Virus record (IMG/VR): IMGVR_UViG_3300047548_000688
Location: 1-27,502 of that record
DNA from: a virus
DNA length: 27,502 nt
Reading direction: 5' to 3' (one strand)
The notes beneath the pieces are model-generated. The model made no database searches and was not told the DNA's origin. It saw nothing but the letters and a program-made list of their open reading frames with translations. The position numbers were made by a program, and so were the translations under genes. Shown here one piece after another: positions 1-27,502 of the stretch (the stretch's first letter is position 1; every line of letters begins with the position of its first letter).

Positions 1-548
1 GAACAACAGCAACGGGTTACATTACACAAACAAACGAGGGATTTATTGGTGCACAATTTTTCTTTGGAGGAGGCACGTGGGTATTTGAAACATTTGTGAA
101 TGTAGAAATATTATCAGATGCAAGCAATAGATTTAGATTTATTTCAGGTTTTGGTAATGCAGCAACAAATGGATCTGAAAGTAACGGAACATTTTTTACT
201 TACGATGAGGGGGCAACTCAAAACGGAACAGCAGCAAGTCTTAACTGGCAAACGCAGACCTGTAACGCAAGTGTTCGTACACTTACTACAACTTCAGTAG
301 CCGTAACAGCAGGTGCATGGACTAAATTAAGAATAGAAGTTAATGCAGCGGCTACATCGGTTGCCTTTTATATTAACGGAACTTTAGTAGCAACGCATAC
401 CACGAACATTCCTAAATGGTTGGCTGCTAATAATCCTCGTGGATTTAATGTAAAGCAATCCATTGTTAAAACAATAGGCACAACAACTCGCAGTGTATTT
501 TGCGACTATTTTGGATATGAAAATTATTTAACAACACCTCGCACATGA
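1..548 (+). CDS. Tail/receptor-binding-type structural protein, C-terminal part (5' truncated)
   Basis: The reading frame beginning at base 3 is open from the window edge, so this is the C-terminal end (about 181 residues) of a longer protein; the GTG at 96 is internal and not the start. The protein is rich in Thr, Asn, Gly and aromatic residues in alternating beta-strand-like runs. A segment reading VAFYINGTLVATHTTNIP near residues 120-137 is typical of concanavalin/LamG-like jelly-roll domains on phage tail fibres and baseplate proteins. It is followed by lysis genes on the same strand, which fits the end of a late structural operon. The fold is inferred from sequence texture; a capsid decoration protein is also possible. 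Confidence 0.6.
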   Translation, partial: TTATGYITQTNEGFIGAQFFFGGGTWVFETFVNVEILSDASNRFRFISGFGNAATNGSESNGTFFTYDEGATQNGTAASLNWQTQTCNASVRTLTTTSVAVTAGAWTKLRIEVNAAATSVAFYINGTLVATHTTNIPKWLAANNPRGFNVKQSIVKTIGTTTRSVFCDYFGYENYLTTPRT

Positions 549-661
549 CAATAACTAAATACAGAATGATAACCGAAAACGGTTACATCGAAACGCTCAA
601 CGAGCAGGAAGCTATTGAGTACGGTAATTACATTGTAGTAACAGAAGAAATAATTGAATAA
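545..661 (+). CDS. Small protein of 38 residues after the tail gene
   Basis: The ATG overlaps the stop of the preceding structural gene (ATGA), the coupling used throughout this genome, which supports it as a real gene despite its length. The product begins MTITKYRMITENGY and is acidic at the C-terminus (VVTEEIIE). No domain recognised. Small proteins of this kind often follow tail-fibre genes in phages, but no function can be assigned. Confidence 0.6.
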   Translation: MTITKYRMITENGYIETLNEQEAIEYGNYIVVTEEIIE

Positions 662-680
662 TAGTGCAAAAGAAGAGGTG

Positions 681-712
681 GTTGTTGAATAAACAACTGT
701 CTTTTGTCATTA
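681..712 (+). terminator. Possible weak terminator hairpin before the endolysin gene
   Basis: GTTGTT (681-686) can pair with AACAAC (692-697) around a 5-base loop and is followed by a T-rich but interrupted stretch. The stem is short and A/T-rich, so it may only attenuate transcription between the tail gene and the lysis genes. Confidence 0.25.
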
Positions 713-722
713 TTTTTACATT

Positions 723-1184
723 ATGGAATTAAGTAAATACGCAACGCTACAAGAGTGTATTAAGAGTACTACTGCTTCAAGACTTGGGATTGACAACACT
801 CCTGATTTTGAGGTTAAGGAGGCTCTTAAAGCTGTGTGTACAAAGGTGTTTGACCCATGCCGAGAGTTTGTTGGCGGCCCGTTGGCTATTGCATCGGGGT
901 ACAGAAGTCCTAAACTCAACAAGGCTGTAGGTGGTTCGAAGACGAGTGAGCATATGTTAGGTCAGGCTCTTGATATTGATTGCGATACGTTTGGTGGAAA
1001 GACCAATGCGGAACTATTCCATTTCATTAAAGATAATCTAGAGTTTAACCAATTGATTTGGGAATTTGGAACAGATAAGAATCCAGAGTGGATTCACGTT
1101 TCCTATTCAAGATTACACAATAAGAAGCAGATTTTGAAGGCTTCGAAAGTGAATGGTAAAACCGTATACACCAATTTCAAATGA
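723..1184 (+). CDS. Peptidase M15-type endolysin (D,D- or L,D-peptidase)
   Basis: A 153-residue protein of the peptidase_M15 family, which cleaves peptide bonds in the peptidoglycan stem or cross-links. Visible motifs are SGYRSPKLNKAVGG (58-71), SEHMLGQALDID (75-86), supplying the zinc ligands His77 and Asp84, and WIHVSY (123-128) with the third ligand His125. It has no signal peptide, so it would rely on a holin to reach the wall; two small membrane proteins follow immediately. The family's usual length is matched. Whether it is a D-alanyl-D-alanine carboxypeptidase-like or L-alanyl-D-glutamate endopeptidase type cannot be decided by eye. Its role as endolysin follows from the neighbouring holin and spanin candidates. 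Confidence 0.88.
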   Translation: MELSKYATLQECIKSTTASRLGIDNTPDFEVKEALKAVCTKVFDPCREFVGGPLAIASGYRSPKLNKAVGGSKTSEHMLGQALDIDCDTFGGKTNAELFHFIKDNLEFNQLIWEFGTDKNPEWIHVSYSRLHNKKQILKASKVNGKTVYTNFK

Positions 1185-1354
1185 GCAGCAACCAACAACA
1201 GATAGCGGAAGGGGTAACAGGCACAATAAGCAGCATATTACTATCAGTTCCAGCTTGGTTGTTGGACGTAGAATTTGCACTTAAAATGTTTTGTTTAGTG
1301 CTATCAGGCATAGCCTCTATCTACACCATAATTAAAATGGCGAAGAAGAAGTGA
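1181..1354 (+). CDS. Small membrane protein, holin candidate 1
   Basis: A 57-residue protein whose ATG overlaps the endolysin stop by ATGA. Two hydrophobic segments are visible, residues about 16-28 (ISSILLSVPAWLL) and 36-52 (MFCLVLSGIASIYTIIK), followed by a basic tail MAKKK. Size, two-helix topology with a charged tail and position directly after the endolysin fit a class II-like holin that would make inner-membrane holes for the endolysin. The next gene starts on a GTGA overlap. Which of the two small membrane proteins is the holin and which an antiholin or accessory protein is not visible. Confidence 0.6.
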   Translation: MSSNQQQIAEGVTGTISSILLSVPAWLLDVEFALKMFCLVLSGIASIYTIIKMAKKK

Positions 1355-1590
1355 AATGGATAAAATCCCTATTAAGTTCAGAGGGTGATGCAAGCACTAA
1401 AAGAGTAAGCGCTATAATAGCACTACTTGTTTGTATAAACCTTGCCTACATCGGAACTTTTACAGAGTATAAGACACCGGAATATATGTATGATGGACTT
1501 CTTATATTAGCCGGAGGGGGACTTGGATTAACAGTTATAGAATCTATATTTACCAAGAAAAATGACAAGACAGGTCAAGGATCAAATTAA
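1351..1590 (+). CDS. Small membrane protein, holin candidate 2
   Basis: A 79-residue protein starting with GTG that overlaps the previous stop (GTGA). It has a basic N-terminus (MKWIKSLL), then hydrophobic segments at about 20-37 (VSAIIALLVCINLAYIGT) and 48-66 (DGLLILAGGGLGLTVIESI) and a polar tail. This layout resembles holin-like proteins common in Bacteroidota phages and prophages. The lysis-cassette position supports a role in membrane permeabilisation. It overlaps the following spanin-like gene by 29 bases. Confidence 0.6.
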   Translation: MKWIKSLLSSEGDASTKRVSAIIALLVCINLAYIGTFTEYKTPEYMYDGLLILAGGGLGLTVIESIFTKKNDKTGQGSN

Positions 1591-1918
1591 GGGATTTGCT
1601 ATAGTGCTTATAGGGGCATGCATATGTATCTTCATCCAATACCTATATGTTAGAGCTATACAGGCGGAAGATGCTGTTAAGGGATATGAAAGACGTGCTG
1701 ATAGAGCAAGTCATGTTATAGATTCGTTAGAAGCAACCAACGCACATAGAATGCTTGAGATAGAGCTTCTGCAAAAGGAATTAAAGCACAATAAAGAAGT
1801 TTATGAAGCAAACATTAGCGCTATTGATAGTCTTGATAGGAATGGCCTTCGCAGAGCCATGCACAGCCTTCTCGCAGAACTTACAAGCGAAAGATACCCT
1901 GGTCAGTCTAACGACTAA
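1562..1918 (+). CDS. Inner-membrane spanin-like protein (Rz-like)
   Basis: A 118-residue protein with one N-terminal membrane helix (about residues 11-30, GFAIVLIGACICIFIQYLYV) followed by a long charged helical region rich in Glu, Leu and Arg (about 38-95) that looks like a coiled coil. This is the architecture of i-spanins (Rz), which sit in the inner membrane and join an outer-membrane partner to fuse the two membranes at the last lysis step. Its 3' part overlaps the next gene by 116 bases in another frame, as Rz/Rz1 pairs do. No sequence family was recognised; the call rests on topology, order and overlap. Confidence 0.6.
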   Translation: MTRQVKDQIKGFAIVLIGACICIFIQYLYVRAIQAEDAVKGYERRADRASHVIDSLEATNAHRMLEIELLQKELKHNKEVYEANISAIDSLDRNGLRRAMHSLLAELTSERYPGQSND

Positions 1919-2198
1919 TGAGGTTCGCGCCCTGCTAAAATTGAAAGCCGAAAGAGATTACCTACGCAAGCAGGTATCTGTACTTACGCGAAACGATAGT
2001 ATTAGTCAAATCGTTATTGGCGACCAAATCAAAACCATTGATGAATGGAAGATGATAGTGGTAGAACGCGATAGAACAATTGAGAAACTTAATGGTGATG
2101 TAGAGAAGCAGACTAACCGAAAGAAGTTTTGGCGTACCACTACTCTTGTTGGGATTCCTTCTGCACTAATTGCAGGTATACTGATAGTTCTGCTTTAG
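1803..2198 (+). CDS. Spanin partner with signal sequence and C-terminal membrane helix
   Basis: A 131-residue protein beginning inside the Rz-like gene in another frame. The N-terminus (KQTLALLIVLIGMAFAEPC) is a signal sequence. A Cys follows at about residue 20, but the preceding AEP is a poor lipobox, so signal peptidase I cleavage after AFA is an alternative. A charged, coiled-coil-like middle (about 40-105) leads to a C-terminal membrane helix (about 112-131, LVGIPSALIAGILIVLL). Exported N-terminus plus C-terminal inner-membrane helix is the topology of unimolecular spanins, yet here it is paired with an Rz-like gene. Its last 59 bases overlap the convergent NinG-like gene. Confidence 0.55.
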   Translation: MKQTLALLIVLIGMAFAEPCTAFSQNLQAKDTLVSLTTNEVRALLKLKAERDYLRKQVSVLTRNDSISQIVIGDQIKTIDEWKMIVVERDRTIEKLNGDVEKQTNRKKFWRTTTLVGIPSALIAGILIVLL

Positions 2199-2595
2199 CC
2201 TCTTTGATATAGCGTTCCTTTAAGGCATCGTATATATCGAATACCTTCTGCCAATCACAATCCTTTTTAAGAAGTTCAGGCTTGGTCATGCTATGCCAGT
2301 CATCATGGTATTCCCTTGAAACAAAGATGATGTTGTCGGGGTTTAACCGGTACTTGGGGTATGCCCCCTTTCCGAGAATGTGAAAACAGATATAGTGGGA
2401 GAACTCTAATTGGTTGCCTGAAACAAAGCAGGTATGTGGACGCTCATCCCATAGTTTTTGGAATAGTTCCATCTCTCCTGTAGGCTTTCGAACTTTTGAG
2501 ATGCCGCTTAACTTCTTCTTTTTATCGGGACGATAGAACTTACAGAACTTCTGATTGAATGTAGTGCAATGGCACTCGGTGTTTTGACATTTCAT
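2140..2595 (-). CDS. NinG/HNH-like nuclease-type protein
   Basis: A 151-residue protein with Cys-rich N-terminus (CQNTECHCTTFNQKFCKFY) and a central segment CFVSG, FSHYICF, YRLNPDNIIFVSREYHDDWH. The pattern, a Cys pair, a His next to an aromatic residue, an Asn about 20 residues later and a final His, is that of NinG-like and other ββα-metal (HNH) phage proteins that act in recombination. A second Cys pair of the usual zinc site is not evident, so catalysis is uncertain. RusA-like, RecT and RecE-like genes elsewhere on this strand fit a recombination role. The start codon lies right after a hairpin with a U-rich tract. Confidence 0.6.
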   Translation of the reverse strand: MKCQNTECHCTTFNQKFCKFYRPDKKKKLSGISKVRKPTGEMELFQKLWDERPHTCFVSGNQLEFSHYICFHILGKGAYPKYRLNPDNIIFVSREYHDDWHSMTKPELLKKDCDWQKVFDIYDALKERYIKEAKAELSVYLQLVQKESQQE

Positions 2596-2600
2596 AGTGT

Positions 2601-2631
2601 AAAAAAATAAAGGGGCGCTTACAACACCCCT
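2601..2631 (-). terminator. Terminator-like hairpin in the leader of the NinG-like gene
   Basis: On the minus strand AGGGGUG pairs with CGCCCCU (one G-U pair, 7 bp, 7-base loop) at 2611-2631 and is followed by UUAUUUUUUU, then the start codon 5 bases later. It would stop transcripts from the gene at 2691-2948, but it also lies inside the leader made from the promoter at 2676-2706, so it may act as an attenuator or mRNA 5' hairpin. Confidence 0.7.
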
Positions 2632-2675
2632 CTACTTAACCAATAAACTAAATAAACTTATGAGAATAAGTGGGA

Positions 2676-2706
2676 CAAATATATATCATATTACTTGTTT
2701 GCACAA
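2676..2706 (-). promoter_or_regulatory. Bacteroidota-type promoter for the NinG-like gene
   Basis: Read on the minus strand, TTG (2704-2706), a 20-base spacer and TATATTTG (2676-2683) match the Bacteroidota -33/-7 consensus. Transcription would begin near 2669 and give a leader of about 75 bases containing the hairpin at 2611-2631. Confidence 0.6.
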
Positions 2707-2948
2707 GCATATTGTATGTTTTTAACAAATTCTTTTAATCGGTTGCTGTCACTCCATGATATATTCACATCATCACATAGAAGAATGGTCCAGAAGCCTT
2801 CTATCTCATCGCTTAACTCTTTTGTTATTAGATAGATAGGAGCAAACTCCTCATCGGTGCTAATCATCAATTCATAAAAATAGGATAGCCCTACTGTTTC
2901 CTTCTTCTCGAAGCCTAGTTGTTCTAGGATTTCATCTGTGATTCTCAT
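2691..2948 (-). CDS. Hypothetical protein, 85 residues
   Basis: Not recognised. Acidic, with a predicted beta-rich middle (VGLSYFYELMISTDEEFAPIYLI) and a C-terminal helix (RLKEFVKNIQYACANK). A -7-like element TACATTTG lies 14 bases upstream of the ATG, and the promoter of the NinG-like gene overlaps its 3' end. Confidence 0.65.
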   Translation of the reverse strand: MRITDEILEQLGFEKKETVGLSYFYELMISTDEEFAPIYLITKELSDEIEGFWTILLCDDVNISWSDSNRLKEFVKNIQYACANK

Positions 2949-2961
2949 GGTGTTTTATTTC

Positions 2962-2969
2962 CAAATGTA
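2962..2969 (-). promoter_or_regulatory. -7 element (TACATTTG) upstream of the 85-residue gene
   Basis: The minus-strand octamer TACATTTG matches TAnnTTTG and sits 14 bases from the start codon at 2948. No TTG is seen at the right distance upstream, so this is a weak or activator-dependent candidate. Confidence 0.35.
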
Positions 2970-2991
2970 TAATTTTGGAAGCCGCCTAAAT

Positions 2992-3201
2992 TCATTTTTT
3001 ACCTAACTTTTCCTCAACCTCCTTAAAGATATCTCTACCTTCCATAAGGTCTTTAAGAGCCTTGGTGTAACCACCTGCGAACAGGGCTACGAATAACTCT
3101 GAATGTTCTTCAGGCACACCTAATTTATCAAGCTCTTGATGAGCAATGTTTAGGATGATTTCATTGAGGAGCATATCCTCAGATTGTGTGTTGTTTTCCA
3201 T
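2992..3201 (-). CDS. Hypothetical protein, 69 residues
   Basis: Not recognised. A mostly helical, acidic small protein (LLNEIILNIAHQELDKLG, then LFVALFAGGYTKALKDLMEG). Its start overlaps the end of the MazG-like gene by 23 bases, so the two are probably co-translated in one leftward operon. Confidence 0.65.
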   Translation of the reverse strand: MENNTQSEDMLLNEIILNIAHQELDKLGVPEEHSELFVALFAGGYTKALKDLMEGRDIFKEVEEKLGKK

Positions 3202-3757
3202 ATATTATATTTTCTAAATTAGGTTTCTTATAATTACTTGACTTCATAACCTTACCGGCTTCGTTATATATCGGTTTACCATTTTCAAGTTTCGACATAT
3301 TCGAATCGTGTATCTCGTTGAATAACGCCTCCAAATGATCCTGTAGACCATGACGAATAGCCATTCCAAGAAGAACGTATAGCATATCGCCAATAGCGTC
3401 AGCAATACCAACAAGGTCATTTGCAACACAAGCATCGCCATATTCGCCAAGTTCTTCACGTAGCAGGTTATATTGAAGTTCATACTCTTCCTGTTTAATA
3501 AGTTGTGGTTTGATTCTAATAGGTAGGTTAAATGCTCGGTTAAAACCCTCTACCTTATGTGAAAGGTTTTGAAGGTTATCCATCGTGCTTCTACGCTTGA
3601 GATAGAGTGCTGAATCAAGCAGTTCCTCATAAAGATGTTGTTCCCAATTCATAGGTGATAAATCTGTTCTGTCTACGGTAGTGCCGTATTCAGCCCTTCC
3701 TTTTTCCTCGCGGCTTTCGAGGTCCGCGATTACTGCTTGCAGTGTTTTGCTGTTCAT
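3179..3757 (-). CDS. Double MazG-like NTP pyrophosphohydrolase
   Basis: A 192-residue protein starting at the ATG reading MNSKTLQAVIADL; an earlier in-frame ATG at 3847 would overlap the resolvase gene by 158 bases. The N-terminal third (RAEYGTTVDRTDLSPMNW, then YEELLDSALYLKRR) resembles the half-domain found in phage MazG-like proteins. The second part has LLREELGEYGDA, supplying the ExxE-type acidic residues, and DAIGDMLYVLLGMA, supplying the second D/E cluster, then the phage-typical ending SKLENGKPIYNEAGKVMKS. Such all-alpha pyrophosphohydrolases cleave (d)NTPs or alarmones and keep nucleotide pools favourable to the phage. Overlaps rusA by 68 bases. Substrate unknown. Confidence 0.75.
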   Translation of the reverse strand: MNSKTLQAVIADLESREEKGRAEYGTTVDRTDLSPMNWEQHLYEELLDSALYLKRRSTMDNLQNLSHKVEGFNRAFNLPIRIKPQLIKQEEYELQYNLLREELGEYGDACVANDLVGIADAIGDMLYVLLGMAIRHGLQDHLEALFNEIHDSNMSKLENGKPIYNEAGKVMKSSNYKKPNLENIIYGKQHTI

Positions 3758-4085
3758 ATTGTATGGTGTAAAATTCAAAACTCCAGAACTCTTCTCCTTT
3801 AGGGACAAGAATCTTCTTAACGTAAAGTTCCATGATAATCTTATCATTGAATCCTAAACGCTTTTGTAGGACATCTATTGACATCTTGATACAAGAGTCG
3901 ACATCCTGAGCTCTATTGCTAAATCCATATTCTAATCGAAGTCCGATAGGTCCTTCGGGTAATTTCTCCTTCTTTATGATGGCCATAGAGTGGGCCTCAA
4001 AATCTATATACTTTTTAGTCTTAAACCTCCTACCACCGCGATATGCCGTGTTAATTGATATTGGCTTGACGTCTACTCTGTTCAT
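3690..4085 (-). CDS. RusA-like Holliday junction resolvase
   Basis: A 131-residue protein of RusA size. N-terminal KPISINTAYRGGRRFKTKKY matches the RusA start region (P-S-x-N-x-x-Y then a basic stretch). The segment QDVDSCIKMSIDVLQKRLGFNDKIIMEL corresponds to the catalytic D-x-D-N-x-x-K-x-x-x-D-x-L region with the later D, although Ser replaces the usual Asn after the second Asp. RusA cuts four-way junctions during phage recombination and genome processing. The start overlaps the upstream stop by ATGA. The C-terminus (SNRGPRKPRGKRKG) is basic and probably binds DNA. Confidence 0.8.
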   Translation of the reverse strand: MNRVDVKPISINTAYRGGRRFKTKKYIDFEAHSMAIIKKEKLPEGPIGLRLEYGFSNRAQDVDSCIKMSIDVLQKRLGFNDKIIMELYVKKILVPKGEEFWSFEFYTIQYEQQNTASSNRGPRKPRGKRKG

Positions 4086-4393
4086 AGGTGGCGTTTAAGT
4101 ATTGCCTTTATTTGGGCTCTAGCATCAATCTGTAGTGCGTTAGGTATATATTCTTGTACCATCTCTTCAAGTAGACTTTCAATCATTTCATTTTGGGAGC
4201 CGACGAAAGATAACCACTCAGGATGAATAAGATGTACATGACCAAGAGAATCCTTAACTACTGCTACGGTATCCTCTCCAACACCATTGGTTTGTGTTCC
4301 CCATTGCAAGAAGGTTCCGTCCTGACCTCTAGTGAAATCAATGACACCTTCACTATTGTGATAATCCTCCTGTGTGTAGAACCTTACCTTCAT
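4082..4393 (-). CDS. Hypothetical protein, 103 residues
   Basis: Start chosen at the ATG reading MKVRFYTQED; the GTG eight codons upstream lies inside a strong hairpin. N-terminal half beta-rich (VRFYTQEDYHNSEGVIDFTR, VAVVKDSLGHVHLIHPEWLSFVG), resembling a small barrel. C-terminal half helical (MIESLLEEMVQEYIPNALQ). Upstream of and ATGA-coupled to rusA. Function not recognised. Confidence 0.6.
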   Translation of the reverse strand: MKVRFYTQEDYHNSEGVIDFTRGQDGTFLQWGTQTNGVGEDTVAVVKDSLGHVHLIHPEWLSFVGSQNEMIESLLEEMVQEYIPNALQIDARAQIKAILKRHL

Positions 4394-4424
4394 AAAAAAA
4401 CCCGATGCAATATACACCGGGTTT
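4394..4424 (-). terminator. Terminator-like hairpin abutting a start codon
   Basis: On the minus strand AAACCCGGUG pairs with CAUCGGGUUU (10 bp with one G-U pair, 7-base loop) and runs into UUUUUUU, directly followed by the ATG at 4393. It could end the transcript of the genes at 4446-5437, or be the 5' hairpin of a message started at the TATATTTG just upstream. Confidence 0.75.
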
Positions 4425-4434
4425 CACTATTTAG

Positions 4435-4442
4435 CAAATATA
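4435..4442 (-). promoter_or_regulatory. -7 element (TATATTTG) before the hairpin leader
   Basis: The minus-strand octamer TATATTTG at 4435-4442 is identical to those at 2676 and 25411. A -33 TTG is not clear at 20 bases (only CTG). Transcription would begin about 4429, so the RNA would start almost at the hairpin. Confidence 0.45.
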
Positions 4443-4445
4443 TTT

Positions 4446-4811
4446 TTACGATGGAGATGTAGCAGGAATATTGTTATCCGCAACTGCAATAACCGTAGCA
4501 GAAAGAACCATAAAGTATCCACCAACTCCTATCTTGTTAATGTATTCAGATTTAATATCTGTGATGTACCACCAGTACCCGCAACCATCACCATCTTGAC
4601 CTAATTCAGCAGCAGCGTCAGCTATTAACTGCAACAAATCATCTTTCATTTCTAACTGAGTCGCCGTAGAAAAAATAGGTCTAGTGGATGTTGGATCAAT
4701 AGCTGTCTTTGTTTGTATAGAAAAGTTGTAGAACGTAGGTGTTCCTATTAACACAGGACTTTCTGTGTTCGCATTCACAAGTTCGTAGTTACCGAGGTCT
4801 TTAATATTCAT
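4446..4811 (-). CDS. Hypothetical protein, 121 residues
   Basis: Not recognised. A Thr/Ser/Ala-rich protein with probable beta strands (ESPVLIGTPTFYNFSIQTKT, GYFMVLSATVIAVADN), a central helix (MKDDLLQLIADAAAELGQ) and a tryptophan-rich GCGYWWYITD. It heads the row of small basic and structural-looking genes that continues to 5437; a minor virion protein is possible but not shown. Confidence 0.6.
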   Translation of the reverse strand: MNIKDLGNYELVNANTESPVLIGTPTFYNFSIQTKTAIDPTSTRPIFSTATQLEMKDDLLQLIADAAAELGQDGDGCGYWWYITDIKSEYINKIGVGGYFMVLSATVIAVADNNIPATSPS

Positions 4812-4822
4812 TGTCTTTTATT

Positions 4823-5104
4823 TTAACAGTTCCAAGCACGCAGGCTCTTATTAATTCTTGAGTCAGGATCATTCGCCGTCTTTGCAGAAGTTAACTTCTT
4901 CTTCATTCCTTTCATTCTACTACAGAATGATTTACGGCGGCTTGCATCCTTCTCTGATTTAGGATTAGGTGCAGGAGCCTTTAGGTTGCGACCTTCAACA
5001 GCGTTAATCTTCTTACGGCCAGCCGCACTTAACCCACCTTTAGGATTTCTATCCTTTGAAGTTAGTTTTGCAGTTCTACCTGTAGGAGTCTTTTTCGCAG
5101 CCAT
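4823..5104 (-). CDS. DUF6321-type basic protein
   Basis: A 93-residue basic protein with the recognisable run of motifs DRNPKGGLSAAGRKKIN, LKAPAPNPKSEKDASRRKSF, CSRMKGM and the ending SLRAWNC. This order of Gly/Lys-rich start, NPK-E-D-RR-SFC-RM and LR-W-C end is that of DUF6321 proteins common in environmental tailed phages, often near DNA packaging or head genes. Molecular role unknown; strong positive charge suggests binding to DNA or RNA. Lies 2 bases from the next Lys/Ala-rich gene. Confidence 0.75.
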   Translation of the reverse strand: MAAKKTPTGRTAKLTSKDRNPKGGLSAAGRKKINAVEGRNLKAPAPNPKSEKDASRRKSFCSRMKGMKKKLTSAKTANDPDSRINKSLRAWNC

Positions 5105-5106
5105 GA

Positions 5107-5325
5107 TTAATACATTCCAGGATTACCGATTCCTCTTGTCATTCCAGGTTGCATTCCCATTCCACCCATTGGAGGTTGCATTGGAGTTTGTTGTTGAGGG
5201 GCTTGCATAACAGGCTTTTTAGCAGGTGCTTTAGAAGCAACTTTTTTAGCAGCCTTCTTAGCAACTACCTTCTTAACTGCTTTTTTAGCAGCCTTCTTCG
5301 CTACTTTTTTCTTTGGTGCTTTCAT
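5107..5325 (-). CDS. Histone H1-like Lys/Ala-rich protein
   Basis: A 72-residue protein whose first 40 residues are almost only Lys, Ala, Val and Pro in AAKK/KKVV repeats, like the tail of histone H1 or bacterial histone-like Hc proteins. The second half is Gln/Pro/Met/Gly-rich (MQAPQQQTPMQPPMGGMGM). The basic half probably coats DNA nonspecifically, the flexible half has no known fold. Could be a genome-packaging protein. The repeat-rich sequence makes homology searches unreliable. Confidence 0.6.
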   Translation of the reverse strand: MKAPKKKVAKKAAKKAVKKVVAKKAAKKVASKAPAKKPVMQAPQQQTPMQPPMGGMGMQPGMTRGIGNPGMY

Positions 5326-5326
5326 A

Positions 5327-5437
5327 TTACTTACAACCGCAGTTGCCTTTTTTAGATTTGTTCATTCCTGTTGCTGATGGCTTACTGCCTGGCTTGATAC
5401 TCTTAATCAAGGTGTTAGGGTTTGGACGTCCTTTCAT
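5327..5437 (-). CDS. Small basic protein with C-terminal Cys pair, 36 residues
   Basis: A short frame starting MKGRPNPNTLIKSIKPG and ending KKGNCGCK. The gene spacing of 1 base to the next gene, the basic composition shared with its neighbours and the lack of other coding frames here support it. The CxC end could bind metal or form a disulphide. First gene of the leftward set that begins at the divergent intergenic region. Confidence 0.5.
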   Translation of the reverse strand: MKGRPNPNTLIKSIKPGSKPSATGMNKSKKGNCGCK

Positions 5438-5514
5438 TGTGATAAATTTTAGGCTAATGTACGCAACAATATAGAACCATGATTTAACAAATCAGATATT
5501 TTTACACCATCCTA

Positions 5515-5544
5515 TTGACTTGAACTGAATTATATATATCTTTG
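5515..5544 (+). promoter_or_regulatory. Rightward promoter of the pseudoknot RNA
   Basis: TTG (5515-5517), a 19-base spacer and TATCTTTG (5537-5544) match the Bacteroidota consensus. The predicted start near 5549-5552 coincides with the 5' strand of a 9-bp stem, so the promoter and the structured RNA fit together. Confidence 0.6.
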
Positions 5545-5548
5545 TCCC

Positions 5549-5622
5549 GATCACATACCTGAATAATACAAATCCCTGCATCAGTATGTTATGTGATCTG
5601 GTGTATGGGATTTTGTTTTTTT
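5549..5622 (+). ncRNA. Candidate small RNA with H-type pseudoknot and U tract
   Basis: GATCACATA (5549-5557) pairs perfectly with TATGTGATC (5590-5598), an inner CTGA (5559-5562) pairs with TCAG (5581-5584), and AAATCCC in the loop (5570-5576) pairs with GGGATTT (5607-5613) beyond the stem, forming a pseudoknot. The last helix runs into TTTTGTTTTTTT, as in an intrinsic terminator. A consensus promoter lies just upstream and no gene follows for 320 bases, so a free RNA of about 75 bases is the best reading. A ligand-binding or regulatory role is inference. A minus-strand frame (5492-5740) crosses it. Confidence 0.55.
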
Positions 5623-5946
5623 CTAAGTCTTGGTTTGCTACACCTTCGTGCCGAATGAAACAGTAGCCTCGCCGGTTGAAACAGTCAGGCAGACGTGTAG
5701 GGTAACGGAAGTAATACAGCCGTACTGGTAACAGAGCCACTCATATCTCTACGCGTCGAGAAATAATAACAAGTTTAAATGACAAGTCAGGACCAAGCAC
5801 TTTCCGTTGTCAACCAAAGCGAACGGCGAAAACTCACCGATAGCATATAATGGTATGAAAAGTATGCGAAATACATAGCACTTTTTGTACCTGCTCGTGA
5901 CTCAAATCTACCTCTAGCATATTATATTTGTTGAAACAATACAACA
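5623..5946 (+). other. Non-coding stretch between the RNA candidate and the next gene
   Basis: No convincing rightward gene. It holds a 9-base direct repeat TGAAACAGT (5656-5664 and 5677-5685), the inverted pair CTACAC/GTGTAG (5638-5643 and 5695-5700), and smaller hairpins such as CCGTT/AACGG near 5810-5835. The base composition and repeat content suggest a structured RNA or regulatory region. A minus-strand frame starting with GTG at 5740 and ending at 5492 (82 residues, basic, Tyr/Arg/Phe-rich) is open but has no recognised motif. A minus-strand -7-like TAGATTTG lies at 5903-5910. Confidence 0.4.
5923..5930 (+). promoter_or_regulatory. -7 element (TATATTTG) for the two basic genes
   Basis: TATATTTG sits 16 bases before the ATG at 5947. 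The -33 position has no good TTG. An AT-rich leader without Shine-Dalgarno follows, as is usual in Bacteroidota. Confidence 0.5.
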
Positions 5947-6084
5947 ATGGCTAAAGTATCTAATGTAACTACATTTAAAAAGAAACGCAAGGTTAAAAGA
6001 CCTGGAGTACACGCAAAGACCAAATCCTCAAAGAGTAAAGGTGCAAAGAACTATGTTAAACTTAATGTTGGTCAAGGGAAATGA
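5947..6084 (+). CDS. Small basic protein, 45 residues
   Basis: Frame from ATG at 5947 reading MAKVSNVTTFKKKRKVKRPG and ending VKLNVGQGK. Lys/Arg-rich with a KRPGVHAKTKSSKSKGAKNY segment seen in small proteins of many tailed phages. Start supported by the promoter just upstream and by ATGA coupling with the next gene. Probably a nucleic-acid-binding or virion-associated protein; no function known. Confidence 0.65.
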   Translation: MAKVSNVTTFKKKRKVKRPGVHAKTKSSKSKGAKNYVKLNVGQGK

Positions 6085-6371
6085 GAAATAAATTGGCTGG
6101 AAAGTCTACAGGAAAAAGTAAATCTGCTAAGAGTTATGCAGAAAATCCTGAAAGCCGCAAGAAGAAACTTGCGTATGATAAGAAGTATCAATCTACACCT
6201 GAACGTGTAGCATATAGAAGTGGTTTGAATAAGGCTAACCGCGATGCTAAAACATATGGTAATGGTGATGGCAAGGATATGAGCCACACTAAATCGGGCC
6301 GTGTAGTAAAGGAAGCCGCGTCAAAGAATCGTGCTCGTCAAGGAGCGAATGGTAAAAGTACCAAGAAATAA
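6081..6371 (+). CDS. Basic phage protein with HTKSGRVV-type C-terminus
   Basis: A 96-residue, strongly basic protein. It starts RNKLAGKSTGKSKSAKSYAE, has a central NPESRKKKLAYDKKY / RSGLNKANRDAKTYGNGDG and ends HTKSGRVVKEAASKNRARQG. The same order of segments occurs in small proteins of many environmental tailed phages and T4-like cyanophages, where function is not established. ATGA overlap with the upstream basic gene; the two form a short rightward unit ending at the terminator at 6371-6405. Confidence 0.7.
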   Translation: MRNKLAGKSTGKSKSAKSYAENPESRKKKLAYDKKYQSTPERVAYRSGLNKANRDAKTYGNGDGKDMSHTKSGRVVKEAASKNRARQGANGKSTKK

Positions 6372-6405
6372 AAATGGGGCATCCACGTTTGGACCGCCCC
6401 ACTTT
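6371..6405. terminator. Bidirectional terminator between convergent genes
   Basis: TGGGGC (6375-6380) pairs with GCCCCA (6396-6401), with a nested TCC/GGA. On the minus strand the stem is followed by UUUUUAUUU, a strong terminator for the leftward operon ending at 6423. On the plus strand the following CTTTAA gives a weaker one for the gene ending at 6371. Confidence 0.7.
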
Positions 6406-6422
6406 AACGATGAGAAACTGTG

Positions 6423-6671
6423 CTATTCGTAAACAGCGTCTATTAGATCAGAGTGGATATAACCTATGTTAACACCGTTCTCTGATGCTATTGTCAACTT
6501 TTTAGGGTTGAACACAATAATTTGTCCTGTTGTAAACCCTGTCACATCAGGTCCTAATTCTAAAATCTTTCCCATTGAAGATAGTTCCGGCTTCTCGTTT
6601 GTGTGAATAGCCGAACTACTTTTGTCTATGTAGATGGGTGCTACTTTAATCATCCCTCCTGCTGGCTTCAT
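6423..6671 (-). CDS. GroES-like co-chaperonin
   Basis: An 82-residue protein with the beta-barrel pattern of Cpn10: MIKVAPIYID at the start, a short mobile-loop region (KSSSAIHTNEKPELSS), then MGKILELGPDVTGFTTGQIIVFNPK, which corresponds to the GxVxAVGPG...VxxGDxVxF segment, and a C-terminal strand YIHSDLIDAVYE. It is shorter than bacterial GroES (about 95). Phage GroES homologues (T4 gp31, RB49 CocO) serve host GroEL in capsid protein folding. Start supported by an ATGA overlap with the upstream gene. No GroEL gene is in the window. Confidence 0.6.
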   Translation of the reverse strand: MKPAGGMIKVAPIYIDKSSSAIHTNEKPELSSMGKILELGPDVTGFTTGQIIVFNPKKLTIASENGVNIGYIHSDLIDAVYE

Positions 6672-7018
6672 GCTTTGTGATTTAATGGGCGAATGAAATA
6701 CTTTTCCATCTCACCGTTGTTATACATTTCTATTAGTCTTGTGATGTCGGGTAGTTTGTAGTAGTCGGCTTTCGCAAGTTGCTTGGCGAACTCATCTGTT
6801 GCTCGTGTAACATCAGGCATCTTTACTCCGTCTACTTCCCACAGGGCCTTAATCACAATACCGTGTTCCTTTTGAATAGTGTCTACTAATCTTTTGAGTA
6901 GTTGTTTTGTCTGCTTCGTGTAGAACCATTTGATTGGCTCGCATTCATCAGCAGCATATATACCTACCTGTAGCCACATAATAAGGTTCAACACCTTCAT
7001 CTTTTCCTCTTCCGTCAT
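6668..7018 (-). CDS. Hypothetical protein, 116 residues
   Basis: Not recognised. Helical and charged (MTEEEKMKVLNLIMWLQVG, TKQTKQLLKRLVDTIQKE). ATGA-coupled to the GroES-like gene and one base after the membrane/AT-hook gene, so part of the leftward operon that starts at the recombination genes. Confidence 0.65.
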   Translation of the reverse strand: MTEEEKMKVLNLIMWLQVGIYAADECEPIKWFYTKQTKQLLKRLVDTIQKEHGIVIKALWEVDGVKMPDVTRATDEFAKQLAKADYYKLPDITRLIEMYNNGEMEKYFIRPLNHKA

Positions 7019-7019
7019 A

Positions 7020-7277
7020 CTATTTCTTGTTTTTAGATCCTAATGGACGTCCAGGTCCTCTCTTCTTTTGTGGAGGTGTACGCTTAACAATCTTCTTTAT
7101 TGACTTATTCTTAACATCAAAATACTTTTTACGGATTTCGATATAGGTTTCTATTAGACCGCTATGTCTGTATTCTAATTCCTCAAGCATTGTGCTTGTC
7201 TGTCTGTTCCAAAAGTATTGGAATACGTTTGTGATGATTGATAGTACTGCTACTACTATTGCTGTTATTTGTATCAT
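7020..7277 (-). CDS. Membrane protein with C-terminal AT-hook-like tail
   Basis: An 85-residue protein with an N-terminal membrane helix (about 3-22, QITAIVVAVLSIITNVFQYF), a charged helical linker (about 25-60) and a very basic tail KKRGPGRPLGSKNKK (71-85). The tail contains the GRP core of an AT-hook, which inserts in the DNA minor groove at A/T tracts. The combination would tether DNA to the inner membrane; this is inference from motif and topology. The start overlaps the upstream stop by ATGA. Confidence 0.6.
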   Translation of the reverse strand: MIQITAIVVAVLSIITNVFQYFWNRQTSTMLEELEYRHSGLIETYIEIRKKYFDVKNKSIKKIVKRTPPQKKRGPGRPLGSKNKK

Positions 7278-7492
7278 TTTGCTAAATTTTTAAGTTTTCT
7301 AATTGCGTTTCTTTCGTTGAGTGCCAGTATGTATAGGCAATCGTTTTCCATTGTTACCTTGCGGCGACCATTCTCATCGGTTTCATACTCCGTGCAGATA
7401 GCCAACTCGGTTGTCTTGGTGTTGTAACGGAACAGCTTGTGTCCCTTGTGGACAGCCATTGTGCCCATCAGTTTCTCTTGTTCATCCGACAT
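7274..7492 (-). CDS. Hypothetical protein, 72 residues
   Basis: Not recognised. Middle portion beta-rich (KLFRYNTKTTELAICTEYETDENGRRKVTMEND) followed by a basic helix (NERNAIRKLKNLAK). Overlaps the upstream gene by 11 bases and the membrane/AT-hook gene by ATGA. Confidence 0.6.
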   Translation of the reverse strand: MSDEQEKLMGTMAVHKGHKLFRYNTKTTELAICTEYETDENGRRKVTMENDCLYILALNERNAIRKLKNLAK

Positions 7493-7904
7493 CTTCTTTG
7501 AATTTAATTAGTTTATCTTTAGTTATCTTGACTACCTTCTTGTCGCCTTCTATACTTACATTATCCATCATGTATATGTCAGTGACTTTTGCGTAGCCGA
7601 CAAAATCAACTTCGCCCTTATCAATATGTGTTAGTACAACAAGGTCGGCATCAATCTTCTTTGCTTTCGATATATCAAGTTCAATACAATCATCACCAGT
7701 GATATGAAGGCGAATACGCTTATCATTAAACACCAGGTGATAATCGAATTGTTCTTTCAAGGAGTCGAAGAAGATGTTCTTCCATTTAGCGAAGGCATAG
7801 CCGGCTATAATATCATTAACATCTCCTTCGAGGTTAAGGTACAATCTGTTGGACATCATTAGATAGGATGTTCCATGTTCTTGGGGATCAAGTGTTACTT
7901 TCAT
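7482..7904 (-). CDS. Hypothetical protein, 140 residues
   Basis: Not recognised. N-terminal DPQEHGTSYLMMSNRLYLNL, then alternating strands with several Asp residues (IDADLVVLTHIDKGEVDFVGYAKV) and a Lys-rich C-terminus. Lies between the recT-coupled 41-residue gene and the small gene at 7274. The beta-rich, acidic character could fit a small DNA-mimic or nuclease-like fold, but there is no motif to support either. Confidence 0.6.
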   Translation of the reverse strand: MKVTLDPQEHGTSYLMMSNRLYLNLEGDVNDIIAGYAFAKWKNIFFDSLKEQFDYHLVFNDKRIRLHITGDDCIELDISKAKKIDADLVVLTHIDKGEVDFVGYAKVTDIYMMDNVSIEGDKKVVKITKDKLIKFKEDVG

Positions 7905-8013
7905 TTCTATTTAGTTGTTTGTATTTACGGAATATGGCGCGTATGTGATGTACGTTTAAACGTACACCACTATACACTAAGCCTTCAATTTCTGTTAGGA
8001 TTTCGTCTATCAT
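7888..8013 (-). CDS. Small protein downstream of recT, 41 residues
   Basis: Short frame MIDEILTEIEGLVYSGVRLN, then HHIRAIFRKYKQLNRNESNT. Its ATG overlaps the recT stop (ATGA), which is this operon's usual coupling, and its end overlaps the next gene by 17 bases. Helical and amphipathic; no family recognised. Confidence 0.5.
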   Translation of the reverse strand: MIDEILTEIEGLVYSGVRLNVHHIRAIFRKYKQLNRNESNT

Positions 8014-8822
8014 AGGTCATTAAAGATTTCGTCTTTAACCTCGTGCTTCTCAACGAAGTCTACATCCTGTATTTCTACACCACCATCTTCGTTGATGACT
8101 GCTCTACTACCTGTAGATAGTTTGTCATCTACCTCAACAGCCATTGCTATTTCGGGTACACCCTGCTTTGGAACTGTCTTGAGGCATTGCTTGATAGCCG
8201 CCTTCTTGTACATCCAATCGGCTACATCAGTACCATTATTGTAGGGACTTGATTGAGAGCCAGCACCCTTGCTAATCTTCTTGATAGCATTAAGTTGATT
8301 GGCGTCAAGCACCTCAATGATTGGGTCAGCACCCTCAAGTTTAACAATACCATACGTGCAGTACACCTCCTTCTCACGATCCTGTTCAGGTGTTCTGTTC
8401 ATAATAGGTGTGTGTTCAAGGATGACATCCATACCACGTGAGTAGCGGAACAGACCTGCCTCAACCTCATCGGTGTATACAACACCTGCATATACCGACT
8501 TAACTCGTGGGTTACGATAGGCAATTTCTACTAAGCCCTTATAGCCTACTTGGAATTGAGCCTCATTACCATAAGGAATGATGTAGGAAAATCCAGAAGG
8601 GGTGTTGAACGGAAGTTTTAACTCCGCTGATAAAAGCACAGCCGCAAATAAAGAACCTCGGTCACAATTAAGTAGTTTAGGTGTCTTTTTTACTGCTGTC
8701 ATAACAGACATAGCGAACTCGTCTGCTGTGATACCATACTTGTTACCAACTAACTTGGTGATGGTTTCTTCATAAGCCTTAACTTGGCTCTCGAACTTTT
8801 TGATTTCTACTGCTTTGTTCAT
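8010..8822 (-). CDS. recT: RecT-family single-strand annealing protein
   Basis: A 270-residue protein with the RecT core: SVMTAVKKTPKLLNCDRGSLF (39-59, the helix followed by the conserved C-x-x-x-S), AVLLSAELKLPFNTPSGFSYIIPYG (61-85), AQFQVGYKGLVEIAYRNP (88-105) with the family's Q-x-G-Y-K-G signature, and DWMYKKAAIKQCLKTVP (201-217). RecT pairs complementary single strands made by a partner exonuclease. The RecE-like gene lies 2 bases upstream in the same operon, giving a complete annealing recombination pair that can serve genome replication and repair. The acidic C-terminus may contact other replication proteins. Confidence 0.93.
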   Translation of the reverse strand: MNKAVEIKKFESQVKAYEETITKLVGNKYGITADEFAMSVMTAVKKTPKLLNCDRGSLFAAVLLSAELKLPFNTPSGFSYIIPYGNEAQFQVGYKGLVEIAYRNPRVKSVYAGVVYTDEVEAGLFRYSRGMDVILEHTPIMNRTPEQDREKEVYCTYGIVKLEGADPIIEVLDANQLNAIKKISKGAGSQSSPYNNGTDVADWMYKKAAIKQCLKTVPKQGVPEIAMAVEVDDKLSTGSRAVINEDGGVEIQDVDFVEKHEVKDEIFNDL

Positions 8823-8824
8823 AT

Positions 8825-9679
8825 TTAGAATTGATTAGTTAACTCATCATTCTCTGCCTTCATATAGGCAAAGTCGGGTAGGTCCATATCCATAACACCT
8901 GAGCTATGGCTGGATAGTATATCGTATTGCGCTGACCAATCGTTAGTGTCTACGCAACGCTTGTGCAGGTTAAGTAGTGATTGACAGGTAATCCAACCGA
9001 CATTGATTGCTGATTCAGCCAACATAAAGACTGATGCAGCGTATGGCGGTTCCTTCTCTACTACAATGAATAGGAAGCGTTTGAATGTGTCCTCGCCGTG
9101 AATAGCGTTCAACCCATTAATATAGAAAGCCGCCTGTTCGTGATAACGATAGTTCCATATAGCACGCTGAAAATCGGTAGGGTGTGCAGATATGGTTGTC
9201 TTTAGGTCAAACACAAGTCTTGATGCTGTGTTGTATCCGTCAGGCTTACCCTTACACATAAGTCCAGTCATTGGATCTGTCCAAGATATTCCGTTCTCAA
9301 TGGTTGCTGATGCAAGAAGTTTCTGCACGGCAGGGATACGAAGAACATTGTCAGCCATACCCTTTGCTTGGTTGTAGGTGTCAATGTCAATTACCATACG
9401 TCCGTGTCTTGCCGCCTCTTCAACGATAACCTGCTTCCATAGTTTGTTCTCTGAGTTGCGGAAGTCAGCATCACGATTAGGACGCTTATCAACATCAAGG
9501 ATAGTATAATCATTATCCATATTGTGTGGTTCAAGAACAAGCGTGTGGACAAGAGTACCGAGTTTTTGCGCTTCGGTTGAATCCTTCTTGTTGTCTTGGT
9601 TCCATTTGAAATGGAGTGGGCTTTTGTGATAAAGCTTTAGTGAGGAGTAGTTAACCCCTTCAAGTTCAAAATAGTTCAT
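8825..9679 (-). CDS. RecE-like PD-(D/E)XK exonuclease
   Basis: A 284-residue protein with the RecE/PDDEXK_1 motif set: helix motif GTLVHTLVLEP (41-51, His45), ISWTDPMTGLMCKGKPDGYN (131-150) with the metal-binding GKPD, VFDLKTT (156-162) carrying the catalytic D-x-K, and YRYHEQAAFYING (177-189) corresponding to the Q-x-x-x-Y motif. Such enzymes degrade one strand of duplex ends 5' to 3', giving single strands for RecT next door. Compared with E. coli RecE (866 residues), only the nuclease domain is present, as in many phages. Confidence 0.88.
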   Translation of the reverse strand: MNYFELEGVNYSSLKLYHKSPLHFKWNQDNKKDSTEAQKLGTLVHTLVLEPHNMDNDYTILDVDKRPNRDADFRNSENKLWKQVIVEEAARHGRMVIDIDTYNQAKGMADNVLRIPAVQKLLASATIENGISWTDPMTGLMCKGKPDGYNTASRLVFDLKTTISAHPTDFQRAIWNYRYHEQAAFYINGLNAIHGEDTFKRFLFIVVEKEPPYAASVFMLAESAINVGWITCQSLLNLHKRCVDTNDWSAQYDILSSHSSGVMDMDLPDFAYMKAENDELTNQF

Positions 9680-9686
9680 AGTTTAT

Positions 9687-10061
9687 TTATTTTTGCGTGA
9701 TAGTGGACGGCAGGTCTAACATACCAGGGTTGTACGTAAATGCACAAAAGAATCTTGACACTTGGTATATCTCTGAACAGTATCTGTATAATACCTCAAT
9801 CCAAAATGCGTCATCTACTTTTGGAACGCCGCTAATAATCCTACGCAATCTAACGCGCCTCTCATTAGCATCAGGTTCAAGTGCTACAAATAGTAGGTCA
9901 AAGTTCTTTGCATAAGGTAGATACTTAAGAGTAGTATCAAGCCCTGCCATATTCAATGCCTCATATACACGAGCCTTTAGTTCGTATGTTCGCTTAATCT
10001 TATCGGCACGCGTAATCCTTTTTACAGCAGATGCCTTAACTCTTTTTGCTGGCCTTGTCAT
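9687..10061 (-). CDS. Hypothetical protein, 124 residues
   Basis: Start chosen at the ATG reading MTRPAKRVKASAVKR, which overlaps the upstream stop by ATGA; an ATG 19 codons earlier would overlap that gene by 61 bases. N-terminus very basic, then a helical region (KIKRTYELKARVYEALNMAGL) and VPKVDDAFWIEVLYRYCSEIYQVSRF. Not recognised. Immediately upstream of the RecE-like gene, so it may be an operon partner in recombination. Confidence 0.6.
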   Translation of the reverse strand: MTRPAKRVKASAVKRITRADKIKRTYELKARVYEALNMAGLDTTLKYLPYAKNFDLLFVALEPDANERRVRLRRIISGVPKVDDAFWIEVLYRYCSEIYQVSRFFCAFTYNPGMLDLPSTITQK

Positions 10062-10285
10062 TTCTGTTTTCTTGTGGCTCGTTCTTGAGCCGTTAGTATT
10101 CTTATTAGTTCTTCCCATTTGGTAACGTCATCTTCGGTAAAGGTGTAGCAGGACTGCCGGAATACTCTCATCATCTTTCGATAGTATTCAGGGAAGTAGA
10201 CTTGAGATGTTCTCTTCGGGTCCCTGTCCTTAACACCGAACCATCTAACTACCTTTTGGGCTCTTTTGAGTAGGTCAGCCTTCAA
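10058..10285 (-). CDS. Hypothetical basic protein, 75 residues
   Basis: Not recognised. Basic and aromatic (AQKVVRWFGVKDRDPKRT, EYYRKMMRVFRQSCYTF) with a helical C-terminus. Overlaps the HTH gene by 11 bases and is ATGA-coupled to the following gene. Confidence 0.6.
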   Translation of the reverse strand: MKADLLKRAQKVVRWFGVKDRDPKRTSQVYFPEYYRKMMRVFRQSCYTFTEDDVTKWEELIRILTAQERATRKQK

Positions 10286-10466
10286 GCGACTCTATATCAA
10301 CGAATAGTTGTTGAAGTACGTCACGTATTGCATCCGACTCATCATCGGTGATAGCACCCTTGTGTACGATGCGGTGCATCTTTGAACGCTCTATATCGCA
10401 TACCCTGGCAATCTCCGATAGGGAGAGCAGGTCTATATTCTTTTGTAGAAACTCTATTAGTGTCAT
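10275..10466 (-). CDS. Small helix-turn-helix DNA-binding protein
   Basis: A 63-residue protein that is almost all one HTH domain: LSLSEIARVCDIERSKMHRI (about 14-33) gives helix-turn-recognition helix, followed by AITDDESDAIRDVLQQLF. This is the size and pattern of Cro-like regulators. First gene of the leftward recombination operon, so it may be an autoregulator. Directly before the ATG the sequence TATCTTTA resembles a -7 element, but would leave almost no leader. Confidence 0.6.
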   Translation of the reverse strand: MTLIEFLQKNIDLLSLSEIARVCDIERSKMHRIVHKGAITDDESDAIRDVLQQLFVDIESLEG

Positions 10467-10520
10467 AGTGTAAAGATAATGTAATTAAATTTAATCATCA
10501 ATTTTTTAGTAAAATGTTTA

Positions 10521-10730
10521 TCAACAAGTTACTGCATCCATGTTCTTAACTACGACTGCTCCGTGTTTCATACGTTTCCACTGATCTATGTTAAGTCGTT
10601 TGAAATATCTATTTCGGTTAACGTAATCTACGCACGCAGCGTAATTAGAACTTCTGAATAGCGTTTCTTTTGTGCCGTCTGCACGAGTTTCAAATACCTC
10701 ATACCATTGTTCTGGTTGCTTATTAAACAT
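10521..10730 (-). CDS. Hypothetical protein, 69 residues
   Basis: Starts MFNKQPEQWYEVFETRADGT, continues ETLFRSSNYAACVDYVNRNR. The strand-strand-helix pattern with WYEVFE...G...LF.S.NYA.C..YV is common in small proteins of Bacteroidota and their phages; function unknown. Separated from the HTH gene by 54 A/T-rich bases. Confidence 0.6.
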   Translation of the reverse strand: MFNKQPEQWYEVFETRADGTKETLFRSSNYAACVDYVNRNRYFKRLNIDQWKRMKHGAVVVKNMDAVTC

Positions 10731-10801
10731 CTTAAATTGGGTTTAGTTAGAATTATGTTCTTTAGATAGTCTATTTTATTTATTAGTGCTAACAAAAGGT
10801 A

Positions 10802-10828
10802 AGTGCTTGACAATCAACGCCAAGCACT
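10802..10828. repeat. 8-bp perfect hairpin in the 10731-10867 intergenic stretch
   Basis: AGTGCTTG (10802-10809) and CAAGCACT (10821-10828) form a perfect 8-bp stem with an 11-base loop. It lies after the leftward gene ending at 10868. No clear U tract follows, so it may be a processing site or a factor-dependent end. A minus-strand -7-like TAGTTTTG is at 10856-10863. Confidence 0.45.
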
Positions 10829-10867
10829 GTACACTTATGCTAGTAACCAAATAAACAAAACTAAAAC

Positions 10868-11023
10868 TTAATGTGTTGATTTATAATCTTTTACAATGCC
10901 ATATAGCGCATCGTTTTCCTTACGTACCATAATAGCCCACTCATTGTAGTCTACCTGTGGTCTATTAACTCCTTGTTCCGTACTACTTAGTACGCAAATG
11001 AATCTATTCTTCTGTGCTTCCAT
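10868..11023 (-). CDS. Hypothetical protein, 51 residues
   Basis: Start chosen at MEAQKNRFICVLSSTEQG, overlapping the upstream gene by 20 bases rather than 107. Short beta-rich start and charged end (VRKENDALYGIVKDYKSTH). Not recognised. Confidence 0.5.
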   Translation of the reverse strand: MEAQKNRFICVLSSTEQGVNRPQVDYNEWAIMVRKENDALYGIVKDYKSTH

Positions 11024-11228
11024 TCTTAATTTTATTAATTTGTTTAGCCCTCCAATGTGCTGGTGCAACATCCATTTGGTATGGAATACTGTAGTCCATA
11101 AACTTCTCACTAGCCTTCTGCCAGTTAAGGTTATGACACATACAATCTCCTATGCCTCGTATCTCGGAGTCACACTCTCGTGCGCATTTGTGTATGGCGC
11201 ACATCTGAATCTGTTCAATCTTCACCAT
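11004..11228 (-). CDS. Cys-rich small protein, 74 residues
   Basis: Contains QMCAIHKCARECDSE, then GIGDCMCHN: five cysteines plus histidines in the first 32 residues, suggesting a small zinc site. C-terminal part SIPYQMDVAPAHWRAKQINK. Not assigned to a family. Overlaps its upstream neighbour by 14 bases. Confidence 0.55.
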   Translation of the reverse strand: MVKIEQIQMCAIHKCARECDSEIRGIGDCMCHNLNWQKASEKFMDYSIPYQMDVAPAHWRAKQINKIKNGSTEE

Positions 11229-11409
11229 AAATAATATCGTATATAGTGTTTAACACAGCCCCTGTAAAACCTGTGCACAGGGATATTAAAAGTAGATTCA
11301 CCGACACTTGCCTGTGAATATCTAAGTCGCTTGCGAATATCCATAGTATTACGCTTGTTGGTGTACATATAGCAGATGCTATGTACAAGAATTCAATTAA
11401 TCTTTTCAT
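11215..11409 (-). CDS. Two-helix membrane protein, 64 residues
   Basis: Two hydrophobic stretches, about 5-26 (IEFLYIASAICTPTSVILWIFA) and 36-58, joined by a short charged loop (SDLDIHRQ) and ending in an acidic tail (YGED). Likely inner membrane. Coupled by ATGA to the DUF1281-like gene. Function unknown; superinfection control is one option without direct evidence. Confidence 0.55.
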   Translation of the reverse strand: MKRLIEFLYIASAICTPTSVILWIFASDLDIHRQVSVNLLLISLCTGFTGAVLNTIYDIIYGED

Positions 11410-11906
11410 CGTGTGGTTAGTATTTGATCTTTACTTACAGGTGCTAATGGAGAGTTGTTTATTACATCTACGATAAAGTCATACTCTGACTGATACTTCT
11501 CGCCTTTGTATATGTAAACATCTTCCTCCTCATTATATTGAAAGTTAGTTTCCGAAGCGTCAGCCAACATCACAACATTAGGCATTGATGGGTCAAATAT
11601 CATCTTGCCGTACAATGCAAGTCCAGGTTCATCCCATTCCATCTCGAATGCAATTTTGAAACGCCGCCCGATAAGGTAGATAGTATTAAGAGGTGGACTC
11701 CATCTGCTATCAAATCTATATGAGCCGACATCATTTTTTTCTATGTCGAACATATACATAGCGTCATACTTATTGCAAGCACTCCAAGAGGGACGAACAC
11801 CATGTCCGTTAATTGCTTGTTCCTTCATAAGTTTGGTGAATAGTTCATCCACCTTGTCTAAATTCTCACCGGAGAATGTAACATTGTTGTTGCACCAATT
11901 AGGCAT
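11406..11906 (-). CDS. DUF1281/Api92-like ferredoxin-fold protein
   Basis: A 166-residue protein starting MPNWCNNNVTFSGE, the hallmark N-terminus of the YubB/Api92 (DUF1281) family, and carrying SRWSPPLNTIYLIGRRF and AFEMEWDEPGLALYG, matching the family's W-x-P-P and E-x-x-E-P-G-x-x-x-x-G segments. These proteins occur on plasmids and phages and have a ferredoxin-like domain of unknown role. Here it sits in the accessory region between a membrane protein and small unknown genes. Confidence 0.75.
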   Translation of the reverse strand: MPNWCNNNVTFSGENLDKVDELFTKLMKEQAINGHGVRPSWSACNKYDAMYMFDIEKNDVGSYRFDSRWSPPLNTIYLIGRRFKIAFEMEWDEPGLALYGKMIFDPSMPNVVMLADASETNFQYNEEEDVYIYKGEKYQSEYDFIVDVINNSPLAPVSKDQILTTR

Positions 11907-12024
11907 TGTATACCTCCTTCATATAATCTTTAAGAGTGTTAAACATTCTGATACCCTCCTCTTCGTTGGAGGTGTAGTACTCGATGAAGTTTCTTATTTG
12001 GTCCTCTACTTCTTGTTTGCTCAT
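11899..12024 (-). CDS. Small acidic protein, 41 residues
   Basis: Short frame MSKQEVEDQIRNFIEYYTSN, then EEEGIRMFNTLKDYMKEVYNA. ATGA overlap with the upstream gene and 8-base overlap with the DUF1281-like gene make it fit exactly between them. Helical; no family recognised. Confidence 0.55.
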   Translation of the reverse strand: MSKQEVEDQIRNFIEYYTSNEEEGIRMFNTLKDYMKEVYNA

Positions 12025-12245
12025 CTTTCTAATTGATATTTGGTTGAACTTATTTCTTTATACACAGGTAGTTGTCTGCTGAAGAAGCGTTGAATACTAT
12101 GGACATTCATCCATTGTACCGATTCCCACCGACCTTGATTACTTCTTATGTATAGGCGCCACATATTACCGCCTCCAAAATCTCCTGTATCCTTCTCGGC
12201 TTTTAGATTGCCTTCGATAACTTCATAGTCTTGTATGCTGTTCAT
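12021..12245 (-). CDS. Hypothetical protein, 74 residues
   Basis: Not recognised. Beta-rich (YEVIEGNLKAEKDTGDFGGG, MWRLYIRSNQGRWESVQW) then helix (VHSIQRFFSRQL). Part of the leftward accessory operon; ATGA-coupled to the 41-residue gene. Confidence 0.6.
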   Translation of the reverse strand: MNSIQDYEVIEGNLKAEKDTGDFGGGNMWRLYIRSNQGRWESVQWMNVHSIQRFFSRQLPVYKEISSTKYQLER

Positions 12246-12254
12246 ATCGTATGG

Positions 12255-12515
12255 TTAAGATTTAAAATAAAGTTCTCCTACTGAAAAGTATCTATCGTAA
12301 GATACGTTCTCTACAATAGTTACCATTGATCCATTGCGAATACCATCCGCATAGTACTGGGCATACTTATCGTTCGAAGTATCGAACACTTTAAGTACGT
12401 TTGTTGGGTCAACCTTTGACACACCATACATTGGTGTGTGTGTTAAGGCGATTCTAATCATTGGGAATGTATCAGCCAATATCTGACGATAGTACCCTGT
12501 TGGTGCTTTCTCCAT
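12255..12515 (-). CDS. Hypothetical protein, 86 residues
   Basis: Not recognised. N-terminal EKAPTGYYRQILADTFPMIR and a beta-rich C-terminus ending RYFSVGELYFKS. 9 bases from the next gene. Confidence 0.55.
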   Translation of the reverse strand: MEKAPTGYYRQILADTFPMIRIALTHTPMYGVSKVDPTNVLKVFDTSNDKYAQYYADGIRNGSMVTIVENVSYDRYFSVGELYFKS

Positions 12516-12518
12516 AGT

Positions 12519-12815
12519 TTATGTTGTTTGTTTTAGTTTATCACAATTAATACCTCTGCTAATTAAATGGTCTACAAGATTGGGAGGCAAAAATGGAACG
12601 CCGTCAAAATCTAACAGCATTCCATCTCTTGTGTATAGCCCTATATCCCTTACCTCTCCATTATGTATGCTCATCTCAACATACATATGTCCACTTTGTG
12701 GTGTGCCAGAGAGCAGGTATATATCACATACACACGTCTGCTCAATGGCTATTTGTTTACCCCACGAACTTGTCGCGAGGATGGTTTGATTGAAACCTAA
12801 TTGTTCTATCTTCAT
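12519..12815 (-). CDS. Hypothetical protein, 98 residues
   Basis: Not recognised. Beta-rich (VCDIYLLSGTPQSGHMYVEM, DIGLYTRDGMLLDFDGVPFL) with a short C-terminal helix. ATGA overlap with the first of the three tandem paralogues. Confidence 0.55.
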   Translation of the reverse strand: MKIEQLGFNQTILATSSWGKQIAIEQTCVCDIYLLSGTPQSGHMYVEMSIHNGEVRDIGLYTRDGMLLDFDGVPFLPPNLVDHLISRGINCDKLKQTT

Positions 12816-13096
12816 CGTATTGGTCCTGTTCTGTTATTAAGTATTGCCCAATGTGCATAGCCTTGTGGTGTGTCCATCCAGCATACATACATATTAGTCA
12901 TATTGTTGAACTCACGTATATCTGAACCTTCGCTATGAAATGCAACCTCTTGCGACAAGTATTCTTTCCTTTTGGCTCTTGCTCTTATAATGTTACATCG
13001 GTCTATGTTTCGTCTGTAAAGGTGGGGAAATTGTTCCTTGAACTCTTTCCACTCATTAGTGGTCATCCACTTCTCAAAGTATTCGTATCGTGTCAT
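12812..13096 (-). CDS. Tandem paralogue A of a small unknown family
   Basis: A 94-residue protein: MTRYEYFEKWMTTNEWKEF at the start, a basic helix (CNIIRARAKRKEYLSQEV) and the C-terminal block MYVCWMDTPQGYAHWAILNN followed by RTGPIR. It shares all three blocks with the next two genes upstream. Function unknown; the W/D-T-P-Q-G-x-x-x-W block looks like a conserved core. Confidence 0.65.
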   Translation of the reverse strand: MTRYEYFEKWMTTNEWKEFKEQFPHLYRRNIDRCNIIRARAKRKEYLSQEVAFHSEGSDIREFNNMTNMYVCWMDTPQGYAHWAILNNRTGPIR

Positions 13097-13103
13097 CTTA
13101 AGT

Positions 13104-13391
13104 TTATCTTATTGGTCCTGTTCTTTGGTTTACTATACTCCAATGTGTATGACCTTGTGGTGTATCAACCCATCTAATGTACATATTGGTCATCTCTTCA
13201 AATTCAAGAATGGCTTCTGCATCACATCTGAAGTTGACATCTTCCATTAGATAATTGCGTCTTTTATCTCTTGCTCGGCGAATGTTGCAAGGCACATCTA
13301 AAATTTCCCTGATTCGACCTGGCGCTTGTTGTTTCCAAGTTCGCCATTCGTCTACGGTCATCCATTTTTCAAAGTATTCGTATCGGTTCAT
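13104..13391 (-). CDS. Tandem paralogue B
   Basis: Start placed at MNRYEYFEKWMTVDEW, which aligns with the starts of paralogues A and C; the earlier GTG-region start would run deep into paralogue C. 95 residues. Same blocks as A: CNIRRARDKRRNYLMEDV and YIRWVDTPQGHTHWSIVN followed by RTGPIR. A and B are the closest pair, so the second duplication is the more recent. Confidence 0.65.
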   Translation of the reverse strand: MNRYEYFEKWMTVDEWRTWKQQAPGRIREILDVPCNIRRARDKRRNYLMEDVNFRCDAEAILEFEEMTNMYIRWVDTPQGHTHWSIVNQRTGPIR

Positions 13392-13401
13392 ATAAATAAT
13401 T

Positions 13402-13662
13402 TTATAGTGTTCGTACAGGTGCTCTTCGTTCAAAACATATCTCTCGCCAGTATTCATGACCTTGAGGTGTGTCCGACCAACGAATGTATCCATTAATCAT
13501 ATCCATAAATCCGTCATCCACCTGACTCTCAGTCATATTATCGAAGTCAATATCTTCGTTTAAGTATTCCTTTCTTTGAGATGGTGATAGATAAGTATGA
13601 CTCTTCCACGTAGCCCACTCCATAGGAGTGAGCCACGTTTCAAAATAATCGTATCGTGTCAT
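13402..13662 (-). CDS. Tandem paralogue C (divergent)
   Basis: An 86-residue protein starting MTRYDYFETWLTPMEWATW and ending with YIRWSDTPQGHEYWREICFE, so clearly related to A and B but missing the CNI-R-ARxKR helix; it keeps QRKEYLNEDIDF in the matching place. First of the three in transcription order. Confidence 0.65.
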   Translation of the reverse strand: MTRYDYFETWLTPMEWATWKSHTYLSPSQRKEYLNEDIDFDNMTESQVDDGFMDMINGYIRWSDTPQGHEYWREICFERRAPVRTL

Positions 13663-13667
13663 ATGAT

Positions 13668-13970
13668 TTAGAATGGTGCGTGAATACTATCTGCGCAGTC
13701 CTTGCACACGCTACATTCGTAGCCGTGGTCATACCGGCAATCTTTATGCTCCATACAAGACTCACAAGTGTCATTATATGTAGGCTCATCTTTGAAGTCC
13801 CACGGATTGGGTGAATACTCGTCGGTTTCATCATTGATTTTAACCTTCTCATACTTGAGCGTATCGTAGTTGTACTTGTAGTCCCAATCATCCCAATCAT
13901 CGTTGTCGTTGAATGGGCGTGATAGTGGACGCGCCAGAAGTTGCGCCCTTGTAAATTTTAGTGCCGCCAT
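13668..13970 (-). CDS. Acidic protein with Cys-rich C-terminus, about 100 residues
   Basis: The coding frame is clear in its C-terminal 80 residues: Asp/Tyr/Trp-rich (NDNDDWDDWDYKYNYD) and then CESCMEHKDC and CSVCKDC, which look like a small zinc-binding ribbon. The start is uncertain: the first good ATG (MAALKFTRAQ) lies 74 bases inside the amidotransferase gene, and no ATG is found nearer its stop in this frame. The Cys pattern recalls the N-terminal domain of the nearby amidoligase, suggesting a common function or origin. Confidence 0.5.
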   Translation of the reverse strand: MAALKFTRAQLLARPLSRPFNDNDDWDDWDYKYNYDTLKYEKVKINDETDEYSPNPWDFKDEPTYNDTCESCMEHKDCRYDHGYECSVCKDCADSIHAPF

Positions 13971-14523
13971 AATCATAGTAGCGTGATGCCTTGTATGTGG
14001 TATTGCTGAACCAACAGCCCAAGTCCCACACACCCATATCCTCGTTGACAATGAATGCCTCGTTGTCGGTGTTAAGGAATAGTAGTTTGGACGAGCCGAT
14101 ATATTCCTGCACGAGGTCATAGATAGCATCGTTATGTATCCAATCGGCAGGTAGTTTTTGTAGTACCTCACGATTGAACATATACGTGTCGCTGAATTCG
14201 GTATGTTTCGGAGCCGCCGATATAATACCGTTGTGTACAAACCCCCACTTGTCATTAACAATAAATGGGTGGCAGTTCGTTAGGTTAACCTTGCCGTGTG
14301 TTGAGATACGGAAGTGGATAACGATCTGGCTTGTTCTGTGTTGCTGACGCACATTGTGGTAGTGGTCATAGAAGGAGTCGAAGTTAGTCATCTCCTTGTG
14401 GGTAGTTAACTTGCCGTCAACTAAATAGAGCATACCTGCTCCGTCAGTATTGTTTTCCCAACAGGTCTTAAGAACCTTCTTTTTAAGGGTTACGTTATTA
14501 GGGTTTAAAATTGCTATACACAT
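13897..14523 (-). CDS. Class II glutamine amidotransferase
   Basis: A 208-residue Ntn-hydrolase domain. Cys2 (MCIAI), exposed after Met removal, is the nucleophile that frees ammonia from glutamine. NTDGAGM (25-31), HFRISTHG (70-77), NCHPF (83-87) and HNGI (97-100) are the family's glutamine-binding and oxyanion-hole segments, as in GlmS/PurF N-terminal domains. There is no synthase domain, so it must pass ammonia or glutamate chemistry to a partner; the amidoligase gene lies 14 bases upstream in the same operon. Such pairs are known in phages and were proposed to modify peptides, proteins or cell wall. The target is unknown. Confidence 0.85.
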   Translation of the reverse strand: MCIAILNPNNVTLKKKVLKTCWENNTDGAGMLYLVDGKLTTHKEMTNFDSFYDHYHNVRQQHRTSQIVIHFRISTHGKVNLTNCHPFIVNDKWGFVHNGIISAAPKHTEFSDTYMFNREVLQKLPADWIHNDAIYDLVQEYIGSSKLLFLNTDNEAFIVNEDMGVWDLGCWFSNTTYKASRYYDYGGTKIYKGATSGASTITPIQRQR

Positions 14524-14537
14524 AGTCTTATAAATTA

Positions 14538-15755
14538 TTAGTTAATATCTGTTGATTCGCCATTAAGGTCAGCACCATTGTACATATTGCTGTACTCAAC
14601 AAAGAGGGCAACCTTGTTAAGCATCTTGTCCTCACCTACCGCCTTGCTGATATGTTGGTGAAGTGTAGACTTGCGGTCACATAGCATACGTAATACATCA
14701 CGCTCCGACTTACCGAAGTTGCGTACCATAATACGTATCAGTTCAACTCGCCAGTATAAATTCTCTACCGACCTAACAGCAGGGAAGATGCGGAACTCTA
14801 TCGTAGTGTCACGCACATACACCGCTGAGTACTTGTCACGATTGAGATACTCGTGCTTCATCTTAGCCTTGCAGTAGTTGACCGTGAGTCGCTTCTGATA
14901 CAGAGAGTACAGCATAGGGAGGAAGCCGCTGATACCTTCGAACAATTGCTCGGTGGTATATAACTTACTACCTAAATGTATATGACCGCCGCATCGTGAG
15001 CCGTGCTTGGCGTTGATGTGGTCACGCAACAAATTGGAAGCCGCGATATCATCCTCGTGTAGTTTATCAAAGAGATTGTACACAGGTGAGATGAGCTCGA
15101 AGCCTGAATAGGTGTCAAGTGAACTATCGTTCTCCTTTGTCCAACCATCGGGCAGGTCATCGTGATAGCAAGACTTGCGCACATCCTTATCCTCCTTCTC
15201 TACCTCAAACCCCATTGTCCAGGGGGTAGTCTTATCAACTCGCCACGAACGGCTACCGCTATGGTATGATGCAAGATAGTCATCGTCATCCTCATCCTCA
15301 TCGGGTGCATCGTCAACGTGACGATAGTCGCCTACCGATTCGTAGTAGTAGACATCGTTGTAGTTAGCGACATCGCTGTTACGATAGTATGTGCCGTCAC
15401 ATTCTATATAATCATTGTCATCACGGAGAAAGTAACCCTCTTGATAACGATTGACATAACCCTCAAGGCATTCATCTTCATACGCATGCACCTCCTCCCA
15501 TTCACACCACACAATATTCAAAGCACGTTGCTCATCTTCGTGGAAACTGTCACCGCAATGTGTGTAGTGAATATCGTCATCCTCGTGACAGACATTGCCG
15601 TGTGTTAGCGTTTGAACACCTGCATCTCCGTGTTCATACCATTCGCCTTGGTATTGACCGATGGTGAATTTTGAGCAGTTACTGCGTAATGCTTGACTGC
15701 CGTTGTACAGATCTACTATCTCTTCAACCTGTACGTTTGAATTGTTTTCTGACAT
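14538..15755 (-). CDS. Amidoligase_2-type COOH-NH2 ligase with acidic Cys-rich N-domain
   Basis: A 405-residue protein in two parts. Residues 40-150 are acidic and aromatic with repeated short units (VCHEDDDIHYTHCGDSFHED, YIECDGTYYRNSDVANY) like the degenerate treble-clef repeats seen in front of phage amidoligases. Residues 178-400 carry the ligase motifs MGFEVEKE (181-188), GFELISP (218-224), CGGHIHLG (255-262) and TIEFRIFPAVRS (318-329), the acidic and His residues that bind ATP-magnesium in this glutamine synthetase-like superfamily. It would form an amide bond between a carboxyl and an amine. Next to a class II amidotransferase. Substrate unknown; virion protein, host protein or cell-wall peptide are options. 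Confidence 0.8.
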   Translation of the reverse strand: MSENNSNVQVEEIVDLYNGSQALRSNCSKFTIGQYQGEWYEHGDAGVQTLTHGNVCHEDDDIHYTHCGDSFHEDEQRALNIVWCEWEEVHAYEDECLEGYVNRYQEGYFLRDDNDYIECDGTYYRNSDVANYNDVYYYESVGDYRHVDDAPDEDEDDDDYLASYHSGSRSWRVDKTTPWTMGFEVEKEDKDVRKSCYHDDLPDGWTKENDSSLDTYSGFELISPVYNLFDKLHEDDIAASNLLRDHINAKHGSRCGGHIHLGSKLYTTEQLFEGISGFLPMLYSLYQKRLTVNYCKAKMKHEYLNRDKYSAVYVRDTTIEFRIFPAVRSVENLYWRVELIRIMVRNFGKSERDVLRMLCDRKSTLHQHISKAVGEDKMLNKVALFVEYSNMYNGADLNGESTDIN

Positions 15756-15781
15756 ATGATTTATTTATTGGTTACTATTTT

Positions 15782-16048
15782 TTAGAACTCATCGCCGTTA
15801 ATTAAACTGAAGTTTCTTTCACCGAGCATATCTTGAAGTAAATCTTCGTGCGAACGAAAGTTTCCTACGCTGAGTATCATTCGCTCAATAACATCTACAA
15901 TTATAGCCCTATCTCGCATCCATTGTAAGTGGCTACCACACATATAATCATCTGTTAAACGCAGGTGGTCTATGTCTGATAAATACGATTGCATAAACAT
16001 CTTTGCCTTTTGTCTTTCTTCGTTAGACATTGTTACATTACGTACCAT
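15782..16048 (-). CDS. Hypothetical protein, 88 residues
   Basis: Start set at the ATG reading MVRNVTMSNEERQKAKMF because the lipoprotein gene upstream ends at 16053; a GTG start at 16096 would overlap it. Helical, with DIDHLRLTDDYMCGSHLQWM and RAIIVDVIERMILSVGNF. Not recognised. First gene downstream of the lipoprotein in the same operon. Confidence 0.55.
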   Translation of the reverse strand: MVRNVTMSNEERQKAKMFMQSYLSDIDHLRLTDDYMCGSHLQWMRDRAIIVDVIERMILSVGNFRSHEDLLQDMLGERNFSLINGDEF

Positions 16049-16052
16049 AATT

Positions 16053-16214
16053 TTACCATTTATTATGTTGCTTGAAACATTTACTGGGTCCGTCACTATT
16101 GTGCTTGTAGTGTGACTTGTAGTTGTATCCCTTTTGAGTTGAACACGACATTATCGAAGCCGCCACGAATAACACTGCGAAGTATAACAGCGCATAGAAT
16201 GTACTCTTTCTCAT
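16053..16214 (-). CDS. Small lipoprotein, 53 residues
   Basis: Frame MRKSTFYALLYFAVLFVAAS, then IMSCSTQKGYNYKSHYKH, ending KQHNKW. A basic start, hydrophobic core and the lipobox IMSC (Cys24) give a clear type II signal peptide; after processing a basic peptide of about 30 residues would sit on the membrane. The ATG overlaps the stop of the two-helix membrane gene (ATGA). Phage lipoproteins of this size include Rz1-type spanins and superinfection-exclusion or receptor-blocking proteins such as T5 Llp. It is far from the lysis genes, so exclusion is the better guess. Confidence 0.65.
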   Translation of the reverse strand: MRKSTFYALLYFAVLFVAASIMSCSTQKGYNYKSHYKHNSDGPSKCFKQHNKW

Positions 16215-16414
16215 ATGTTAGACTTTGCAAGGGTTAAACATAGGTGACAAAGCACAGTGATAGACAGCGTGATAATAGCCGCAGGGTGCTGAATGATCTG
16301 GACATAGTCAGTCCAAAAGGTTAGAGCGATTAAAGCGGAAGCCGCCATAAATGTTACACTATACAACACACAATAGGTGATGAAGTGAATGAAGGGTTTT
16401 AGGATTTTCTCCAT
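16211..16414 (-). CDS. Two-helix membrane protein, 67 residues
   Basis: Start set at MEKILKPFIHFITYC; an in-frame ATG 17 codons earlier would overlap the upstream gene. Hydrophobic segments at about 7-32 (PFIHFITYCVLYSVTFMAASALI) and 44-60 (AAIITLSITVLCHLCLTLA). ATGA-coupled to the lipoprotein gene, suggesting they act together at the envelope. Confidence 0.55.
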   Translation of the reverse strand: MEKILKPFIHFITYCVLYSVTFMAASALIALTFWTDYVQIIQHPAAIITLSITVLCHLCLTLAKSNI

Positions 16415-16448
16415 TTGTTTATTTGGTTTTAATTGATTACTGATTGAA

Positions 16449-16802
16449 TTAAAGATTCTCTGCATTTTCTAACAGACGTTCGATAGCATATGCCCTTGAA
16501 GGTATGTCATCGTGGTGAACAATGAGTCCACGTACGTTCCAAGGGTTGACCTTGAATTTCGTGTCCCATATGTATGCCCTTGCCGATACTACCTTGCCGT
16601 CAGGGAATTGTACATCGCAGTCGAATACACCTGCTTTCATTTCGCCTTCAGTTAGCACTGGTATATCGTAGCCAATCTCATCTTGTAACTTGCCGTGCAT
16701 ATACACACCGCTACAAGAGTACAAGGTTTCGTTTTCGGGTGCGTTGTCCCGATTCAAGTGCGCCTTAATAGCGACTTCGTCTAATGAAGATATGAATTTC
16801 AT
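16449..16802 (-). CDS. Hypothetical protein, 117 residues
   Basis: Start at MKFISSLDEVAIKAHLNRD, ATGA-coupled to the upstream gene. Beta-rich middle (GYDIPVLTEGEMKAGVFDCD, VQFPDGKVVSARAYIWDTKF) and C-terminal helix (SRAYAIERLLENAENL). Not recognised. Confidence 0.6.
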   Translation of the reverse strand: MKFISSLDEVAIKAHLNRDNAPENETLYSCSGVYMHGKLQDEIGYDIPVLTEGEMKAGVFDCDVQFPDGKVVSARAYIWDTKFKVNPWNVRGLIVHHDDIPSRAYAIERLLENAENL

Positions 16803-17224
16803 AGTGCTATAAAGGTTGGTTCGTTGTACTCCCATATATTGAGAGCTATTGCCGCGTGTGTTGATGGTTTGTCTATAGTTTCCAGTGTGCTACATTTGAC
16901 TAACGTCTTTTCACTTACACATTCGAGAATCATATCCCAAAAGCCGCCATAATCTGCATCTTTTGGATTCACTAGTTTGTATTTATACTCGCCTAAATAG
17001 GGCATGACTTCGAATCTACTTTCCGCACGTTTTTTCGCCTCCTGCATAAAGTATAGGGCAATGTCTCCACCTTCATACGTTATGTAAAGCGTGTCTATAT
17101 GCTCGCGGTCATCTGAATATCCCTCGTATGAATGAAGGTCATATAGATGTAGTTTGTACTTTTTACCGACCTCAAGTTGAGGTCTCTCGCACGTTATGTT
17201 TACAGGGATTAATTTTTTATCCAC
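16799..17224 (-). CDS. Hypothetical protein, 141 residues
   Basis: Start set at GTG (reading MDKKLIPVNITCERPQLEVG); a TTG 12 codons earlier lies inside a terminator hairpin. Beta-rich start (KKYKLHLYDLHSYEGYSDD, IDTLYITYEGGDIALYFM), then a mixed C-terminus. The start codon overlaps a perfect DnaA-box sequence TTATCCACA (17217-17225, plus strand). Not recognised. Confidence 0.55.
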   Translation of the reverse strand: MDKKLIPVNITCERPQLEVGKKYKLHLYDLHSYEGYSDDREHIDTLYITYEGGDIALYFMQEAKKRAESRFEVMPYLGEYKYKLVNPKDADYGGFWDMILECVSEKTLVKCSTLETIDKPSTHAAIALNIWEYNEPTFIAL

Positions 17225-17241
17225 AGGATTAAATTTTAGGG

Positions 17242-17271
17242 TAAATAAAAAGGGGAGCAATTGCCCCCCTG
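17242..17271 (-). terminator. Intrinsic terminator before the 141-residue gene
   Basis: On the minus strand AGGGGGGC pairs with GCUCCCCU around an AAUU loop (8 bp, one G-U pair) and is followed by UUUUAUUU. It ends transcripts of the gene at 17293-17634; the next start codon lies about 20 bases on. Confidence 0.75.
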
Positions 17272-17292
17272 TGAAATTGAATAGCCGCCCGA

Positions 17293-17634
17293 TTATCCCT
17301 CAATCATTTCTTGCACTAAATCCATAAAGATAGCAGAGCGTTTCATAGAGAGAGTTATTGCCCCGTTGCAATCTTTGCCCGAATCATCGAAGGCAAAGTA
17401 TAGGTCGGTGCTTCGGTAGGTTTTCCCGTCAATAGTCATATCGATGGTGAACTTTTTACCGAACTTGAAATTGGTTTTCATACGGAACTTTTTGACACGT
17501 TCCATAAACTTGATAACGCGAAACGTCATTTCGCTGGATGCCTCTTCAACCGACCCCGAAAATTCGAAGCCGCCACGAAGATAAAACGCAGAGTCATTCT
17601 CTTGCGTAAGTACAAAGGATACATTCTTCTCCAT
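17293..17634 (-). CDS. Hypothetical protein, 113 residues
   Basis: Not recognised. Beta-rich, basic middle (SSEMTFRVIKFMERVKKFRM, KFGKKFTIDMTIDGKTYRST) and a C-terminal helix (MKRSAIFMDLVQEMIEG). Lies between the repeat-rich locus and the terminator at 17242. Confidence 0.6.
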   Translation of the reverse strand: MEKNVSFVLTQENDSAFYLRGGFEFSGSVEEASSEMTFRVIKFMERVKKFRMKTNFKFGKKFTIDMTIDGKTYRSTDLYFAFDDSGKDCNGAITLSMKRSAIFMDLVQEMIEG

Positions 17635-17678
17635 AAAGCACGTAAAATTTAATTGGTTTGAGCGTAGCGTATTACACG

Positions 17679-17697
17679 ACCTCGGCTTTCACGAGGT
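17679..17697. repeat. 6-bp hairpin ACCTCG/CGAGGT
   Basis: ACCTCG (17679-17684) pairs with CGAGGT (17692-17697) around a 7-base loop, in the non-coding stretch 17635-17810 that otherwise holds two parS-like sites and a GTGGTCACCAC palindrome. Confidence 0.4.
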
Positions 17698-17713
17698 AGT
17701 ACCTTGCACCAAT

Positions 17714-17729
17714 GTTTCACGTGGAACAT
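17714..17729. promoter_or_regulatory. parS-like ParB site 1
   Basis: TGTTTCACGTGGAACA; read on the other strand it is TGTTCCACGTGAAACA, the canonical chromosomal parS bound by ParB/Spo0J. The inverted symmetry extends to 20 bases (AATGTTTCACGTGGAACATT). Confidence 0.75.
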
Positions 17730-17759
17730 TTGTGTACTTTCCGTCTGTCCGTTTATAGT

Positions 17760-17770
17760 GTGGTCACCAC
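17760..17770. repeat. GTGGTCACCAC palindrome, copy 1
   Basis: GTGGT-C-ACCAC lies between parS-like sites 1 and 2 and is extended by flanking ATAGTG/CACTAT. The same 11 bases recur at 18082-18092, so it is probably a second type of protein site in this locus. Confidence 0.5.
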
Positions 17771-17781
17771 TATGCTAATAA

Positions 17782-17797
17782 TGTTTCACGTGGAACA
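17782..17797. promoter_or_regulatory. parS-like ParB site 2
   Basis: A second exact copy of TGTTTCACGTGGAACA, 68 bases from site 1 (start to start). Confidence 0.75.
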
Positions 17798-17810
17798 GCC
17801 GTTGCCGTTC

Positions 17811-18032
17811 CTATTTATTGCGCTTCGCTCGGCGAACTTCGCGCTGTAATTGCGCACGCTCTCCTTGTTCAATTAGCCGACAAACGCCATTGAATACCTG
17901 CTCACGCTTATTGTTAACCCACACTTTTTTAGCCGAGCGCGTTATACGCCCTACCTTTTTAACCTCTTTGCGAGGTCGCTTATCGGCAAGAGCATAGTAG
18001 CCCGATACCGAATCTTGAAATTCAATCTTCAT
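17811..18032 (-). CDS. Basic protein inside the repeat locus, 73 residues
   Basis: A strongly basic protein (KRPRKEVKKVGRITRSAKKV, AQLQREVRRAKRNK) with an aromatic start (MKIEFQDSVSGYYALAD). It is the only gene between the two groups of parS-like sites and has its own consensus promoter at 18190-18222. No family recognised. The charge and place suggest DNA binding at the neighbouring repeats, for example in replication start or partition; this is inference. Confidence 0.6.
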   Translation of the reverse strand: MKIEFQDSVSGYYALADKRPRKEVKKVGRITRSAKKVWVNNKREQVFNGVCRLIEQGERAQLQREVRRAKRNK

Positions 18033-18052
18033 AGTTATTTAATTTTAGTACA

Positions 18053-18113
18053 TAGTTATCCCATTAAGTTCCGTTTTATGTGTGGTCACCACAAGGGCGT
18101 AGTTATCCTATTA
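18053..18113 (+). repeat. Direct repeat TAGTTATCCYATTA (two copies)
   Basis: TAGTTATCCCATTA (18053-18066) and TAGTTATCCTATTA (18100-18113) differ at one base and are 47 bases apart; a weaker third copy (TAGTTATTTAATTT) begins at 18032. Between them lies the second GTGGTCACCAC palindrome (18082-18092). TTATCC is also the first part of a DnaA box. Confidence 0.5.
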
Positions 18114-18134
18114 GGGGATATGCCCTTTTTTCTT
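18093..18134 (+). terminator. Rightward intrinsic terminator
   Basis: AAGGGC (18093-18098) pairs with GCCCTT (18122-18127) and an inner TATCC (18104-18108) with GGATA (18116-18120), followed by TTTTTTCTT. It works only on the plus strand, where no gene is known upstream. Confidence 0.6.
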
Positions 18135-18189
18135 AATGAACTTTTTTCGCTGTCAGTCTTACTGCCGTTGCTGTAATTGATTGACTCTG

Positions 18190-18222
18190 CAAACATACGA
18201 CTATCGAAGTGGTGAATGCAAA
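18190..18222 (-). promoter_or_regulatory. Bacteroidota-type promoter of the basic gene
   Basis: On the minus strand TTTG (18219-18222), a 21-base spacer and TATGTTTG (18190-18197). It would give a leader of about 150 bases that crosses the TAGTTATCC repeats and the GTGGTCACCAC palindrome before the ATG at 18032. Confidence 0.6.
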
Positions 18223-18283
18223 TATTTTTGCAATTATTTTTTCATCTTTTATTTAACTTACTGAATATCAATTAGTTAAAAGT

Positions 18284-18509
18284 GTTATTTAGAATGTTTC
18301 TACATAAGCACTATGTTCGGGCGCTTTTTCCACTAAAGGAATCCCGCGCGTACGCGTATACGGAAAAAGATCTGGATATGCAAGTTTTCGGCTAATTTAG
18401 ATTCGTTCTAAATAACGCGGCGAATTTGGAAATGTGAATTTATTTTTGTACTACGCAATTTCCTTTGCATATCCAAGCGAATCCGTTATTTAGGATCATT
18501 CTAAATAGG
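18284..18509. repeat. Iteron-like repeats CGTTATTTAGAAT (four copies, both orientations)
   Basis: GTTATTTAGAATG at 18284-18296, its inverse CGTTCTAAATAACG at 18404-18417, CGTTATTTAGGAT at 18484-18496 and inverse CATTCTAAATAGG at 18497-18509. The last two form one palindrome. An 11-bp inverted repeat TGGATATGCAA (18373-18383) / TTGCATATCCA (18465-18475) is nested between copies 2 and 3. With the A/T-rich sequence 18221-18300 this looks like a replication-origin or partition array. Confidence 0.55.
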
Positions 18510-18545
18510 CAATGAAATTTGCAAATGTCGGAAATATTTTGTAGT

Positions 18546-18690
18546 CGTGCGCGCGGGGGTGCGCGGGCGCGTCAAGGAATCCAGGGCGCGCGTGTATGCG
18601 TGCGCGTGCGCGACCTTATTGTAACTTGGACAATAAGCCCACCCCCTTCGCAAAATCCCGCTTCGGTCGCGCGTGCGTGCGCTCATATGG
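18546..18690. other. Very GC-rich patch with nested inverted repeats
   Basis: 18546-18615 is nearly pure G/C made of GCGC/GTGC runs, in clear contrast to the surroundings. GCGCGACC (18608-18615) pairs with GGTCGCGC (18665-18672), and inside it CTTATTGT (18615-18622) pairs with ACAATAAG (18630-18637). Not coding by texture. A cruciform, protein site or packaging/origin signal is possible. Confidence 0.45.
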
Positions 18691-18728
18691 TATATAGACC
18701 CCCTTCACACTATGTTCTGCCTCTTCCC

Positions 18729-18737
18729 TGTTTCACG
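18729..18737 (+). promoter_or_regulatory. parS half-site
   Basis: TGTTTCACG without the matching right half, 22 bases before parS-like site 3. Confidence 0.4.
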
Positions 18738-18750
18738 CTATATAAGAACC

Positions 18751-18766
18751 TGTTTCACGTGAAACG
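18751..18766. promoter_or_regulatory. parS-like ParB site 3
   Basis: TGTTTCACGTGAAACG, one mismatch (last base) from TGTTTCACGTGAAACA. Confidence 0.7.
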
Positions 18767-18772
18767 GGCCTA

Positions 18773-18788
18773 TGTTCCACGTGGAACA
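18773..18788. promoter_or_regulatory. parS-like ParB site 4
   Basis: TGTTCCACGTGGAACA, a perfect 16-base palindrome and one base from the canonical site. Two further right half-sites TGTGGAACA follow at 18822-18830 and 18833-18841. Confidence 0.7.
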
Positions 18789-18883
18789 AAACTTATGTTA
18801 TTGATTACCAATGTGTTGGCTTGTGGAACATCTGTGGAACACTCTAAAGTGGGAGGGCTGTTTCGATTTGTTCCGGGTGGGGT

Positions 18884-18912
18884 AAAAAAAATACCCTCCA
18901 TTTCTGAAGGGC
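18884..18912 (-). terminator. Intrinsic terminator after the 99-residue gene
   Basis: On the minus strand GCCCUU pairs with GAGGGU (ends G-U) at 18893-18912, followed by AUUUUUUUU. It ends the leftward transcript of the gene at 18937-19233 before the parS-like sites. Confidence 0.65.
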
Positions 18913-18936
18913 ATTTCTGTTTGTGGTTGTGTTTGG

Positions 18937-19233
18937 TTATGCTTCTGCTTTGAGCAACTCTTCTCCCTTTTCGTACATAATAACGTAGGCAGCCTTTTCT
19001 AATTGCTTGATTTTATCCCAGGTTGATCTTGTAGCAATTTCAAATGCTGATTGAAACATCTCTGATTTTGAAGTTATTGTTAGGTTCACTCCTGCGGCGG
19101 TAATTGTGAATTTACCTGCCTCTTCTGTTCTTTGAAGGGTTTGGTATAGAGCCTCTAGTTCTTTAACGATTGGTTCTAATTTAGCAGCCTTTTCTACAAG
19201 GGCCATTGCTTCTAATGTAATTTCTTTGTACTC
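18937..19233 (-). CDS. Hypothetical helical protein, 98 residues
   Basis: Start set at MEYKEITLEAMALVEKAAK, preceded by an A-rich leader typical of Bacteroidota; an ATG ten codons earlier is less likely. Long helices (LEPIVKELEALYQTLQRTEE, WDKIKQLEKAAYVIMYEKG) flank a beta hairpin (GKFTITAAGVNLTITSKSEM). Single-gene unit with its own promoter-like element and terminator, next to the origin-like locus. Not recognised. Confidence 0.65.
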   Translation of the reverse strand, partial: EYKEITLEAMALVEKAAKLEPIVKELEALYQTLQRTEEAGKFTITAAGVNLTITSKSEMFQSAFEIATRSTWDKIKQLEKAAYVIMYEKGEELLKAEA

Positions 19234-19260
19234 CATTTGTTTGGTTTTTAATTGTTTAGG

Positions 19261-19268
19261 CAAAGGTA
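19261..19268 (-). promoter_or_regulatory. -7 element (TACCTTTG) for the 98-residue gene
   Basis: Minus-strand TACCTTTG 28 bases before the ATG at 19233. No TTG at the -33 position was seen. Confidence 0.45.
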
Positions 19269-19418
19269 TGTTTATAGGCGGCTTGTCTTTTCCATATATT
19301 GATAAATTTTTAATACAGTTGGTTACATCTACTAACCATCTTGTTGGAGTCGACCAAATGGTGCATGATGTTTTTGGAAAAATTCATGCAGTAACTCGGC
19401 TATATTCCGAATTGGCGT

Positions 19419-19463
19419 TGATTATTTTCCACTAAAGGGCTGATTATGGTGATTATTTTCCAC
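19419..19463 (+). repeat. 14-bp direct repeat TGATTATTTTCCAC
   Basis: Exact copies at 19419-19432 and 19450-19463. The second continues to TTTTCCACA, a relaxed DnaA box (TTWTNCACA). TTTTCCACTAAAGG at 19425-19438 also recurs at 18326-18339 in the iteron region, linking the two non-coding stretches. Confidence 0.55.
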
Positions 19464-19659
19464 AATGGCTATAGCAGTTGTCCGCTTATATCGGACAGGT
19501 GTTATAAATAACATCTAACTCATAAGATGTCATTAGAGGGATAAGACGAAGCGGCTATGCTTCTTATAAGGGAGAGGTTTGCCATTTCACCAAAACCACA
19601 TTATAGGACTATTTTAATATGCAAAAAGGCTCTATGGAAATAAAATGACTACTAAACCA
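19464..19659. other. Non-coding stretch with small hairpins
   Basis: No gene seen on either strand. Holds short inverted repeats GTCCG/CGGAC (19479-19494 region), ACATCT/AGATGT (about 19513-19532) and GAAGC/GCTTC (about 19548-19564), which suggests a structured transcript or protein sites. Confidence 0.35.
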
Positions 19660-19667
19660 TACTTTTG
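19660..19667 (+). promoter_or_regulatory. -7 element (TACTTTTG) of the sRNA candidate
   Basis: TACTTTTG matches TAnnTTTG; the -33 position has no clear TTG. The predicted start is near 19674. Confidence 0.4.
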
Positions 19668-19673
19668 TGTGGG

Positions 19674-19739
19674 ATAGCAGTCATATAAGCCTCATGGCTG
19701 CATAAGGAGTTGAAACACGGACATAATCGTGTGTTTTTG
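19674..19739 (+). ncRNA. Candidate small RNA, about 65 bases
   Basis: After the -7 element, GCAGUCAU pairs with AUGGCUGC (8 bp, one G-U pair, 9-base loop) at about 19677-19701, then an AAGGAG-containing single-stranded link, then ACACG/CGUGU (19715-19719 and 19728-19732) followed by GUUUUU, a weak terminator. The order promoter, hairpin, link, terminator is that of bacterial sRNAs. No coding frame of note. Confidence 0.4.
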
Positions 19740-19740
19740 C

Positions 19741-19797
19741 TCGTAACAATTTTACCTATGTTTTTGTTACGATAGGTCAACCTATATTCTTACCTAT
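19741..19797. repeat. ACCTAT repeat cluster with 9-bp stem
   Basis: TCGTAACAA (19741-19749) and TTGTTACGA (19764-19772) are perfect inverted repeats. The loop holds ACCTAT (19753-19758), which can also pair with ATAGGT (19772-19777) just outside. Further ACCTAT copies lie at 19780-19785 and 19792-19797. Four copies in 45 bases suggest an operator; the fold suggests an RNA pseudoknot. Confidence 0.5.
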
Positions 19798-19813
19798 GTT
19801 GAGATTTGTCAAA

Positions 19814-20011
19814 CTATCCCTTGACAATCTCCTTGAGTTGTGTAAGGATGTCTGTTTGTGTTTGTCCCCAAAACATATCGCAGGTTCCGTCATCTTTGAT
19901 TGGCGGCTTTGAAAAATACGCCTGAGCGTATTCATCAGCCGGTGCTGTAAATCGGTAGCACTTTTCTTTGTGGGGACAATTTGTCCCCTCGCATTTACTT
20001 ATATCAGCCAT
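19814..20011 (-). CDS. Small Cys-rich phage protein, 65 residues
   Basis: Reads MADISKCEGTNCPHKEKCYRF, then PADEYAQAYFSKPPIKDDG and CDMFWG. Four cysteines and a His fit one zinc site. The pattern KC-G--CP-K--CYR-TA---Y-QAYF--PP---G-CD-F recurs in small proteins of many phages; function unknown. Overlaps the methyltransferase gene by 8 bases. Confidence 0.65.
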   Translation of the reverse strand: MADISKCEGTNCPHKEKCYRFTAPADEYAQAYFSKPPIKDDGTCDMFWGQTQTDILTQLKEIVKG

Positions 20012-21017
20012 GTAGTTGTTCTATTGTTTTAAAAATCTCTAATGCAACCTGTGGAACGATTGCGTTACCGTAACCCTTTATTGATTCTTGTCGCCATTTA
20101 GAAAAGGTAATTCCGTCCAGTTGGGTGGGAATCCCATCATCTCCGCTACAAATCGGGGATTGAGTTGGGAACCTTTCGAATTGTATTCCGTGTCCGTATA
20201 CTGATAGGCGTTTCTCATCATATTCTCCCTCGCCTTGTTTTTGCCTATTGATGTCGGAGGGTATGCGCCCTTCCAATCCGTTGCTGTTGGTGTTGGCAGT
20301 ATTCCCTTGTCTAACATTCTCGTTAGTGTCATTGAGTGCATTGAACCTTCTGATGTCTGTGTGCTCTTCATATTCGCCGATGCGTTGGTGCTGTCGAATG
20401 CTGTCGGTGTTGGAAGCATCCCCCTTTGGTAGATGAATCCCGACTGAACCTCTTGAGCCAGTGTTCCGCTGTTCCCGAACTTCTGTTCCTTCTTGCTCAG
20501 GTTCTCGCTGTAGGAGTCCATTGCGCTTGGTGTTTTGAGCAACAAACCAGATTCGTTCTCTTTTGTGCGGAGCACCGACGCCTGCTGCTGCAAGTAGTAC
20601 CGGTTGTACTTCGTACCCTTGATTTTCCAGGTCAAGGCACACTTCTTCGAACACCAGCCCTTCTGACCAATTAGTGATTCCGCGAACATTTTCGCCCACG
20701 ATGTAGGTTGGTTCAATTTCTTGAATTGCTCTAAGCATATGCGGCCAGAGGTGTCGCTCGTCCGCCTTCCCAAGTCGCTTACCTGCGTGTGAGTATGGTT
20801 GGCATGGAAATCCTCCTGTGAGGATGTCAATTGTTCCTCGGTGAATAGAGAAGTCTGTCTTTGTGATGTCTTCATAACTGATTGAGTTTGGCCAATAATG
20901 ATTTAATACTTTTCGTGGGAAGGGCATCCATTCACAATGGAATATGTTGTCCCATCCCATCCATTCGGCGGCTAGGTCAAAGCCACCGATTCCGCTGAAT
21001 AGCGATCCGTGTTTCAT
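20004..21017 (-). CDS. dcm: DNA cytosine-C5 methyltransferase (orphan)
   Basis: A 337-residue C5-MTase with SAM-binding motif I FSGIGGFDLA (7-16), catalytic motif IV GGFPCQPYS (68-76, Cys71), motif VI ENVRG (109-113), motif VIII APHKRERIWFV (149-159) and motif X GYGNAIVPQVALEIF near the C-terminus. The stretch between motifs VIII and X is low-complexity and polar, with four NT/DT-S/N-type repeats (NTKRNGLLQ, NTDSIRQHQ, DTNENVRQG, NTNSNGLEG) where the target-recognition domain should be. No restriction enzyme is nearby, so it probably protects phage DNA or regulates it. A second long frame runs inside it. Confidence 0.9.
   Translation of the reverse strand: MKHGSLFSGIGGFDLAAEWMGWDNIFHCEWMPFPRKVLNHYWPNSISYEDITKTDFSIHRGTIDILTGGFPCQPYSHAGKRLGKADERHLWPHMLRAIQEIEPTYIVGENVRGITNWSEGLVFEEVCLDLENQGYEVQPVLLAAAGVGAPHKRERIWFVAQNTKRNGLLQREPEQEGTEVREQRNTGSRGSVGIHLPKGDASNTDSIRQHQRIGEYEEHTDIRRFNALNDTNENVRQGNTANTNSNGLEGRIPSDINRQKQGEGEYDEKRLSVYGHGIQFERFPTQSPICSGDDGIPTQLDGITFSKWRQESIKGYGNAIVPQVALEIFKTIEQLHG
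20078..20875 (-). CDS. Gene nested in dcm in another frame (PTPTA/LNPRFV protein)
   Basis: A 265-residue frame wholly inside dcm on the same strand. It does not look like a chance shadow: it has SLIGQKGWCSKKCALTWKI and KGTKYNRYY (about 67-94), two copies of a PTPTA-x-D unit (MLPTPTAFD 153-161, ILPTPTATD 192-200) and a C-terminus LNPRFVAEMMGFPPNW (238-253). These blocks resemble proteins encoded next to or over C5-MTase genes in other phages. The PTPTA units lie over the NT/DT repeats of the MTase. Function unknown; it could partner the MTase in target recognition. Start at the ATG 20875 is provisional. Confidence 0.6.
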   Translation of the reverse strand: MKTSQRQTSLFTEEQLTSSQEDFHANHTHTQVSDLGRRTSDTSGRICLEQFKKLNQPTSWAKMFAESLIGQKGWCSKKCALTWKIKGTKYNRYYLQQQASVLRTKENESGLLLKTPSAMDSYSENLSKKEQKFGNSGTLAQEVQSGFIYQRGMLPTPTAFDSTNASANMKSTQTSEGSMHSMTLTRMLDKGILPTPTATDWKGAYPPTSIGKNKARENMMRNAYQYTDTEYNSKGSQLNPRFVAEMMGFPPNWTELPFLNGDKNQ

Positions 21018-21033
21018 TTTATTTAGTTTTAGG

Positions 21034-21276
21034 TTATTCTATTGTCAGATTACTGTCCTGTAGTTCCTGACGTATGTATTCTCTTAACTTGTAGCATACG
21101 TCCATTTCTGCTTCTGTTGCTTCTCCTGTCCCCTCAATGGCGGCTCCGTATTTATGCACGCTGCGGAGTTTTTGGTCAAGGTGCCAGATGAACATCTTGT
21201 ACTTAAACCCATCAAGAGCAGTACGCAGTTCATCCGCCTCTTCTACCCGGTCAAATTCTATTGTTACCTTGCTCAT
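21034..21276 (-). CDS. Phage protein of unknown function, 80 residues
   Basis: Reads MSKVTIEFDRVEEADELRTA, then DGFKYKMFIWHLDQKLRSVH and KLREYIRQELQDSN. An N-terminal strand, then helices with W-x-x-D-Q-x-L-R-x-x-x-K-Y, a pattern shared by small proteins of many tailed phages. ATGA-coupled to the upstream gene and 16 bases before dcm. Confidence 0.65.
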   Translation of the reverse strand: MSKVTIEFDRVEEADELRTALDGFKYKMFIWHLDQKLRSVHKYGAAIEGTGEATEAEMDVCYKLREYIRQELQDSNLTIE

Positions 21277-21494
21277 ATCTTTTCTATCTCGTTAATTACC
21301 TTAAACCAGTATATGATTCTAATAGCAGAGGTGTCATCATACTTATGTTCCTTGACTTCCTCTAGCATTTCTTTTACGGCTATTATTGCGCATTGCTTTG
21401 CATCCTCCTTAGCCTCCTCGTCATAAAGCAGTCCTGCTCGTAGATAGATCCAATATTTGTCTGTCAGTTCCTTTGCCTTTTCCTTTGGTGTCAT
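21273..21494 (-). CDS. Phage protein of unknown function, 73 residues
   Basis: Reads MTPKEKAKELTDKYWIYLRA, then AKQCAIIAVKEMLEEVKEH and YWFKVINEIEKI. Helical. The start MTPK-KA--L and the end YW--V--EIEK recur in many phage small proteins and, more loosely, in the gene at 24289-24504 here, so the two may be distant paralogues. A -7-like TACATTTG lies at 21502-21509. Confidence 0.65.
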   Translation of the reverse strand: MTPKEKAKELTDKYWIYLRAGLLYDEEAKEDAKQCAIIAVKEMLEEVKEHKYDDTSAIRIIYWFKVINEIEKI

Positions 21495-21496
21495 GA

Positions 21497-21715
21497 TTAC
21501 TCAAATGTATTGGTGTAGTATTCCTCAAATTGTTTCTCGAAGATTTGCCTTAAGCGAGGCGCTTTAGTTACGTGAGCAAGATACAAATCTTTCATCTCCT
21601 GCTTATGTATTTCTCTAACCTCCTTGAGTACTGCGTTCCACTCCCACTTATCTCTAGGGCATTCCCATAGTATTTCGAAGAGGACATCTACAGAGGTTTG
21701 CTTCTTGTGACTCAT
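21497..21715 (-). CDS. Hypothetical protein, 72 residues
   Basis: Start set at MSHKKQTSVDVLFEILWECP, after an A/T-rich leader. Helical (WNAVLKEVREIHKQEMKDLY, RLRQIFEKQFEEYYTNTFE). Not recognised. A start 23 codons earlier would overlap the Cys-containing small frame upstream. Confidence 0.6.
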   Translation of the reverse strand: MSHKKQTSVDVLFEILWECPRDKWEWNAVLKEVREIHKQEMKDLYLAHVTKAPRLRQIFEKQFEEYYTNTFE

Positions 21716-21752
21716 AATTTTAAAGTTTACACCCGACTTTAGCTTGGTGTTG

Positions 21753-21785
21753 TGTGTTAGCGGTTGCGTGTTACTACCTAACACA
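21753..21785. repeat. 8-bp inverted repeat TGTGTTAG/CTAACACA
   Basis: TGTGTTAG (21753-21760) and CTAACACA (21778-21785) are perfect inverted copies with a 17-base loop, just in front of the 72-residue gene and over the end of the 39-residue frame. Could be a leader hairpin or operator. Confidence 0.4.
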
Positions 21786-21893
21786 GCTACTTGCAGTTAC
21801 GTCCGGCCCGCATGCAAGGCACTCTTCGTGGCGCTTCTTTCGAAGTGAAGGTACAATATTATGATCCGCAGTACAAGCATCCCTCGTCATCAT
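21774..21893 (-). CDS. Possible small Cys-containing protein, 39 residues
   Basis: Frame from ATG at 21893: MMTRDACTADHNIVPSLRKK, then RHEECLACGPDVTASSCVR. The block RKKRHEECLACGPD looks like one half of a zinc ribbon. Overlaps the previous gene by 35 bases. Too short to be sure. Confidence 0.4.
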   Translation of the reverse strand: MMTRDACTADHNIVPSLRKKRHEECLACGPDVTASSCVR

Positions 21894-22011
21894 CATCAAT
21901 TGAGTTTGCCTGGTTGTGTACACGGATTGCTTCCATCTCTACCTGTTCTTTTGTCCATGTTGGATTGAATACAGCGATTTGGGATTTAAGAAAGTTTAGT
22001 TTGTTGTCCAT
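21859..22011 (-). CDS. Small protein, 50 residues
   Basis: Frame MDNKLNFLKSQIAVFNPTWT, then KEQVEMEAIRVHNQANSID and DDDDEGCLYCGS. Helical start, acidic run, then a CxxC end. A -7-like TAAATTTG at 22032-22039 precedes it. Not recognised. Position between the DnaA-like gene and the small genes of the same strand supports it. Confidence 0.55.
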   Translation of the reverse strand: MDNKLNFLKSQIAVFNPTWTKEQVEMEAIRVHNQANSIDDDDEGCLYCGS

Positions 22012-22031
22012 AGTTAGATTTTTAGCGGCTC

Positions 22032-22039
22032 CAAATTTA
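22032..22039 (-). promoter_or_regulatory. -7 element (TAAATTTG) before the 50-residue gene
   Basis: Minus-strand TAAATTTG 20 bases before the ATG at 22011, in the 57-base gap after the DnaA-like gene. The nearest TTG upstream is only 13 bases away, so spacing is poor. Confidence 0.35.
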
Positions 22040-22068
22040 TTAGGTTAGCCGCCAATCCCTAATATGAT

Positions 22069-22602
22069 TTACACTCTGTTTCTCTTTAACTTTTCTCTGA
22101 TTTTGCTCTTCTTCTGCTCCGCCTTGTTTACGTGCTTGACGAACTGCTCTGAAGGAACGTGGTAGCCAATCTGTTTGAGATCTATGACCACCTGGTTTAT
22201 CTTGGTTCTGAAATCCGCATTGTACATCAGGTAGTTCTCTACCGTGTTCAAGTGGTGAATGACCGAACTGTGGTGCATCTTTAGCGTTTCCGAAACCAAT
22301 CGGTGCGTGCAGCCTAATGTGGTTTTAAGAATCCACATATATGACCTCTTCGCGTCAATGATGTTGCTATTTCTCTTCCTTGACATAATCTCCTCCGGGC
22401 TTGTATTGAACACAGCCGCACAAGATGACAGGGCTATGTTTATAAATTGGTCGGGGTTGTCTGAAATGTCAAGTGTGTTGTTAATGCCCTCAAGCATCCG
22501 CTTTGCGTCCGACTGTAGTGTGTCAGTTTCGCCATTTACAATTGTTTCCAAAAATTGAATAATTAAATGTGGTTTAACACATGATGTAAGGTCGGATATC
22601 AT
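22069..22602 (-). CDS. DnaA domain IV-like DNA-binding protein
   Basis: A 177-residue protein whose residues 60-125 match the DNA-binding domain of DnaA: AAVFNTSPEEIMSRKRNSN (62-80), IIDAKRSYMWIL (81-92), then CTHRLVSETLKMHHSSVIHHLNTVENYL (98-125), where MHHSSVIHH corresponds to the DnaA signature G-R-D-H-S-T-V-x-H. There is no AAA+ ATPase domain. It could bind DnaA-box sequences on phage or host DNA to start or divert replication. Overlaps the primase-helicase start region by 4 bases. A basic C-terminal tail (AEQKKSKIREKLKRNRV) adds DNA affinity. Confidence 0.75.
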   Translation of the reverse strand: MISDLTSCVKPHLIIQFLETIVNGETDTLQSDAKRMLEGINNTLDISDNPDQFINIALSSCAAVFNTSPEEIMSRKRNSNIIDAKRSYMWILKTTLGCTHRLVSETLKMHHSSVIHHLNTVENYLMYNADFRTKINQVVIDLKQIGYHVPSEQFVKHVNKAEQKKSKIREKLKRNRV

Positions 22603-24311
22603 AACTCAAATTCCTGTTGGTTAAATTCGGTGCTAAGATAGGAAGTTTTGTTAAGTTTTCCAACTATATAATATCTGCCGCTTGGAATATCGTATTGCAT
22701 CTCACGGCTACCCTGACGTCCCCAATGTTTGAACTTCACCTTCTGCACGAATATCTCAGGCATTGAACCACCATCCTCGAAGAAGTGACGATACACCGAT
22801 ATACCATTGTCGCACTTGTTGTAGAAGTGGGCAGAGCCAGCCATATCATAAAGCGTAGCCACATTGTACTGCTGTGTCTTTGGGTCCCTTGACATCTTGG
22901 TCGGGTGGGCAACTACGAAGGCGTGTACGCTATACTTTCGGCAGAAACTGATTAACTTATCTAACTCCTTGGAAATGTGTTGGGTTTCCGAGGTCTGATA
23001 ACTATGCTCCAACTTGTTCCACGCGTCAATGATGATTGCATTGATACCATACTTCTTTACAAGGCTCTTTGCGTGTTCAATTATGCTATCAAGGCTATTG
23101 TCCTCTTCAGGCGCTATGTAGAAGAAGTTATCGCGGCAGTAGTTCATTGCTGTAACAATCTCGCGGTCATTCATATCATTAAACGCAGTACCTACCAACT
23201 TACTTGCAATCTTTGAGAAGTGCAGTTGAAGGGGATAATTCTCCGGTGAGAAGATTCCAAATCTCCATCCGTGTCTAACCGATAGGTCCACCATTATCTG
23301 ATCTAGGAATTCCGACTTGCCGTGGTTAGGTATACCTGTAACTCCTGTAACATATCCAGGTACAAAGGTTAGCAGTTCATTGAACGCGTCAATTGATATA
23401 TCACATCCAGGCTTTAACCCTTCGCGTCTTAATCTCCAAATGTCATCCGCTATACCGTCTATTGTAACGATTCCCTCTAATGGATATTCTTCGGCGGCTT
23501 CTAATGTTTCGGGTAGCATCAATGGGTCCGTGATTAGAAGTTCATTAGCATCCTTCTTACCAAAGAACGAAATCTTTTTACATCTATCCTTCCCAAATCT
23601 TCTCGCAAGTTCCTCTTGAAGAATGCGACCCGGTTCGTCATCGTCTGTTGCAAGATAGATTACCTTAACGTCCTCAAATCGGTCAATGCAGTTGTCAACG
23701 TATTGTAGACGATTGTTTTTTGACGCTCCGTTAGGAACTGAAACAACAGATGTTATTCCAACCTGATGATAAGCCATCGCATCTAATTCACCTTCCGTTA
23801 CGACAACAAAATCTTGACTAATGCTATCTAAATTGTAGAATACAAGTTCAGCATCCTTTACAAGTCGGAAGTTCTTCTCGGCATCACGGTACTTGATGTT
23901 AATTAACTCTCCATCGCGGTAGTAGTTGAACATAATGCAGTTCCTTTCCTGCGCAACCTGTGGAAAGAACATTCTTCCGCTTTCTACATTGAAGTCAATC
24001 AACGTAGATGAATTGATCCCGCGTTCCTTAAACCAATTAACTATCTTATCAGGTAGTGCGGTTGGATTGGATGTGGGTACAGGACGCGTGTATCTTTGAA
24101 CCTCTTGATCCTCCGACTTACGTACAAAGCGTGCGTTACAGTGGTTACAATGTCCAACACCTTCTATAGTGTTGAAACTCATACACTTAACATTCTTCTT
24201 CTTCCTATCGCCAGAGCATACAGGGCAAGCCATACTATTCTCGCCGCGTCTATCGGCATTGATGATGTATGTCTTTCTATTTTCGAGGTTATAAATCTTT
24301 TCCGATGCCAT
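22599..24311 (-). CDS. Primase-helicase (T7 gp4/Twinkle type)
   Basis: A 570-residue protein in three parts. A zinc-binding domain has Cys29-x2-Cys32 (ACPVC) and Cys55-x2-Cys58 (HCNHC). The TOPRIM primase core has VVVTEGELDAMA (169-180, Glu173) and ATDDDEPGR (221-229). The DnaB-like RecA helicase domain has Walker A GIPNHGKS (326-333), FGIFSPEN (351-358), Walker B AIIIDAWN (425-432) and the VVAHPTK segment (466-472) with sensor His. This order and length fit bifunctional phage primase-helicases that unwind the fork and prime lagging-strand synthesis. It lies between the DnaA-like and initiator-like genes. Confidence 0.92.
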   Translation of the reverse strand: MASEKIYNLENRKTYIINADRRGENSMACPVCSGDRKKKNVKCMSFNTIEGVGHCNHCNARFVRKSEDQEVQRYTRPVPTSNPTALPDKIVNWFKERGINSSTLIDFNVESGRMFFPQVAQERNCIMFNYYRDGELINIKYRDAEKNFRLVKDAELVFYNLDSISQDFVVVTEGELDAMAYHQVGITSVVSVPNGASKNNRLQYVDNCIDRFEDVKVIYLATDDDEPGRILQEELARRFGKDRCKKISFFGKKDANELLITDPLMLPETLEAAEEYPLEGIVTIDGIADDIWRLRREGLKPGCDISIDAFNELLTFVPGYVTGVTGIPNHGKSEFLDQIMVDLSVRHGWRFGIFSPENYPLQLHFSKIASKLVGTAFNDMNDREIVTAMNYCRDNFFYIAPEEDNSLDSIIEHAKSLVKKYGINAIIIDAWNKLEHSYQTSETQHISKELDKLISFCRKYSVHAFVVAHPTKMSRDPKTQQYNVATLYDMAGSAHFYNKCDNGISVYRHFFEDGGSMPEIFVQKVKFKHWGRQGSREMQYDIPSGRYYIVGKLNKTSYLSTEFNQQEFEL

Positions 24312-24504
24312 CGCGTTCCTTTTGTATTATTTCTTTAACTGTGTCCCAATAGAACCTTTCGTTCTTATACTCATCACTCATATCTTTGGTGGCGGCCATT
24401 AGCGCCATCCATCCAAGTGTATTTGTCATTTCGTGTGCAATTTTGAAAGCCGCCTCTAATCCAAACTGATTAACAAGCCGTATTGCCTTATTCCTCGGTG
24501 TCAT
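24289..24504 (-). CDS. Small phage protein, 71 residues
   Basis: Start at the second Met (MTPRNKAIRLVNQFGLEAAF); the ATG just before it is equally possible. Continues IAHEMTNTLGWMALMAATKD and YWDTVKEIIQKERD. Resembles the family of the gene at 21273 in its two ends. Overlaps the primase-helicase gene by 23 bases. Function unknown. Confidence 0.6.
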   Translation of the reverse strand: MTPRNKAIRLVNQFGLEAAFKIAHEMTNTLGWMALMAATKDMSDEYKNERFYWDTVKEIIQKERDGIGKDL

Positions 24505-24508
24505 CATA

Positions 24509-25300
24509 TTATCCCTTTTTAAATCCTATTGGTCTTGTTCTGTAGTGCCACGTGCCATCAACTAATTCCTTGAGAACATCCTCGTTGTAGTGGCGGTATT
24601 TGTTAAATCCTTCATACTGCTCTGGATTATCAACTTCAAACTTAAGTTGTGAAACATTAATCTTGTCCTCCGGCTTAAACCAAAGTTGCATCTTCATCTT
24701 CCAGTTCATTACCTGCTTGTTGTTCTTATCCTTCCAATCATTCGAATCGTAGTAGTTAAATGCCTGCTCACCCTTTGAAGGAGAATACCCCTTTTCAAGA
24801 AAGTACTGCTTAACCTCACCAAGCGTTGGAGGAATAAATTCATTCGCCGCCTTCTTTCTTTTTATATTTTCTTTCTTTAATGTTTCTTTGTTATATTCTG
24901 TATTTGTAATACTGTGTATTTGTATAGGGGTAGTTTGAGCGATATCGGCATTATCCGATATCGGGTTTTGCCGAAGTCGGCTTTCGTCTACCTTGGGTTC
25001 TTCACAAACTTCGTGATTCCACCCTTGAAATACTTTAGTTTCAGGATTTACAACTCTAATGCTAACTATGTAACCTCTATTCTGAAGCAATTTAAAAACA
25101 CGATCAACAGTTCCTTTTGATTCGTTTGTTTTTTCGTGTAGAGTTGATTTATACAAAATCCAATCTTCAGGAAGGCTTAATAGATAAACTAGCAGTCCCT
25201 TCTCCTCAAAAGACATTGTGCAGTCTTGTAAAATCTTATTACTTATTTTAGTGAAGCTGTTATCACTTTTCGCCCTAATAATTCTACCTGTATTGTTCAT
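24509..25300 (-). CDS. Replication initiator-like winged-helix protein
   Basis: A 263-residue protein. The N-terminal domain (about 15-80) reads FTKISNKILQDCTMSFEEKG, LLVYLLSLPEDW, then KGTVDRVFKLLQNRGYIVS, the HTH_36/replisome-organiser type fold found in phage and plasmid initiators. After a polar linker, the C-terminal part FIPPTLGEVKQYFLEKGYSP, QAFNYYDSNDWKDKNNKQ, MNWKMKMQLWF matches the C-terminal motif of DnaD/replication-protein families. It heads the leftward replication operon (initiator, small protein, primase-helicase, DnaA-like). It is preceded by an unusual structured leader RNA. Confidence 0.75.
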   Translation of the reverse strand: MNNTGRIIRAKSDNSFTKISNKILQDCTMSFEEKGLLVYLLSLPEDWILYKSTLHEKTNESKGTVDRVFKLLQNRGYIVSIRVVNPETKVFQGWNHEVCEEPKVDESRLRQNPISDNADIAQTTPIQIHSITNTEYNKETLKKENIKRKKAANEFIPPTLGEVKQYFLEKGYSPSKGEQAFNYYDSNDWKDKNNKQVMNWKMKMQLWFKPEDKINVSQLKFEVDNPEQYEGFNKYRHYNEDVLKELVDGTWHYRTRPIGFKKG

Positions 25301-25395
25301 AGTTTAAAAATAAACCCCGTGACTTAGGAGTGGTAGCGGTCACGTCCTAAATCACAGGGTTATTATAATGCTTTCCATTGGCCGCTACAACCAAT
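25301..25395 (-). ncRNA. Structured leader RNA with kissing hairpins
   Basis: On the minus strand, hairpin P1 AUUGG/CCAAU (25395-25391 with 25381-25377) has the loop UUGUAGCGG. Hairpin P2 is a 17-bp stem (25361-25345 with 25329-25313, two G-U pairs, no mismatches) whose loop contains CCGCUAC (25339-25333). GUAGCGG of loop 1 (25388-25382) is the exact complement of CCGCUAC, giving a 7-bp kissing or pseudoknot helix. P2 runs into UAUUUUU and the start codon follows 5 bases later. No leftward gene lies upstream, so this is a leader and not an end-of-operon terminator. Likely an attenuator, riboswitch-like or translational control element. Confidence 0.65.
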
Positions 25396-25410
25396 CGTCT
25401 TTCGACACGG

Positions 25411-25440
25411 CAAATATACATTCAGAAATTTCAAATGCAA
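25411..25440 (-). promoter_or_regulatory. Promoter of the replication operon
   Basis: Minus-strand TTG (25438-25440), 19-base spacer, TATATTTG (25411-25418). Transcription would start near 25404, so the RNA would open just before hairpin P1. Confidence 0.65.
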
Positions 25441-25476
25441 CAAATAAACATATAAACACCGTGTTAATAAAAATAT

Positions 25477-25508
25477 TTTGGTAAATGTAGAACAACCATG
25501 TATATTTG
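25477..25508 (+). promoter_or_regulatory. Promoter of the SSB-like gene
   Basis: TTTG (25477-25480), 20-base spacer, TATATTTG (25501-25508): the best match to the Bacteroidota consensus in the window. It gives a leader of about 10 bases before the ATG at 25525 and runs divergently from the replication operon. Confidence 0.7.
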
Positions 25509-25524
25509 TGGAAAATTATATATC

Positions 25525-25866
25525 ATGTTTAATATTACAGGAAAAGTGGTAGCAGTCGGAGATAAGCAATCTCGCGGCAATTTTGATTTCATTGAGTTCG
25601 TATTAGAGAACTCTAGAGAAGTTGGTGGAAACACCTACACAGACACATACGCCTTCACAATTGGAGGTAAGTCACTTGATAGCGTCATGACGCCAGTTGT
25701 GGGCGATGTATCTGATGTGAAGTTTAACATTCGTTCAAAGGAGTACAATGGTAAGTACTATACAAGTTTGAACGTCTACTCAGTAGAGGTGAAGGAGGCG
25801 GCTCCGAAGGGAACAGGGGGGAAGAAGGCAGCCCCGGTACAATCAGATGATGATTTGCCGTTTTAA
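25525..25866 (+). CDS. SSB-like DUF3127 protein
   Basis: A 113-residue protein starting MFNITGKVVAVGDKQ; an earlier in-frame ATG overlaps the promoter. The body is one OB-like fold (FDFIEFVLEN, TYAFTIGGKS, GDVSDVKFNIRSKEYNGKYY, SLNVYSVEV), and the tail ends SDDDLPF, the acidic peptide by which SSB proteins recruit partners. These are the marks of DUF3127 proteins of Bacteroidota phages, considered single-strand binding proteins. It would cover single-stranded DNA at forks and during RecT recombination. Followed by a strong terminator. Confidence 0.8.
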   Translation: MFNITGKVVAVGDKQSRGNFDFIEFVLENSREVGGNTYTDTYAFTIGGKSLDSVMTPVVGDVSDVKFNIRSKEYNGKYYTSLNVYSVEVKEAAPKGTGGKKAAPVQSDDDLPF

Positions 25867-25879
25867 GTTGATTGAGCAG

Positions 25880-25910
25880 AAAGGGGGGTTGACCCCCTTT
25901 TTTGTTTTTG
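25880..25910 (+). terminator. Intrinsic terminator after the SSB-like gene
   Basis: AAAGGGGG (25880-25887) pairs with CCCCCTTT (25893-25900) around a short loop and is followed by TTTGTTTTT. 14 bases after the stop codon. Confidence 0.85.
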
Positions 25911-25932
25911 TAGATATTAACATCTAGCATCA

Positions 25933-26262
25933 ATGTCCAATAAAATACATAATTTCGTCAATATGTCAAACAACTTTGCTATAGATAGTAACGGCATGTT
26001 GCACTGCTTCATTCTAATGGAGTATGATATGGACGAAACACGAGAGGATGGTGTTGTTGCCGAGTGGTCGCCCTGCTATTTTGCGATAGCCGACATTTTA
26101 TATATGGCCAACAACTTAAACTCAAAGGGTGGAGTATCATTAAAATCTACTCTTGTAACTTTAATAGCAGGACATACGTTAACCCTTAGAGGTAATGCTA
26201 AAGAACTTGCTATGATATATAGCAATTTCCTTTCAGGAAGAGATAAATACAAATTCAACTAA
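25933..26262 (+). CDS. Hypothetical protein, 109 residues
   Basis: Not recognised. Starts MSNKIHNFVNMSNNFAIDSN; a Met 10 codons in (MSNNFAID) is an alternative start. Beta-rich (HCFILMEYDMDETREDG, SPCYFAIADILYMANNLN) with VTLIAGHTLTLRGNAKELA near the end. No TAnnTTTG element precedes it; the gene is one base from the metallophosphoesterase gene. Confidence 0.6.
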   Translation: MSNKIHNFVNMSNNFAIDSNGMLHCFILMEYDMDETREDGVVAEWSPCYFAIADILYMANNLNSKGGVSLKSTLVTLIAGHTLTLRGNAKELAMIYSNFLSGRDKYKFN

Positions 26263-26263
26263 A

Positions 26264-27262
26264 ATGTCAAAACCTACAAAGGCTGGTGAATTGGCGGTAG
26301 AGTACTTAAAGAAGTACCCTAAACTACCTATACTAACAATAGCCAAAAAACTATATGCTGATCATCCTTTAATGTATAAGGACGTAGAGCATGCAAGAGA
26401 TTATCTTAGAAAGAAAACAGGACTGCAAGGAAAAAAGTCTAGAAGCGTAAAAAATAAGGAGTTACATAGGCCTATTGAGTATAAGTATAATCCATTTGAG
26501 GATATACCAAAATCATATAAATCATCTCCCAGTTTTTTAACTCTTCCTATTCATCATAATAATATTCTTGTTCTTTCTGATATACATTTTCCATATCACG
26601 ATGAGGAGGCATTAAGGGCGGCTATCCAATATGGCTTGGACAAGAATGTAAATTGTGTTTATTTGAATGGAGATATTTTAGATTTCTACGCATTATCAAA
26701 CTTTGATAAGGATCCAAGCAAACCAAAGATGAAGGTTGAACTTGAACAGGGCAGATGGTTCATCAAGGAATTGAGAGCCGCCTTCCCTAACGCAGGTATC
26801 TATTATAAGATTGGAAACCACGAATATAGATTAGAGAGATGGTTAAGCATCAAGGCTCCTGAGTGGATTGAAACAGACGAGTTTGAACTTCAAATGCTTT
26901 TAAGATTTGGAGAGAATGGAATTAAATTAGTTGAATCTCAAACAGTTGCACTTGCAGGTGACTTGTGTATTATACACGGTCACGAATATAGAGGTGGCGG
27001 AACGGTTCAACCGGCAAGAGCATTATATCTAAAGACAAAGAGAAATACTGTTTGCGGACACTTCCACAGAAAATCTGAATTTGTGACGCGAGATATACAA
27101 GACAATATACACGGAGCATACACAACTGGCTGTCTATGTGAGTTAAACCCTGACTATATGCCACATAATGACTGGGTGCATGGATTTTGCGTAGTAGAAT
27201 TTGACGCTACAGGAAAATTTTCGGTAGACAACAAGATGATTATAAATGGCAAGGTTGTGTAA
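26264..27262 (+). CDS. Calcineurin-like metallophosphoesterase with N-terminal HTH region
   Basis: A 332-residue protein. The N-terminal 60 residues (GELAVEYLKKYPKLPILTIA, KDVEHARDYLRKKTG) look like a small DNA-binding helix-turn-helix. From residue 100 the metal-site motifs appear in order: LSDIHFPYHD (104-113), NGDILDF (135-141), GNHE (184-187), IHGHE (about 237-241) and GHFHR. Such enzymes hydrolyse phosphoesters; in phages they include DNA nucleases or end-processing enzymes of the SbcD/Mre11 group. The HTH region supports DNA as substrate. Next to the SSB-like gene on the same strand. Confidence 0.82.
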   Translation: MSKPTKAGELAVEYLKKYPKLPILTIAKKLYADHPLMYKDVEHARDYLRKKTGLQGKKSRSVKNKELHRPIEYKYNPFEDIPKSYKSSPSFLTLPIHHNNILVLSDIHFPYHDEEALRAAIQYGLDKNVNCVYLNGDILDFYALSNFDKDPSKPKMKVELEQGRWFIKELRAAFPNAGIYYKIGNHEYRLERWLSIKAPEWIETDEFELQMLLRFGENGIKLVESQTVALAGDLCIIHGHEYRGGGTVQPARALYLKTKRNTVCGHFHRKSEFVTRDIQDNIHGAYTTGCLCELNPDYMPHNDWVHGFCVVEFDATGKFSVDNKMIINGKVV

Positions 27263-27291
27263 AAAGAAAAGGAGCCTCCGAGGACGCTCCT
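27262..27291 (-). terminator. Leftward terminator facing the metallophosphoesterase gene
   Basis: On the minus strand AGGAGC pairs with GCUCCU (27270-27291 region, 10-base loop with a possible inner CUC/GAG pair) and is followed by UUUUCUUUUU. It would stop leftward transcripts from beyond 27291. A minus-strand -7-like TACTTTTG is at 27318-27325. Confidence 0.55.
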
Positions 27292-27379
27292 AATCTTAAC
27301 AGGAAGGTAAGGCAAAACAAAAGTACATTATGGGGAATACAAAATAACAGGAAGTTATTCCCTACTAAATCAAGATATT

Positions 27380-27502
27380 ATGATTATCACGAAGGAGGAG
27401 GCTCTATCATTGAATGTTGGCGTGGGTAGAGTATTGGTTCAAATACCATACGTTATTACACCCGATATCGTATTAAATAACGCAAAGATTTCGCTACAAG
27501 CC
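27380..27502 (+). CDS. Unknown gene, truncated by the window end
   Basis: Open frame from ATG at 27380 to the window edge, 41 residues: MIITKEEALSLNVGVGRVLV, then QIPYVITPDIVLNNAKISLQ. The short beta segment GRVLVQIP followed by a loop with ITPDIVLNNA resembles the start of a small barrel, perhaps GroES-like, but the visible part is too short to assign. Confidence 0.5.
   Translation, partial: MIITKEEALSLNVGVGRVLVQIPYVITPDIVLNNAKISLQA

Follow-up and report, generated by a model that had tools for sequence, protein, structure and literature searches.

Introduction

M.EcoHK31I (YGGCCR), which Lee et al. are said to have described in 1995, reportedly has its beta ORF nested in the alpha ORF in another frame, the alpha protein being of about 309 aa. 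This C5-cytosine DNA methyltransferase (C5-MTase) consists of two polypeptides, and the passages of PMC3404938 that deal with it assign motifs I to VIII and X to the large subunit and motif IX to the small one; the enzyme has also been employed as a naturally split enzyme (PMC3439449). M.AquI (CYCGRG) is likewise a C5-MTase in two chains (PMC3404938). It is split within the variable region, and its small subunit carries motif X as well as motif IX, whereas in the pair described here motif X belongs to the larger protein, alpha. In E. coli Dcm and M.HhaI, motifs IV, IX and X and the target-recognising domain (TRD) are all in one chain, unlike in the present pair, whose alpha core is homologous to these enzymes and whose beta motif IX resembles that of Dcm. 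The multispecific phage C5-MTases SPR, phi3T, rho11 and H2 are single chains too. Several TRDs in a row have been described in phage C5-MTases (Wilke 1988, as cited in a passage of PMC8936443).

Here we analyse a viral sequence of 27,502 nucleotides, hereafter the window, in which a long frame had been predicted to lie within a cytosine methyltransferase gene. The same proteins in the same layout are already in databases: they are phrog_363 (alpha) and phrog_1008 (beta), and Paenibacillus phage and K1ind2 records have an annotation for each of the two ORFs. The two are labelled independently of each other, as 'DNA methyltransferase', 'Mte8-like' or hypothetical, and we found no split-enzyme reading among these entries. 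A literature search did not find a general description of the nested pair, and the passages found of the Edwardsiella phage eiAU paper mention the MTase and not the nested ORF.

Results

A methyltransferase gene of the window contains a second gene

The original prediction of a 265-codon frame open inside the MTase gene on the same strand proved correct, and the frame starts with an ATG codon and lies in the +1 frame relative to the enclosing gene (Table 1). The enclosing gene, alpha, matches Pfam PF00145 (2e-45), TIGR00675 (2e-39) and phrog_363 (3e-71), and its PF00145 domain, motif I and catalytic Pro-Cys of motif IV identify it as a C5-MTase. The nested gene, beta, matches phrog_1008, 'DNA methyltransferase', over nearly its full length (3e-27); family searches assigned it to no Pfam or NCBIfam family, and PDB sequence searches with beta, a beta profile and the beta C-terminus matched nothing meaningful. 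Both frames are intact in the window, with all catalytic motifs present.

Beta comprises an LTWK block that is conserved, a middle that varies and a C-terminal LNPRFVAEMMGFPPNW. The blocks that had been singled out in the nested frame, ALTWKIKGTKYNR, two LPTPTA-x-D units and LNPRFVAEMMGFPPNW, are all present and conserved in homologues, and beta has a third, degenerate unit of the same kind, LKTPSAMD. The PTPTA units do overlie the NT/DT repeats of the MTase frame, as had been noticed, because the NTNSN repeat of the alpha frame is the PTPTA repeat of beta read out of frame.

Table 1. Features of the nested methyltransferase locus in IMG/VR record IMGVR_UViG_3300047548_000688, positions 1 to 27,502. 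Coordinates are those of the whole window, except in the last row, which refers to locus L230.
Feature	Position	Strand	Remarks
Alpha, C5 cytosine-specific DNA methyltransferase ORF, 337 aa (codons)	20004..21017	-	motifs I-VIII and X
Beta, nested ORF, 265 aa (codons), ATG start	20078..20875	-	+1 frame relative to alpha; entirely within alpha
Beta start codon ATG	20873..20875	-	formed by TAT-GAA (Tyr-Glu) of alpha
Alpha motif I (SLFSGIGG)	20982..21005	-	upstream of beta; columns invariant or near-invariant
Alpha motif IV, catalytic Pro-Cys (GGFPCQPYS)	20790..20816	-	overlapped by beta N-terminus; P71, C72, Q73, P74 invariant
Alpha motif VIII (HKRERIWFV)	20541..20567	-	from sequence; conserved columns
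Alpha linker, residues 168-305, between motifs VIII and X	20103..20516	-	best read as out-of-frame shadow of beta
Alpha motif X (KGYGNAIVP)	20052..20078	-	almost wholly downstream of beta; G317, N318 invariant
Beta conserved block CALTWKIKGTKYNR	20600..20641	-	W74, L81, W83 invariant (25 diverse homologues)
Beta tandem module 1 (LLKTPSAMDSY...)	20420..20542	-	module analysis
Beta tandem module 2 (MLPTPTAFDST...)	20303..20419	-	module analysis
Beta tandem module 3 (ILPTPTATDWKG...)	20165..20302	-	module analysis
Beta motif IX-like block LNPRFVAEMMGFPPNW	20117..20164	-	pattern and alignment with E. coli Dcm
L230 alpha frame with TGA codons	around 2820-4040		

A stretch of about 380 bases directly downstream of the MTase genes (window 19436-19813) has no plausible long gene. 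Elsewhere on the minus strand, genes for RecT and a DUF3799 PDDEXK-like protein (window 8010-9679) and for a DnaA_C-type protein adjoining a Toprim/DnaB-like primase-helicase (window 22069-24311) constitute a replication and recombination module typical of tailed phages. An amidoligase-like protein (PF12224, weak) is encoded beside an ORF starting MCIAILNPNN (window 13897-15755, minus), whose product resembles a class II glutamine amidotransferase, and the two are possibly a phage peptide or cell-wall modification pair. At window 13668-14523 (minus), an ORF with a TTG start at 13668-14261 shares several hundred bases with 13897-14523, read in a different frame; the C-terminal half of this ORF is rich in Cys and might be a gene of its own that starts further in.

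Both reading frames are under purifying selection

In bacteria and phages it is rare for one long gene to be nested in another on the same strand with selection acting on both, and the nested frame might be open and similar among homologues only through the constraint that the alpha protein places on the DNA, since overlapping frames can inherit a seeming conservation and loci chosen by BLAST are biased towards open frames. When the alpha protein was kept, its synonymous codons were shuffled and the stops in the beta frame were counted, the 300 shuffles of the window averaged 8.0 stops and never gave 0, which is the number observed. Across 88 sequences, 0 beta-frame stops were observed against 7.3 expected per sequence, and the other alternative frame (+2) had 18 stops on average. 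MTase homologues of the window's type contained no stop codons in the beta frame.

Codon-position diversity of alpha outside beta is normal (0.18, 0.13 and 0.44 at the three positions). At alpha residues 166-210 the fastest position is alpha position 1, which is beta position 3 (0.58 vs 0.42 and 0.43), and residues 151-190 show an ordinary coding pattern when read in the beta frame. We then expressed substitution rates in the two frames, from 33 independent pairs, relative to doubly silent changes. Over motifs IV-VIII the rates were 0.10 for alpha-only and 0.29 for beta-only changes, and over the linker 0.59 and 0.17, respectively, these ratios being approximate because few changes are silent in both frames (about 57 and 37). 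The relative rates in both frames therefore indicate purifying selection on both proteins, the outcome of a check that the original prediction had proposed. Along the linker, the rate per opportunity of changes that are nonsynonymous in alpha and synonymous in beta is 3.4 times that of the converse changes, and the amino-acid diversity of alpha is 0.50-0.71 over most of the linker, with alpha codon position 1 the fastest. Selective dominance switches along the gene, from alpha over motifs I-VIII to beta between motifs VIII and X.

The synonymous shuffles, the codon-position diversity and the two-frame substitution counts led us to reject both a chance ORF and mechanical conservation. Constraint from alpha as the whole cause is barely credible, given that shuffles that preserve alpha still yield 7-8 stops, that the beta frame is the slower-evolving one over the linker and that loci fetched through alpha show the nested beta equally often (see below). 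The nested gene is almost certainly real, conserved and selected.

A conserved start codon favours separate initiation of beta

In 59 of 88 sequences the ATG of beta is at exactly this position, and most of the others have it no more than a few codons away. In loci of Bacillota, Pseudomonadota and the phages of both, an SD-like site is present at 20 of 34 first beta ATGs compared with 65 of 568 other ATGs of alpha (11%; p=3e-10). Bacteroidota and window-like loci showed no SD enrichment at beta starts, as would be expected, starts without an SD being usual for Bacteroidota. The conserved ATG together with the SD-like sites favours separate initiation over frameshifting. In a programmed frameshift the ribosome would move from the alpha to the beta frame and make one chain with motifs I-VIII, the modules and motif IX, which, as far as the sequence tells, is the order of single-chain enzymes. 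We consider this very improbable: any sensible shift point is preceded by about 110 codons over which beta is already open and selected, and beta has its own conserved ATG, with SD-like sites in SD-using hosts, and the fusion would be without motif X, which is conserved downstream in the alpha frame.

The nested pair recurs across bacterial phyla and their phages

A protein search with the nested frame, suggested as a check on it, recovered hundreds of homologues, comprising 58 phage records, 511 viral-contig stretches and 269 bacterial genome stretches, in addition to phrog_1008. In every one of the 88 viral and phage loci found through beta, alpha encloses it in the same +1 frame. In a set of loci fetched by the first 70 alpha residues only, which avoids selection on beta, the nested beta is present in 79 of 80. 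The remaining locus (L156:1967-2872) has an apparent indel, a sequencing error or a natural knockout, that breaks alpha and beta together, as expected because both frames share the sequence. Among bacterial loci, 73 of 80 are nested in +1, one is broken and in six the alpha frame itself is interrupted. TGA codons are present in five of these six, and in L212 as well, and L249 is more degraded. Nesting in +1 holds for 228 of the 230 non-redundant pairs, and in none of the 230 does beta occur without alpha.

The same layout is found in enterobacterial and Komagataeibacter phages, an Enterobacter plasmid, E. coli prophages and the gammaproteobacterial-class genomes found; E. coli K-12 dcm has no nested beta. 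Beta is carried by about 3% of the sampled genomes in two bacterial classes (10/274 and 8/295), and the nested pair recurs across Bacteroidota, Bacillota, Pseudomonadota and their phages.

In six Bacteroides/Parabacteroides loci (L212, L213, L214, L229, L230 and L236), the alpha frame has 2-3 in-frame TGA codons, never TAA or TAG, and several of them are at conserved Trp positions (LAAE-TGA-MGW, FSR-TGA-RQ, FRG-TGA-RG). Beta is fully open in these loci, and the divergence of alpha is still third-position-rich. About 40 kb of sequence surrounding three of the six contained no suppressor tRNA, and the neighbouring genes gave no clear pattern of TGA-to-Trp recoding; the TGA codons may reflect recoding, readthrough or decay. 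These few broken relatives, the six with TGA and L156 with its single indel, are what would speak for the window locus being a decayed or non-functional MTase, an extremely improbable reading with both window frames and all catalytic motifs intact and the family under purifying selection.

The C5-MTase motifs are divided between alpha and beta

Pattern searches in the 230 pairs found motif IX in 218 betas and in one alpha, an evident chance match, whereas motif IV was found in 224 alphas vs one beta and motif X in 216 alphas vs five betas. The block LNPRFVAEMMGFPPNW of beta aligns with motif IX of E. coli Dcm, LTPRECARLMGF, with 14 of 2000 shuffles equally good. Judged by pattern and alignment, beta, the putative small subunit, holds motif IX.

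AlphaFold2 modelled the alpha core (residues 1-167) and the C-terminal helix with fair to high confidence, including helices 306-336 with fair confidence, and left residues 168-305 essentially unstructured (pLDDT about 25-45, almost no secondary structure). Foldseek matched the alpha model to M.HhaI (1.7e-13) over about 166 of 327 columns; in the PDB sequence search M.HhaI was matched by alpha residues 5-161 only, and the PDB matches of alpha cover only half of M.HhaI. With this core-only match of alpha and motif IX in beta, alpha looks like the large domain of a C5-MTase and beta, by elimination, like the small one.

The locus is very probably a naturally split C5-MTase with beta as its subunit. 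Counting against this reading are the AlphaFold2 model of beta alone, which is too poor for a structure search (pLDDT 47), the absence of a PDB sequence match for beta and the six Bacteroides/Parabacteroides loci with TGA in alpha and an intact beta. These would suit a beta that is a real overprinted protein of another kind, for example one that regulates or inhibits the MTase, or a DNA-binding protein of de novo origin with no relation to it, as would the lack of a significant structure or Pfam match for beta. We regard such a protein as unlikely, since beta has the Dcm-like motif IX that is missing from alpha and never occurs without alpha in the 230 pairs, and since the PHROG annotation and the precedent of M.EcoHK31I (PMC3404938) point to a subunit.

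Beta contains tandem modules that may recognise the target

The middle of beta comprises 1-5 tandem units that start with [L/M/W]PTPTAxD and have a median length of 39 aa (quartiles 35-43, 174 betas); the beta of the window has three. These modules are shuffled, with one unit family recurring at different positions and with different neighbours across loci. By analogy with SPR, phi3T, rho11 and H2, whose TRDs are likewise in tandem, the beta modules may be target-recognising; unlike in those enzymes they would reside in a separate chain, and beta would be only putatively multispecific. It had been proposed that the nested frame could tie specificity to a partner protein. The data support such a tie, but the recognition region seems to be the nested protein's own, and the MTase frame is there a poorly constrained linker. 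In the light of the model, the 'recognition region' of alpha is best read as a mostly unstructured linker, an out-of-frame shadow of beta. That beta is a modular specificity determinant has, in our estimation, about an even chance of being right.

The predicted TRD of M.EcoHK31I counts against target recognition by beta, as the passage of PMC3404938 that treats it places it in the large subunit and not in the small one; here, in contrast, selection and modelling point to beta.

Discussion

The original prediction considered two proteins evolving in one sequence, in a methyltransferase specificity region, to be unusual. Both proteins are indeed selected, but the arrangement has a precedent in the two-polypeptide C5-MTase M.EcoHK31I (PMC3404938). 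The pair has the features of that type, with motifs I-VIII and X and without motif IX in alpha, motif IX in beta and nested genes, and it shares with M.EcoHK31I the two polypeptides, the same division of motifs and, reportedly, the nesting of the small-subunit gene. Two differences are that beta here has three modules and is longer than the M.EcoHK31I beta is reported to be, and that M.EcoHK31I is part of a restriction-modification system, whereas no restriction endonuclease partner was found among the window genes scanned with Pfam, which are part of the window ORFs in a record that may be a fragment. The pairs found that would come nearest to M.EcoHK31I are those of enterobacterial phages and prophages. 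Given this precedent, the pair is best filed as a phage member of that known kind, matched by description. What we did not find described before is the breadth of the family, its absence from Pfam and NCBIfam, the shuffling of modules and a recognition region that would be coded by beta and not by alpha.

We propose that two fully overlapping genes encode one split C5-MTase. Alpha would be the large catalytic domain, with SAM binding, the Pro-Cys nucleophile and motifs I-VIII and X. Beta would be made independently, by initiation at a start codon of its own that lies within alpha and is read in the +1 frame, and would supply motif IX and a target-recognition part made of 1-5 tandem modules of about 39 aa. 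The two chains, presumably both needed, would assemble into one enzyme whose sequence specificity beta would set, and with which the phage may methylate its own DNA against host restriction.

A wider proposal, which we hold to be evenly poised between right and wrong, is that such split MTases are widespread and mostly unannotated, that all their target recognition resides in the out-of-frame nested gene, that the exchange of modules of about 39 aa, open in two frames, drives specificity and gives tandem, multi-specific betas, and that what is annotated as the 'recognition region' in the catalytic protein is no more than an out-of-frame shadow. If true, this would correct the assignment of the TRD to the large subunit in enzymes of the M.EcoHK31I type. 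With no Pfam or NCBIfam family for beta and many records that list alpha only, many 'DNA cytosine methyltransferase' entries probably represent just one of the two halves of an enzyme. For such entries specificity would be sought in the wrong protein, and an alpha cloned without its beta may be inactive. The nested pair would also offer a direct test of how modular specificity evolves under a two-frame constraint.

Follow-up and report, generated by a model that had tools for sequence, protein, structure and literature searches.

A kissing-hairpin leader RNA, probably an attenuator, ahead of the replication genes of many Bacteroidota phages

The plasmid ColE1 controls primer formation through two opposed transcripts, RNAI and RNAII, which kiss over about 7 nt per loop and whose loops diversify into incompatibility types, and such plasmid incompatibility loops act as specificity determinants; the RNAI-RNAII complex is itself bound by the protein Rop by virtue of its shape. 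The antisense RNA of pT181 releases a terminator to terminate, the c4 RNAs are related to the CI RNA of satellite phage P4, the HK022 put antiterminator RNA is a sequence-conserved pair of stem-loops, and cobalamin riboswitches contain a kissing contact between a loop of the upstream domain and that of the regulatory hairpin. Attenuation of the pT181 type, as set out in PMC3753616, has a terminator immediately ahead of the replication initiator gene and works through kissing hairpin loops, with specificity set by the loop and the upper stem. In P4 immunity, according to PMC4825925, an RNA from the leader transcript of the replication operon pairs with that same leader and terminates transcription of the replication genes, short complementary sequences controlling this premature termination.

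The locus described here lies in the IMG/VR virus record IMGVR_UViG_3300047548_000688, of which the whole 27,502-nt stretch analysed is termed the window, and consists of a minus-strand leader with two hairpins, HP1 and HP2, whose loops are complementary. It shares with P4 the placement at the head of a phage replication operon, the use of short complementary sequences and an acting RNA that would come from the same leader transcript. It differs in having two hairpin loops of one leader where P4 relies on a processed CI RNA with a pair of target sites, in that HP2 is itself terminator-like and any trans action is a proposal of ours, in belonging to a different phylum, and in matching no Rfam family; no gathering-level match to P4 CI or c4-type RNAs was obtained at the window leader or its relatives. 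Unlike in pT181-type systems, both complementary loops reside in one RNA, and by eye no TAnnTTTG box for an antisense promoter is seen on the plus strand at 25221-25300, a check that weak variants could escape. Unlike in ColE1, attenuation of an initiator gene is proposed. Unlike cobalamin riboswitches, the leader has no ligand core and no conserved sequence, and neither a conserved core nor an Rfam match to these or other riboswitches was found at it. A put-type RNA was set aside, as the stem and loop sequences of the leader are unrelated between families.

Anatomy and gene setting of the leader

The promoter is of the Bacteroidota type, with a -33 element TTG (25438-25440) separated by 19 nt from a -7 box TATATTTG (25411-25418; consensus TAnnTTTG), and runs directly into HP1, as the preliminary description had said. 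Since the TAnnTTTG box sits at -12 to -5 in Flavobacterium (PMC9723704), the transcription start is predicted at about 25406. The predicted 5' end bears a mini hairpin, GUC-GAAA-GAC (25397-25406), which is confined to the window family and found in the nine closest leaders of its alignment, A3 (with GGC in L018). HP1 (25377-25395) comprises ATTGG and CCAAT around TTGTAGCGG, its stem covaries, and it carries the kissing sequence GUAGCGG at 25382-25388; folded alone, it can adopt an alternative of 8 bp and a triloop with two U.G pairs, which partly covers the kissing bases. A 15-nt A/U-rich linker (25362-25376) leads to HP2 (25313-25361), which is defined by its fold and by the helix in A3 and presents CCGCUAC at 25333-25339, the exact complement of the HP1 sequence. 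Copies of GTAGCGG or CCGCTAC elsewhere in the window occur in roughly the number expected by chance.

HP2 had been called a perfect 17-bp hairpin with a U-rich tail abutting the initiator ATG. Its 17 consecutive pairs, the U-tract UUUAUUUUU (25306-25314) and the ATG at 25300, 12 nt downstream, all stand, and only "perfect" has to be relaxed, two of the pairs being U.G; beyond these pairs lie a bulged C and three more pairs closing the loop ACCGCUAC. Folded alone, HP2 has a minimum free energy of -29.2 kcal/mol, with 0 of 200 shuffles as stable, and the entire leader has a folding z of -4.93. A stable hairpin followed by the U-tract has the make-up of an intrinsic terminator, and this putative terminator lies, as in pT181-type attenuation, between the promoter and the initiator ATG. 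In several phages of the Flavobacterium and Cellulophaga type the gap between HP2 and the start codon holds a third small hairpin with a changing stem and a similar loop, for example CGGU-AAUCUUAAA-ACCG (L142:10470, L181:1778; by eye also in L126, L132 and L176).

The gene behind the leader (24509-25300, minus strand) encodes a 263-aa replication-initiator-like protein of the PHROG replication initiation/DnaD-like helicase loader group, and by homology the same operon codes for a primase-helicase (22599-24311, minus) and a protein with a DnaA C-terminal DNA-binding domain (22069-22602, minus). No upstream gene requires termination at this point, the neighbouring gene for a DUF3127/SSB-like protein (25498-25866, plus; also by homology) being divergent and having its own TAnnTTTG promoter. 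As the 12-nt gap between HP2 and the ATG has no room for a promoter, expression of the initiator must read through HP2, and the leader is hence most simply taken as a transcription attenuator. Translation-dependent attenuation through a short upstream ORF in the window leader (MESIIITL) was considered and rejected, the ORF not being conserved. Elsewhere in the window, a match to the twister-sister ribozyme (17649-17714, minus) scores 37.9 against an Rfam gathering threshold of 34, with GCAAGG, GUGAAAGCC and CGCUCA aligning to the model, and genes for a GATase_4 glutamine amidotransferase-like and an Amidoligase_2 amidoligase-like protein adjoin one another (13897-14523 and 14538-15755, minus).

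The lack of a known family of this form is borne out in Rfam 15: no family matches the window leader, sub-threshold matches being unrelated, and none matches the leader in 18 related loci. A DUF805b RNA (RF02914, E=1.1e-11), a small cis-regulatory motif, lies elsewhere in L126, at 1919-1953, just upstream of a gene of Flavobacterium phage morran9-1. No description of this leader was found in the literature covered, which is without many subscription papers and so does not prove absence.

Recurrence, covariation and exchange of the loop pair

All eight initiator relatives in viral contigs are preceded by the promoter, HP1 and HP2 in that order. Protein homology, used independently of the RNA, picked up a related replication gene on 25 contigs, of which 24 could be scored, L175 being cut off upstream; promoter, both hairpins and complementary loops are present in 23 of these (21 by scan or inspection; L197 and L198, where the promoter box deviates from TAnnTTTG, by inspection), and L199 is the sole exception. 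Among annotated phages, Flavobacterium and Cellulophaga phage isolates and the Lillamy/Mumin phages included, the leader is present in morran9-1, snork6-1, hemulen6-1, tooticki6-1, filifjonk9-1, stinky9-1, lillamy9-2, three elemo phages, FCOV-F4, phi19:1 and Nekkels_1. Complementary hairpin loops were recovered in 39 of 46 upstream regions, many of them close relatives, against 5 in reversed and 1 in complemented controls; two of the 39 (L128, L131) are not the element, and L182-L185 and L130 were missed and yet carry the leader.

The 29 elements listed display 22 different loop pairs, all complementary. The spacing counts leave out two rows (L015, L018) whose match fell on the wrong strand; in 24 of the 27 correctly placed rows the kissing partners lie 42-55 nt apart. 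The box reads TAnnTTTG in 24 of the 27, partly by construction, as many were first found with that box. Many HP1 loops have GU near the 5' end, and the matching HP2 loop then ends in AC; a GU start is lacking in L176, L181, L182, L183, L185 and L131. The U-tract is weak in L177, FCOV element A, L183 and phi19:1.

A search for a 7-base loop pair with an HP2 stem of at least 7 gave, in eight phage sources (283 kb), seven matches (six distinct elements, one counted twice) against none in either the reversed or the complemented sequence. In 800 kb of four Flavobacteriaceae chromosomes there was no excess, a 7-base pair giving one match against two and one in controls, and a 6-base pair two against three and one. 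A looser finder, run on 523 kb from 17 phage contigs (31 pieces, some of which overlap), returned 16 matches against 4 and 4; the convincing ones among them sit at the replication module, never more than one to a contig. A pattern scan of viral contigs picked out 23, 18 of them with the element; in the variants L046 and L054 it is less clean, with the HP2 match beside an inner hairpin, and L048, L053 and L061 look like chance. The same pattern gave 57 matches in genome contigs, none convincing. The covariance model R1, which represents one leader family only and is weak evidence to that extent, gave two matches in 299 Flavobacteriaceae genomes, neither convincing: both are without the kissing element and resemble ordinary gene-end terminators. 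Of 36 SSB relatives, only the 10 closest have the element, which was not found in the 26 distant ones, nor in Parabacteroides PDS1 and PJN03, Flavobacterium 6H or Riemerella RAP44. From these searches the leader is judged to belong to phages, not having been seen in the host DNA examined.

Certain phages bear a second copy. In L132, L133, L134 and L136 a further kissing leader precedes a gene annotated from PF07463 as an endonuclease, with the pair GUCGUCG/CGACGAC directly upstream of that gene in L132 (231-308, plus), and FCOV-F4 carries two elements, one ahead of the gene at 40428. The device is therefore not tied to replication alone.

The preliminary description had named covariation in related phages as a check, and the outcome is positive in two alignments. 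In A3 (13 sequences), which has only three loop types within the window's alignable family, the kissing helix is 100% paired with double changes in two of its seven pairs, and over the entire structure pairing reaches 92%, whereas with one side slid it is 51% at most. The five sequences of A4 come from the cultured phages morran, snork, FCOV-F4 and elemoC and from one contig; pairing in the kissing helix is likewise 100%, and six of the seven pairs show double changes. Loop-loop complementarity with compensatory change extends through the alignable families and the list of loop pairs. A kissing-hairpin leader heads the replication operon, as initially described, and many phages have one in the corresponding position, built from unrelated sequences. 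Judged from these alignments, the loop-loop pairing is under selection. The RNA is read as the sense strand, since the G.U pairs of HP2 fall there.

The leader also diverges between otherwise near-identical phages. In four such pairs HP1 and the HP2 loop change together, sometimes along with the 5' part of the initiator gene. Between L001 and L002 the leader alone differs (85/100 identical positions against 3246/3350 in the flanks, p=1e-6; next most divergent window 0.89 against 0.85), the changes falling mostly in HP1, the linker and the HP2 loop, with one in the HP2 stem. Between L190 and L192 it is again the leader alone (69/100 against 1336/1400, p=1e-15), and in both pairs the 100-nt window of greatest divergence overlaps it. 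L017 and L018 share 97-100% identity over kilobases to either side of a leader that differs (99/110) and of a replaced first part of the initiator. In morran9-1 and lillamy9-2 (L126/L140) the leader and the 5' part of the initiator are replaced, and a single 100-nt stretch immediately upstream has diverged as well; that stretch apart, the near flanks in these two pairs are 91-100% identical, mostly 97-100%. The cassette replaced in the initiator's first part extends over about 105-900 nt past the leader start. Furthermore, two SSB lineages that are only about 64% identical over the upstream 560 nt each contain both the CGG and the CAG loop type.

By analogy with plasmid incompatibility loops, the exchange is suggestive of a specificity determinant, and the swapping of alleles points to RNA-RNA specificity rather than a ligand. 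Recombination without selection is a possible source of it, and the joint swaps could be ordinary recombination in which the leader hitchhikes with the initiator, against which the two leader-only swaps argue, though there are only two.

Proposed mechanism and its alternatives

We consider it rather more probable than any other account that the leader attenuates transcription of the replication operon, with the loop pair as its specificity type. The RNA would start near 25406 and HP1 would fold first; the emerging HP2 loop would then pair with that of HP1, and HP2 with its U-tract, which separates the only promoter from the initiator ATG, would act as an intrinsic terminator. The replication genes would be made only when polymerase passes HP2, termination leaving an RNA of about 100 nt, and the HP1-HP2 kiss would set the termination rate. 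The loop pair is read as a specificity type because a terminated RNA from one genome copy could pair with a same-type leader on another and shut it down, with copy control or superinfection immunity as the outcome. In the version we favour, the kiss in cis hinders closure of the terminator, and a kiss in trans on HP1 would free HP2 to terminate. Trans action is made plausible by P4, where RNA from the same leader terminates transcription of the replication genes (PMC4825925), and is weakened by the expectation that cis pairing should outcompete trans pairing. Since the U-tract is weak in the four members named above, termination is perhaps not the output everywhere, and we leave room for a translational output in these. 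No weight was placed on a geometric consideration by which the linker would not be long enough to bridge the kissed helix.

That same kinetic advantage of cis pairing speaks for a device acting in cis only, in which the kiss would stabilize or speed the folding of HP2, as terminator or as a block near the start codon, to hold initiator expression constantly low, with loop diversity arising by compensatory drift and recombination. The tight spacing of the kissing partners fits it, and covariation by itself needs no trans partner; drift, however, does not predict that the leader should be the most divergent window between near-identical phages, nor that the CGG and CAG alleles should recur in both SSB lineages, and we give this account a minority share of our belief, about half that of the attenuator with specificity types. 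Somewhat less likely still is a switch in which a protein, of phage or host origin, recognizes the kissing complex by its shape or by conserved GU..AC ends and tunes termination: an architecture kept while the sequence is private, and the GU and AC ends of many though not all loops, would suit it, but the protein is hypothetical and six elements are without the GU start.

That the inverted repeats are a DNA-level part of the origin or initiator binding sites is very improbable, for despite their adjoining the initiator gene and being exchanged with it in two pairs, their sequences are not conserved, the sense-strand G.U pairs, promoter phasing, U-tracts and loop-loop complementarity are properties of RNA, and second copies precede other genes. 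A riboswitch or other ligand sensor, raised initially and suggested by the terminator-like hairpin and by the kissing loops of cobalamin riboswitches, is the least credible of all: on reading the leaders no unpaired core is shared between families, Rfam gives no match, and loops that are peculiar to each phage and differ between families make a small-molecule ligand unlikely.

Returning to the attenuator with specificity types, one might speculate, and we do so only tentatively, that each leader RNA is its own antisense, the HP1 of one copy fitting the HP2 of another, so that the terminated leaders made by a resident phage would turn off the replication operon in any phage of the same loop type. 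Copy control and superinfection immunity specific to the type would then need no repressor protein, and the loop types would be under diversifying selection and traded like incompatibility groups.

The leader has the look of a regulatory RNA class not described before, heading the replication genes in many Bacteroidota phages, where it probably serves each virus as its own on/off switch for DNA replication. Being carried by cultured isolates, it is directly testable, and it offers a direct test of how loop-loop contact alters intrinsic termination. If the loop pair is indeed a specificity type, these leaders would form a natural library of orthogonal kissing attenuators, and the phages that carry them would possess an RNA-based system of immunity and copy control.
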